Shown here: positions 1-64,000 of the stretch, piece after piece
How positions within the stretch are numbered: the first letter of the stretch is position 1
Layout of the letters: each line of letters begins with the position of its first letter
Assembly: GCA_001414345.1 (NCBI GenBank)
Contig: LLCB01000129.1
Coordinates: 62,001 to 126,000, forward strand
Length of the DNA: 64,000 bases
Reading direction: 5' to 3'
DNA from: Hymenoscyphus infarciens
Lineage: Eukaryota > Ascomycota > Leotiomycetes > Helotiales > Helotiaceae
The notes under the pieces: model-generated
Databases searched by the model: none
Told to the model about the DNA's origin: nothing
What the model saw: the letters and a program-made list of their open reading frames with translations, nothing else
Translations under genes and position numbers: made by a program

Positions 1-850
1 ATATATAGTTAATACTACCTTATAATACTATTAGAATATCGCCTTTTAAGTTATAAAAGAGATATATACTAAGAACCTCGTTTAACTAGCAAATACTAGA
101 ACTAGCTAATATAAAAGAATAGCTATTATAAGAAGAGGCTATAGTAGTTATAAAGATAATCTAGAAGGTCTTAGATATTAGCTAAGTAAATATATTAAAA
201 GCTTAATAAAAGAAGAAATAAAATATAAATAAATATAAATAAGACGTTAATTTTAGAGTAAGAGATATAGTCTTTATTATAATAAAGAACTAAGTAACTT
301 AATAACTAAGCTAAAAGCTAGACTACTAAATAGCTAGCTCTTTTAAGATTCTTAAAAAAGTAAGTTCTACTTTCTAATTATAACTACTAGCTTCTATTAA
401 AGTTTACCTTATCTTTACTCTTAAAAAGTTATATAAGGTTATAGATAATCCTTTACTAGGATAGGTAGTTATACTACCTCTACTAATTATTATAAATAAA
501 GAAGAGGAATAAGAGATTAAAGAAATACTAGCTAGTAAGAAGAGATAGTAGTCCCTTTATTACTAAATTAAGTAGAAAGGCTATAATAAAAACTTTAATT
601 AGTATCTAGCTTAATAACTAATATATATACTATAACTAGTAGAGAGGTTCTATTTAGAGAAGCTAAAAATAGCTAGTTCTCTAAAAGCTCTTCTATTATA
701 GAAAATAGTATATAAGGCTAAGAGAGAGGATTATAGTAAGCTAGAGCTTAATACTCCTATATTAAAAGAGAATAAAGCTACTTAGTTATAAAGAGCTCTT
801 TTAAAAGAGAGGTAGTATAATAGTCTTAGTTATATATATTACTTATATAA
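1..850 (+). mobile_element. 3' end of a RIP-degraded Ty3/gypsy (chromovirus-type) retrotransposon
   Basis: Very AT-rich and full of TAG/TAA. If these stops are read as mutated CAG/CAA, the plus strand gives the end of a gypsy polyprotein: the integrase C-terminal segment (a KLDYQ...PFKILKKV-like stretch near 300-350) followed by a chromodomain core YQxKWKGY near 555-590. Order and spacing match the integrase-chromodomain end of fungal chromoviruses. The 5' part of the element lies outside the window. It is not an obvious copy of the elements at 20.8-40 kb. No intact reading frame remains. Confidence 0.6.
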
Positions 851-1219
851 CTAGGTTAGCTTAAGGCTTTGCTAAGGCTTTGCTTAATATATATAAATAA
901 AGCTAGAATGCTTATACTCTTCGCTTTTCTCTTTAGTTTAGTTTTCTTTAATATTAGATACTATTCTATAAGCACTCTCTTTGTGTATTTATAGAGAGCT
1001 GTCACAGTTTTCACCTCTGAATATAAGGCTTCTTAGAGCGTTTTTAACTTAAAAATACGTTATATATTTGAATCTAACTTATCTTATTAAGAGCTTGTTT
1101 AGCTTATACTAGTTAAAGAGATATACTATCTATAATTAATAGCTCGTACTTAATATATATTTAGCTCTAAATATTCTATTATAAATAATATATAGAAAAG
1201 AAATAAGTATATTAAAATA
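851..1219. other. AT-rich DNA without a gene
   Basis: Probably untranslated or LTR remains of the gypsy fragment to the left. A short patch of more balanced composition near 900-1020 is all that stands out. I see no coding frame or RNA gene. Confidence 0.4.
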
Positions 1220-2352
1220 GTAATTAATACTTTCACTCTCTAATTAATTATAAATACCTCTCTTTACTCTCTAAATTAATTGAATTATAACTATATAACT
1301 CTCTAAATAATACTCTCTAAGTATAAGTATATTCTAGTTATATTTCTAGTTATATTATAAAAAACTTTTAAGTAATAGCTATACTAGGTATTATAACTAT
1401 TATAACTATTATAACTAGTACTAATTTTAATAAGAGTATACTTCTAGAATAGTTATACTAGCTATTACACTTAGTACTAGCTATGCTACTATAAATTATA
1501 TATAGCGCTGAAAATAATATAAGTCGGCTATAGTATTCGTAGTACTAAGGCTAACCTACTATCTAACTCTCTAATACTAAGAATACTAAGACTAACTCGT
1601 CTACTAAGTCTTAAGATTATACGATTATACAACTAGCCTCTTACTTCTTTATATACTATATAGTTATATAAAACCCTATAATAGAACGAAATATATACTA
1701 CTATAGAAGAGGTATATAGAAGTGCGTTTAATAGAATAATATACGTAGATACTAGGCTCTAATATAGAAGAAAAGGCTAAACTAGCCTTTTCTAACTCTA
1801 GAAGAGTAGGCTGCATATATAAGAGGTTTTAGACGATATAAAAGAGGTACGAAACCGAACAACGATATACGTCGGCTAATATAAAAGCCTAAACTCTATA
1901 AAGTACGTCTGAAAGTCTAGATAGACGTACTTCTTCTAAATTAGATAAGGTAAAACAATAACTATCAAAACCTTATATATACGGCATATACTACGTAACC
2001 TCGGCTATATAAGACAGTATGCTATTATAAACTCTATAATAGATTAAAAAAGTAAGTAATAAATTATATATTTCAGTAAAAGTTTAGTTAGTAAAGAGCC
2101 TCTTTATACGTGTTAAGTATATAGGTAGCGTAAGTAGGAACGTATATAGAAGGCTCTTTATATATAACAATTATTAAATATTATTATATTTACTTATAGA
2201 CTAACTTAAATATCTCTGTTTTCTAATAAGAAATCTCTTATATTTAGAGGGTATTATCTAAGTAGTAGTTTAGTTATAATTCAATTAAATTAGAGGAGAT
2301 TCAAGGTATTTATAATTAATTAGAGAGTAAAAGTGTTAATTAACGATATTAA
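1220..2352. repeat. Terminal-inverted-repeat element, about 1.1 kb, non-coding
   Basis: The segment near 1221-1290 and the reverse complement of about 2270-2350 match over roughly 70 bp with scattered differences; both contain CTCTCTAATTAATTATAAAT. Both ends start with a TTAATTAA-like run. No transposase frame is visible. A stretch at about 1675-1800 inside it resembles part of the gypsy LTRs seen at 20.8 kb and 36.2 kb, so an old LTR fragment may sit within the element. The exact ends and target duplication cannot be fixed by eye. Confidence 0.45.
1675..1805 (-). repeat. LTR-like fragment related to the gypsy LTRs of the central island
   Basis: The run around 1680-1790 (an ACGAAATATATA block, a TAGAAGAGGTATATAGAAG block, a GTAGATACTAGG block, then ATATAGAAGAAAA) follows the order of blocks at the left end of the LTRs beginning at 20795 and 36193. 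Homology appears to stop near 1800, so this is a fragment or a diverged subfamily. Confidence 0.45.
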
Positions 2353-3219
2353 AAAGCTTAGAGATTTTCAGATTTTCAAAAACCAGTAGTACTAGCTACT
2401 TATCTAATATAAATTCACTGAACATTATTCTCAAGGAATAATAGAAACATCGAAATTTATTATATAAAGTTTTGAGAAAATTGTTAGTATATTACATGTA
2501 AGCCTATATAGCTACTATCTAAATAACATCGATTTGATATAATTATTTGAACTATTATAAAGAATTATATTAAAATATAGATCTTATAAAAGAGTAAACA
2601 GAGGTTACCCCGCCATCAGGATGAAACAAGTTATCTCTAGAATTCGTAAATGAAGTATACTATGTCTAAGAGATGCTTAGAATTACAGACTATCAAGATT
2701 TAAGTTTTACTCTTTCGAAACGATTCAAAACATCCTTTCGATATATTTAACAATATTTGCACTTCTATCTATACTACTTCCTGTTTTCTTTGCTACATCA
2801 ATCCCAAGTTTTGCTGCAATTTGCGTAGGCAACTGGATACGGGTCAAGTGTTTAGAGAACCTCCGTCTCGCTTAGCCCCATTTTGCTGAACTGCATTCAA
2901 AAATAGCCTGCCACCAACATATTTGCCTAGATTTGATAACGTATATTTGCTTAAATGTGGATATATGTAAACAGTGAGAGTACAAATGGTATTCTAGTGC
3001 TCTGACGTCGATATATCAATACGGTAACCAAGTCATACTAAGCGAGAGTCAAAATGGTTGTCAGTCGAACTAAATCAAAAGAACCGGCGTTAGTAGGTAG
3101 GCTACAAGGTATTATTAGATTGTAACATACTACGATATCTTCACATAAACAGCATGTGTTTCGTCTCTTCGAGACTCGGGGAAAAATTTAGATGTCCATT
3201 TAGACAAGATGTACGGAAG
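2353..3219. other. Intergenic transition from AT-rich repeat to gene block
   Basis: Base composition rises steadily towards 3 kb. No coding frame, tRNA or clear repeat is seen. The right part is the 3' flank of the CHAT gene. Confidence 0.4.
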
Positions 3220-5470
3220 TTAGTCAGAGTAGAGAACTGTTTTAGTAGGTCCACTGTAATTAAAACTCTCGCCACCAATCCTAGGGAAAGACACGATTGA
3301 CTGAGATTGGATATCGGTATTGGAAAGAAAAATGATATATGGAGGGCGGTAACGAGGAACGGGTGCTGGGGGGATGAGGACCTCCTCCAGGAAATAATTC
3401 AAATCATCCATTCGATCAAGCTGCATGTCGGATGGAACGTCGGGAAATAAATTTTCTGCTTTTATGAAGATTATTACTGGGCGTGGAAGGTACTTATCCT
3501 CCAAATCCGTGAGTCTTGGAGAGAGAACAGAGTATGTCAGTGGTCGACTGGTGCCCCATATATATTCTTTCGCTCTCGAAAGCTCCCGCGGGTCTTTCGT
3601 ACAGGGGTCCATATAATTCCTGCAGTGGAATTCCAGAGGTTGTTCAGCGAAGTTGGTGACACGCCAGAGGTCAGTCATCTAATACATCGAAGTTAGTTTG
3701 CTTCCTCGGCTAATTGTACGAAGTAAGTCTTGCATAGGTGTACCAGATGACGTTGCAGAAGTGAGAAATCAATTCTCCATTCTCCTAACCCCTCTTTGAT
3801 GATTGAAAATCTCTCAGGAGAATGTTTCCGGCCACGAAACAACTGAGATAGGGAAACATGCTCTTAGGGTTCACTTACATAGCCAACATATGTCTCGTTG
3901 TCAATCTCACTAGGACCGAAAAGACGCACAATGTTGTCCCGCATAAGTTGTCGCTCGAATAGTAGATCGGGTTTAATTTGAAGAGCCAAGAATCTTGAAG
4001 AATCATGTTCAACGCTTTTCGAGCTCATATAACTTGACGCTGATGAGATGCTTCTCGTGCTGACACTCGATTGAGAACGAAATGAGACACTTAGCCATGA
4101 GCGCGATGGTTTCTCCTGGCTAGATTTCTTTCTTTTGGTATGTCTGGGGAGAGCTCCATCGAGATACGCGTATGTGACTGGTACAAACCAGTCCTGGACT
4201 TCGATGCGAGGGTAGAGCTCCACGCGGACACGACAGTTGCGAAGACCTTTTCGTGCTTGGCTTGCCGAGTCAGAAAAAGAATCCAGGTCTTTGAAGAAAC
4301 TACGGTAGAACCTTTCGCAAAGGAGTCGTACTGCCGCGCTTGATATGTTGTAGGACATGGCGAGTATCTTCAAAGAATTTTCTATTGAAAAGAGTCGACT
4401 TAGATTTCCTTCATTGCCATCAAATGGATTCGCGGATTTGCAAGCATTCAGGACAGCGTAGGGAACTCTGTGTAAGTGAAGCTCGTCGGCAATCTCCCTG
4501 GCCGATACCCCGACGAGATTGTTTTTGACGTCTTCCGAGTCTCTTTGCAAGAAGTCTTCGTGCAAGAAATGGAGGTATGAGGTTTGTGTATTCTGATCTT
4601 GACTGAAGTTATACTTAAGCAGTGATCAATTGACAACACCAATCGAGAGACAGAGACTTACCTTGTTTGACTCGTGACACGGCCATGCACATCGAAGTGG
4701 ACGATATCAAAGAACCCTTTGGGGCGTGCGTTGAGATGCGTTTGGAATGCTTTAAATGTACCAGGCCGTACCACTTCCAAGACTATACTGTGATGTGACT
4801 TGACATCTTCGAGTGTACGTTTCATACGTAGGATTACGCTCATTGTAACCCCAGGATCAATGTCATAGTATTGACCCTTGTTTCTTTCAAAGCTCCTTGC
4901 AATTACCAACAAAATTTTCACCCGGCCCTTTTCTTTCTCATAAATCGGTTCTCCAGTAATTTCGGCTGCTGGACCCCCAATGACCTTGGATTGGGATGCC
5001 ACTCGTCTGACTGTGATCGTTCGGGATTTAATTCTAGGCCACAGCTCTTCGTCCTCCAATTGCTCCCATCTTATCCGATGAATTGTATTTTCCGTCTCAT
5101 GTTGACTGCCAGACTCCCTGATCTCTATGAGAATTTTTGGACGTTTCAAGGACCCAGAAAACATGCCAATTCCCAACCGTCTGAAAAGTTCCTTCCCATA
5201 CTCGCTTATTAAGGTATCCGTGGTTTTTGCAATTGCAGCATCGTATTTCCCCTCGTTCAGCATCTCATTGAGATATATCAAGCAAGATTTGTGGTCTGAG
5301 CTCGAGCATGGATCGTAGAATGTACATTCGATCGGTCTCGGTTTATCGTCTACTGTGATCTTGACGTGGTATTCCAGTCTTCCATCTTGGAAAACCCTCA
5401 GGCAAGGTATTTGTTGGATGACGATCTTGTGGAAGTCGGGTACAGCGAATGTTTTTAAGGAGGATGGCAT
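3220..5470 (-). CDS. CHAT-domain (caspase-like) protease, fungal gasdermin-protease type
   Basis: Reads right to left in several exons. Exon 5470-4662 ends just after the CHAT histidine (FDVHGRV). A 59-nt intron (4661-4603, GTAAGT...TTCAG) leads in frame to exon 4602-3879, which carries YLHFLHEDF and the catalytic-cysteine motif LNACKSA. Two further joins (3878/3842, an implausibly short 36 nt, and 3743/3678, with ACTAAC branch point) give a C-terminal part ending at 3220. Both members of the His/Cys dyad are present, so the protease may be active. The N-terminal 130 residues (FQDGRLEYHVKITVDD... region) resemble the lead-in common to fungal CHAT proteins. The C-terminal part begins with a YVG-like motif but shows no P-loop; it contains a PRPVIIFIKAENLFPDV segment of unknown role. 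The start is uncertain: ATG 5470 is used here, but splice-like signals at 5532/5473 suggest a short upstream exon. Divergent from the gasdermin-like gene at 6381. Confidence 0.7.
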
Positions 5471-5587
5471 TGCTGCTAACAATCGTCCGGTCAATACATA
5501 TCTCCGCGTTAGTTTTGAGGAATTCAACTTACCATCTGCAGTGTTGTAGAACCCATTCGCCCCTAATCTTCCCAAGTGCTGCGTCAC

Positions 5588-6380
5588 GCAGCAGAGGTTG
5601 TGGCTGCTATGTCTTTGCTCTTAATATTATGCGAAATGCTTGGATAATGCTCAAACCTAGAGGTCACTGTCCGAAATCAGTTCGATTACGCGAGCAGGGC
5701 TCAAAGAATGACTTCAATTTTTCGAGATTTGGCGATACGAAATCTTGGGCGGAACGCTGCAAACAAATACAGACGGAGGTGTGTGAACCCGTCGAGTATT
5801 TTAAAGGTAGCGCGGGTTCCACAAAGAGACCCTAAAACATCACTTTTTGCAACTGTCTCTGCTGACAGTACAAGTAGCCATGGTATGATGCTGAAAATAT
5901 GTTTGGAGCTATTGAACAAGGCTGCTGCTCAACAGGAAAGCTGGAGCTGCAAGCCACTCAAAGGGGACAATGGGAACAATGGTGGCTGAATTGTTTTCTG
6001 GCCATTGGCTCGAGCCCCAGTCACCAGACTAGTGATTTTGTGGCATGCAGAAGCAGAATCGAATCAACGAAGCTTTTTTGACCAGGTTCACGGTGGACAA
6101 TAAAAGTGGCAGTAAGTACTTCAGGTTAGTACCTGCCGAGGAAGCCCTCGTTGTTCCAAAGTTCTAGGGTAATTCAAGTACTGGAAATTTTGAACGACGG
6201 GTTGCTTATTTATTGCCGCTTTTAAAGTTCACCGTGGAAAAGCAAAAATACTCCACTTGGAGGCGTACAAGTATCAGGTTGCTGCAACCTCACGGAGGTA
6301 CAGCTTGAGGCTGTGTAGGCGCTCACCCAATAACTGGGGGGCTTTGCTATCTCCAAGGCTCCCAGATGATGCTGTAATGC
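5588..6380. promoter_or_regulatory. Divergent intergenic region between CHAT protease and gasdermin-like gene
   Basis: About 0.8-0.9 kb separates the two divergent starts and should carry both promoters and any 5' non-coding exon of the CHAT gene. The open frames crossing it on both strands look like chance frames: no recognisable domain and no consistent splice signals. A shared promoter would fit paired expression, but no specific binding site was identified. Confidence 0.4.
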
Positions 6381-7613
6381 ATGAAATATGACACACCGCC
6401 TGAGGATAGAGCCTTCTCTAAATTGAAGCGATTGTTCCGGATTTTGAGGAGTATTTTCTTTCAGCCATCACACGGGGAGCCCAACGACGCAACGAATGAC
6501 AAAATGGCAATCAGAAACCAACCTTTGAAGATTTTGGATGACTACTACCTGTTACCGACAGGGGCAAATATCGAGAGGTTTGACAAACTATTAGGGAGAG
6601 TTGTTGAGAACCATGTCTACCCTCTTACTCGATATGAGCCGGATGACGACCTTGTTCCCCAAAAATTGGTGCCAAAACTCATGGGAAACTCGAATCCACT
6701 TGAGTCGGTAAAGGAGACTTCTCGAAAAGACCGAAAGAGCGAAGCAAGACTTAAGGCAGGTTTTTCTCATCCCTTTCCCTTCTGACGGGTCGTTTCAGGA
6801 GAACAAGAAATTCGTAATCAGTGAAGTGTAGAGTAAGTATACTCTACTCTCTCATTGTTCGACGAAGACTTATGTACCCGATTTCCTGTAACCCTCCGCA
6901 CTTTGAACACTCGCTATGAATAGCAATACTGACCTGGAGATACTCTACAGTTAACGGACCTCGTGGGAGCGCATGCGAGCGCGGAAGAGGGGCAATCTGC
7001 GACCGTTTCGGTGTACTTGCTAAAAACATACGATATGACGCAAATAAGGCTCAATTTCGCGACACTTAAAGAAAATCCTCAGTATCTCGCTGGCATCAAG
7101 AAGCTTTTTGATGAAATCGAGCACGAAGGGACCGGAAATAAACGTCTTCCCATGATAACGAAGGTCCTGGTCTGTGAGGACGTAGAGGTCACAACAACAC
7201 AAGAATCGAACAAGGCGGGTGGATTTGAGGCCACCGTCCCAGGAACAGCAATTGCCAGCAATGGCGCTATACCAAAAGGACCACTGGATGGGGAGGTTGC
7301 TTTTGAGCACGGAAAAACAACAGCAGCCGAGAAGAGCAAAAAGATTACGGGGGGCATCATAGTTGGGCTCGCATATACGTGGATAGAGCAACAGCCAGCG
7401 CAACAACCGCGGAAGACGAAACCCAAACTGATGGATAGGATCAAGTCGTGGTTTCACAAGGAAGAAGGACATAAATATGACATAGTTGTTCGTAACAATG
7501 ATATTGGTGGGCCCTATATGGAGGTGCCTGGCAGAGAAGAGGAAGGAACACAAACAGAAGGGAAGGTTATTGAGGAAAGCAGCAGCGATGCCCAGACGGT
7601 CGAAGTGAATTGA
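6381..7613 (+). CDS. Candidate fungal gasdermin-like pore-forming protein (RCD-1/HET-Q1 type)
   Basis: Exon 6381-6707 (or from the internal ATG at 6504) and exon 6951-7613, preceded by CTACAG, keep frame. An optional 15-nt exon at 6799-6813 can lie between them; the middle splicing is unresolved. The product is about 330 residues, or 290 from ATG 6504, against roughly 260-280 for known fungal gasdermins. The N-terminal part has YYLLPTG followed by LLGRVVENHVYPLTRYEP. The second exon has VYLLKTYDM, an NPQYLAGIKKLF helix, MITKVLVCEDVEVTT, a G/A/P-rich stretch and GGIIVGLAYTWI, then a basic RIKSWF segment and an acidic tail. Order and pattern match what I recall of the RCD-1/HET-Q1 family: a GRVV segment, a Y-x-L helix region and a beta-strand pair before a flexible cleavable region. 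Fungal gasdermin genes are often next to a protease gene, here CHAT on the other strand. Called by resemblance and context; a profile search is needed. Confidence 0.5.
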
Positions 7614-8174
7614 CGATACAATGAAGGAGCCTCTTTCTTAGCTATCTTACATTAATATATATTCCATTCTTGTATAACGAGTGACAAAATCGACGGCCAA
7701 GAAATAGGTAGTCTTCTTTGCCCCCCCCGCACTTGCTCAGTACTGGTACTGTCATCACTCCAACTTTCTAGCATCATTTTCAAGTAATTATTCGAAAGGT
7801 ATCGAACAACCTGAACCATTATTCCAAATCTTTTGAATAACGGTCGTGATTGTGCTAAACCATTTGGGTGAGAGGAGCTCTGCGGATTTTTAATTCAGCT
7901 TGTGGCGGCTGCTGACAGGCGACGCATGTGCTGCATTTTTAGCGAGCCGGCTTGATTCACAGCCCCAGGTTTGCCCTCTTTAGGCCTCACCACGATTTGT
8001 CGCATCGTCACCACAACGACGACAACCACGAAATCACGAAATTTTCATTGTCCAGCAAGTTCAACAACGATTTTTAAACTTTTTGCGTTACTGCTACGCT
8101 GTAATGTGAAACATTACGTTTAAGAACGAACTTGCTCGTACCGTGGATGCCTTGATAGCTCTCCCCAGAGCACG
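7614..8174. other. Intergenic region, terminator of gasdermin-like gene and promoter of kinase gene
   Basis: No coding frame. The left half should hold the 3' UTR (AT-rich near 7640-7680) and a run of nine C at about 7722-7730. The right half precedes the kinase start and has CACCACAACGACGACAACCA-like repeats near 8010-8030 typical of fungal 5' UTRs. Confidence 0.4.
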
Positions 8175-11100
8175 ATGACGATTCATCACGAAGACCTCGA
8201 CCTCGGCGCCTTAATTCGGAATTTCAAAGAAAAGATACAGGAAACGACATGCTACTCCCTCGCAAATCCTAATATTGATGAGAGGCGTCCATTTGTCCCC
8301 ATGAAGCGTGTGGAGGCATACTTCTCTGAGAATCAAAATGAGCGGCTGAACAACATCTTGAACGCACTGTACCACCCCGAAATACCTCCGACATACCCTG
8401 AAGCCATCCTAAGGAGATATAACTCAGTGTTTTGTATCCTTCTGGAGATTGGTAAGGGAGATATCATTCATCTCTTTACAGAACACGACGCCCTGCGGGA
8501 TAATCACCTGCCCTTCGATGAATCAAATGCCCCTCTACAGTTTCCGGAGCGTGCGGGAAAACCGAGTTTTTATCAGGAATTTTGTCAACATCAATGGAAA
8601 TACTCCATTCCTTCCTTTAGAAGACCCATGGATCAGTCCTTTCCACCCCAACAAATCTTGCCAATCATCGCCCGGGATCAGCTGTCCGAGGGCAAATCCG
8701 GTTATAGCCTCTCGAGGATAATCATTCACGAAGATTATAATTTTTTGCACACAGAAAAGAGCGAACTGGTAGGTCTTTGTCTTCAAACCAAACAATCTTT
8801 GCTTATGCCAGCAGCAAAATACATTCACCATGAAATCGTATGCTTCCAGCTCGGCCCACGAGATAGACCTTTATGATATTGAGGTAAGAGTATTCAGGTA
8901 TTTCAGACACACCCAAGGTATATTAGGATACTGCGGAACATATAATCAAGATGATACCTTCAATATCATACTAGAGTACGCAGACCAAGGGGACCTGGAC
9001 GAGTACTTCAAGAATGTACCCCAACCCACCACTGGAGGGGAGATCATCAAGTTTTGGCAACGCGTTTTTATCATCATCAAGGCGTTGGCTGCAATACACA
9101 AATTACAACCCAGTGAATTTCCAAATATCGGGTAAGGCTATGTATTTTCTCGTCCCACCGAAAATGAAGCTAACAAACTTAGATGCCATCTTGATATAAA
9201 ACCGTCAAACATTCTCGTCGCTAGTCATGATGCGCCAACTCCTTATGAATGGAAGCTTCAACTTGCAGACTTAGGGTTAAAACAAATCGGCGGTAAAGTC
9301 TCCAATAATGAAATTTCTAATGGGCGTCAGTCTTACGGCATGTTACCTCCCTCGAAAGTGTGACACATACTAACAACCCCAAGTTTCCCCTGAAATTGCG
9401 GCCAATATCCAGATGCCGAGTCAACATAACGATATTTGGTCGTTAGGGTGCATCTTCAGTGAAGCTGCAACATGGATCGCAAGTGGATACAATGGATTGT
9501 TGGCGTATCGTCTCCAGCGTACGATTGAAAATGACGAGGACCATAATCCCGTCCCAAGGACCGGCTTCCACGACGGACGGAAAGTGCTGGATGTTGTCCA
9601 GGAACATCACAGAAACTTATCGAATATTTTACTCTCTGATGATTTCATTACCCAATCGGTCATAGATCTCATGGTTGAAGAAATGCTGGAAGTGCCGGAG
9701 GGACGTCCAACTGCAGACCAGCTCCTGGTCAAATCGGAACGAATTCTCTCCAAGGCTAGATATCAGTACGCGGCGTTGGGGAATGTCCCCTCCCAACAAA
9801 ACAAGAGTACCATCCCCTATACAAGACCTGTTTTGCCACGAAGTCCATTGTCAAATTACGAGATATCCAGGCCCATGGATGGTCAGACCCCCTCGAATCA
9901 AATTATTATAGCTCATCACTCGAAGTCGAGTACACGGAGAGTATCTCAAAACTTGAAGGGAGATCAAACCGGCGAGCTTGCAGATATTTCTGAACAACAA
10001 CACTTCCCTTCGATCGTTCAACCGTCTAGCAATGGTTTAGCGGACTCGGTAAACACTGATGCTGGCACAACTCGCGTAATGGCCCCATCCTCGCTGCCGC
10101 TTACACCAAGGCTTTTGATACCGGACTTTGATGACTTCTCTTCCAGTGCTGGTAAGGAATTCTCTTTTCACGTCACCAAGCTAAATTCCATTACGATAAA
10201 CCCTCTTGTCGCGCTAAATAGCCATCCATGTCTTAACTGCAAAAAACGATCCAAGAGTTCTAGAAGTTATTATTCTAGGACAACTAATAAAATGACGAGA
10301 GCTGTTTAGTGCTCCACTTGTTGTCTAGTTTGCGCTTTGGTGGAGATGTGAAATTTCACTGATTATGAGATAGAACAAGAACACGATAGTATTTTTCGAC
10401 GACGCACAGACAGCCCTAGGAGGTCTAGATCTGATGGTCGCCAGGTTTCCGAGGCTCCACTATCTGTAGCAGATGTCCAGCAGTGGAAAAAGGAAAGAAA
10501 AAGCAAATATGGAGCAACTCCCTTATTCGATTCTCAGTCACTTAAACAACTAAGCTCAAGAGATCATGTAAGTAAAATCAATTCATCGAAATCCAGATGA
10601 TCGGTCCTTGCACCCAGGTCCACTACAGCATAATTTACAAGACAATTGAAACAATTGAAGTTATTACCCGAGATGGGTTAGGAGAATCGAAGATTTGATA
10701 TCCCAGTTCTCCTAACCCTTCTCGGTTAATAGCTATAACCTCCATATTATATTTTGTACAGGGGCATAGCAGGGTGACGGGATGCAATGACCAAACTTCT
10801 TGCCACTGCTATACTAACACATTAGAAGATTTTCGTTATTGATGATTCGGCTTCTATGTCGCTACACTGGAACAAATTGCGAGATACCGTTGAGGCCTTG
10901 GCCTATGTCCTCAAACGCGCGGATTCTGACGGTATCGATGTGGCTCTCACTACTTCCAAGGATGAAATCAAAGCCGTACGGTCAACCACGAAGCTTATAA
11001 GATTTCTCGAGCAGCAAAATCCGAAGCAACACCCATGGAATGCGAAAACGGATATCAATTCAAGCCTTGGTCCCATCTTGATGAGGCACAGGGATACTGT

Positions 11101-11680
11101 TCGCGAAGGGACCAGATCTCGATCAGGGAAGCGTCCCCGACCCTTCACCTTATATGTTTTTACCGATGGCATTTGGAAAGGAGATGAAAGTAGAGATACT
11201 CACTTGGGAATACTTGAAAAGGATCTCAACTGCCTCGAGTTTGATGATTCAAGTTGCGGGGTGCAGTTTATTACCTTTGGCGACGACCCGGTAGGGTCAA
11301 AGCGCTTGGATCGGCTGGACAACGAGCTTCATGGGTGAGTTCACTACCAATGAGTTCTACTCTTGAGAAGTATACTGAATAGCTCACAGAGACAACTTTG
11401 ATGTCACCCCATGTACAGGAAATATCCGAAAGATGTTATTTGGGGTAGGAAGCAACCAAAGGAGCGAGCAGAAAAGCCGTTCGAAGAAGCGCCTCCCAGC
11501 AGTCAAGAGTGGCATCAGGCGGTTTTCAACTACCTTGTCACTCAAGTCAGGACCAGCGGAGTCACGGGGCGAGATAGCTTATGTCACCAATCCCGTCGCC
11601 GCTATCCAGCCTAAACCCAGACATCAAAGCTCCTCCTACGGTCTACTTGAGTGGACCACTCCTCCATCTCCAGCTGTAGA
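8175..11680 (+). CDS. Protein kinase plus von Willebrand A modules (N-terminal part of a probable NLR fusion)
   Basis: Exons by splice signals and frame: 8175-8768, 8815-9131, 9183 to about 9337, 9384-10151, 10374-10567, 10826-11334, 11390-11680. Kinase hallmarks: a glycine-loop-like SEGKSGYSL, Lys in FTMKSYA, catalytic loop HLDIKPSNIL (HRD changed to HLD), DLG in place of DFG, then SPEIA and DIWSLGCIF. Lys, catalytic Asp and Asn are retained, so it may be active. A low-complexity linker is followed by LSVADVQQW and a vWA domain with all MIDAS elements: DDSAS, a TD in NAKTDINSS, and VFTDG. Kinase-vWA proteins of this layout are common around fungal NLR genes. One join (9337/9384) needs a GC donor or another solution. 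The last exon has no real stop: TAA at 11682 lies inside a GTAAAT donor, and the frame continues into the hydrolase module at 11736, so this is probably not a separate gene. Confidence 0.75.
10663..10730. repeat. Long hairpin inside an intron
   Basis: Positions 10663-10686 and 10707-10730 are 24-bp inverted repeats with two mismatches (arms contain GGGTTAGGAGAA and TTCTCCTAACCC), separated by 20 bp. They sit in the 258-nt intron 10568-10825, unusually long for this gene, just before the vWA exon. A related TTCTCCTAACCC run occurs once more near 3779. It may be a small inserted element or an RNA structure. Confidence 0.6.
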
Positions 11681-11735
11681 GTAAATAGGCTTCCCCCGCT
11701 TCTATACTCTTACGATGCTAATTTTTATTTTCTAG

Positions 11736-14700
11736 CGTTCTTTTTGTTCATGGACTTGATGGGGACAGGGAAAAAGACTGGGTGGTTCGTGAAAGAAATG
11801 ACTCTTCTCAGCGCAACTGGCCCAAGGATTTGATGTCCCCGCATTTTCAGAATGCAAGGCTTCTGACTTACGGATACGACTCTACGCCATGGCATTCTTC
11901 TTATCCAATCAAAGATGTTATCACTTCTCAGGCACGCACTCTACTCAACAGCCTCCAGAAAGTCCGGGAGCGTACTCCGGACAGGCCTTTGATAATTGTT
12001 GCGCAAGGTGTTGGCGGCCTTTTAGCAAAGAGTGCACTTCTCCAGTCACACCTATCTCTCGATACAGACACAACAAAACAAAAGGCTATCAAATTGTCTA
12101 CAACTGGTCTGATTCTATTGGAACCTCCAGACGTACGGATCTCGGGCGAATTGGTGGTGCCGGCGGTTTTAGAGACCCATGGAGAGGGGCATAATGCTAA
12201 CGAACCTAGGAAGTCTACTGCGAAAGATGCAGTTTGGCTAAAGCTGCAAATGGAATCGTTCCAAACCATTTCCGATTCTTTCAACATAATTCATTTCCAC
12301 AGCTGCAGAATCCCCCACCAACCACATAGACCATTTCTGGTAGGTTTCCAAAAGATCATCCTAGCTTCTTCACTAACAATACACTTAGCCCACAACCAAT
12401 TCGAAAGATATGCATATGCAGGGACTGCACAGGATTTCCGTTACCGCTCATCAGCTTATAGAAGAGCCTAAAACGATGAGTGGCAATATGGAATCAACCA
12501 ATGCATACCGAATAAGCAAAGCCTTTGAGGTGGATCGAATTAACGAGTTTCGAGGCCAAGACGATCGAAATTATCAGGCAATCATTCACGCATTCGAAGA
12601 TCTTCATAATAAGGCCATCGCCCAAAGCCGTTTCCAATGGTCAACTTATGAAATAGACAGAGGTAACTTAAACCAGTCCTTAGAATTGTTCGTGTCACAA
12701 GTTAACTTGATTGACAAGCATCCGCGGAGTCTAATGGCGTGGGATTCAGTAGTTCAGATGTGCTCAAGCTACACCCTGCTCGTAACGATCATTTCACTGG
12801 CAGGCATACTGCCTTGGATTCCATTCGTGCCGCACTTTTCCACGTTGATAGCCGAAAAGAGTCGAGAGGAGCCCCCTCAACTGTAGAGATATACGGCTCT
12901 GCTGGCGTTGGGAAAACCCAGCTTGCATTGGAATTTATTCATCGATACAAGCACAAGTTTTCCACGATACTTTGGGTCGACTCGCAAAATCGGGCGTCTA
13001 TCGAGAAGACTTTCTGCAAGATTGAGCGCAAGCTATCCCGAAACCGTATCGCCAATGCCAATGCTGCAATGACCCAGGCTTCCAGATTAAACATTAGCTC
13101 ATCTTCCGGATCAACGAGTAGTACTGACACCTGGAGAAGCTCAAACTTGACAAGGCACGTTGAACAGCAAGGCTTACCGTCCTGCTCCACTGATCTGGTC
13201 AAGGCGTGGCTGGCCAGAGAAAATAATTCTCAGTGGGTAATGGTCTTCGATGGCGCAGATGACGGGAAGAAGTCATGGATTCAAGAATTTTTCCCGAACA
13301 CAAAAAATGGCAATATTCTAATAACCAGCCGGCATCGGGGTCTATTGAAAGGCATTAGCAGTATACGACTTGACCCTATGTCGGAGGAAGATGCAATTAA
13401 GCTTCTTCTATATTCTTGCCCAGCTGGTTAGACATTTGTACTTAAAAACTCTGTACTCTACGCTAACAGATAATTAGCCGACCAAAATACAGCTTTAGAG
13501 CTCGTGAGAAGACTGGACTGCGTCCCACTGGCTATAGCGCAAGCAGGTAGCTATATATCGTCAACGAAGCTAACTCCCAGCGATTATCTCAGCCGCTTCA
13601 AAGAAGCGAGACCTCGGGCTTGGGATGACTACGCAACACGTATGAGAATGGTTTTCTCGACCTCGGTAGACGAAGTATTTCTAAAAGGTTACCAAGAGGT
13701 CAAGGCCAAAGACCACAAAGCTCTTGATTTACTCATCATGTGCTCATTACTTGCTGCCGAGAACATACCAGGTCTTGTTCTGGAAGCCCTTTCAAAGCAA
13801 TCAGGTAAGATATCCTGTCATTACCCTCCGGTACCGTTCTATCTTATTGTTCAACAATTCTCACACAATTGCAAATATTCTTTCAGAGGATTTCGGAGAC
13901 TTAAGAAGCCAACCTTCTAATTCTTCTAAACCTTCTCGAACAATATTTATAATTGTGTCCCCCCGTCTAAAACATTCAAAACACGTTCTCTTACATTTTC
14001 CTTGCTACCGTAATTAAATTCCAGACCTGATTGGGACCTAGGACTTCGTTTGGAGGACATGGTTGACACCTTATTCAACAATGGCTTTGGGCATCGGGAA
14101 GAGAACTTGCAAAGCTTCCGCATGCACACATTGGTACAGTCGTGGCTTAGAAAACGCCTTACTCCCGAAATGCAACAATCGCTCGTCAGCAGAGTCCTCA
14201 GCAGTTTGGCTGCCGTCGTCGAGTTTTGGCGGATGCGAGACGAAAAGACGTTGCAAGGACTTGAAAAGTTGCTGGTGAGGCATACTCTTGCTTGTCTATC
14301 TCGAGTCGAGAATGTACAGCATTGCAATGTTAGCTGGTGTGTTTTAGGCGAGGTCTGCAAACAAGACAAACGATATGGTGAAGCGACTATACTCTTCGAA
14401 AAAGCTCTTTCAGATCCAGACATCAGGGTGAAAAAGAGTTGTGCCGACCGCCAACGTCTTGGTTTTGAGCTCGGGTCATTGTATCAAATGCAAGGGAGAA
14501 GTAACGACGCAGTGGCAAAGTATGAAGAAATATTGGGCGAGTGTGACCAAAGTCCTCTAGATGAAGACAGCATACATCTTCGCGGCCAACTTTTGCTTGA
14601 TATATATAGATCATTATCCTCCGTATATACTCGGATCGGACGAACAGAGCAAGCGAGCAAAGTACTAATGGAAGGAGTTGCAAAACTCACGGGTCTCTTC

Positions 14701-15324
14701 GGACGCAACAGCTTCCAAACTTTACAGCTTTTAGATATCTGTGCAGCAGAACATTACGACCAAGAAGACTACGCGCAGGCCGAATATCTCAGCGAATGGA
14801 TCGTCTCAGCGCAAACCCAAACGTTAGGTATCGACCACCCAGGGACTATACATGCGCAAGAAAAGCTTGCTCGTGTCTACTTCCAACGCTCAAAGTTGAA
14901 AGAAGCAGAAGAACTCTCCCGGCATTGCCTCACAGGCCTGGAAAAATCTCTTGGACCACAACACCCTGCTACCCTTCAACAAGTCGTGTTCCTCGGTCGT
15001 ATCTTGAGTAAAAGCCATAAATTCCCCGAGGCAGAGGAGCTTCTGAATCGTGCCGTCGAAGGAGCATGTGAGGTGTTGGGTTTGCAACATCCGGAGACTT
15101 TGAATGCGAGGGAGGAACTGGCTATGTGTTATGAGGCTCAACGGAAGTGGGAGGAGGCACATGCTGTTTATTTGCAGGTTATGTTTGGGAGGGAGGATGC
15201 TAAGGATCCTGGGATCAGGAGAACTTTGGAGAGATTGTTGTCGCTTATGGAGATAATGGAGATGAAAGAAGAAGCCAGGCAGTTGAGGGTGCAGTGGAGT
15301 AATGGGTTTGACGGTGCGGTTTGA
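11736..15324 (+). CDS. NLR-type receptor: alpha/beta-hydrolase-like, NB-ARC and TPR modules (C-terminal part of the kinase-vWA fusion)
   Basis: Exons 11736-12339, 12389-12662, 12758-13426, 13478-13804, 13887 to about 13960, and about 14025-15324 join in frame; only the last junction is unresolved. The hydrolase-like domain starts VLFVHGLDGD, but the nucleophile elbow is VAQGVGG, with Gly where GxSxG lipases and esterases have Ser, so it is probably catalytically dead. NB-ARC: Walker A YGSAGVGKTQLALEF, Walker B VMVFDGADD, NILITSRHRG, a GLPL-like CVPLAIAQAG, and RMHTLVQ in the MHD/winged-helix position. A Ser-rich insert lies between the P-loop and Walker B. The C-terminal 400 residues are TPR repeats of the kinesin-light-chain type (LG..HP.TL), the likely ligand-sensing part. 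There is no ATG or gap between the vWA exon and VLFVHG; the first join (11680/11736) gives EWTTPPSPAVDVLFVHGLDG, which reads like the normal lead-in of this hydrolase domain. If it is a separate gene, it would have to start inside the vWA exon (ATG 11433). Confidence 0.8.
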
Positions 15325-15534
15325 GGGGGGGGGGAAATGACGTTTTGGAAAATCATATAAAGCTTCTCTAGATAACGGAGGGTGACGATTGAAGTGACGA
15401 CGGCTTTAACCAAAGTAGGTTTCTGTTTACTTTTCTACTTGACTGTATTTTATGCAAACAAAATCAAGATTCCTAGAGTGTACCGAAAAAATTGATGATA
15501 TTGGGGGCGTTTTGAAAAGGGCGAAGCGATTCTG
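15325..15534. other. Short intergenic segment
   Basis: 3' flank of the NLR gene and 5' flank of the decayed GTPase gene. It contains a run of nine G at about 15325-15333; nothing else is seen. Confidence 0.4.
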
Positions 15535-17450
15535 GTGACTCAACAGAAGCCGATTAAGCAAGGTGTTAGCTTCATGGCAAGTCGACGACAGCGACAGTTA
15601 GATAGAGGGTTATCGAGATCCAGGTCAACCAGTAGATTGAGTAAAGACCGAAATGCGAAGAAATATCTTCTTCAAGAAAAAATACTTCTCGCCCCCCGCG
15701 ATTCGTTTTCGAAAAAGAAAAATCAACAACAGTCCTCATGATGTGAAAGACGAAGAAGCTCTCCTCGAACCTTTTTCCAGTTCGGCTTTTCAGAATGCGT
15801 TATAAAGTGGGTTGAATAGTTTAAATAAGGTTGTTACCGCCGTTGAAAGATTGTCTGGCTCTTCAGAGCCCTCGAGTGACCTTGAGAGGATATCCCAAGA
15901 CGCCAGAAGGCTGGGGACCTTTCGGAGCTCAAGTACAAGGACGATTGCGGTGCTGGGAGATTCTGGGGAAGGTAAGTGGAACATCTTATAAAGGAGTTGA
16001 GTTTATATTTGAATTGTTTATAGGGAAAAATAGTCTTATTAACTCTTTGCTCTATTTTTCGGAGATTACTAAAACTGTAAGTTATGTTTATCAACTACCT
16101 AACGATTTTTAAATGCTTATATTGTTAAATAGAGGGATACTAGCTCTGCTTATACCTCGGTTGTCACCGAATATAGGCAAAAGACAATCGAACATACGAG
16201 TCCTATTATAATTGAAGTCGAATACCTGTCCGTGTTAGAAATCGAGAACCTTGTCAAAGAGCTTTTATAGAACTACTGTCAGCTATTCTTTCCCTAAGTA
16301 AGAAGTGACGAGGTTAATACAAAGGATTATGCTCGCTACGAGAGGGAAACTAAGTAAGCCTGGTCAACTTTAGAAGCGGTTTTTAAGTATCAGAGAAGTT
16401 TCAATAAGCCGTTGAACTCTGATATAATTGATGGGGGATTGTTGAAAGCCACAGAGCTGTTGGTGAAATGGGCCCGTCAACTTGACTGGCTAACTGGTGG
16501 CACCAGTGGATTTTAGAAAGCAGCAGCGGACGACGCCGAAGAGTGCTGTGAGATGACCAGCGTATTCATGCAGGGCAGGTCTTGGCCTTTTACTAAAGTT
16601 ATTCGGTATGTACCATGACCTATTTTCCATTTTTTCTAACGAACCATTTTTCTGATAAACCATTCTCCTAGCAACTATCCGAGCGCCGAAGTCCTTAACA
16701 CTGGAGTTGTACTTGCGGATTTGCCCGGTTAGTACCCCCTTAAAAAAACAATGTGATCTAAGAAAATAATAGAACATCAGGGTTGCAAAATATCAATCTT
16801 GCAAGAGTACAAGCAACACAGGTCTACCTGATGAAGTGTGATAACGTGGCAAATATATCTCGAGCCATTACCGATCAATCTCTCAAGTCATCCCTTTACA
16901 GCGTTCTTGCACGACATGCCCCTTTAGAATGGGAAGAATCCGGTGTGAAAAGTTTGAATTTGGCAGTTGTCTGTACGAAATCAGAAGTAAAACCAATCCT
17001 CTCCTTAACTAAGACTATGAATAACTAATACGTGTCAGGAAATCAATTACAACACTGCTAGAAGGGAATTCTGCGGTCCTTATAAGAAAATACCGTACTC
17101 GGTGATGGAAAAGCTTGACAAGGACATTTAAAGAGCGAAGAGAGATGGCAATAAAAGTCTTAAAAAAGAATTGAAACGACAGTATTTTAAGGATGTTCTA
17201 AATTCGTTGTAGTAAGCTGATACATCTGTAGGCAAGATCTTCTTCTTATTAATGCTCGAAGCAGCTATGTCAAAGATGGGCTTTAAATTGCCTATGCTTC
17301 GAACGCTCTCGGCGGCTATCTGGATGTCTTCTCTATATCTAATACAACTTATGAGAAGTTTTTAAGAAAAGGTACTACTGAAATGGTTCTTGTTAGCGGA
17401 GTTCTAGAGCTTTGTTGATTTTGCTATAAAATTACTATGTAAGGTCAACT
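15535..17450 (+). pseudogene. Decayed dynamin-like / SLIP-GC-like GTPase gene
   Basis: Pieces of a fungal dynamin-family GTPase are readable in order on the plus strand. These are VVTAVERLSGSSEPSSDLER; TIAVLGDSGEG, then an intron (GTAAGT...TTATAG), then KNSLINSLL, so the P-loop reads GEGKN where GK[ST] is expected; RDTSSAYTSVVTEY; and, after two more introns, GVVLADLPG, LQNINLARVQATQVYL and NLAVVCTKSE (DLPG and TKxE/D motifs). In-frame TAG/TAA codons occur several times, for example at about 15804, 16268 and 16515, at places where CAG or CAA would restore sense. The Lys-Asn change is likewise a G-to-A event. Density of lesions and AT content rise towards 17.5 kb. The gene was probably part of the NLR-rich block and was damaged by RIP spreading from the adjacent repeats. 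Confidence 0.7.
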
Positions 17451-18223
17451 TCTCGAGGCGAAACACTTTCTTGAATCGACACTTTCTAGTCGGTTAAGCT
17501 CTGTCGAACTTTAAGCGAGCAGTTCCCCACCTGTTCCTTATGTTGAAAGTCGTGGACAAGCTGAATCAGTTTATGCGTTCCTAATCGGGTTAAGAGAAGT
17601 GGTACGTGATATTTTCTGTTAGCTATAATATTAAGCTGACTAATAAAACAAAGGTTTCTAACATAATTAATAATTCTAAAACTGACTTTAAGAATACTTT
17701 CTGAGAGATACTTTCTATATATTTAGGTAAGTCTAGTACTCGATACTAAACGTTTAAGAAAATTACCAACTATATGAAAAGAACGACGGAACGAAGTTTA
17801 AGAGGAAGTAGTAGAGTCTAAAGGCTAGGAGTAGCGTTAAGTAAGTAGAGCCTATCTTCTATTAAAATTTCTTAAACTAATATTTCATAGCTAGAGTGGT
17901 ATTAGAGTATATACCTCGCTCTCTTTAGTCTTTTAAAGTAATTATACTAATCTTTTACCTATAGCGTAGTATAATATATAGTGTATGAATAATAGTAACT
18001 ATAAGACGGTAGGGAAACCTTATATAAACTGAAATTCTAAACTTATCTAGAAGATAAAAACAGAGTTAGGATTCTAATAGGATTTAGTAGAAGAGGAAAC
18101 CCTAACTGCCTTCGATAAGCTTCTCGATTATATTTAAGACTACTTTCTTAATCTGGAATTATATCTCAAAGGTAAGTAGTTAAAAGTTTCAAGATTAACA
18201 AAACGATACTAATAATTAAACAA
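17451..18223. other. AT-rich transition zone
   Basis: Possible remnants of the C-terminal part of the GTPase pseudogene up to about 17.8 kb, then unassigned RIP-like AT-rich sequence. No intact frame. Confidence 0.4.
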
Positions 18224-19538
18224 CGGTAATTAACTAATTTACTCTCTAATTAATTCAAAAGGACTTATTTACCTCTCTTACTAAAAGAGAGGTATTTAGG
18301 TCAGAAAAGGGGAATATTATAGTTAGTAATTATTCACTATTTTCCACGTATATTTACATCTAAATTTCAGTGAATAAAAGCTTATATATTAAGATAGTAG
18401 GACTTAATCGCTTAACTATTATACTAGCTATTCACTACTACTACTAATATACTAGCACCCTAGTTTATTAAGAGGAAGCGCTTTTAAGAGGACTGCCGCG
18501 AAGAGGTACGCAAAAGAGTATCTTATAGTATAGTCGATAGTATTATCGTAATAAAATACTATAGTATTTTAGATTAATATATTATCATAATATCTCAGTA
18601 GTACGTATCTAAATACGCTATAATACAATCGTAATATCGTAATATTATATAGTATATCTTTTAATAACTCGTAAGTACTAAAACCTACTTTTTCTCAAAA
18701 TAAGGCTATTTACACTTTTTCTATATACTCTTTTATCACTTACTTATTAGACTAAAATAATTTTTATTCATCGATTTAGTTAATATTTACCTATAATTAA
18801 AGAGTAAAACTTAATAGAATTTAATACACTAGTTTATTATATTCTAGCTAGTAATCTAATATTATTATTATCGAATTAGTACTTAGTATTAAGAGATTTT
18901 TTCATCTCATATAGGCTACCTTTTTAATCTTATAATATTTAGGTTAATTTAAAAGCTATCTATATAATTCTTTTTTTAAAATACTCTATTTAAATAGATC
19001 TATAATTCTAGCTATTTAGCTATATATTTTTTATATTATATATTATACTATATAAAGCTAAAATAAAAGGCTAAAAAGAAGTAGAGTAAAATCCAGAGTA
19101 AAAAGCTTAAGTATTATAGCTTAGTAATACTACGATATTATTATAATATTAATTAAAATACTAATAATATAAAGGATAATATTATTAGATATCGTAGCAT
19201 TTAAATAGTATAAATAGTACGTATTAAAGTAGGTTTCTAATAATATATCGTAGTAGTATAATATTCTAAATACTATCGACTATACTAATATCTTATCTAC
19301 GACGTATATAAAGCTAATAGTTAGAGTAAGAGTAAGAGACTACTACTAATAAAGCTATTACGAAGTCGCTTACGAAGTAGGAAGTAGATAATATAGAAGT
19401 AGGTAAATTTATTATCTTTATTATTTTTTTAATATATTAATTTAACGAAACTAATAAATAATAGAAATATTCAGCTAACTAGAATATCTCTCTTTTCTAA
19501 CTCAAAGACCTCTCTTTTAGTAAATTAGTTAATTACTG
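18224..19538 (+). mobile_element. Mutator-like (MULE) deletion derivative, about 1.3 kb
   Basis: Ends are inverted repeats: GTAATTAACTAATTTACT at 18226 and its complement ending near 19536. A longer arm (TTACTAAAAGAGAGGT, then a GGGGAATATTATAGTTAG-like stretch) matches on both sides, the left arm carrying about 36 extra bp. The subterminal sequence (GTTAGTAATTATTCACTA, 3' side GAAGTAGGTAAATTTA) resembles that of the full MULE at 36371-39682. The interior is too short for a transposase. Flanking 9-mers do not match, so a target duplication is not seen. Confidence 0.5.
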
Positions 19539-20789
19539 AAATAATTATAATTAGAACAAGGTTTCTCTTATACTCTTTTTCAAGGAATTAGAATATAATA
19601 TACCTTCTCTTATAAAGTTAATTATATCGATTTCTATTAGTTCTATATCTTTTAAGAAGGTTTCTTACTAAAACACTATAGACTAATTCGAAGTTATATA
19701 TCTAATCTAAACGAATCTTCTTACGTAGTTTCTAAGATAGTTCTAGTATACTATAGTATAGCGTAAACGAGTCGTTAGTATACTACTAATATCTATTAAT
19801 TTCTTTGTCTCAAAAACTTCGATAGTTATACTATTAGTACTATAATAATCCCGTGTACTAATACTATTATTCTAAGTAGGTTCTACGAGAGCTGCTATAT
19901 AAGGATCTATTATATAAAAGCGGATTATAAATAGTATCTTATTCTCTTATATTTCAGCTAAAATATAGATAAGTATAGATTACTTAGTCTATAAATTCTT
20001 TAGTAATCTATATAATATAGTTAATACAGTTCTAGTTCTTATTAATACTAACGTAGAAAGAGTATTAGTATTTAATCTCTAAGGTCTAGGTAATACTAGG
20101 AATTACTAAGATCTAGAAGAGGAAAGGCAAAAGAGTAAGTTACTAGCTAAGATTATAGAACTTAAGATAAAGTATACTAAGTTACTACTAACTATTTCTA
20201 ATATACTCTTTCTAAGATAAGATTATATTTAAAGTATAATAGTTAGCTATATATAGAAATCTAATCTCTAAGGTCGTATATCTCTTTTCTAGACTATTTA
20301 GCTCTTTATTATAATTTCTTATTTAAATCTATTATATATTATTATATAAAAGTTAGTTTTGATAATTAGAGTATCTCGTATACTAAAATCTAAAAAACGA
20401 CTAGAACGTAAATTCTAAGCATTAATAGTTCTCTACTTATATTCTCGCGTTCTTATCCTCTCTAATATACGACGTACTCGGCGCTAGCTATCTACTAGCT
20501 ATAACACGTAACATAGAACCAGGGGCAGGAACGTCGGTTTTTTCGCTCTCTACTACTATCTCTTACTCTTTTCTACTCTTTTTTTAGAGTATCTCTCGCT
20601 TCTAGTTAGAGATTAGAGTTGAAAAGAAAAAAAAAGTTAATAAAGAGAAAGAGAGAGAGAGAGAAAAGAGAAGAGTAAGAGAGAAAGAAGAGAGAACTAT
20701 ATTTACTATTAAACTTCTCTTATATACGCTAGAAAGAACTTTCCTCTATAATACTTACTCTCTTTCGATTCCGAATCTTTCTACTCTTC
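19539..20789. other. RIP-type AT-rich repeat remains with a purine tract
   Basis: No readable gene. A GA-rich microsatellite-like tract lies at about 20610-20695 (runs of AAAGAGAAAGAGAGAGAGAG). It ends at the TCTCT target duplication of element A at 20790-20794. Confidence 0.4.
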
Positions 20790-20794
20790 TCTCT

Positions 20795-21287
20795 TATAAT
20801 AGCACGAAATATATATAACTATAGTAGAGGCATATAAGAGTCCGTATAGTAGAATAACGTATATAGATACTAAGCACTAATATAGAAGAAAATAATAACT
20901 GTCTCTCTTTTATATTAAACATAAACGTCTATATATAAGAGTTTAGAAGCTTCTAAGTTCTAATAATAATAATAACTAAACCTTACCTAATATAGCTAAT
21001 ACTAAATAATAAGAGCTAAAAAGCTAAATATATAACCTCTAATTCTTTAGAAAGCTAAATATATAACATTTAAACTTTAATCTCTTTTATATATAAATAT
21101 TAGATATTAATACCTTTAGTACTTCGCTTATATAAGTATTAGTTATTTATAATCTTAGCTCTAGGGGTATTAGAGGTATTAGTAGTACTTAGAGGTATTA
21201 GTAGTTTTACGAATACTAATAATTCAGAATAGTGCTATTATATAATAAGTGCTATTATATAATAATCTAGGATAGTATACTATTATA
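20795..21287 (-). repeat. 3' LTR of gypsy element A
   Basis: 493 bp, inverted relative to the plus strand, TATAATAG...CTATTATA ends. It matches the split LTR at 36193-36370 plus 39692-40006 block for block, including five TAA units at the site where the other copy is broken by the MULE. Confidence 0.8.
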
Positions 21288-24200
21288 TCCTCTCTCCTTT
21301 AAAAAGACTTATCTTAAGTCTTTAGTTGTTAATTAGTATAGTATTAGGTTAATTAGAGTATTATTTATCTCTTTATTATAAAGAATATAACTTTTCTTAC
21401 TATTATAGTATCTAGTAGTTAAGGTAGAGTTAGTAGCTAGTAGTATTATTATTTAAGAGCTAATCGCTCTTTGTTTACTACTATATACTATATAATAATA
21501 GGATATAAATAGAAGAGAAGTTAATAATTAGCTAGTAGGTAGAAAGTAGTATACTACTATAGAGTTATTATATTCTTACTATTATTATATATTATAATAG
21601 TAATTATTAAGTAATAAACAATAATTATAAAGTAATAGCTATTATTATAAGTAGTATATTAGTAGGCGACTTTTCCTCGATTCTAACTTCTCTTCTTCTT
21701 TTCTTTTTATTTAAATAATATAAATAGTAAGAATACCTTCTAATTAGGTATATCCTTATATACTAACTTGTCTCTTAGAATATATATATATATTATATAT
21801 ATATATAAAAGTAAGTTCTTCTCTTCTTAATTAGACCTAATTTAGAGCTAATCTAATATAGTAAAATGCCTCTTCTATATCCTTCTAGTATACTTTTAGC
21901 TACTTACTAAGTCTATTACGTTTAGTATCTTTAGGTAAAATCTTAGAATAGAGATTATATATATACTTTTAAGAAGTCGAAGTTAAAGAAGTATAAGTAC
22001 TATATTAAATAGAATACTATATATATCTTAGTAAGTTTAATCCTAAATATATACTAAATTTGTTCTAACTTAAGTAGTTACTATAGTTTATTAAGAAGGA
22101 GTTTAGTAAGCTTAAGCTTAAGAAGGAGAAGAGGGAGATTAAGAAGGCTACTAAGGCTTTAAATAAGATATTAGTTATTACTAGTATAGAGGTACTAAAG
22201 AATAGTTTAGAGATATAGTTTACTCTCTTAGAGAAGACTTAAGCGCTTTATACTAAGGTTACTATAAGTACTCCTTACTTATTAAAGTAGTTTTAGTTAT
22301 TAATATTTAATAGTCCTTATACTATACTATAGAGAATAGAACCTCTGTCTAAACCTAGGTTTAGATCCTCTTTAAAGCCTACCTAAAGAGTTTATAAACG
22401 TCCCCTCTAAAGCTAGTTATAAGAGGTTATTAAGGTAAGAAGCGTCTTTATAAGGAGGAGGTAGTAGAGGAAGAGCCGATTTAGGCTTCTTATACTTAGA
22501 AGAGTAGAGAGAAGAATAATAAGTTAGAGGAAGGAGAGGCTATAGCTTAGAGAGAGTTAGTAGGCTCTATTTTAGTAGTAACTTAGTCTTAGTTCTTTAC
22601 TTTATTAATTTTAAATATTCTTACTAGTTAGTGTTTTATCTTAGGTTTTTATTATAAGTTCCTTATTAAAGGTAACTAGAATTAGAGAGTATTAATAGAG
22701 TTTTATAAATTAACTCTTTTATCTAATTCTTATCTAATTCCTATATATTAAGTTATTTAGAGAGGTATTAGAGTAGTTCTAGCTCTTTTAGATATTTAGT
22801 ATAAAAGTCTCTTAGATAATATAGTAAACCTTAAAAATTATTTATAAGATACTAAGTAGGATCTAAATTATATCTAACCTATTTTACTTAATACTATAGC
22901 TATCTTCTAAAAAGTCTACTACTAAGTATTTCTTATATCTTCTATTCTTATATACCTTTAATAATATCTAGTAAAGGCTCTAGAGCCTCTTATCCTAGTA
23001 AAGGGGTGTTTAGATCTTTTAAAAGTATATTAGAGATAAAAACATTATAAATTAATAAGCTTTTAGAAAGTTTTAGCTTATAAGAGTGTTTTATATATTC
23101 TAGTATTTTAAAAGGTTCTATCTACTATTTAGTAAGCTTTTAACTAGAACGATTTATCTTAAGATTCTTAGTAGATAAGTAGACTTTATCTCTAATATCC
23201 TAGTTAATAGCTTTTCTATACTAATTTATACTATCCTCTATCTTTTTCTAAGCCTTACCTATATTATCTTTAGCTATTCTCTAAGTAGAGTATATATATT
23301 AAACTACTTTTACTACCTTATTATAGTTAAGTTATTCCTAGAGAATAGAAGTCTTTAGTATATTCTAGTTCTATAAAGTCTTTAGGTCGAGTCTAAACTT
23401 AAGCTAATAAGAGGTTATACTAATAGATAAGTATAAAAGTATTATTTATACTCTATCTATTAGAGGGATTAATTCACTCTAGTTATCTTAATAGTAGGTT
23501 ATAAAGAGCCTTAGTCTCTAATTAATATATTAGTTTATTATCTCTATCTATTTATTTATCTATTTATAGTAGATAGTACTAAGCTTAAGCTTAATATTAA
23601 TTATTTAATAAAATTTAGTTTAAAATAATAATATAAATTAAGGTTCTTAATTAGATATAATCGATTTAAGATAATAGCTAAAATAGTAAATCTATTAAAT
23701 AAAGAGTTTAGCTAGTCCTTTAACGTCTATAGTTAAGTAATAGAGTATTAATACTAAATCCTTTCTAAGTTAGTTAATAAATACTAATATAGTATTAAAT
23801 CTATATTTATCTTTTAAGAATAATTTAAAGTCTATATATAAATATTATATAAGATAGTTAAGTATAAATAAGAAGTAAAGAAAGCCTTATTACTTAGTTT
23901 ATTAAAGATAAGAGTATTTATAGGCTTAATAATTCTCTATATACCTCTTATAATCTAAAAATATTCTAGCTTAGTAGTAGTATTATACTAATAACTAGTA
24001 TATCTTTTTTATACTTAGGTAAGTACTAGATACTTAGTTATAGACTTCTTAGATTAGTTTTATATAGAGTTTAGTATTCTTTTAAATATAAAGTTAATTC
24101 TTAAAAAGTAGTAAATTATCTAATAAGAGGTAGTATTTATCTAGAAGTTTATAACGTTCTTTCTAAAAAGAGTATAAGTTATCTTCTTTTAACTTTTAAA

Positions 24201-27200
24201 TTATATCTAAACTTATTTTTAAAATAACGTCTAACTAAATTATATTAAGAGAGGTAGACTATTCTTATAAAAAGGTCTAAGTAAGTTTAGTATTAATTTA
24301 AGAGTTTAAATAATTAGATACTAAAAGAGTATATAAGTAGCTATCTACTTTAGTTTAATTATAAGTTTTTAGGTCTTACTTATATTAGGTTAATATATTT
24401 ACTTTTTAATTACTCTTTCTAGACGTAAATTAGATCTAGAAGTTAAAGTCTAATAGAAACTTCATCTATTAGACTTACTTAGCTATAAGTAGTTTAGTTA
24501 TTATAAAGTATTCTAATAATTTATAATCTAAATATATATTAATATACTTCTAATATAATATAAGTTTAAAGTGCTATTTCTTAAAAGCTTTTATAATAGT
24601 AGATAGCTCTTTATTATAAATCTCTTAGTTTAATTCGTAGCTAACTAGAACGTGTGAGTAGAACCTAATAAGATACTAAAGACTATTATATTATTATAAG
24701 AATATATCTACTATTACTTCTTTTAAAGAGTCTATTTCTACCTTTATATTATAATCGAGGTTAAAGTAATATAGTATTTAAATTATAAGTAGCTTAGTCC
24801 TTAGTATTTTAAAAGCTTCTTTATATTTAGGTATTTATAGAAATAGCTTTATAAGGTATATTATTATAGTTAGAGGTTTAGTAATTTTAGTATAACTTTT
24901 AATAAATTATTTATAAAATCCTATAAACTCTAGATAAGACTTTATACCTATTATAGTAGTAGGTTAGACCTAGTTCTATAAAGGTTCTACCTTTTTAGAA
25001 TTAACTTTAAGTCCTTTTATAGTTAAGATAAATCCTAAGTATTTAACTCTAGTAATATTAAATTTACTTTTCTTAATATCTATTTAAAGTCTTACTTCTT
25101 AGAGCTAATTTAGAACCTTCTTAACCTATTTCTTATATTCTTTAATAATATTTAAATATATTAAAATATTATCTAAGTAAGTAATATAAAAGTTATTTAG
25201 ATAGTTAATTAAGATATTATTTATATAATATTAATAAGTAGTAAAGCTATTATAGAGTCTAAAAGAGAAGACCTTATATTTATATATACTATACCTAGTT
25301 CTAAATATAGTTATCTCTTCTAAGTTAAAGTCTATTTAGATATAATAGAAAGCTTATCTAATATCTAATTTAGTAAAGATTTTAGCTATCTTTATTCTAA
25401 AAAGAAGCTTATTAATATAAGAGATTAGGTAGAGATCGTTTTAGGTTAAAGTATTTAGCTTCCTATAATTAATATAGAACTATAACTTATTACTATTAGC
25501 TTTTTTAATAAAGAGTACTAAAAAGGTAAAAGAGCTATTACTATTAATAATAAACTCTTTATCTCAGTTCTTTATAAGATACTCTTTTATAGTCTTAAGC
25601 TTTATAGTTAACTATTAATATAGAGGTAAAAAGAAGTTAAGAAGTAGCTTATTTAAAGTAATCTTATAATTATATTTATAGTAAAGAGGAAGCTTATTAG
25701 AAGCTACTTTTAAAAACATGTCTTTATAGAATAAGTAATATCTTAGGAGTTAAGTCTATATTAGAGCTCTTATCTTATTATTATCTTAGAGAAGGGCTAA
25801 TCTCTTATTAATAACCTAATCTAGCTTATAGAGGCTTATTATATAAAATTCTAAATTAAGCTGTTTTATATTATAATATATTATATTTATACTTATTTTA
25901 TAGATAAAGGAGTATAGAGTCTAGCCTTTTAAGGCTATACTAGTAGTTTATAAGAGCTTTAGACTAAAGTTAGATATTAAAATTTTAAGAGATATTATTA
26001 TAGATAGAAGTAATAACTTAACTATATTTATAAGTCTACTCTTTTTATGTCTTTCTTATTACTAAATAGTATATTCTCTTTAGTTTATATCTAACTAGTA
26101 ATTTAAAAAAGGTTTCTAGTTCTAGCTAGAAAGAGAAAGTAAAATTTCCTTATTATAGTAAAGAGTTAGAGAGTATTTAGTTAGCTAAGTAATCTAGTTC
26201 TTTAAAAAGTTCAAAAGAACTTTAAAATAGTTTAACTACTTATTACTAATAATTAGGTCTTATTATTTAAGGTCTAGGATAATAAAGAGGTAGTTATAGA
26301 TATAACGTTTATTTATATTTAGATATAGTTATATAAACTAAGTTACCTAGCTTTTAGTACTATTATTATATTTATAAATAGATACTAAATAAAGTAGTTT
26401 TTAGATCTTTAAACCTATTACTTTTAATAATTATAAAGCTAAGAGTTAATTTAGAAATAGGTACTTATTTACTTCTATATCTACTAAAGCTTATATTTTA
26501 ATACTATATCCTTATATACTAAGAGTAGTACTTATAAAGAACTATTTTCCTCTTATAAGCTTAGAAAGATTAAGTCTAGCTAGATTATATTTATATAAGC
26601 CTAGGAAGGTATTTTTATCTAAGCTTCTTTATTTTCCTCTTAACTTAGGTTAAAGTTAGAGTACTTTTTAAGTAGTTATTCTTTCTTAGGTTAATTATCT
26701 ATTTTATTAATACTAAGTAGATTAAGATAGTTAAGCTTAATATACCTAGGTTTCTTATAATTATAGTACTTTATACTAGTAAAGAGTTAATCTATAGACG
26801 AAGTCTTTAATCTTTTACTAGTAGAAGAAGGCTTAGGAGTTTAAGAAGTTTTTTAAGAAGTAGAATAAAGTCTATATAAGAGTAGTAAGAGTTTTATTAA
26901 GGAACTAGATAAGGTTTAGTTAGTATTAGACTTTTAGTATAATAAGCTTATTATAATAGGTTTTTTAATACTTATTATACTAGTTATATATAACTTAGTA
27001 TTATAGTACTATTCCTTATTTATAAATAATAAGTCTCTTACTATCTTATTAAAGTTAGTATTCTAGTACCTCTTACTATTAACTAATTAGGTTTAGAGCT
27101 AAGATATAAGCTTATCTTATATATAGTAGAACTTATCTTACTTAGATACTTTACTAAGTATTACTATACTTAAAAAGCAACTTTTAAATTCTATAAAACT

Positions 27201-28135
27201 TTCTCTTATATAACTCTTCTATTCTATTTAAAAAAACTAAAAGGCGTTCTAGGCATCCTTCTTCTTATAACTAGTTAGATAGTAGGTATTAAGAAGTTTA
27301 ATTATTTCTTTATAATCTTTAAATACTATCTTACTTATATTAGACTTATATTAGAGCTTTAAGTAGTTCTAGGCGAGTTTTATTATTATCTCTTAAATAA
27401 GAGCTTTATAAGTTAAAAGTATTTAATAATAGTTAGTATTTATATAAAGTTAATTATATATTAATATTCTTTATTACTTATATATAAGTAAAACGCTATT
27501 ATCTAAAAGTTTAATTTTCTCTATAATCTTACTTTTAATAAATTAAAGAGCTTTTAAGATACTTTTAGATTATAGGTATAGAGTAGGTTATTATAAGAAA
27601 GGAATATTAAAGTAGAGTCTTATTTATAATAATAGTTTAAAAAGATAGAAGGAGGTATTTATATAGGTTAGATAAGACTTAGACTTTAGTTATTATTTAG
27701 TAGTTATTAACTAATTTACTATACTAAGTCTAATAATTAAGTAATCTAATTATCTTACTCTAAAATTCTCTATTCTTTTTCTTAATCCTTAGCTTCTATA
27801 GCTTAGATTATACTCTATATCTTATCTATATTAGAGAAGTCCTATTAATCTCTCTAGCTTCTAAGTGTTAGGCCTTTACCTTTATTATTCTTAAGCTTCT
27901 TACTATTCTTAGAGATATAGTACTAAGTTAGAGACCTTTTAGTAGAGGCTTGACTTTATTCTCTAAAGAGAGGCTCTATACTTAGAAGTAGAGCTTAAGA
28001 GAGACTAGAGGTTACTCTAGATTCTAATATATTAAATATTAAATTAGAGAGAAGAGTAGGATTAGATTTAGAAGCCTTCTAGATAACTATTATAAGTCGA
28101 CTTATTTACTAAATCTAAGGTTATTAGAACTCTTA

Positions 28136-28498
28136 TATAATAGCACGCTATTCTGAATTGTCGGCATTCGTAAAACTGCTAATACTTCTACGACTTATAA
28201 GATAGAAGAGACTAAAGAGAGTAAGAATTAGATATTATATATTTCGCTTTAAGGTCTTATATATTTAGCTTTAAAGCTCTTATTATTTTAGTAGCTATAT
28301 TAGAAAGGACTTAGTTATTATTCTTATTAAGACTTAGTAGTCTCTAATCTCTTATATATAGATATTTATACTTAGTATAGAAGAAGAATAGTTTTTCCTT
28401 TTCTTCTATATTAGAGCTTAATATCTACTTACGTTATTTAGTCTTAAATATACTCCTATATACCTCTTCTCTTATAGTATATATTTTATACTATTATA
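28136..28498 (+). repeat. 5' LTR of gypsy element B
   Basis: 363 bp. In the stretches compared it differs from the 3' LTR by C/T and G/A changes only (for example GAATTGTCGGCATTCG against AAATTATTAGTATTCG), as RIP would produce. Confidence 0.85.
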
Positions 28499-31400
28499 TA
28501 AAAAGGAAAAACTCTTCTTTACTAGTAATAGCTTTTATAATATCTCTTTTAAGCTTATTATCGCTCTTTTTATTTCGATTTCGATTTAGCCTAGAATTAA
28601 ACTATAATAACATATCCTTAAATAGCCGGGTAATTAGAGACTACCTAGATAGCTAGTAATACTAGAGTTTAGTATCTATATAAATAGCTAGTAAAAATCG
28701 TATCTTATATATTAAGAGATTAGAATATACTAAGTATTCCTAAGAATCCTAATAACCCTCTTAGTATAAAGATTACTATATATGATTTAGATAGTTAATA
28801 ATATAAATAGTTATCTAGAAAACTCCTAAATCGCTCTCTTTATCTCCTCTTTTTTAATATTTAATATATTAGACTTAGAAGCGACTTTAAATCCCTTCTA
28901 AGCTCTACTTTAAAGCGTAGAGCCTCTTTTTAAGGAATAAAGTTAAGTATCTATAAAAAAGTCTCTAACTTAATACTACTTATTAAAGAATAAAAAGTCT
29001 TAGAGTAATAAAGGTAAAGAGGTTACTCTTAGAAGCTAGAGAGATAACTAAGACTTCTCTAATATAAATAAGATATAGAGAGTAATTTAGACTATAAAGG
29101 CTAAGGACTAAGAAAAAGATAAAAGAATTTAGTAATAAGATAACTAAATTATCTAATTAGTAGATTTAGTATAATAGATTAATAAATACTTACTAGGAAA
29201 TAATTAAACTCCTTCTTTATACTCTTTTATTATACTAGACTATCTTTAAATATAAAACTTAACTTTTAATATTCTTCTTTTATAATAATCTACCTTATAA
29301 TTATAAGCTAAAACCTTACTAAGAGCTTAATAACTTACTAAAAGTAAAATTATAGAGAAAATTAAACCTTTAAATAATAATACTTTATCTACTTATAAGT
29401 AATAAAAGATATTTATATATAATAGATTCTAAGTAAACGCTAACTATTACTATATACCTAAAACTTATAAAGCTCTTATTTAAAAGACGACTATAAAACT
29501 TACTAAGAACTACTTAGAGCTCTAATATAAGTTAGATATAAGTAATATAGCTTTTAAAGATTAATAAGATATAATTAAACTCTTTAATTCCTACTTTCTA
29601 ACTAGTTATAAGAAGGAGGATACTTAGAATAAATTTTAAGCTCTATAAATAGATAGAAAGAGTTATATAAGAGAAACTTTTTTAGATTTTAGAGTACGCT
29701 TCTTAAGTATAGCTATACTTAAGAGAATACTAGAGTTAGAAAGATTCTACTAGATATAGAATAAGATTATACTATAGTTTTAAAATAGCTCTACTTTAGT
29801 TAAGAGAGATTAGAATTATAATTTTAATAAGATAATAGTATATCTTTTAGCTCTAGATAAGAAGAAGTACTAAAATATAAAGTTATCTATAACTAGTACT
29901 ATAGCTAAACTAATTAGTATAACCTTATTATTTAAAAAGATAAGTACTTTTTAATCCTTACCTAGCTCGACTCTAAAACCCTCTCTACCCTCTTATAGAC
30001 TTAATCCTACCTCTTAGAAGATTTTATAAACTCCTAGACTATTTTCTACTAGTAAAAAATTAAAGACTATATTAATAGACTAAGTCTTTACTAGTATAAA
30101 GTATTACTATTATAATAAGCTTAGATATTTTAAATCTAATTACTTTAATCTTCCTAGTATTAATAAGATAGATAATTAACTTAAAGAAGAATAACCTTCT
30201 AAAAAGTACTCTAACTCTAAGCTAAGTTAGAAGGAAAATAAAGAGGCCTAGGTAAAAATTCCTTTTTAAGCTTATATAAATATAATCTAATTAAACTTAA
30301 CCTCTCTAAGCTTATAAGAGGAAAACAGTTCCTTATAAATACTACTCTTAGTATATAAGGATATAGTATTAAAATATAAGCTTTAGTAGATATAAGAGTA
30401 AATAGATACCTATTTCTAAATTAACTTTTAGTCTTTTAATTATCTAAAGTAATAGGTTTATAAATCTAGAAACTACTATATTTAGTATCTATTTATAAAT
30501 ATAATAATAATACTAAAAGCTAGGTAACTTAGTTTATATAACTCTATCTAAATATAGATAAACGTTATATTTATAACTACCTCTTTATTATCCTAGACCT
30601 TAGATAGTAAGACCTAATTATTAGTAATAAGTAGTTAAACTATTTTAAAGTTCTTCTTAACCTCTTAAAGAGCTAGATTACTTAGCTAGCTAATTACCTT
30701 CTAACTCCTTACTTTAGTAAGAAGATCTTACTTCTACTTTTTAGCTAGAACTAGAAACCCTTTTTAAATTACTAGTTAAATATAAATTAGAGAAAGTATA
30801 CTATCTAGTAATAAGAAAGATATAAAAAGAGTAGACTTATAAATATAGCTAAGCTATTACTCTTATCTATAATAATAACTTCTCTTAAAATTTTAACCTC
30901 TAACTCTAGTCTAAAGCCTCTTCGAACTACTAGTATAGTTTTAAAAAACTAGACTCTATACTCTTTTATTAGTAAAATAAGTACTAATACTATATACTTT
31001 AATATAAAATAACCTAACTTAGAATTTTATATAACTAGTATCTATAAGCTAGATTAGATTATTAATAAAAAGTTAGCCCTCTTTTAAGATAATAATAATA
31101 TAAGAGCTCTAATATAAGCCTAACTCTTAAAATATTATTCTTCTTATAAAGACGTATTCTTAAAAGTAGCTTCTAATAAGCTCTCTTCTTATTATAAATA
31201 TAACTATAAGATTACTTTAAATAAACTACTTCTTAACTCCTTTTTACCTTTATATTAATAATTAATTATAGAGTTTAAAGCTATAAAGGAGTATCTTATA
31301 AAGAACCTAGATAAGAGGTTTATTATTAATAGTAATAGCTCTTTTATCTCTCTAGTACTCTTTATTAAAAAAGCTAATAATAATAAGCTATAGTTCTATA

Positions 31401-34400
31401 TTAATTATAGAAAGCTTAATACTCTAATCTAAAATAATCTCTACTTAATCTCTTAAATTAATAAGCTTCTTTTAAGAATAAAGATAGCTAAAATCTTTAC
31501 TAAGTTAGATATAAGATAAGCTTTTTATTATATCTAGATAAACTCTACCTTAGAAGAGATAACTATATTTAGAACTAGGTATAGTATATATAAATATAAG
31601 GTCTTTCCTTTTAGACTCTATAATAGCTTTACTACTTATTAATATTATATAAATAACGTCTTAATTAATTATCTAGATAACTTTTATATTACTTACTTAG
31701 ATAATATTTTAATTTATTTAAATACTATTAAAGAATATAAGAAATAAGTTAAAAAGGTTCTAAGTTAGCTCTAAGAAGTAAGACTCTAAGTAGATATTAA
31801 GAAAAGTAAATTTAGTATTACTAGAGTTAAATACTTAGGATTTATCTTAACTATAAAAGGACTTAAAGTTAATTCTAAAAAGGTAGAACCTTTATAGAAC
31901 TAGGTCTAACCTACTACTATAATAGGTATAAAGTCTTATCTAGAGTTTATAGGATTTTATAAATAATTTATTAAAAGTTATACTAAAATCGCTAAACCTT
32001 TAACTATAATAATATACTCTTTAAAGTCTTTTCTATAAATACTTAAATATAATAAAGCTTTTAAAGTACTAAGAACTAGGCTACTTACTATATAAACCTT
32101 ATACTACTTTAACCTCGATTATAATATAAAGGTAGAAATAGACTCCTTAGAAAAAGTAATAGTAAGTGTTTTCTTATAATAATATAATAGTCTTTACTAC
32201 TCTATTAGGTTCTACTTACACGTCTTAGTTAGCTATAAATTAAACTAGGAGATCTATAATAAAGAACTATCTATTATTATAAAAGCTTTTAAGAAATAGC
32301 GTCTTAAACTTATATTATATTAAAAGCGTATTAACGTATATTTAAACTATAGATTATTAGAATACTTTATAATAATTAAGCTACTTATAGCTAAATAAGT
32401 TTAATAGATAGAGTTTTTATTAGACTTTAACTTTTAGATTTAATTTATATTTAAGAAGAGTAATTAAAAAGTAGATATATTAACTTAATATAAATAAGAC
32501 CTAAAAACCTATAATTAAGCTAAATTAGATAGCCGCTTATATACTCTCTTAGAACCTAATTAGTTAAACCTTTAAATTAACGTTAAACTTACTTAGATCT
32601 TTTTATAAGAATAGTCTATATCTCTTAATATAATAGATATTATTCTAGAGTTAAGTTTAGATATAATTTAGAAGTTAAAAGAAGATAACCTATACTCTTT
32701 TTAGAAAGAATATTATAAACTTCTAGATAAATACTCTATCTTACTAGATAATTTACTCCTTTTTAAGAATTAACTTTACGTTTAAAAGAATACTAAACTA
32801 TATATAAAGCTAATCTAAGAAGTCTATAACTAAGTATCTAGTACTTATCTAAGTATAAAAAAGATATATTAGTTATTAGTATAATACTACTACTAGGTTA
32901 GACTAAGTTTAGACTATAAGAGGTATATAGTAAATTATTAAGTCTATAAATACTCTTATTCTTAATAAACTAAGTAGTAAGGCTTTCTTTACCTCCTTCT
33001 AGTATCTAATAATCTTATATAGTATTTATATATAGATTTTAAATTATTCCTAAAAGATAAATATAGATTTAATACTATACTAGTATTTATTAACTAACGT
33101 AGAAAGGCTTTAGTATTAATACTCTACTACTTAACTATAGACGTTAAAGGCCTAGCTAAACTCTTTATTTAATAGATTTACTATTTTAGTTACTATCTTA
33201 AATTAATTATATCTAATTAAAGACTTTAATTTATATTATTATTTTAGACTAAATTTTATTAAATAATTAGTATTAAGCTTAAGCTTAATACTACTTACTA
33301 TAAATAAATAGATAAATAGATAGAGATAATAAACTAATATATTAATTAGAGACTAAGGCTCTTTATAAACTACTACTAAGATAACTAGAGTAAATTAATC
33401 CCTTTAATAGATAGAGTATAAATAATACTTTTATACTTATCTATTAGTATAACCTCTTATTAGCTTAAGTTTAGACTCGACTTAAGGACTTTATAAAACT
33501 AGAATATATTAAAGACATCTATTCTCTAGAAACGTCTTAACTATAATAAGGTAGTAAAAGTAGCCTAATATATATACTTTACTTAAAAGATAGTAAAAGA
33601 TAATATAAATAAGGCTTAGAAAAGAATAAAAGATAGTATAAATTAATACTAAAGAGCTATTAACTAGGACGTTAGAGATAAAGTCTACTTATCTACTAAG
33701 AATCTTAAGATAAATCGTCTTAGCTAAAAGCTTATTAAATAGTAGATAAGACCTTTTAAAATACTAGATTATATAAGATACTCTTATAAGCTAAAACTTC
33801 TAGAAGGATTATTAATTTATAATATTTTCACTTCTAATATACTATTAAAGAATCTAAATACTCTTTTACTAAGATAAGAGGCTTTAGAGCCCTTATTAGA
33901 TATTATTTAAGATATATAAGAATAGAAAGTTTAAGAAATACTTAATAATAGACTTTTTAAAAGATAGCTATAATACTAGGTAAGATAGGTTAGATATAAT
34001 TTAGATCTTACTTAGTATTTTATAGATAATTTTTAAAGTTTACTATATTATCTAAGAGACTTTTATATTAAATATCTAGAATAGCTAAGACTACTTTAAC
34101 TCCTCTCTAAATAGATTAATATATAGGAATTAAATAAGAATTAAGTAAAAGAGTAAATTTATAAAACTCTATTAATACTCTTTAATTCTAGTTACTCTTA
34201 ATAAAGAACTTATAATAAAAACCTAAGATAAAACACTAACTAGTAAGAATATTTAAAATTAATAAAGTAAAGAACTAAGACTAAGTTACTATTAAAACAG
34301 AGCTTACTAACCCTTTCTAAGCTATAGCCTCTCCTTCCTCTAACTTATTATCCTTCTCTCTACTCTTCTAAGTATAAGGAGCTCGAACTAGCTCTTTCTC

Positions 34401-35580
34401 TACCTCCTTCTTATAAGTATACTTCTTACCTTAGTAACCTCTTATAACTAGCTTAGGAGAGGACGTTTATAAACTCTTTAGATAGGCTTTAAAGAGGATC
34501 TAAACCTAGGTTTAGATAGAGGTTCTATTCTCTATAGTATAGTATAAGAACTATTAAATATTAGTAACTAAAACCCCTCTAATAAATAAGAGGTACTTAT
34601 AGTAACCTTAGTATAAAGTACTTAAGTCTCTTCTAAGAGAGCGAACTATACTTCTAAACTATTCTTTAGTACCTTTATACTAGTAATAACTAATACCTTA
34701 TCTAAGGCCTTAGTAGCCTTCTTAATAGCCTCCTTCTCCTTTTTAAGCTTAAGCTTATTAAACTCCTTCTCTATAAACTATAATAACTACTTAAGTTAGA
34801 ATAGATTTAGTATATATTTAAGATTAAACTTACTAGGATGTATATAGTATTCTACTCTATATAGTACCTATACTTCTTCGACTTTAGCTTCTTAAAAGCG
34901 TATATATAATCTCTATTTTAAGATTTTACCTAAAAGTACTAAATATAATAGACTCGATAGATAGCTAGAAGTATACTAGAAGGATATAGGAGAGGCATTT
35001 TACTATATTAGATTAGCTCTAAACTAGGCCTAATAAAGGAGGGAAAGACTTACTTTTATATATATATATATAATATATATATATATATATTCTAGGATAA
35101 AAGTTAGTATATAAGAATATATCTAATTAAAAGGTATTCTTACTATATATTATTTTAGATAAAAAGAAAAGAAGAAGAGAAATTAGAATTAGAGAAAAGC
35201 CGCCTACTAATATACTACTTATAATAATAGCTATTACTTTAAGATTATTATTTATTACTTAATAATTACTATTATAATATATAATAATAGTAAGAATATA
35301 ATAACTCTATAACAGCGTACTGCTTTCTACTTAATAGCTAATAATTAGCCTCTCTTCTATTTATATCTATTATTATATAGTATATAATAGTGAACAAAGA
35401 ACAATTATCTCTTAAAATAATAATACTACTAGCTACTAACCCTACCTCGACTACTAGATACTATAATAGTAGATAAGTTACATTCTTTATAATAATTATA
35501 TAAATAATACTCTAATTAACCTAATACTATGCTGATTAATAACCGAAGACTCGAGACGAGTCTTTTTAAAGAAGAGAGGA

Positions 35581-35943
35581 TATAATAGCACGCTATTCTA
35601 AATTATTAGTATTCGTAAAACTGCTAGTACTTCTACGACTTATAAGATAGAAGAGGCTGAAGAGAGTAAGAATTAGATATTACATGTTTTACTTTAAAGT
35701 CTTATATATTTAGCTTTAAAGCTCTTATTATTTTAGTAGCTATATTAGAAAGAACTTAGTTATTATTCTTATTAAGACTTAGTAGTCTCTAACCTCTTAT
35801 ATATAGATGTTTATACTTAGTATAGAAGAAGGATAGTTTTTCCTTTTCTTCTATATCAGAGCCTAGTATCTACTTACGTTATTTAGTCTCGAATATACTC
35901 CTATATACCTCTTCTCCTATAGTATATATTTCGTACTATTATA
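35581..35943 (+). repeat. 3' LTR of gypsy element B
   Basis: 363 bp, same length as the 5' LTR, preceded by a polypurine tract and followed by the TCTTA duplication. Directly beyond it the leader and 5' LTR of element A resume in inverted orientation. Confidence 0.85.
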
Positions 35944-36370
35944 TCTTAGGAAATACTTAGCGTATTCTAATCTCTTAATATATACTAAAACACGATTTTT
36001 ACTAACTATCTATATAGATACTAAACCCTAGTATTACTAGCTATCTAGGTAGTCTCTGATTACCTAGTTATATAAGAATATTATTATAATATTCTAAATT
36101 AAGAGTAAATTAACTTCTAAATAAAGAGTAGTAATAAGCTTAAAAGAGATATTATTAAGACTATTACTAGTAAAGAAGAGTTATTATTTTTATATAATAG
36201 TACGAAATATATATAACTATAATAGAGGTATATAAGAGTATATATAGTAGAATAACGTATATAGATACTAGGTACTAATATAGAAGAAAATAATAACTAT
36301 CTCTCTTCTATACTAAATATAAACGTTTATATATAAGAGTTTAGAAGCTTCTAAGTTCTAATAATAATAA

Positions 36371-39300
36371 CGGTAATTATCCATTTTGCCCTCTAAATGA
36401 TGATTTATACCTTAAATATCCCTTAATTAATAAATAATACCTAGAATACCCCTTGTTTTTGTACCTCTTATTTTTAGAGAGCAAAACTGTTAAAACAGGG
36501 GTATTCTAGTTAGTAAATATTTACTACTTTTACTATATATCTACACCTGTTTTTAAGTAAATTAAAACTATATACTAGGATGCCTTATAATATTCGAGTA
36601 CTAAAATCTATTCCCTCTCTATCTTCTTCTACTATTACTACTACTACTAATATACTAGCTCTTAAGTATAAGGATAAGGTAGAGCGTGAGCGACGCGTAA
36701 AGCCTCGTTGTATAATATTAAAAGAGCTTGATTAATAAAAATAATAAGATAAAGCTATTATGAATAAATTAATAGGTGATTCTATACTAGTGAATACTAA
36801 CGCTTCGAAGGACGTTATACGAATCGGTCAGGAGTAGCCTACTCTTAAGAAGGTAAAAGAGGCTATAATCGTTTATCTGATTAATCGGGACGAGTCTTAT
36901 AAGATTATAAAGTTAGATAAAGGTTGGTTTGTCCTTAAGTATAAAGTAAAAGAGATATACGAATTCTACCTACGTATTATTCTTTCTAAGAAGACTTAGC
37001 GCGTAATCCTTCGAGTATATACCCCTTACTCTTACCTAACTAATATATACCTTAATCACTGTGGTAAGAATAGTATATAATATATTCTTAATACCTACGC
37101 TAAATCTATTAATTAAGATCTTAACCTTAAGATAAAGAATTTAGTAAATAATAAGAAGTCGCTTAGCTAAGGTAACACTATACTAAATCGTTAGATATAT
37201 CGCGCTATCTAAAAGTAATATAAGAAGAGTCTTAAAGAGGAAAAGAATTCGTTTACGCTTATACTAAATTATATAAAGGTGCTCTAAGATTTAGATCCTA
37301 CTTACTATACGTGTCTTTAAATCGACTAAGAAACTATAGAATTTAAGGGCGTATTTGTTACTCTAGGACCTCTTTGTAATACTACTAAATATATCTACTA
37401 CTTTGCTAGAGTCGATACTATATATACTTGATTAAAGTTTAAGATAGTACTAGTAATTACTATTATAATTAATACTAACGATAAGATATTACTAATTTAC
37501 TAGGCGTTGTTACTAAAAGAGGACGAGAAGTTGTAGAAGTAGTACTTTATAAATATAGTATACGCCTTTTAAACTCTTTAAGTAATATATAAGAATAGTA
37601 ATAAATAGGTACTAATTAGTAACTGCTAAAAAGGCCTATAAAAGCAACTTCCGATAGCCTTTCTAAAGGCTCACGCTCTTATATATTATTAGTATATTAT
37701 AGATAATATCGCCTTTTACTATAGTAAGGAATTAAGATAACTTTAGTAGAGACTTTACTATATAAAAGATAAGAATACTTACTAGGAAACTCTATTATAA
37801 ATAGTAAAGTTTAAGAAGAAGTATAGTAATAAAACCCTCTTTGAATATGTTACTACTATTCTAACTAATATTTATTCTATATATAAGGTTATCTCTATTA
37901 AGAGACTTTCGTAATATAGCTATAATATATTAAATATTATTAAGAGTATTAACTCGATATAGAGTAAGATTTAGAATCGTCTACTAATATAACTACTTAA
38001 TAGTATATAGGATTAGATAATAAAGAAGTTTTATTTATACTATAATTCGCCCGTTAAATTTAGTAATACTAAGGTCTTGAATAAGCTATAAAAGCTCTAT
38101 CTTAAAAGGCTAGAGTATACTAAAAAGTATAAAGTTATTCCTACTAGTAGAGACGTCTACTAAGTTAATACTCCTAAAAAACATTATTACTAAGTCGACC
38201 TTAAAGAGCGTACTTACTTGTGCCTCTCTTTCTAGGATTATTAATCACCTTACTTACACGTAATTACTTATTACTAATATCTTATTATTGACGTTATATA
38301 ATTCTTTTATTATAGCTATTTACTCTTAAATTATTGTATAATATACTATTCTACTTTTAAGCCTTTCCTTGTAATTAATAAGCTTTGTTCTACTCCTAGT
38401 ATTTTACCACTACTAATTAAGCGTCATATAAGACGACTAAAAAAGGCACGTATCTGCTAAGAGTATTGACTATTAAATTGTAAGTGTTATAATTACTAAG
38501 AAGTTAGCTATAATTTAAGAACATATATAGATATACTATTAGCCTACGAGCGTATACAAAAGGTAAAAGAGGCAGTTTTTAGGGAAGATAGTAACTGATT
38601 AAGTAATAACGAGTTTAGAGACTAGGAAGTCTTCCTTAAAGATATTAACAATGATCCTCTCTACTAATTTAATCTTACTACTACTAATAAAGTACGAATT
38701 ACCTCTTATTATTAAAACCGAGTTTTAGAATCTCTTAAAGATAAGGATAAGGATAGAGATAGAGATAGTAGAGAAGAATATAAGGAGGAATTTAATAGCT
38801 TTTCTAATAGCTTAGAGGACTTTTTCCTATTATCTAAGCTACTACTAGAGGAGCTATTTAAGCTCGACGAACCCTTAATTATAAGTATAAGTAACGATAG
38901 TGAAACCGAGTAAGCTATAGAGAGCGTATAACATCGATATAATATTACTAGTAGAAGAGGAATTAATAAGCGATTTATTAAGCTAGAAGTATACTTTAAA
39001 GTTTTAAGTACTTAAGATAAGAAGGAAAAGTAACGATTAGGTAATAGTTAGAGTATAATCGATAGGTATTATTACTATATAGATCGAGAGTATATAGTAG
39101 ATATTAATAGACGTCGCCTTACGCTATTAATATTAGATTAATTATATAGAGTAAAGGTAGTAGAACAGGAGCAGGAGTAGAAGCAGGAGTAGAAGCAGGA
39201 GCAAGAGCAGGAGCAGGAGCAGAAGCAGAAGTAGAAGGATATAGACGTTTAAGGCGAAATTAGTATAGATAGTACTAAGCCGAGAATTGATCCTACTACG

Positions 39301-39682
39301 TAAGAAGGAATTAGAATTAAGGTTAATCTAAGTACCTAGGAGGGCTAAAAAGCCGTCGATTTAAGAGATAAAAGCGTTAAGCGAAAGTGTAAGGATTAGA
39401 GTATTACACTAGAGAGTACTTGTAAAAGTTTATATATTAGGAAGTAGGTAGATAGTGTAGTAGTAGGTTAATTTACTATATTTATTGAATTTTTAGTATA
39501 TTAGTATAGAGAAAATAATAAATAAGGAAAATATCTTTACTAACTAGAATACCCCTGTTTTAACAGTTTTACTCTCTAAAAATAAGAGGTATAAAAACAA
39601 GGGGTATTCTAGGTATTATTTATTAATTAAGAGATATTTAAGGTATAAATCATTATTTAGAGGGTAAAATAGATAATTACCG
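36371..39682 (+). mobile_element. Mutator-like DNA transposon (MULE), 3.3 kb, RIP-damaged
   Basis: Terminal inverted repeats of about 150 bp (36371-36520 and 39533-39682), ends CGGTAATTAT...ATAATTACCG. The flanking 9-bp TAATAATAA on both sides has the duplication size expected for MULEs. The plus strand reads, with stops, like a MULE transposase: an FKGVFVTLGPLCNTTKY segment near 37340-37395, VLVITTTINTND near 37450-37490, and an LLLKEDEKLW-like segment near 37510-37540, matching the usual order of DDE-region motifs. A Glu/Gln-coding minisatellite lies at 39160-39237. Fewer lesions in the left third than in the gypsy elements suggest a younger insertion. Class II assignment is firm from structure; superfamily rests on TSD size and motif resemblance. 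Confidence 0.7.
39160..39237 (+). repeat. GAGCAG/AAGCAG minisatellite inside the MULE
   Basis: Imperfect tandem 6-bp units (GAGCAG, AAGCAG, with CAG-to-TAG variants) that would encode a Gln/Glu/Lys-rich stretch. Several units are now TAG, again C-to-T. Confidence 0.7.
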
Positions 39683-40011
39683 TAATAATAATAACCGAGC
39701 CCTGTCTAATATAGCTAATACTAAATAATAAGAGCTAAAAAGCTAAATATATAACCTCTAATCCTTTAGAAAGCTAAATATATAACATTTAAATCTTAAT
39801 CCCTTCTATATATAAATGTTAGATATTAATACCTTCGGTACTTCGCTTATATAAGTATCAGTTATTTATAATCTCAGCCTCAGGGGTATTAGAGGTATTA
39901 GTAGTACTTAGAGGTATCGGCAGTTTTACGAATACCGACAATTCAGGATAGTACTATTATATAATAAGTGCTATCACATAATAATCCAGGATAGTATACT
40001 ATCACATCTCT

Positions 40012-41414
40012 CTTTTATTCTTCTAGTTTATCTAGTAATAATATTAAGAAAGTAATAGAATTATAAGAATAAAAACATCTCGGTATATAATATTAAATAA
40101 GAAGAAGAGAGCAAGTTAATAGAGTTTAAATTATTATCTTATAATCTCGATGAAAAGTAGTCTTTTATATTTTATAATTTCAATATTTATATTTAAGATA
40201 TTATACTAATATTCTTTATTTACTAATAATAGTTCTAACTAATTACGTCTCTAAATATCTTTAAGATCCTTTTAATCGAAAGTAGTATTAAACGCTAGCT
40301 TTATATATTAGAAAGAATAATTATTATAAACCTTCTTAAATAATACTTTATTAGAATAAACTATATATTATAAAAAAGTATTTAAGTATTAGCTATACTA
40401 CTAGTACTCTCTCTTATACTTCAAGTATACTTATATCTTAAGTATAATAGTATAATACTATCTATAAAAGAGATACTAGATATATTAAGTATACTAGAAG
40501 TATTAGAAGTAAAAATAGATTATATATATATATATTAGTATATATAGAGCTATAGTAGTAGTAGTAAATTACTAGGTAGTAGAGTAGATAAAAGATATAT
40601 ATAAACATTTGAAGATTTAATCTCTAGAAGTCTAAATCTTTTCTTAGTAGTATATATTCTATTTATATATATACTAAGATAAATGAGGTTAAAAAAGAGA
40701 GAATTAAATCACTTTTAAATATATATATACTAAACACTAGTATATATTTAGAGTTAGTATATATATATATATATAAGCTAAACAGAGCCTAGAAGAATTA
40801 AATTTATTATATATAATATAGAGTTATTTTATAGCTAAGAGTACAAAGCCTTTATCTTAATAACATTTACTTAATATAAATAGTCAAAGAAGGTTAGAGA
40901 GTTAACTTAATCGTATAAAGTTCAGATATCAAGAATTTCATAGCTATTAGAATTAAAATTGTCGAATCGTCTAGGTGGGAGAAAACTTCCCTTTTAAAAG
41001 AATCTTTATATCACAATTTCAAATAGTACTGCGATTTTCCTGCGTTCAAGATCTCATTCCATTCCCTTCCTAAAAAGAGGAAAATAAACTAGGCGGAAGA
41101 GAGAGCAAAAAAGAAAAAGCTCCGCCACGAAAGACAACAGAAACAACGGGGATGAGCCGATTACAACAAATTTGTGTCCATGACGGACACGTATTATAGT
41201 CCCAAGTCTTCCCCCAATGGTTCATGATACTGTCAATCGATTAAAAACAAAAAACGCCGTTTGTAGAGGTCTTTCTCCACCCAACGATCCTAACTCCGAG
41301 ATGTCAGGAGTATCGAAAAAGGACGACAACCAAACTCCAGAGAAATATTGACAAGCTGTAACACTCTTAGTAAATATTCATGGAAATAGTGCTTGTATTG
41401 CGAAGGATTCTTAC
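40012..41414. other. AT-rich flank and transition to balanced DNA
   Basis: Unassigned AT-rich sequence to about 40.95 kb, then normal composition. No intact gene. The last 400 bases are the 3' flank of the minus-strand proline-rich gene. Confidence 0.4.
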
Positions 41415-42161
41415 CTAGAGTAGGAATTGGTGACATTTCACAAGCGGCGACAACGGAACTCCGAGAATTTCCTCTATTTTGATATTAGCATTGTAATAAA
41501 ACAGGAGGAGATGCGGAATACCTACTGTGATGATTCTGGCTCCGTGCTCAATATTATCACCCCGCAAACGAAGACGCCGAGCCAAAGCATATCTCTCGTC
41601 ATCAGAGGGACTGCGGTTGAGTTGGAAGGCAGCTTTCAGGGCATCCAATTGGGCGGGACTAACCGAAGTTGACCTTGTATCGTTGAGGGGGCGGCGGGCA
41701 AGCTGGCGGTGGGGGGCGGCAGCTGGTGGTGGAGGAGGTGGTGGTGGTGGTGGGAGAGATGGCGCTGGGAGGACAGGTGCTGGAAGAGGGGCGGCTGGCA
41801 GAGGGAGGTTGGGGCCTGCAAGCATTGGGGCAAGCACAATTGGTGCAGCAGCCTCTTCATCAGCAATTGGTGCACGGCCAAAAGCAAACATTGCATATAG
41901 CTCAGGATCAGAGCGGAATGGTAGGGCGGGTGGAAGAGGTGGGAGGGCAACGATCTACGATTTCACAACAATTGTTAGCATCCAGTTTCTCTAAGTTCAT
42001 AGAAATGGGTTTCTTTGATATGCGCGGCAAAGGAGAAAAAGAAGAGGAAGACTTACTGGAGGAGGAGCAGGAACGCCAGGGGCGGAAGGTAAAGGCTTGC
42101 GGCCAAAGAGCTCAGCTACGCTGGGTAGCATTACTGGTTCATTTGCTGCAGGTGCAGACAT
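41415..42161 (-). CDS. Proline-rich hypothetical protein
   Basis: ATG at 42161 (MSAPAANEPV), exon to 42057, intron with GTAAGT donor and TAG acceptor at 41955, exon 41954-41526, then a possible further intron (GTAGGT at 41525). About 180-190 residues. Features: an Ala/Pro-rich middle with a run of ten prolines, and a C-terminal helical part (SPAQLDALKAAFQLNRSPSD, then ERYALARRLRLR) whose spacing recalls the first two helices of a homeodomain; the WFxNRR third helix is not found, so this is only a resemblance. The end is uncertain: the frame without the last intron stops at 41415. No family recognised. Confidence 0.5.
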
Positions 42162-42915
42162 TTTGGAGATGGTGGTGGTGTGTGCAAGTTTTGCGGTCGG
42201 TGTGTGTAGAGGTTTATTGTCAGATGAGGGTTGGTCGTGATTTTCGTAATGTTTGTTTTGATTTTGGTTGGGGTATTAGCCGAAGGGCTAAGGGGGGGGG
42301 AGGAATTTCAGAATGTTCTTCCAACCCACGTGTTGTGGTCAGTGCACTTTCTAAATACAAACTCAAACTTGTCAGCCAGCAAATGTCAAGTAAGCTAAGC
42401 GTCGCCAAGAACCCCAAAAAGAGTCGCGGGTAAGCTATGCAATTACCAGTAAGCCAAATTTCAAAATTTCACGGGATTAGCTTCGACCTCAGCAACTCGT
42501 TGGCCTCAATCTGAGTATTTTGTTCGTGGTTCAGACCAAGATCTTATCTAGATCTTCCTGGCTGCAAGTGTGAGACCTGGTGACAACGAAATTCAAAACA
42601 AAATTTGCTATCAAATAAACCTGAAACATCTTCTTGACTTATACTTTTCCAGTTTTGAAACTCTCTGGAATGCGACAGAAAGAACACTGTTATGAACTTA
42701 TTGTTAGACTGTTTGGAGACAGCTTGAATGTCATTCAAACCCTGGGGGGGATTTTTGAACAGCACCAAAGTAGTCCCACGCTGCGAGCGGCGGCGAAGGA
42801 CAGAACAGGTTCAATTGGGTAAAATATAGATAAGAGCGGTAGCTCGTAACTAAGGTTTACAACAAGTCATTGCATTGACAGGAAACCATACTGGAATTCC
42901 CTTTAAAGGTCCCTT
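42162..42915. other. Intergenic region
   Basis: Promoter side of the proline-rich gene and upstream of the plus-strand hypothetical at 42916. A run of nine G occurs near 42292. Overlapping frames here look like antisense shadows. Confidence 0.35.
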
Positions 42916-43979
42916 TTGTTGGGAAATATGGCAGACTCAAGCCATTCATATGCGCTATCTATCACGGACGGACGAAGAGAACCTCAAGTGAACCCCTATC
43001 TACTCGCAATGAAGGAAGGGTTGGGCGTTGGATGTATCCTGAAGGGCCCGAGCGGGAGTGAGTTGGTTGAGTGTTTAAACCACCCATGGAAAGATGAGTC
43101 CTCTCGTATGTCGAACAATTTTTGTACTATCCAAAGGAAACAACCTTACAGGAAGCACCCACTGGTTGTTTTGGGTTTCTTGTTGGAAGCGGATTGTAAT
43201 ACAGGATTGAAGACGCTTTTGGTTGAATTTGCAAAAGTGAGTGCTGCGTGTAGTGAAATCGTGTGGGAAGTGCCACTGACACGCTCGCTATAGATCTCCT
43301 CATCTCAGAACGTGGAGGATGGAGCTGGAGGTCCAACCACCCCTATAGCCATCCGTCGGCCACATTATCCCACCCAAGATTCAATCTTAAATTACACTTT
43401 TGAAAAGAGTGGAGTTCGCCAGCCCTTCACCAAAAACAGCTGGATTTTATTGAAACATCGTCATACCGTACCATATTGGACGTGTTAGCCCCGCCGACAT
43501 ACGACTCGACGAAAAATCATATCTCAGACTTAAAGGGAAAGTGGCAAAGTTTGAACCAGAACCCCACAGATCTTCCTGGGAAAAAGTATGGATTCGAACT
43601 GAATATTTACGAGGGGCTCCACTAGCCACTAACGTACATGAAGCCAGGCTTTCAGATACCGAAGGTAGTTCCTCAGAGACAGAGAGCGAGTCAATGAAAA
43701 GTAGTCCAGGAACTACACCAAATACCAGTGACTCAGAAGAGGAAGATCTGGGTGATCCAAGAAGTAAGTAACGCACACATTCTTTTTGAAACCACTAACC
43801 ATTCTACAGGAAATTATCCGATTTCAACGCCTCCATTGATTGAGAAAGAACCACTCACCCCCAAGCAGCGATCGAATCCTGAGACGGCGAGAAACGTGGA
43901 AATAACCGAACACAGAGATCAAATCGATCACACCGTACTACGCAGCATCAAAGATATCATTTATTCCTGTTTTGGATGA
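42916..43979 (+). CDS. Hypothetical protein(s), acidic C-terminal region; exon structure uncertain
   Basis: Two coding stretches. 42916-43293 starts MLGNMADSSHSYALSITDGR and has no known domain. A second exon (open from about 43400, YHIGRVSPADIRLDEKSYL, then SDTEGSSSETESES and SDSEEEDLGDP) ends at a GTAAGT donor at 43765 and rejoins in frame after TTCTACAG to an exon ending at 43979 (NYPISTPPLIEKEPLTPKQR). The clean second splice and acidic Ser-rich composition support a real gene for 43.4-43.98 kb. Whether the first stretch belongs to it is unclear. No function can be proposed. Confidence 0.4.
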
Positions 43980-44419
43980 GAGAACGCGTAAGTAGAAACC
44001 GATACGGTCAATAAATCATAAGATTGACTTTGAATATACTCTATCAAGGCACTTGTCAAGTTCAACCCGAAGTACGTTGCTGCTTTCCAAGATCTTTGAG
44101 AGGAAACAGTGAGGCTGAGACGATGAAGTTTTAGAGAAGCTACACAATTATTCCCGCAATGAGAGCTCCTTTATTGAGGTGGGAGTGGTCCTGATTGAAC
44201 GACAAACTCACCAGAGGGATGTTGATTGTAATTTTGAGAAATACCCATTCCGCTATAAAATAACTAAGAAGTATATCGAACCAAGTCAAAAGGCCTTCAC
44301 GGATATCAGGATAGATTCTTCCCAAATAAGTGCCAATATAGCCAACGCCAACCCCAGGCCGGAACCTTTCAACAAAAACGCCAAATAAGAGGGGGTCTCA
44401 AAAACTCTATGGCCCGCAT
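43980..44419. other. Convergent intergenic region
   Basis: Lies between the 3' ends of a plus-strand and a minus-strand gene. Minus-strand frames here are hydrophobic (ALAILALIWEESI region, about 44300-44350) and could be an extra exon of the tail-anchored gene, but no good splice join was found. Confidence 0.35.
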
Positions 44420-45461
44420 TCACCACCTCCACCAAGTTATCAGACCAAATACCGCAGCAGAAACAACAACAAGAAGTGTCCCGGACCAATCATCAGAGCC
44501 ACCAGAACTATCGCTCTGTGCATGATTTGGAGTTGGCTGTCTATAAGTAGGAGTTGACTGTCGGTAAGTTGAAGGAGGTTGCCGAAACCCTGAAGAATGA
44601 AGACTTTGCCAAGTCTGGTGGCCATGGTGAGTCCGAGAAGTGTAGACAGGCGCGAGAGGAGGGGAATCATGATGTCTCCAATGTCTCGTCGGCACACTCC
44701 CATACCCGGGATATTCAACTACTGTTTCCCTCGCATGCTCAATCCTGGCAGATACAACAGGCGCAGGACGTATTTCTTGTAGCGGAGCTTGCGGATTCGC
44801 CAACGCCAATAGTCTTCTTTTAGCAGTCTGAGGTACCTCATCAGTCGGCTCGTAATCATCACCACCAAGGCCGAATTTTGCCATCAGCAGGTGGTAATCT
44901 TCTTTTCTTATTCGGGTTTTATAGGCTCTTTTCTTTTTGTTTCTTTCGAAGGAACGTAGAGAGGAGATAGGAACGGGGTAGATGTGTAAAGTGCTAACAT
45001 AGGATTGTTTATGTAAAACGCCCGACTCGAGGTGGAGCTGTGTGATATGCTCGTCGGGGGATTTCGAATGGAAAATTGGGAGCGAATCTTTGATATGTGG
45101 CCTTCGATGGGATCCTCGGATGTATCCGATGAGTGGGAGGGAGTCAAAGGAGGTTATCTATTTCAATAAATGTTGTTAGCGTGAACATCGAGACAAATTC
45201 TTCGAGGACGAGGATACTTACACAAGCAATGTCACAAATGAAGTCTCCTTGCTTTTGAGAACCCGGTTTTTGAGAAATTTTCAGAACAATGGCGGGATGA
45301 TTGTAACCTTCTAGGTCGAGCTCCGAGGGGTTTAAAGTGCATGATTGGCAACAGCATATTATGTCGTTGCCGAGTGCTTCTTTTAGAGGAAGCCATACTA
45401 TTGCTCCGACACATATATCACGTGCTTTGATGGGCGAACGATCTCGGCGTGATGAATCCAT
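44420..45461 (-). CDS. Conserved-looking hypothetical protein with C-terminal membrane anchor
   Basis: Two exons: 45461-45222 (80 codons, start MDSSRRDRSPIKARD) and 45157-44420, joined in phase by a 64-nt intron (GTAAGT donor, GCTAAC branch, AAATAG acceptor). About 325 residues. The N-terminal half has IVWLPL, a Cys pair region CCCQSC, GYNHPAIVLKIS and DIACITSFDSLPL, a layout seen in uncharacterised fungal proteins with a PemK/SH3-like beta core; the resemblance is weak. The middle is Pro/Arg-rich. The last 20 residues, WSGTLLVVVSAAVFGLITWW, form a single transmembrane helix, so it is a likely tail-anchored protein with the bulk facing the cytosol. A separate ATG at 44884 lies within the second exon and is probably not the start. 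Confidence 0.55.
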
Positions 45462-46851
45462 TACCTTGACAAACCAAGCTCGAGCTTATCTTCTTCCCTC
45501 GCTCCCGGCGATATATCCTTGGGATTGAGGCCGTGTAGATAATGTGAGAGATTAACAAGTGAGGGAAAAAGCAGAATAGCATTGAGATGCGATTTGAAGA
45601 CACTTTTAAGTGCCGCGAGGCTCAAGTGGTAATGATCCCGTTGGGGGTACACAACTTATGCAATAACACGAATGAGGAAATTCGGTAGGTGGTGTAGTGT
45701 GGTGTTGGCAAAACATATAGAATGATAGGAACTGATTGGTCTGCTTACAATGCGGGGGATGAGCGGTTGGGGTCGCAACTATGGCGACGCTGTAATGCAT
45801 GCACGAGATGCTAGGCATATTCCGTTGCAAAACAATTCGTTTCGGAATAATGCCAGTTTTCTTCATAGCAAATCCCTACCTAAAGTAAGAAGTGACCTTC
45901 ATAAGTCCCAAAAAGGCGATAGTTAAGGTGTAAAACCAAAATGCTAAGAAAATTCCATATTTTCGGGCTGGTAACTAAGGTGTATAAAAAAGGTTAAGAA
46001 TAATTGAAAAAACGTCTAACGAAAGAAAAGTGTATGGAAACCACATGGCTAACTCGTATAACAAATCTCTCTTATAAGGTTAGATTAATTGAAACCAATC
46101 TCCTAATGTGGTATACAATTTCCCATCTTACCCGAGACACCGTATTGTAGTATGGTCTATGATATGTTTATCTCATCCCCTAAAAAATACCTACAAAAGA
46201 ATCTGACGGCTAAGATTCTAACTCAGGGAAGTCTCCTAAGACTCTCTCTCGCCACAACTTTCCCAGGCTTGCAATTCTGTTCTAACGCAATCATCCCCTT
46301 ATGTGTCCGGGTCGCTGCTTGGCCTGCTGGGAGGCGAGAGGCTAAAATTGTGGTCGTGTGTATGGTGTGCCTCTTGCAAGGCATATTCTTCGGTCGCGTT
46401 TCTCGGTGGCTCGAAGGTCTAGGGGCAGAAGACCTCGCAGGCGTGGGGTTGACTAGAAATGACACGGAAAACTGATAGCATGCTGAGCTGCACCTTGTAG
46501 GTATCGATTGACGTCGTTTGATTGAAGGTGGCGAGATGAAATGAAAGTTGGAGAACGGGAGTTGGTCTTGGCCTTTCCCCGTTACTTCATGTCACGTCAC
46601 GTAAATATTTGCTATCAAAATCTCTTTCATATTCCTTTAACTATTTCCTAAAGATCTTTGCTTGCGGATGTTAATTTCTGGCGTTTTTTTTTGTTTCGGC
46701 ACGAGCGTTAGTGAGAGTAGATGATGTAGACATTAGACGTAGGTCTGTAAATTTTCTATAAATATTCGTAGATATCGCTAATTCGCACGAATACAAGAAC
46801 TACGAAGATATTTACGAGTAACTCTCTTACTACGAAAATAATTTTGGAAGC
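45462..46851. other. Long intergenic region, no supported gene
   Basis: The left part is the promoter of the tail-anchored gene. Open frames at 45606-45866 (minus) and 46152-46475 (plus) have no domain, no splice support and unlikely composition. The right part (46680-46850) becomes AT-rich. Confidence 0.4.
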
Positions 46852-47180
46852 ATGAGAATATCTCGAGGAATGAAGAGCTACTTGCTACCCTACTCCACGA
46901 GATGCTGTATGCCTTCATTGAGATCCATCGTTGTCGTCTATACCGACTCTCAAGGTTTACTTCATACTTGTAATAGAGGGCTTGGACATGTTACATTCTA
47001 TAGCCCTGCCTTTGCAGACTCTTTTGTACTAATGAAAGAAGCCTTAGAGCGTACCGTTAAATGGCCTATGGGTTAGACTCATATTAGGGAATGCATTATT
47101 GATTCCCTGTTTTATGACCAATAGCAAATCCACAGGTATAATTTAGCACCTGAATTCTTTAGTAGCCCTGATATATGAGG
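46852..47180 (+). pseudogene. Fragment of an unidentified gene with in-frame stops
   Basis: A frame from 46852 reads into GHVTFYSPAFADSFVLMKEA and ERTVKWPMG. After a stop at 47074-47076 it continues in the same frame (THIRECIIDSLFYDQ, NLAPEFFSSPDI) with further TAG/TGA codons. The coding-like composition across the stops suggests a decayed exon. I do not recognise the family. AT-rich DNA lies upstream. Confidence 0.3.
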
Positions 47181-47710
47181 TTAGAAGCTAAACATGGGCC
47201 ATTTGACTGTCCCAAGGCTTACCTTGCTCTTAGTTTATCAGATCTAGCAAGGGATGACGTGGCAGCCGACGAAGACTCTTAATTGTCAAATTTGATCTGA
47301 TAAGAGGAAACTCTACGACGATTAACAATTAAATACAATACTTCTATTACAACCACCCTTTTCTACAATAACAAAAGTAAAGTGAGATTTTGAATACGGC
47401 AATTTCAGTTCGTTTATGTCTATGTTCCTATGAGAGTTTTGATGATGGACGTGCAACCGATTGACAGTTACTATATTCCTTATCTGGTATTCCATTCTTG
47501 GAGGTAACAAGACGCAGTAGGGTTCACATTGCCTGATCGAGTCTAGGGGATATCACAAAAGCTATTATCAAAGCATGGTACGAGACGTCGCAAAAATCAT
47601 GCATGGCCGAGAGTGATACTTTAACATATACCTAGAGTATAGAAACTCCTCCGGTATCCTTCTTTGCTTAGTCTCTTATCCCCTCATTATCCCATACTTA
47701 TCAATAGTAC
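47181..47710. other. Intergenic region
   Basis: No supported gene. It contains the 3' flank of the SprT-like gene on the right. Confidence 0.35.
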
Positions 47711-48393
47711 TCACCAGTGTGTCTCAGTGAGGCCCTCCGGATTCCAGCCTCCAAGATTCGCCAAAAAGTCATTCTTCATATTCCAATGTTCATCTCGTGC
47801 CCGCCAACTTTCTACCTTCATAGCTTTTGAGACTGATGGTGGTATAGTAACCCAAACATGCCACTTCACGGATTTTCGCAAAGTGTCTTGTAATAATTTA
47901 GGAGAGTTTGCGAAAGGTGGTCCTGGAGTCAAAAAGTCAGTACATACTTTACTCTAGATGATCATGAGTCTGAGAATAAAAGAAAGGACTTACCGTGACA
48001 GCCCTTGCCCAAATGTCCCTGCGAAGCATGTTTGAGCTTCAGACCCTTATCCATACAGCAAGATTTCTAACAGTGATGTAAATCAATAAAAGCATGTACC
48101 ATTTCGTGCAAAAGAACCGAGATGAAGTACTCTTCGTAAGTACACATATATGCCTCAACCCGACTTCGACGCGCGATTTGGAGCCATATTTTCCTCTCAA
48201 ATCGGGAATAAAGACCATGAGAAGATTCCAATCCATCGAACTCAAGTCCATTTAGCCGCCGAAAGCTCACACCCTTGAGAATGCTTTTGAGTGATCCAGC
48301 AAAGAACCAATCATCACGTAATTCCATCCATGAATCAAGAAGTTGTTTCAGTCGGTCCGCTAACGATGCCATTGGGATTTCAGAAGACAACAT
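47711..48393 (-). pseudogene. SprT-like zinc metalloprotease gene with one in-frame TAG
   Basis: The first exon (48393, MLSSEIPMASLADRLKQLLD) runs into EEYFISVLLHEMVHAF, with the HExxH zinc motif (HEMVH) in the context usual for SprT/Spartan-type domains. It then meets TAG at 48069-48067. The same frame continues after the stop with a Cys-rich stretch and GHLGKGCHG, then a GTAAGT donor at about 47994, and resumes after CTCCAG at about 47929 with PPFANSPKLLQDTLRK to a stop at 47711. A CAG-to-TAG change would explain the stop. Alternatives are an unrecognised short intron or a genuinely shorter protein. About 185 residues would be left without the stop, so at best a minimal protease core; a third zinc ligand is not assigned. 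Confidence 0.45.
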
Positions 48394-49660
48394 CTCTTGG
48401 TATTTTGCCTTGAGAGGCGGTCAAGTCGAAATGATGTGACCTAAGAGAGAAGGAATGTCGTGGGGAGAATAGCAGCTGTATTAAAAGCCTCGATTAGGGG
48501 ATTCGAAATTGAAATCGTTCAGCGGTCTCGGGTGTTTGGCATCGATAGCATCGTCGGGGTTGACAACTCGGCAAATTCGTGCTTTTCGGTAGTTGAAAGG
48601 GACCAGACGTTGCATAAAGCTTTTCCAGAACCCGTAGACCTATCCTTTCTTGGAAGAGCGATGGGTGTGCTGTGTTTGGCTGGAGTTGGCCGTTGCTAGC
48701 GACTTGGTACCTCGAGAGGAGAAAGCGGTCTTAATGAAACTCCACATCGTTTTTTGATTAGTCAAAATCAACAACTCGGGTAATTCTGGTAATATCGAGA
48801 AGAGTGTTGTGGGAGAGCGTCCTGATGCGGTCTCTTTTAAACACTGCATTGTTCATTCATTGTGAGAGTGAATTCGCAAATGAAAATAGACATCCATGCC
48901 CTAGTCTACCACCACATTTTCATAGAACTTATCAATAGTAAACTGAGCTGTTCTTATATTTTCCCCACAAAACAGTCGAGCAGTCGCAAAAGACAGTGAT
49001 AAAAGTGCCTCCCTCTCTCTGGACTTTCCACTGAACAAACCACAATGTAAAAATTAAAAACAGTCAAGGTTTATTATAGCATCACCTTGCTTTTAAAACC
49101 TCATTCAAGATTTTTGGGGGATTTTTCTGAGCTCTTTAAGAGATATTGTTAGTGTTTTCGCCAAAGGGAAGAAATACGGGCATTTTTTGTGAGGTTGTAA
49201 AACAGAGGGCAACCGGCAACCACAGGAAGCCCACGAAATATAGGCTAGAAGGAGTGCAGTATAGGAGAATGAAACGGGATCGGGCCGAATAACCCGAGCC
49301 ACCCGAAGCGGGCTAGTTTTAGCGGACTCTTTTCCCCGCACCCGCTCCCCACCTCACGTTTTCTAGCTGAAATTGGCCGGGCAGGTTACTCCGTATTGTT
49401 TTTTGATATCTCCAACTTGTGAACAATTTCGTCCAGACTGCAACCACTCCCATCGCGCCTCTTTTGTGTCGAGTCCCAGCATTTCATGTATCGTTCTATC
49501 AGCCCGGTGCAATTCTCTGGTAGCCCGTCTCAAATTGCCCTTGGGCCTTGGCCTGTCATCCTTCTTCCCCTGCTGGAGTAGGAGGTTACATTGATTTTGA
49601 ATCGCCGTCAGTCCCCGCTGGCACTACGCCAACCACCCATTCGCGCGCAACATCGTCTTC
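48394..49660. other. Intergenic region, promoter of the Zn2Cys6 regulator on the right
   Basis: No supported gene. Small frames on both strands lack domains. Pyrimidine-rich and balanced DNA from 49350 onward is consistent with a long 5' UTR or promoter of the transcription factor gene. Confidence 0.4.
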
Positions 49661-52656
49661 ATGGCTGAATCGGCAAAGATATCTATGTTGCCTACTCTGA
49701 TGGCCGGGCCGAGTCATAGTAATAGCAATGCCGCATCCAACAGCTTTGCAATGCCGCCGCCTCCAAATGCCGAACCGGAACCCGCTGCATCCATTGAGAG
49801 ACAGGGTGGACTTCCGCCACTGGAATCAATGAGAGCATATCGGGCATGTTTAAACTGTCGGAGTAGGAAGAGCAAGTGTTATTTGGAGGCGAATGGCGGA
49901 AGACCCGTGAGTTCCAATTATCCCGTCATCCTTGCAATAAAGACCGTACACACGGAGTGGGTATTGTCCGGGAACTTGCGTTTTTTATATAGTATCGTCT
50001 ATGTCTTCCAGGTTTGACCATATTCTCTCGTGTATTTGGCTTACTATGGTGTGCTAAAAATAATAGACTAATAATGTGACAGCCTTGTAGAAGATGCCAA
50101 CGAGAAGGCAAGGAGTGTGTTCTGGGTGAAAGTCACCGTGGGGGACGTCGAGTAAGAAAGAAGCCAAAACTCGATGACAATGCGGACCAAGATAATCAGA
50201 ATTCTCCTCCAAGTAACCACGATGATCTAGCCCTTATGAACAGCCCCAACTCAACATCCAATCCCGCTTTCTCTCCATCATCAATACCATTGCAGGGTGC
50301 TGTGTACAGTAATCCTCGGCAATCGCCTCATCAGCCAATATCACATTTCCAGAACTCATATAGTACTCGGTCAGCCGATCAAACATACGCATGGCCACAA
50401 CAACTAACACCTACGACTGCCGCAGATGCTCACAGTTCTATTCGGGTGGAAGAAAAACATGTGAGAATCTCTAGCGTTGTCAAAGTAAATCAAGCTAACC
50501 CTTGTACAAAGCTCAACGGCTCTAATACTCGTCCCTCGCTTCGCTCTCGACAGGAATCTCACGTTACCTTAACAACTAAATCAGCTGAAAGAACTGGTGT
50601 GCATGACAATATTGCTTCGGTAGACTTACAAAATCCATCTGATGCTTTAGATATCCTGGCTCAAGTAGCTCATACTGCCGATGATGGAGATTCGCCGCCC
50701 AGTGATCAGACTCCGAACCAAGCAAGGCATCATCAGACAAGCTCAATTGAAAGCCTCCACAATCCCCTTCCTACGAACCCGGAATCTTACTTTCATTACA
50801 AGCCCGTGCAAGATGGAATGATCAATCCAGAGATGATTTACCATTTGTTTTCAAGGTAAGCTTTCAAAATGTGACAATGTTGAATTTCTTGCTAAGGAAT
50901 TATAGCTACGAAGAATTCTTCCATCCATTCTTCCCAATTATCCCGCAAGAGACCTTTGATCGTACAAGACTTCCGTGGATGTCTCGCAATGAACCTCATT
51001 TATTCTCCGCTATCCTCACGGTCGCTTCCAAAGATCAAGAACGAGTGCATCAAGTTTGCTATGACCACAATCAACAACTCGTGTCTATGATCTTATCGGG
51101 TGCAGATGCAGACGTTGAAGCGGTTGAAGCACTGCTGCTGCTGTCACAATGGGTATCTCATCGGCCCCAATCCACTCTTGCTGTTGGTCGGGGTGAAGAA
51201 GATCGTGTTGCTTGGATGTATATCGGGACTGCTTTACGACTCGGATACTTTCTCGGAATTGATCGGGCCTCCTTCAAAAGCGATCCCAATGAGGACCAAG
51301 CAATCTTCAATCGCAAAAGACTCGTATGGTCGGCATGCTATATTTGCGATCGACAAGTCTCTGTCCGAATCGGAAAAGGATTCTGGTCTCGAGGCCCTGG
51401 TCCTTTATCCGGACTTCGGTCTAGTGATTTTCCTACTCTTCAACCTCCACCGAATTCTCAAAGTTCCGATGATTGGAGTCGGATTTTTCAAGCTAATCTC
51501 GAGTTGACACAAATATTTGGCAATGTACACGATATTCTCTACTCTTCGAAAGGTCATGGATGGAAGGAAATGTTGGAGGGTAGATATACGAAGTATCTGG
51601 ATGACTTCCGGACGAGTATTAGGAATTGGCATGAGCTTTGGGGTGATTTCAGCTGTAAGCATCAGCTATGCATCGTTCCTCCTATATATTATTAACATTA
51701 GATAGGCTCTCCGAGGTTGAAAGCAAGTTTGTTATTGACGTACGATTACCTCCGGTTATATGTCAATGCATTTGCATATCAAGCCACTATCTCAAGAGCT
51801 CTCACTTTTCAACGAGATAGCCAACGGACCCCAAATCGCCCAATGCCACTGATAGACGCTTCGGCTTCCGACGCACGATTTATATATGAGGCAGTTGACG
51901 CAGCAAAATCCTTATTATCCACTTTCAATACTTTTGTTGACCCGGAAACACTTCGATACATGCCATCATCCTACTATCTTTTCATCATCTACAGCGCCGT
52001 CTTCCTCTACAAGGTAAACAAGAATTTCCATTCCTCTCCCCTCTTGAATTCCGTGCAAGACTATACAAAAGATTGTCTTGAATCTAATCTTCTCACAGGC
52101 AAGGTCAACCACCACAATGACCGAAGAAGAGAGAACTGTAGTCCGTCAAATGGTCCAACAAACAATTGAACGCCTCGAAAAAGCCTCCGTAGGCGCCAAC
52201 GGAATGGGCTCCCGCTACGCCCGTCTCCTCCAACTCCTCTGGCGCAAAGCCCCCAAAAGAACAAATCGTGACCCCCAAAACATCGACAATAAATACAGCA
52301 TGAACCCCACTCACACACAATACGATCAACCAGGCGGCTTCACACCAATCCGCATCAATAACGGAAACGGAATTAACGGGGTAAATGGCAGCTCACAGTT
52401 TCAATCTCAACCTAGACAAACTGGTACTGGAACTTTCAGTTGGTTGGATCTGGGCGCAACGTGGAATTTCGCGACGCAGAATAATAGCGTTAGTGCTAGT
52501 CAAGGGGGGGAGAGTGTGGATTTGGAGAATGGCGGGATTGGGATTGGAATGGATATTGATGGGATGAGTCCTTCGAATTTCAATTTTGGCGATATCGGGT
52601 TGTTGAGTGCGGATTATTCTCTGTTGGAGGGGGATAATCCGAATTTGCTCTTTTGA
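49661..52656 (+). CDS. Zn2Cys6 (fungal binuclear cluster) transcription factor with fungal_trans middle homology region
   Basis: Exons 49661-49906, 50083-50855, about 50898-51653, about 51705-52012 and about 52100-52656; joins keep frame. The zinc cluster is split by the first intron: CLNCRSRKSKC is followed by PCRRCQREGKEC, giving six cysteines, and then a basic stretch HRGGRRVRKKPK. A low-complexity linker follows, then the fungal_trans region (YEEFFHPFFPIIPQETFD; MYIGTALRLGYFLGIDRASF). The C-terminal part has ERTVVRQMVQQTIERL, SRYARLLQLLW and a Gly/Asn-rich tail. About 870-900 residues, normal for the class. The overall layout recalls regulators of secreted-protease genes (PrtT-like), but I would not name the target genes. 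A nuclear DNA-binding regulator is secure. Convergent with the transporter gene. Confidence 0.85.
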
Positions 52657-52938
52657 GGGGGGTATGTAGGTGCTAGGTGTAAAGCGCGTGATAGATGAGG
52701 ATTTCGTGCTGGGGGTGTTCCTCATTTTCGGGATTTAGGGCGTGAAGGTGTTGCAAAAGTTTACAGTGTGTACAGCAAGTTGTCGAGTTTTTTCTCGCGG
52801 GAACGACGAAAAATAATGTATCTACTCATGTACAAATATCAAATCATCACAGAACTGGTGGCACTACCATGCAGCCGCCGAAGGAGGCGTTACCAGGGAA
52901 AGATGAATATAGCTAAGGTCACTTTGCCACCCCAAAGT
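52657..52938. terminator. Convergent 3' region between regulator and transporter genes
   Basis: About 280 bp between two stop codons on opposite strands; must hold both polyadenylation regions. An AATAATGTAT-like stretch lies at about 52811-52820. No gene. Confidence 0.35.
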
Positions 52939-54034
52939 CTACTGTTCCTTTTCCATCTCGGCCAACTCAATATCAGACTTCGGCCAAAGATGTGACAGAT
53001 CCCCCACAGGAAGTTTAAGCGTCATCCTCATCTCAGCAGCAATCATGACAACAGTAATATAATACCCCAAAAGCGCAACGATGAAAAATATCGCTGCCCC
53101 AGCCTATTCATATGTCAGCAATCCTCACCCCAGTCAAAAAACTCCAAGACAAGAAGGGGGAAACCTACCTTCTGCAACTTCAAAGCCATTTCAAAACCCC
53201 CCGTACTAACCTTCCAATAAGCCCCACTCAACACAAAGTTACTCGTAAACGCAAACAAGAAAATACTCGCAAACACAGTATTAGTCATCAGACTAAACAC
53301 AAAAATGGTGAATAACCAGAATCCCCAGAATAAGAGGTACAAAGCGATAGCAGCGTTGTAGGCTTTGCTAGCCGCTCCTTCAATTGGGTTTCCAGTTGTG
53401 GAATAGGAGGCGGCGATTCCCCAGCTGGGAGTTTGGATGACACCAAAGGAGAGCCAGAAGACGCCGAACATCCCACAAACCATCATGGAGAAGAAGTTTC
53501 CCATAATCCATTCGAATATGCAGGCGAGAAGGAGGAGGACGGGGCCCGTGAAGTAGAATATTCCGCTGTAGGGAGTGTGTTAGCGAGGTTGTGAAGGGAG
53601 GGTTGAGGGAGGTGGAAAGAGGGGGGCTTGTACACTACTCCCACAAGACTTGTGGCACCTCCCCATCCCATCAATACTGCTGCGAAGGTCAGAGATGATA
53701 GGACGAATCTGCAGAGGTTTAGCCGGGTGGTTCCCTACAGGGAAACTGGTATTCTTCACCCCATCAATCCCAATGGTGTTGGATTCGCGAATCGTTTTCT
53801 TAGATCCCCCGCGTTGGCAGTTTTAGGGGTGAGGTAGAGCTGGACATGTTGAGTTAATATACGCTTCTGCGTTGATACTATAAGTGAGAATAGGAATGCG
53901 AATTTGACCTTTTCAAAAAGCTCGGGGGAGATTGTCATCGCTCCTGCGGACTTGACATGCGATATCGGATGAATCCCAGCTTCCTCATCATTCCCATTTA
54001 TCTTCCTCTGAGTAGCGCTATTTATTGAAGACAT
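52939..54034 (-). CDS. GPR1/FUN34/YaaH family membrane protein (acetate/ammonium-type transporter)
   Basis: ATG at 54034 (MSSINSATQRKINGNDEEAG). After one intron comes LYLTPKTANAGDLRKRFANP with TPLGL, the family signature (NPAPLGL-type). Further exons give the GWGGATS segment, then EWIMGNFFSMMVCGMFGVFW, SYSTTGNP, LFWGFWLFTIFVFSLMTN and FAFTSNFVLSGAYWK. The end near 52939 reads PKSDIELAEMEKEQ. About six transmembrane helices and an N-terminal cytosolic tail are the normal layout for roughly 270-residue fungal Ato/Ady2 proteins, which import acetate or export ammonium at the plasma membrane. Several short introns; exact borders of the middle ones were not all fixed. Substrate is inferred from family only. 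Confidence 0.85.
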
Positions 54035-55070
54035 GTTGACTTGTAATCCAGCCGCAAAATTTACAATGGAATTTCGGATGGATCCGACCCAATTTTTGTA
54101 GACGTAGCAAAAACAATCCAAGTCGAGAATCCGGCTAAACATATATATCCCCCATCACCACCCCTCCGTCCAACCAACAATGAAGAACCTCATTGGTGAA
54201 AAGCATCCTGCATGTCTTCTGTCCAAAAATGGAAAACAGCTCAATTACAAATATTGGACTCAGCAAGGTTCCGGTGAGATCATAGCAGGGTTTCCCCGCA
54301 CCCTACCCCCCTTCATCGTCTAACGGTGGCCAATAAGCGAGCCTGCCAACGAGTATTTCCCAAGCCCAAGAATCTCAAGTTGAAAAGTACCCCAGGAATA
54401 GTTCGTACCAAGGAATGGAATGTCGGTAGCTGGTATCAGCACTACTGTAAGCACTGCAAGCAACTGCAAGAGTGTTCCGTCAAAATGAAGTCCAGGAGAG
54501 GTGCTGGTTAGACATAGGGGCGTCGTATATGATGACAATGATTCGCGAGACAAGGAAAAATCGCATCAATTCGATATGTTTGGGCATTAAGCCCACTCGA
54601 AAACCACGGGGGGTAAAGTTCAAAAGAAGACAAATAAGAAAGAAGGTGGGATCCGTGAAAGAATTTCTCCCACTTGGGCGAGAAGTACATGCTCTGACAA
54701 AAGTTATGCTGAGCACAGAATGCCAGTTCGTAGCGGTAAGAAGTTCACCAATAGAACCACGGATACCATATGGAATTCAAATACTTGCCGTTCTCCAACC
54801 TGTTGCAACCACTACTGTGAGTATGCCAGCACCACTATGCAGGTGCCCAAGTTGCGGCTGTAACCCACACCAAAAACCCCCAAACAGCCGTTGAAGTTGT
54901 GCTGAAGTTTGGTACTTGGTCGAGTAAGGGCTGCAACAAACTTCAACGTGCAGAACCCACCAGCCCGTACCAACCCGAATTGTATTTATTGTTTCCAACC
55001 AGACTCAGCTGAAGAATGTATGCCTTTCGAAGAGGCGAGTATTTTTACAGGTATCTTCTCATATCTTACA
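54035..55070. other. Intergenic region with weak, possibly decayed coding signals
   Basis: Between the transporter start and the lipoyl transferase stop. Minus-strand frames at 54480-54716 (a hydrophobic FFLVSRIIVIIYDAP stretch) and plus-strand frames at 54472-54894 are mutually exclusive and lack domains. Possibly a decayed membrane-protein gene; not supported well enough to call. Confidence 0.3.
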
Positions 55071-56411
55071 TCAGACCTTAGAAGTCAATCCGAACATACG
55101 GTTCAATTCCAAGATGAAATTATTTCTCAAGCCCCCTCCTGACAAATGCCCCCTAAACTGATCTTCTTCCGGAATAACATGTTTCGACCAATCTTTGATT
55201 TCATGTACTTTCAAGTTGTATTCAGACCAATCCTGTATTTTACAATGGTTCAAATTGTCCAAAAGCCCTTCAGGCGTCGAGGGGTGGATATTTCCCCTTT
55301 TCCGTGTAGTATGGAAAGCGCTTATGACTGCGTTGCGGGCAACGAACGAGAGATACAAAGATTGATTGAGATCTGGCTTGGGGATGTGCTAAAAAAAAGT
55401 AAAATTAAATGCACGAACGAAAATAATGAGCAGAGTGAACTTACACCTTCTACCAACTCTTCCGTCTCGGGCGGTATTGGGTAGGAGAAACGGAACTGGG
55501 GCGTTTGCCCGTATATCCAATCCGGTGACTATCGCTATGTGAGTAAAGTGTATAGTTGAGGATTTAGGGACACAAACTCTCAACTCGTTGATCCCCTTCA
55601 TGATCTCTGGTACACTTCCTTCTTCTTCCCCAACCAGGACGGGTTTTACAGCGCCATACATTTCCTTAAACTCCCTGACCACAGCCTCCTCAAAATCTTC
55701 ATTTTGCACCTCGACATTCGCAATGGGCGAACTGACACTATCCACGCCCCTAGCCTTTATATATCTTTTCGCCGGACTCTTCAAGAATTTCCCAATATTC
55801 CTCAAATTCGGCGAATTCAACAGACAAGTTCCATGATGTACACTCCGTAATCTCGTAAGCTTGTACGCACTACCAGAAACCTTCAATGGCGTTTCTGACT
55901 CGGGAGAATCCAGCACAATATCATGTCGCTCATTGACCCTGACCCTCTCAACGTCCAAACTACGCAATGCTCGTACCACCATCTGCGCATGTATATCTCG
56001 ATCGAACTTCCCCGTGGGGCAGATGACGCTGTAGTTCACGTTCCCTTCATCGTGCCAGACTGTTCCGCCGCCGGATCTTCTGCGTACGAGGTCGGGTTTT
56101 AAGGGACTGTTTCGGAGGCGATAGAGGTTGCATTCTACCCATGGGTTTTGGTTTCTACCGATTATTATGCTTGGGGAGTTGGTGTAGAGGAAGAGGATCG
56201 TGGAGTCGGGTGGGGATTTGGTGAGGAGGTGATGTTCGATTGAGAGATTGAGGTACGGGGAGCGACTTCGAGAGAGGTAGATTTGGGTCTTTGCGTTGGG
56301 GATTTGGTGGAGGGAGGATTGGAAGCGAATATGCCATTTTGGTTTTGAGGTTGATGTCAATTTGTACGCATTGATGAAGGAGAGGAGGGTTGAGCCTCTG
56401 GAGGGTGACAT
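55071..56411 (-). CDS. Lipoate/octanoate-protein transferase (LplA/Lip3-like), mitochondrial
   Basis: Three exons join in phase: 56411-55578, 55528-55445 and 55388-55071, giving 411 residues. The biotin/lipoate ligase fold shows the signature RRRSGGGTVWHDEGNVNYSV and the substrate-Lys loop KVSGSAYKLTR followed by HHGTCLL. The second exon gives the conserved DWIYGQTPQFRFSYP, which only appears in frame after splicing and so confirms the intron. The last exon carries the small accessory C-terminal domain. The N-terminal 35 residues are Ser/Thr/Lys-rich without acidic residues, consistent with a mitochondrial presequence. In yeast the homologue moves octanoyl or lipoyl groups to E2 subunits and H protein of dehydrogenase complexes. 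Divergent from chorismate synthase, sharing a 0.6-kb promoter region. Confidence 0.9.
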
Positions 56412-57026
56412 TTGGAAAATAGATGTTTGCTGGTCTACAAGGTACCTTTTCTAATCTCAGCCTCGCGATGGTCTGTAAAAGCGGCAGTAGGTAATTGCTT
56501 CGGGTTCCTATCGAACTCCAAATTCCACAAGTACTTTCGAGAGCATTCAGGTAATTACCTCAAATGGTTTGAACAATCTAGAATGTTTTTATTTATCCAG
56601 ACCTCTTTCAAAAACATATCAATTTGAATATTTTGGGTTTCCTACCTGCTCAGTTAGAACATACTGCGGCTTTATCTATCCACTCCTAGAGTTCGCCTCG
56701 CTTTGTTATCTCATAGCCTTTGTTAGGTTAAAAATAAGAGCCAAACCAATGGCTCACTTACTACCATTTAGATATACTTTAGAAAAGTTCAAGCTGGCTA
56801 GTAATCCAATCCAGAAGAGAGTCCGGCGGGACGCCGGCGTTGACACCGGACCGAGCTCGGGTTTGACTCACCGATTATCGCCCGGCCTTCAAGGTTTCTT
56901 TGTAGAATTGGAGTCACTGACAGAAAAAAAGTGTACAACACCACATCAGCTCATTTCACTCGCTCTTTCCGCTTGCCCTCCTTCTCTCCATTAACAAAAC
57001 ATTGGGAACTTCCCATCACCTTCAAA
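56412..57026. promoter_or_regulatory. Divergent promoter region, lipoyl transferase / chorismate synthase
   Basis: 615 bp between the two starts. Balanced composition with a GC-rich patch at 56820-56860 containing the palindrome-like GGCGGGACGCCGGCG. The plus-strand frames inside have no domain and are taken as chance. Confidence 0.5.
56864..56870. promoter_or_regulatory. Gcn4/Cpc1 (cross-pathway control) binding site
   Basis: Perfect TGACTCA, 157 bp upstream of the chorismate synthase ATG. Gcn4/Cpc1 activates aromatic and other amino-acid genes in fungi through this heptamer. A one-mismatch GGAGTCA lies at about 56913. Confidence 0.6.
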
Positions 57027-58339
57027 ATGTCAACCTTTGGACATTTCTTCAAGGTTACCACGTATGCCACCCAATGTTACCCCTCCTTGCGCCTACTAAC
57101 ATTTTTCTCTCTAGCTATGGCGAATCGCATTGCCCCTCGGTGGGATGTATTGTCGATGGAGTTCCTCCTGGAATGGAACTCACCGAAGAAGATATCCAAC
57201 CTCAGATGACTCGACGAAGACCAGGCCAAAGTGCCCTCACCACACCCCGCAATGAGCAAGATATAGTCCAGATTCAATCTGGCACCGAGTTCGGCGTCAC
57301 CCTGGGCACGCCAATTGCGATGGTAGTACGAAACAAAGATCAACGGCCAAAAGACTACGGAAATTCAACAATGGATCTCTACCCACGACCGAGCCATGCG
57401 GATTGGACATACTTGGAGAAATACGGAGTAAAGGCAAGCAGTGGTGGTGGACGAAGCAGCGCACGAGAAACAATTGGACGGGTGGCAGCAAGTGCAATTG
57501 CAGAGAAATACTTGACATTAGCGCACGGCATTGAGATTGTGGCTTTTGTATCGTCGGTAGGAGGAATTCATATGTTCCCACCTTCGGCGACGCACCCAAC
57601 GCCTTCTACGAACCCAGCTTTCCTTTCCTTGATCGAGACGGTGACACGAGAAAAGGTGGACGAGTTTGTGCCCGTGCGATGCCCCGACCAGGCAGCTACA
57701 GACCGGATGGCGGAAGAAATTGCTGCATTTCGGGATCGAAATGATAGTATTGGAGGAACGGTGACTTGTGTCATTCGAAATGTACCAAGCGGGTTGGGAG
57801 AGCCATGTTTTGACAAAATGGAGGCGATGCTTGCTCATGCTATGCTGAGTATTCCTGCTACAAAGGGATTTGAGATTGGTTCGGGTTTTGGGGGTTGTGA
57901 GGTTCCTGGATCAATACACAACGATCCTTTCGTCGTGGCACCAGCGGTTCCTCCCATGGAGACGGGCGCGTCAAGAAACGGCGTTCCTAGACCGAAGTTG
58001 ACCACGAAAACGAACAACTCTGGGGGGATTCAAGGTGGTATTACGAATGGGGCACCAATTTACTTTCGCGTGGGATTCAAACCTGCCGCAACGATCGGCC
58101 AGGCCCAAGAAACCGCAAGGTACAATGGGGATGATAGCGGGGTTCTGGAGGCAAAGGGAAGACATGATCCATGTGTCGTCCCACGGGCTGTACCAATCGT
58201 GGAGGCTATGGCTGCATTAGTTGTGATTGATGCACTGATGTCTCAACAGTCGAGGCAGGTATCGAGAAGTCTACTTCCTCCCTTGAAGAAGAAAGATGTT
58301 GCTACGGGCGAGAAATTGGTTGGCGTTAACGGTGTTTAA
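57027..58339 (+). CDS. aro2: Chorismate synthase (last step of the shikimate pathway)
   Basis: Exon 57027-57061 ([11 protein letters not shown]...) and exon 57115-58339 join across a 53-nt intron (branch CTACTAAC, acceptor CTCTAG) to give [18 protein letters not shown], the invariant N-terminus of the family. 419 residues, close to other fungal enzymes. Other family signatures: [50 protein letters not shown], and [13 protein letters not shown] near residue 330. It converts 5-enolpyruvylshikimate-3-phosphate to chorismate using reduced FMN; fungal enzymes carry their own flavin reductase activity. Cytosolic. Upstream Gcn4/Cpc1 site fits amino-acid control. The in-frame ATGs upstream of 57027 are not used because the family N-terminus starts exactly here. 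Confidence 0.97.
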
Positions 58340-58883
58340 AATAGATAGAAAAATGGTGATCGCTTCTTTCAATGGCCATCCGCCCTTTATCCTCGAGTTC
58401 GTGATTGTTTCTAGTGCTTGGTCACTTCTTTTTGTGGTCCTACTAGTCGTTTCTCGGGTTCCTTGGGTTCCCTCTCTCTTAGGAAGTCAATTAGACCACA
58501 GTCGGACTGGCTTGAACATATTGATCTAGGGACTGAGAAGTTAGACGAGCTGGAAAGGAGAGTGTCTCGATTCATCACGTGTTGTCCATGACGAGGAGCC
58601 TAGGCACTTGACGCAGTGAGCAGTAATTCATTACCTTACAGGGTTTAGGTGGTGGAGGTAGACTCTCTAAAGACTATCGTACAATGATCAAGCATAATTG
58701 ATTGTCGCACGAGAGTTAGTAGATGCCTTAACTGTCAGGCGATAATCAAGGATTTTGAGGCTTAAAATCCTTAACTATTAAGCGAGCTTAATTCTTAAGA
58801 GAGAATTGATTATTAAAAGCCCTTACTTCTCAAATAACTCTTAAGAGTCAAAGCTCTTTGAGGCTAGTATAAGTATATACTAA

Positions 58884-58940
58884 CCGGAAGAACTATACTC
58901 TGGGCGGAAGCACTATACTCCGGGCGGAAGCACTATACTA
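58884..58940. repeat. Tandem repeat of about 20 bp, three copies
   Basis: Unit ACTATACTCCGGGCGGAAGC with minor changes, following TAACCGGAAGA. Directly followed by the palindrome TAGGCATATGCGCCTA. Confidence 0.7.
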
Positions 58941-59129
58941 GGCATATGCGCCTAGTAGACAGGGGTACTCGTACAACTCGGTATCGCTCGTAAACAATTA
59001 ACGTCAACGCTATTATAATATAAAGAAAGTATTCAACCGATTCAGCGAAAGTTATCCTACGCGCATTAGTCGGGGCCGTATCGGTATACTCCGTACGTGT
59101 ACTGCCCTTATTATAGTAAAGAAGCATGT

Positions 59130-59195
59130 ACCCCTGGCCCCACTGGCGCACCTGGCCCCTGCGCACCTGGCCCCTGCGCACCTGGCCCCTGCCGA
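59130..59195. repeat. 15-bp GC-rich minisatellite
   Basis: Unit GCGCACCTGGCCCCT repeated about three to four times, the first copy diverged (CCCCTGGCCCCACTG). Confidence 0.75.
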
Positions 59196-59228
59196 GGCTT
59201 AACCGATTCTAACTCTCAAGCGATTTTA

Positions 59229-59436
59229 CTATCCCCCCCCCTTAAGTATTTGTAAAGTGGGTCGAGTGGAGACTGGGGGAGGCTGTGTAAAGTCCTGGTA
59301 AGGTTAGGGTTTTTAGCTAATAGAAGCTTCTTTACCATTCTATTTTTTGACTTTGACTCTGCTTATTGGCTCAGCGCTTTGACATTACACAGGACCCGCA
59401 AAGTGGGGATTACATATACTTAAGGGGGGGGGATAG
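59229..59436. mobile_element. 208-bp MITE-like inverted-repeat element flanked by a 19-bp direct repeat
   Basis: Ends CTATCCCCCCCCCTTAAGTA and the complement TACTTAAGG...GGGATAG give terminal inverted repeats of about 26 bp. Identical TAACTCTCAAGCGATTTTA copies lie at 59210-59228 and 59437-59455. No coding capacity. Confidence 0.6.
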
Positions 59437-60718
59437 TAACTCTCAAGCGATTTTAACTCTTGGCTCTCAAGAAAAACTTAAGCCTCAGGCATGAAGGCGA
59501 TTATCTTTAGAGGCCCCGTGACATTCGGATAATCAAGACGCTTTGACCCTCGTCTGAGAGTCTATTGAGAGTCCACTGGCCCCACCAAAACCCTTCAAGG
59601 TAGTCTCCCGAATATAGTTTGTATGATATCACAGTGCTCTATTAAATCCCACTCATTGATATAAGGTCATGAAATTGGTTATGTTATTTACCTCTTTAGC
59701 TCCACTTTACTCTAGAGAATTGGAAACTCGTTGTTGATATTAGAAGACACGGCGTTCTGATTCTCTATCTTGACTTGGATTACAGAAGAGTAGAGAAAGA
59801 CTTACTAAGAAATATGTGGAATTGAAAACTCTCTTCTTTTAACTTTACTCTCTCCTTTTTCTAGAAGAAGTAAGTTATGTTCTTATTTCTACTGAAAAAA
59901 TTAGAATTTTTTACTTATCTTTACTCTTCTAATATAACTTTAATATGTTTTCTTTCTCGATTAATCAGTTCTCTTCTTTTAACTCTAATTCTCTTTCTAT
60001 CTAGAAGAGAATAATCAATTTAGTTGTTTTTGCTAAAGAAGAGCTCTTACTTATAAAATGAAGTTTTAATATCTTAATCTAATAATAATTCATAAATTTT
60101 AGGGTTTTAGTACGGGTTTTAGTACTAGTAACAAATTTGGAGATATCTAATAGGTGGACACGGGCGACCCTGTAACAACAAATTGCAAAGAGACAACAAA
60201 ATTGTGAATTGACGCGCAGGATACTGATTTACCATTCCCTTGAGTCTTCTTATATTTTCATGTGGTTTCCGTCGAATTATACGAATTAAATATACGCGTT
60301 GATACACCTTATAGCCACAGCGAGCACTGTGCAGGCAGGAGCTAAGGTTACCCATGAGGAAGGAACCCCGCATCTTCCAAACCCTCGCTTCCCCCCGCCC
60401 CTTTTCCTTTTCCTCTTCCTCTTTCTCTTCCTCTTCTACTTTCACATATCAACCTTTCTTCTCCCTCGTCGATGCTATCCATCTCCATCACCCTGAACCC
60501 GGGCAAGGCGCTCACCAACACACCAACTTCTCGGGAAGAATCTCGAGGAAAGATCCTGTATCCATACACGTTCTCACACGTTGAGATGGAACAGTTTTTG
60601 AGAGTAAATCTTTCAATCACATTGTTTCCACGTGGCGTTGGCTGTAGGTTCAATTCAAGGGGTTGGGGACGTTGTTAATTGAAATATCGCGAGTTATCAT
60701 GTCCAATGCCTGCCTATC

Positions 60719-63700
60719 CTATCGCCTCGATCTCGAGAATGCTGCCCTCTTGGGAGGCATTCCATCGAAGAAGCCCACTGCACGCAAATACTCAACGTTT
60801 CTCCGAATTGCAATCTTGACTCGAGCGGAATCCCCCGCCATGCTTCCGGTGCCAGCTTCGTGCATTGGCACACCAATCTTCCCCTTCTCCTGCTCGAGAA
60901 TCTCCATTACCGGCCAAAGAGGATGTGCCTCATGGCGAGAATCGAGATCAGCATACACTGCTCGCATCCACCCCTCTTGACCCAGCGGAGTCAGGTTATA
61001 CCCACAATCTTCTCGCAAAACCTTCCAGAAATCACCAACGAGAAGCCCGTCAGCTACGTCGACTTCAGCTGCAGGCGAAGGCTCTTTCGGATCACAACAT
61101 TCCACAATGGTCTGAGCAACATGACCTACATCGGCCACAAACAGCCAGCAATCCGCGTCGGCTTCGTTGTAGCCCTTGATGTGGATACACGTCGCGACTA
61201 GTCTCCAAAGGAAGTCGTCAATGTTTGCGATACCCTCCTCCGCAGTACCAATGATAAACCCCGGTTTGACAACTGACACACGCTGTTGGTGATAGGGACT
61301 TATTTGGGCGTACTCCTGGACCAGGAGCTGTGACAAATATTTTGTCTCGGCATAGCCCGTGGGCAGGGTAGGCGAATCGTCGTGGGAATCACTCGGCTGA
61401 GGGGAGGAATACCTTTGCAATGTTCCATGGTATCCTCCTGCTACGTAAACAAATTTCGACACGGAAGGAGCCTCGTGAATCGCTTTGAGCAAGTCGAGAG
61501 TCGAGTCAACGTTTGCCGCTTTGAGGCAGGAAAATCCTCGATTCCAATGGACATTGGCACCGTTGTGGATGACTATGGTGATTCGATCCAACGCCGATGA
61601 CCTCCCAGTCAGGCGGTCCCATTTGTCGGTACTCACTCCCAGCCGTGGCTGCCCAAGGTCACCGGTCCAAACCTCGATTTTTTCCAAATACGCATCATTC
61701 CACCAACCTGCCCTGCTCGCCGAGTCTTTGATTCTTTCCAGGCCGTGTGCAGCAGTTTTACCTCGGACGTGTACAATTATTTTCCCAATACTTTCTCGAG
61801 TGCATAGCTGGAAGAGGAGCTGGGATCCAAGAAAGCCAGTTGCACCTGTAAGAAGGACAACGCTCAGATCCGGGATTTGAGACCAAAACCGGGCCTGCAT
61901 TTCTTTCCTGTATCGTTGGAATGTCGGTATCATCTTTGCCTGCTTTTCAAAGACTTGATCCTTTCCCTGGTCTTGAAAATCATGGATCAAATGTGAGATG
62001 GTACGAACAGTCCCTAGAAAAAACTCGCTTGTGTTGAGGTTTACGCCGAATTCTTTCTTGATAAAGGTCCTCAAACTGATGATCTGGATGGAATCAAAAC
62101 CTAGTGTGCCCAGATCCCAATCATGTCCATCGAACTTCGTAGGGGGACGCCCATCGTTGGGATAGAGAATACTCGAGATCCTCCGGGACACTTTCAAGGC
62201 GATCACCGCCTCTTGGGAAATCAGACCATTGGTCAGACTATTGCTGGTGACGAGATCCTCGACTGGCCGAGTAAGATCCGTAAGCCATTGATTTACCGTT
62301 TTCCGATCCATCTTCTGAGAAGTGGAAAGAGGAATCTTTTCAACAACTAGCCAGTGATTCGGAACCATATATGGTGGTAGTTTCATTGCCAAAAACCTTG
62401 TGAGATCGCCTACGTTAAACAACAACACATCCAGACGACTCCGCTCTACCAAACGAAGAGTGGTTCTTGTGGAATCTGAACCCGACCCGGTATCTATATT
62501 CTCCAACTCGATAACTGCCACGAGACCTTTGGCATACGCGCCTGATTTTGGACTGGTCACCATGCAGAGTGCACTCCCTGTAATCAGTGACAAGGTTCTT
62601 TCCACCTCTTCAAGCTCAACCCTTTGGCCACGAATCTTCACCTGAAGATCTTTGCGTCCCACGAACTCGAAGGACCCGTCCGATATCTGCCTCACAAGGT
62701 CTCCTGTTTTATATATTCGCCGCGTTCTGGTACCGGCGATTTCAGCGGGCCACCTGGGGTTCTTGATGAATACCGATTTTGTCTTGGTTGTATCATCAAG
62801 ATAGCCGCGAGCGAGTGTCGGTCCCTCAACACAAAGCTCTCCTATGGCTCCAATTGGAACAAGACGGTCATGATCGTTTTGATCCGTAACCCAGCAGACT
62901 CCACATCCAAATGCTCGCCCAATGTTACCGGGTCTGGCATTGTGAGGAATGACGGTAATCGTGCATGCTGCACACTCGCAGGGCCCATAGCAGTTGTAGA
63001 GGCGAACTTTATGTGCCCAACGAGAGATGTTCTCTTTAGTTACTGCCTCGCCACCCAGAGCCAGAGTTTTTAATGTTGGAACCTCTTCAGGTGTGAATAG
63101 GCTTGCAACCGATGGAGTGAACAGCGCCCAGTTCACTTCCATGTCATTTATTGTACCAGCAATATTGCCCATGCGTTCGTCTTCAGATGGTGTGCATACA
63201 ACTCCTCCGAAAATCAGCGTTGTAAAAATGTCCATCATGCTTACGTCGAAGGTATACCTAGGCACCTCGGTGTCAGTCAACTCCCAAAAAACTCTCAGTA
63301 GTCAGCTCACTTACGCGGCATACTGCAGCACACGGGACTTCGAGGTGATATTCATCGCTTTCCCATGAGCAAGGGAGCTTGTACATACAGAGGCATGCTC
63401 TTGGACGATTCCCTTGGGTTCCCCTACATGAGGATCTCGGAGTCAGTTTACTTTGAGAAACAATCAAATGTTTTCGAGTCTGTTTCGTGAGTAAGGAAAA
63501 AAAGCCCAACTCCCGAAACGACTAGAATAGGGAGGTGTTCCCCGAGATTCTCACTTACCAGTTGAACCTGAGCTGAAAAGGACGAATGCTGCGTTGTATG
63601 GCTGAAATTTGACTGCTTGAGGGATGACTGGGTTCTTGATCGATTCAAGAAGGCATCGATTTACAGCCAGTGTTTCCACCTCCATGTTACTGAACAAATG

Positions 63701-64000
63701 AATTGTGCTTTGCGATCCTATGACAAGTCTTGCCCTGGTTTTCCGTGTTATCCTTTCAAGTCGATCCTTAGGATGAGATGGATCCAGCGGCACAAGCACT
63801 CCTCCTGCTCTGAGAATCGATATCATGGTTATGATCGCGAATATGGACTTTTCGAAACAAACAGGAATCATCATTTCGGTTACTACACCAAGACCAACGA
63901 GGTGACTTGCCAGAATGGATGTCGTTCTATCCAGCTGTTCATATGTGAGGTGGCCATCCCATGAACATATCGCGGGCGACTCGGGAGATGACTTGGCGTT
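60719..64000 (-). CDS. NRPS-like adenylation-thiolation-reductase protein (partial at window edge)
   Basis: Minus strand, entering from the right edge; three exons visible: 64000-63559, 63423-63315, 63257-60719, joins in frame. The adenylation domain covers DGHLTYEQLDR, VPLDPSHP, FVLFSSGSTG (then EPKG after splicing), TFDVSMMDIF, YNCYGPCECAA, RIYKTGDLV, GRKDLQVKIRGQRVE and STSQKMDRK. The thiolation domain has LGFDSIQI, where Ser takes the phosphopantetheine arm. The reductase domain has LLTGATGFLGSQLL for NAD(P)H and the YAETKYL (YxxxK) pair; the usual catalytic Ser/Thr segment reads VYVAGGYHG and may be altered. It ends at a stop at 60719. This layout either closes a larger NRPS or is a stand-alone carboxylic-acid reductase or Lys2-like enzyme; which one depends on sequence beyond 64000. 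It should release its product as an aldehyde or alcohol. Likely secondary metabolism. Substrate not predicted. Confidence 0.9.

Follow-up and report, generated by a model that had tools for sequence, protein, structure and literature searches.

On the plus strand of the window, the whole 64,000-nucleotide stretch of Hymenoscyphus infarciens DNA analysed here, a reading frame of 2007 codons continues without interruption through 12 exons and joins, in this order, a family N-domain, a protein kinase, a linker, a vWA domain, a dead alpha/beta-hydrolase-like domain, an NB-ARC domain and TPR repeats. A kinase-vWA protein is normally encoded by a separate gene. The simplest reading of the DNA is that the stretch from 8175 to 15324 (the fused gene below) is a single gene for one chain of about 2000 residues, and one chain is also the probable outcome at the protein level. 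The explanation that we tentatively place first is an all-in-one intracellular STAND receptor made from one gene, with the kinase-vWA part as its output module.

Results

The gene model, derived from reading frames and splice sites, has a coding total of 6024 nt, an ATG at 8175 and, as its sole stop, the TGA at the end, 15324 (Table 1). These limits agree with those of the preliminary description, and the spliced model, as the simplest reading of the DNA, also agrees with its chain of around 2,000 residues; its statement that about ten exons keep frame over 7 kb was right as to the frame and wrong as to the number of exons, which is 12.

The introns are of the GT-AG type in ten cases out of 11; the exception, intron 3, belongs to the GC-AG class, reported to make up 1.009% of fungal introns (PMC7072748). 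Intron 3 falls in the activation segment of the kinase, where an intron in the same phase is found in all three kinase-vWA paralogues of this genome, with the donors GTAAGG, GTGCGT and GTATGT versus GCATGT in the fused gene. The use of an alternative in-frame GT donor at 9326 would cost four residues, and the chain continues either way. Two further GT-AG versions of intron 3 were rejected, one of 42 bp because it breaks the frame and one of 26 bp because it is too short. The paralogue on contig 581 has a GC donor as well (GCAAGT, at the intron after RDH), suggesting that GC donors may be ordinary in the kinase-vWA family. The acceptors of the long introns 4 and 11 were picked by frame; for intron 11, an acceptor at 14024 was rejected because it breaks the frame, and the chosen join gives a spacing into the winged-helix region that we take to be normal. 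The MITE-like repeat within intron 5 has one further site in the genome (83% over 71 bases).

Table 1. Gene model and features of the fused gene, in positions of the window.
Feature	Position	Strand	Evidence or remark
Whole gene model: 12 exons, 11 introns, 2007 aa	8175-15324	+	spliced model without internal stop
Exons 1-4	8175-8768, 8815-9131, 9183-9337, 9384-10151	+	
Exons 5-8	10374-10567, 10826-11334, 11390-11680, 11736-12339	+	
Exons 9-12	12389-12662, 12719-13426, 13478-13804, 14042-15324	+	
Exon 1: N-domain of the family, glycine loop (degenerate)	8175-8768	+	alignment with three paralogues
Exons 2-4: protein kinase, start of linker	8815-10151	+	Pkinase E 2.8e-20, residues 199-470
Intron 3, GC-AG (GCATGT...CCCAAG)	9338-9383	+	position and phase match paralogue intron
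Intron 4, 222 bp	10152-10373	+	acceptor uncertain, 10373 or 10379, both in frame
28-nt inverted repeat, MITE-like, within intron 5	10659-10734	+	
Exon 6: vWA with MIDAS-like DDSAS and VFTDG	10826-11334	+	aligns with three paralogues
Exon 7: final motif of the vWA (TGNIRKMLFG), then 78 linker residues that include the hydrolase lead-in	11390-11680	+	
Intron 7, 55 bp, GTAAAT donor (11681-11686) containing apparent TAA stop (11682-11684)	11681-11735	+	
Exons 8-9: alpha/beta-hydrolase-like, catalytically dead	11736-12662	+	AQGVGG; EPPDV for GTPHxGS
Exons 10-11: NB-ARC (GSAGVGKT, VMVFDGADD, CVPLAIAQAG)	12719-13804	+	30.8 bits, cut-off 23.5
Intron 11, 237 bp	13805-14041	+	in-frame acceptor 14041, picked by frame and domain spacing
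Exon 12: TPR repeats, preceded by MHD-like FRMHTLVQ	14042-15324	+	TPR_12 E 4.9e-30

The first half of the chain fits the kinase-vWA family in the order of N-domain, kinase, linker and vWA and in the presence of catalytic and MIDAS residues. For the N-domain of exon 1, Pfam gave no match at E values of 1 or below. The kinase keeps K205, E221, D308 of HLD, N313, D333 of DLG and SPE at 357-359 (positions checked), and its glycine loop is degenerate (SEGKSGYS). By sequence, its best relative in the PDB is NEK7 (E 2.7e-10), and with 314 PDB matches at E≤0.001 it is a typical kinase and not a specific one. The VWA profile matches exon 6 with E 2.1e-4 and 22.0 bits, below the Pfam cut-off of 23.8, and the vWA sequence found a single, unrelated match in the PDB (E 0.41). 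From these motifs we infer that the kinase may be the output, the vWA a binding module and the NB-ARC the switch.

The genome (65.6 Mb, 742 contigs) was searched for relatives of this half. The vWA query returned three loci, the fused gene and one each on contigs 80 and 722, and the kinase query added the gene on contig 581, the closest other relative, which carries N-domain, kinase, linker and vWA as in the fused gene; since the vWA query had missed it, the count of kinase-vWA genes, the fused one and three free ones, is at least four. Counted from KML[LR]G, the free genes stop after 10, 14 and 14 residues, where the fused gene continues, and each of the three has introns at the sites of introns 3, 5 and 6 of the fused gene. 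Pairwise identity among the four, over joined pieces, is 31-36%, so that none is a recent copy of another. The catalytic Asp of the kinase is lost on contig 581 (GHCGITP) and kept in the other three.

The NB-ARC profile matched the genome four times at E≤0.001, a lower bound that leaves the contig 722 receptor (21.9 bits) outside, and a kinase-vWA part lies upstream in the fused gene only; none was seen around the other three matches in the ORF lists of 10-kb stretches, inspected by eye. A Pkinase search of the genome, in which 124 of 228 candidates were scored, missed the kinase of the fused gene itself and was not used for judging other NLRs. The preliminary description held that kinase-vWA proteins and hydrolase-NB-ARC-TPR receptors are usually separate in fungi, and this is borne out within the present genome, where the three free kinase-vWA genes end alone.

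The second half has the composition of an NLR or STAND receptor, with the Walker A and B nucleotide-binding domain (GSAGVGKT, VMVFDGADD) and the C-terminal superstructure-forming repeats (TPR_12, four stretches) that such proteins require. Exon 8 has no Pfam match of its own and was identified as a hydrolase by alignment with two paralogues, to which it is 35 and 30% identical and of which one scores above the DUF676 cut-off. The nucleophile elbow and the GTPH motif are lost, whereas both aligned paralogues keep AHSLGG and GTPHxGS, in accordance with the earlier claim of a dead hydrolase. Its predicted model, built from 3 sequences, is weak (pLDDT 60, pTM 0.63); compared with the PDB, 12 of the first 20 matches were lipases, esterases (EstB included) or cutinases, and 0 of 906 reached E≤0.001.

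The two halves meet at intron 7. The apparent stop of the kinase-vWA part, which the preliminary description did not consider real, is indeed a TAA inside the GTAAAT donor of this 55-bp intron, whose 3' end is ...TGCTAATTTTTATTTTCTAG at 11735; donor, branch, pyrimidine stretch and acceptor look good by eye. The split codon GA/C across the intron gives D in frame with VLFVHGL, and the spliced junction reads ...GLLEWTTPPSPAV-D-VLFVHGL or, in its longer form, ...YGLLEWTTPPSPAV-D-VLFVHGLDGD, beside ...VELTEVYSHPEAQVD-IILVHGLNGD in the lead-in of the free-standing hydrolase paralogue on contig 722. Random stop-free peptides of the window score as well against this paralogue in 24 of 20000 cases over the 15 residues that precede the junction, a figure that refers to an alignment chosen after inspection; the resemblance of the joined text to a hydrolase lead-in, proposed earlier, is upheld. 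Downstream of the last vWA motif the frame has a single Met before the hydrolase, at 11433; the next, at 11833, lies beyond the VHGL strand.

The 80-codon stretch between the halves is open. Among 20000 simulated sequences, 2.5% (null of flanking non-coding DNA and segment composition) or 6.2% (null of the segment's own composition) were equally open, so that the openness of the linker alone is modest evidence. Its codon usage is not separated from that of non-genic DNA, with 25% of 3000 background windows as high, in a test without power in which even accepted exons score near zero.

The introns and gene families of the window suggest a filamentous fungus. The fused gene is situated in a stretch of 46% GC, and the adjacent block at 18-40 kb has 24% GC. 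This AT-rich block bears a strong RIP signature (TpA/ApT 1.69, CpA index 0.11), which is absent from the fused gene (0.72 and 1.25, respectively). The neighbouring plus-strand gene had been taken by eye for a gasdermin, an identification that is unsupported and that we do not claim: at E values up to 10 it matches none of the Pfam families, and it matches nothing in PADLOC, its single NCBIfam match is unrelated and far below the cut-off, the PDB yields three matches within E 10 and no gasdermin chain among them, and an exon-by-exon search of the genome for Pfam Gasdermin gave no candidate. The fold of this neighbour predicted without alignment has a pLDDT of 36.

Discussion

We read the locus as a fusion on the basis of the stop-free 12-exon chain and the lead-in match across its junction, of the three free kinase-vWA genes that share three of its intron sites and end shortly after KML, and of the fact that an intact free hydrolase could start in frame from no Met other than 11433. 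In the proposed order of events, a kinase-vWA gene would have lost the stop in its last exon and become linked to exon one of a hydrolase-NB-ARC-TPR receptor gene lying downstream, the whole to be expressed as a single transcript. The TPRs would sense a non-self or danger cue, the NB-ARC would swap nucleotide and oligomerise the chain, the clustered N-terminal kinases would activate one another and phosphorylate targets, and the vWA MIDAS domain would recruit a partner; the hydrolase, formerly the effector of the receptor, would now be a non-catalytic spacer or scaffold.

This explanation is favoured by a complementary conservation, in which the K/E/D/N/D residues of the kinase and the MIDAS are kept and the hydrolase motifs are lost, and the survival of the kinase residues beside a dead hydrolase fits a transfer of the output to the new N-terminal module. 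The domain at the N-terminus of a fungal NLR is regarded as its effector, and PKinase is among those listed (PMC4986451, PMC9815663), which points in the same direction, as does the lack of a RIP signature in the gene. The GC donor of intron 3, the linker, whose codon usage does not set it apart from non-genic DNA and whose openness could be due to chance, and the degenerate glycine loop count against this explanation, as does the reading of C-terminal NLR kinases in Sordariales as decoys (PMC12258605).

The latter point introduces the main rival, by which the single chain would carry the kinase-vWA part as an integrated decoy, i.e., a bait copy of an attacked protein, and the output would lie elsewhere, for example in a partner recruited after oligomerisation; we hold this to be somewhat unlikely. 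Of 12 Sordariales NLRs with PKinase, nine are NACHT NLRs with the kinase in C-terminal position, and those nine were read as integrated decoys (PMC12258605); cereal kinase-vWA proteins have been proposed as effector targets and the second kinase and vWA of Lr9 as decoys (PMC10260399). The three free kinase-vWA genes of the genome could be the guarded proteins. The module of the fused gene, however, is N-terminal, where fungal NLRs carry effectors, it has kept its catalytic residues, and at 31-33% identity over its length to the free copies found in the genome (47 and 39% for the nearest kinase pieces) it mimics none of them closely. Given one chain, we favour kinase output over a decoy. A bolder version of the output reading, in which the active kinase-vWA replaced the dead hydrolase as the STAND output of one chain and retention of intron 7 could release a free kinase-vWA, as a switch between receptor-bound and free forms, appears unlikely.

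Intron 7 also bears on an improbable reading with two products, a kinase-vWA protein ending at the TAA at 11682 by retention of the intron and an NLR starting from the Met at 11433, the fused protein being minor or absent. This would make use of the in-frame TAA in the donor and of the in-frame ATG, which has an A at -3, and both halves do occur separately elsewhere in the genome; yet the free kinase-vWA would bear about 80 additional residues at its end, unlike any of the three paralogues, the two coding regions would share 252 bp, and the donor, branch and acceptor of the intron are good by eye. Least credible is a decaying gene, with a recent or relaxed fusion whose full protein is blocked by splice or insertion damage: the GC of intron 3 where three paralogues have GT, the MITE-like insert of intron 5, the long intron 11 and the adjoining RIP-mutated block would agree with it, but 2007 codons contain no frameshift or stop, the contig 581 paralogue shows that GC donors may be ordinary in the family, and the retention of key kinase, MIDAS and NB-ARC motifs at an identity to the paralogues of 31-33% speaks for selection over a long time.

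Among known systems, the second half resembles the SesB-like hydrolase NLRs of fungi in the order hydrolase-NB-ARC-TPR and in its intact P-loop, MHD-like motif and TPRs, and differs from them in the dead hydrolase and in the whole kinase-vWA protein ahead of it. The first half has the domain order of the stand-alone fungal kinase-vWA proteins and three intron sites in common with them; they end 10-14 residues after the vWA, whereas the fused gene enters the NLR. A kinase within the chain is shared with fungal PKinase NLRs, which are known but rare (PMC4986451, PMC12258605), although in the Sordariales set it is mostly C-terminal. Domain recombination is known in fungal NLRs and recurring fusions have been inferred (PMC4986451). 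Fungal NLRs that contain a vWA may already be known, since a review has the term among the abbreviations for a figure showing 45 NLRs of Podospora (PMC12881547); 'vWA' and 'von Willebrand' are absent from the main text of PMC12258605, 'vWA' from PMC4986451, and 'vWA' and 'Willebrand' from PMC9815663. No title in a literature search for a fungal kinase-vWA-NLR fusion names such a protein, which is weak evidence of absence, and the rarity of the architecture is judged here from one genome and the literature.

In cereals, Lr9/WTK6-vWA combines kinase and vWA in immunity (PMC10260399), some tandem kinases require a helper NLR, and Sr62 and RWT4 are kinase proteins that work with one (PMC12830362). 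These are separate proteins with plant kinases, and the likeness is one of design only, with no homology claimed.

If the mRNA confirms a single chain, the fusion of a kinase-vWA protein to an NLR-type receptor would be a new way to build a fungal immune receptor, and a fungal parallel in design to the cereal kinase fusion proteins that act through NLRs. The parts of such a fusion are visible in one genome, with three free kinase-vWA genes that stop at the point where the fused one reads on and with a hydrolase that has lost its catalytic motifs behind the new N-terminal module, and the role of the N-terminal module of an NLR would become testable within one protein.

Genes and repeats surrounding the fused receptor gene

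The CHAT domain of the gene lying upstream of the fused receptor scored 32.8 bits against a cut-off of 24, and its product contains the motifs HFDVHG and NACKSA, which we take to be catalytic. In fungal cell-death clusters, gasdermins are paired with CHAT genes (PMC10197012). The ∼290-aa product of the gene that separates the CHAT gene from the fused receptor could act as a cell-death executor, a role that none of the searches backs: its sole match in the genome search was itself, and the Pfam, PADLOC and PDB searches yielded no family or credible relative.

The inverted repeat in intron 5 of the fused receptor gene has one additional genomic site, at 83% identity, and two pieces akin to one of its arms were identified in the window. 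Downstream, the stretch bordering the RIP block appears, as judged by eye from its sequence, to be a decayed gene whose beginning resembles that of a P-loop GTPase. The genes beyond the block are ordinary, and are separated by it from the fused receptor.

Coordinates of the features in the window and of the loci on contigs 581 and 722
Feature	Position	Strand	Context or basis
Piece akin to one repeat arm	3771-3795		near CHAT gene
CHAT protease-domain gene, two exons, at least 515 aa	3864-5470	-	domain profile match
Gene, product ∼290 aa	about 6381-7613	+	
Inverted repeat, MITE-like	10659-10734		intron 5
Piece akin to one repeat arm	13921-13936		intron 11
Putative gene remnant, VLGDSGEG...	15500-17400		
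AT-rich block, 22 kb, 24% GC	18001-40000		strong RIP signature
Lipoyl ligase, chorismate synthase, AMP-binding/PP-binding/reductase protein genes	55389-63301		beyond AT-rich block
L019, kinase-vWA paralogue	G000:C581:23500-33400		
L009, free kinase-vWA gene	G000:C722:117399	+	
L011, free hydrolase-NB-ARC gene	G000:C722:162403	+	

Kinase-vWA paralogues elsewhere in the genome

In the family alignment, the catalytic loop of the paralogue L019 reads GHCGITP and lacks the catalytic Asp, whereas the three other kinase-vWA family members retain it; on this sequence basis, L019 is likely a pseudokinase. L009 and L011, about 45 kb apart on the same strand of contig 722, are free versions of the two parts that are joined in the fused receptor.
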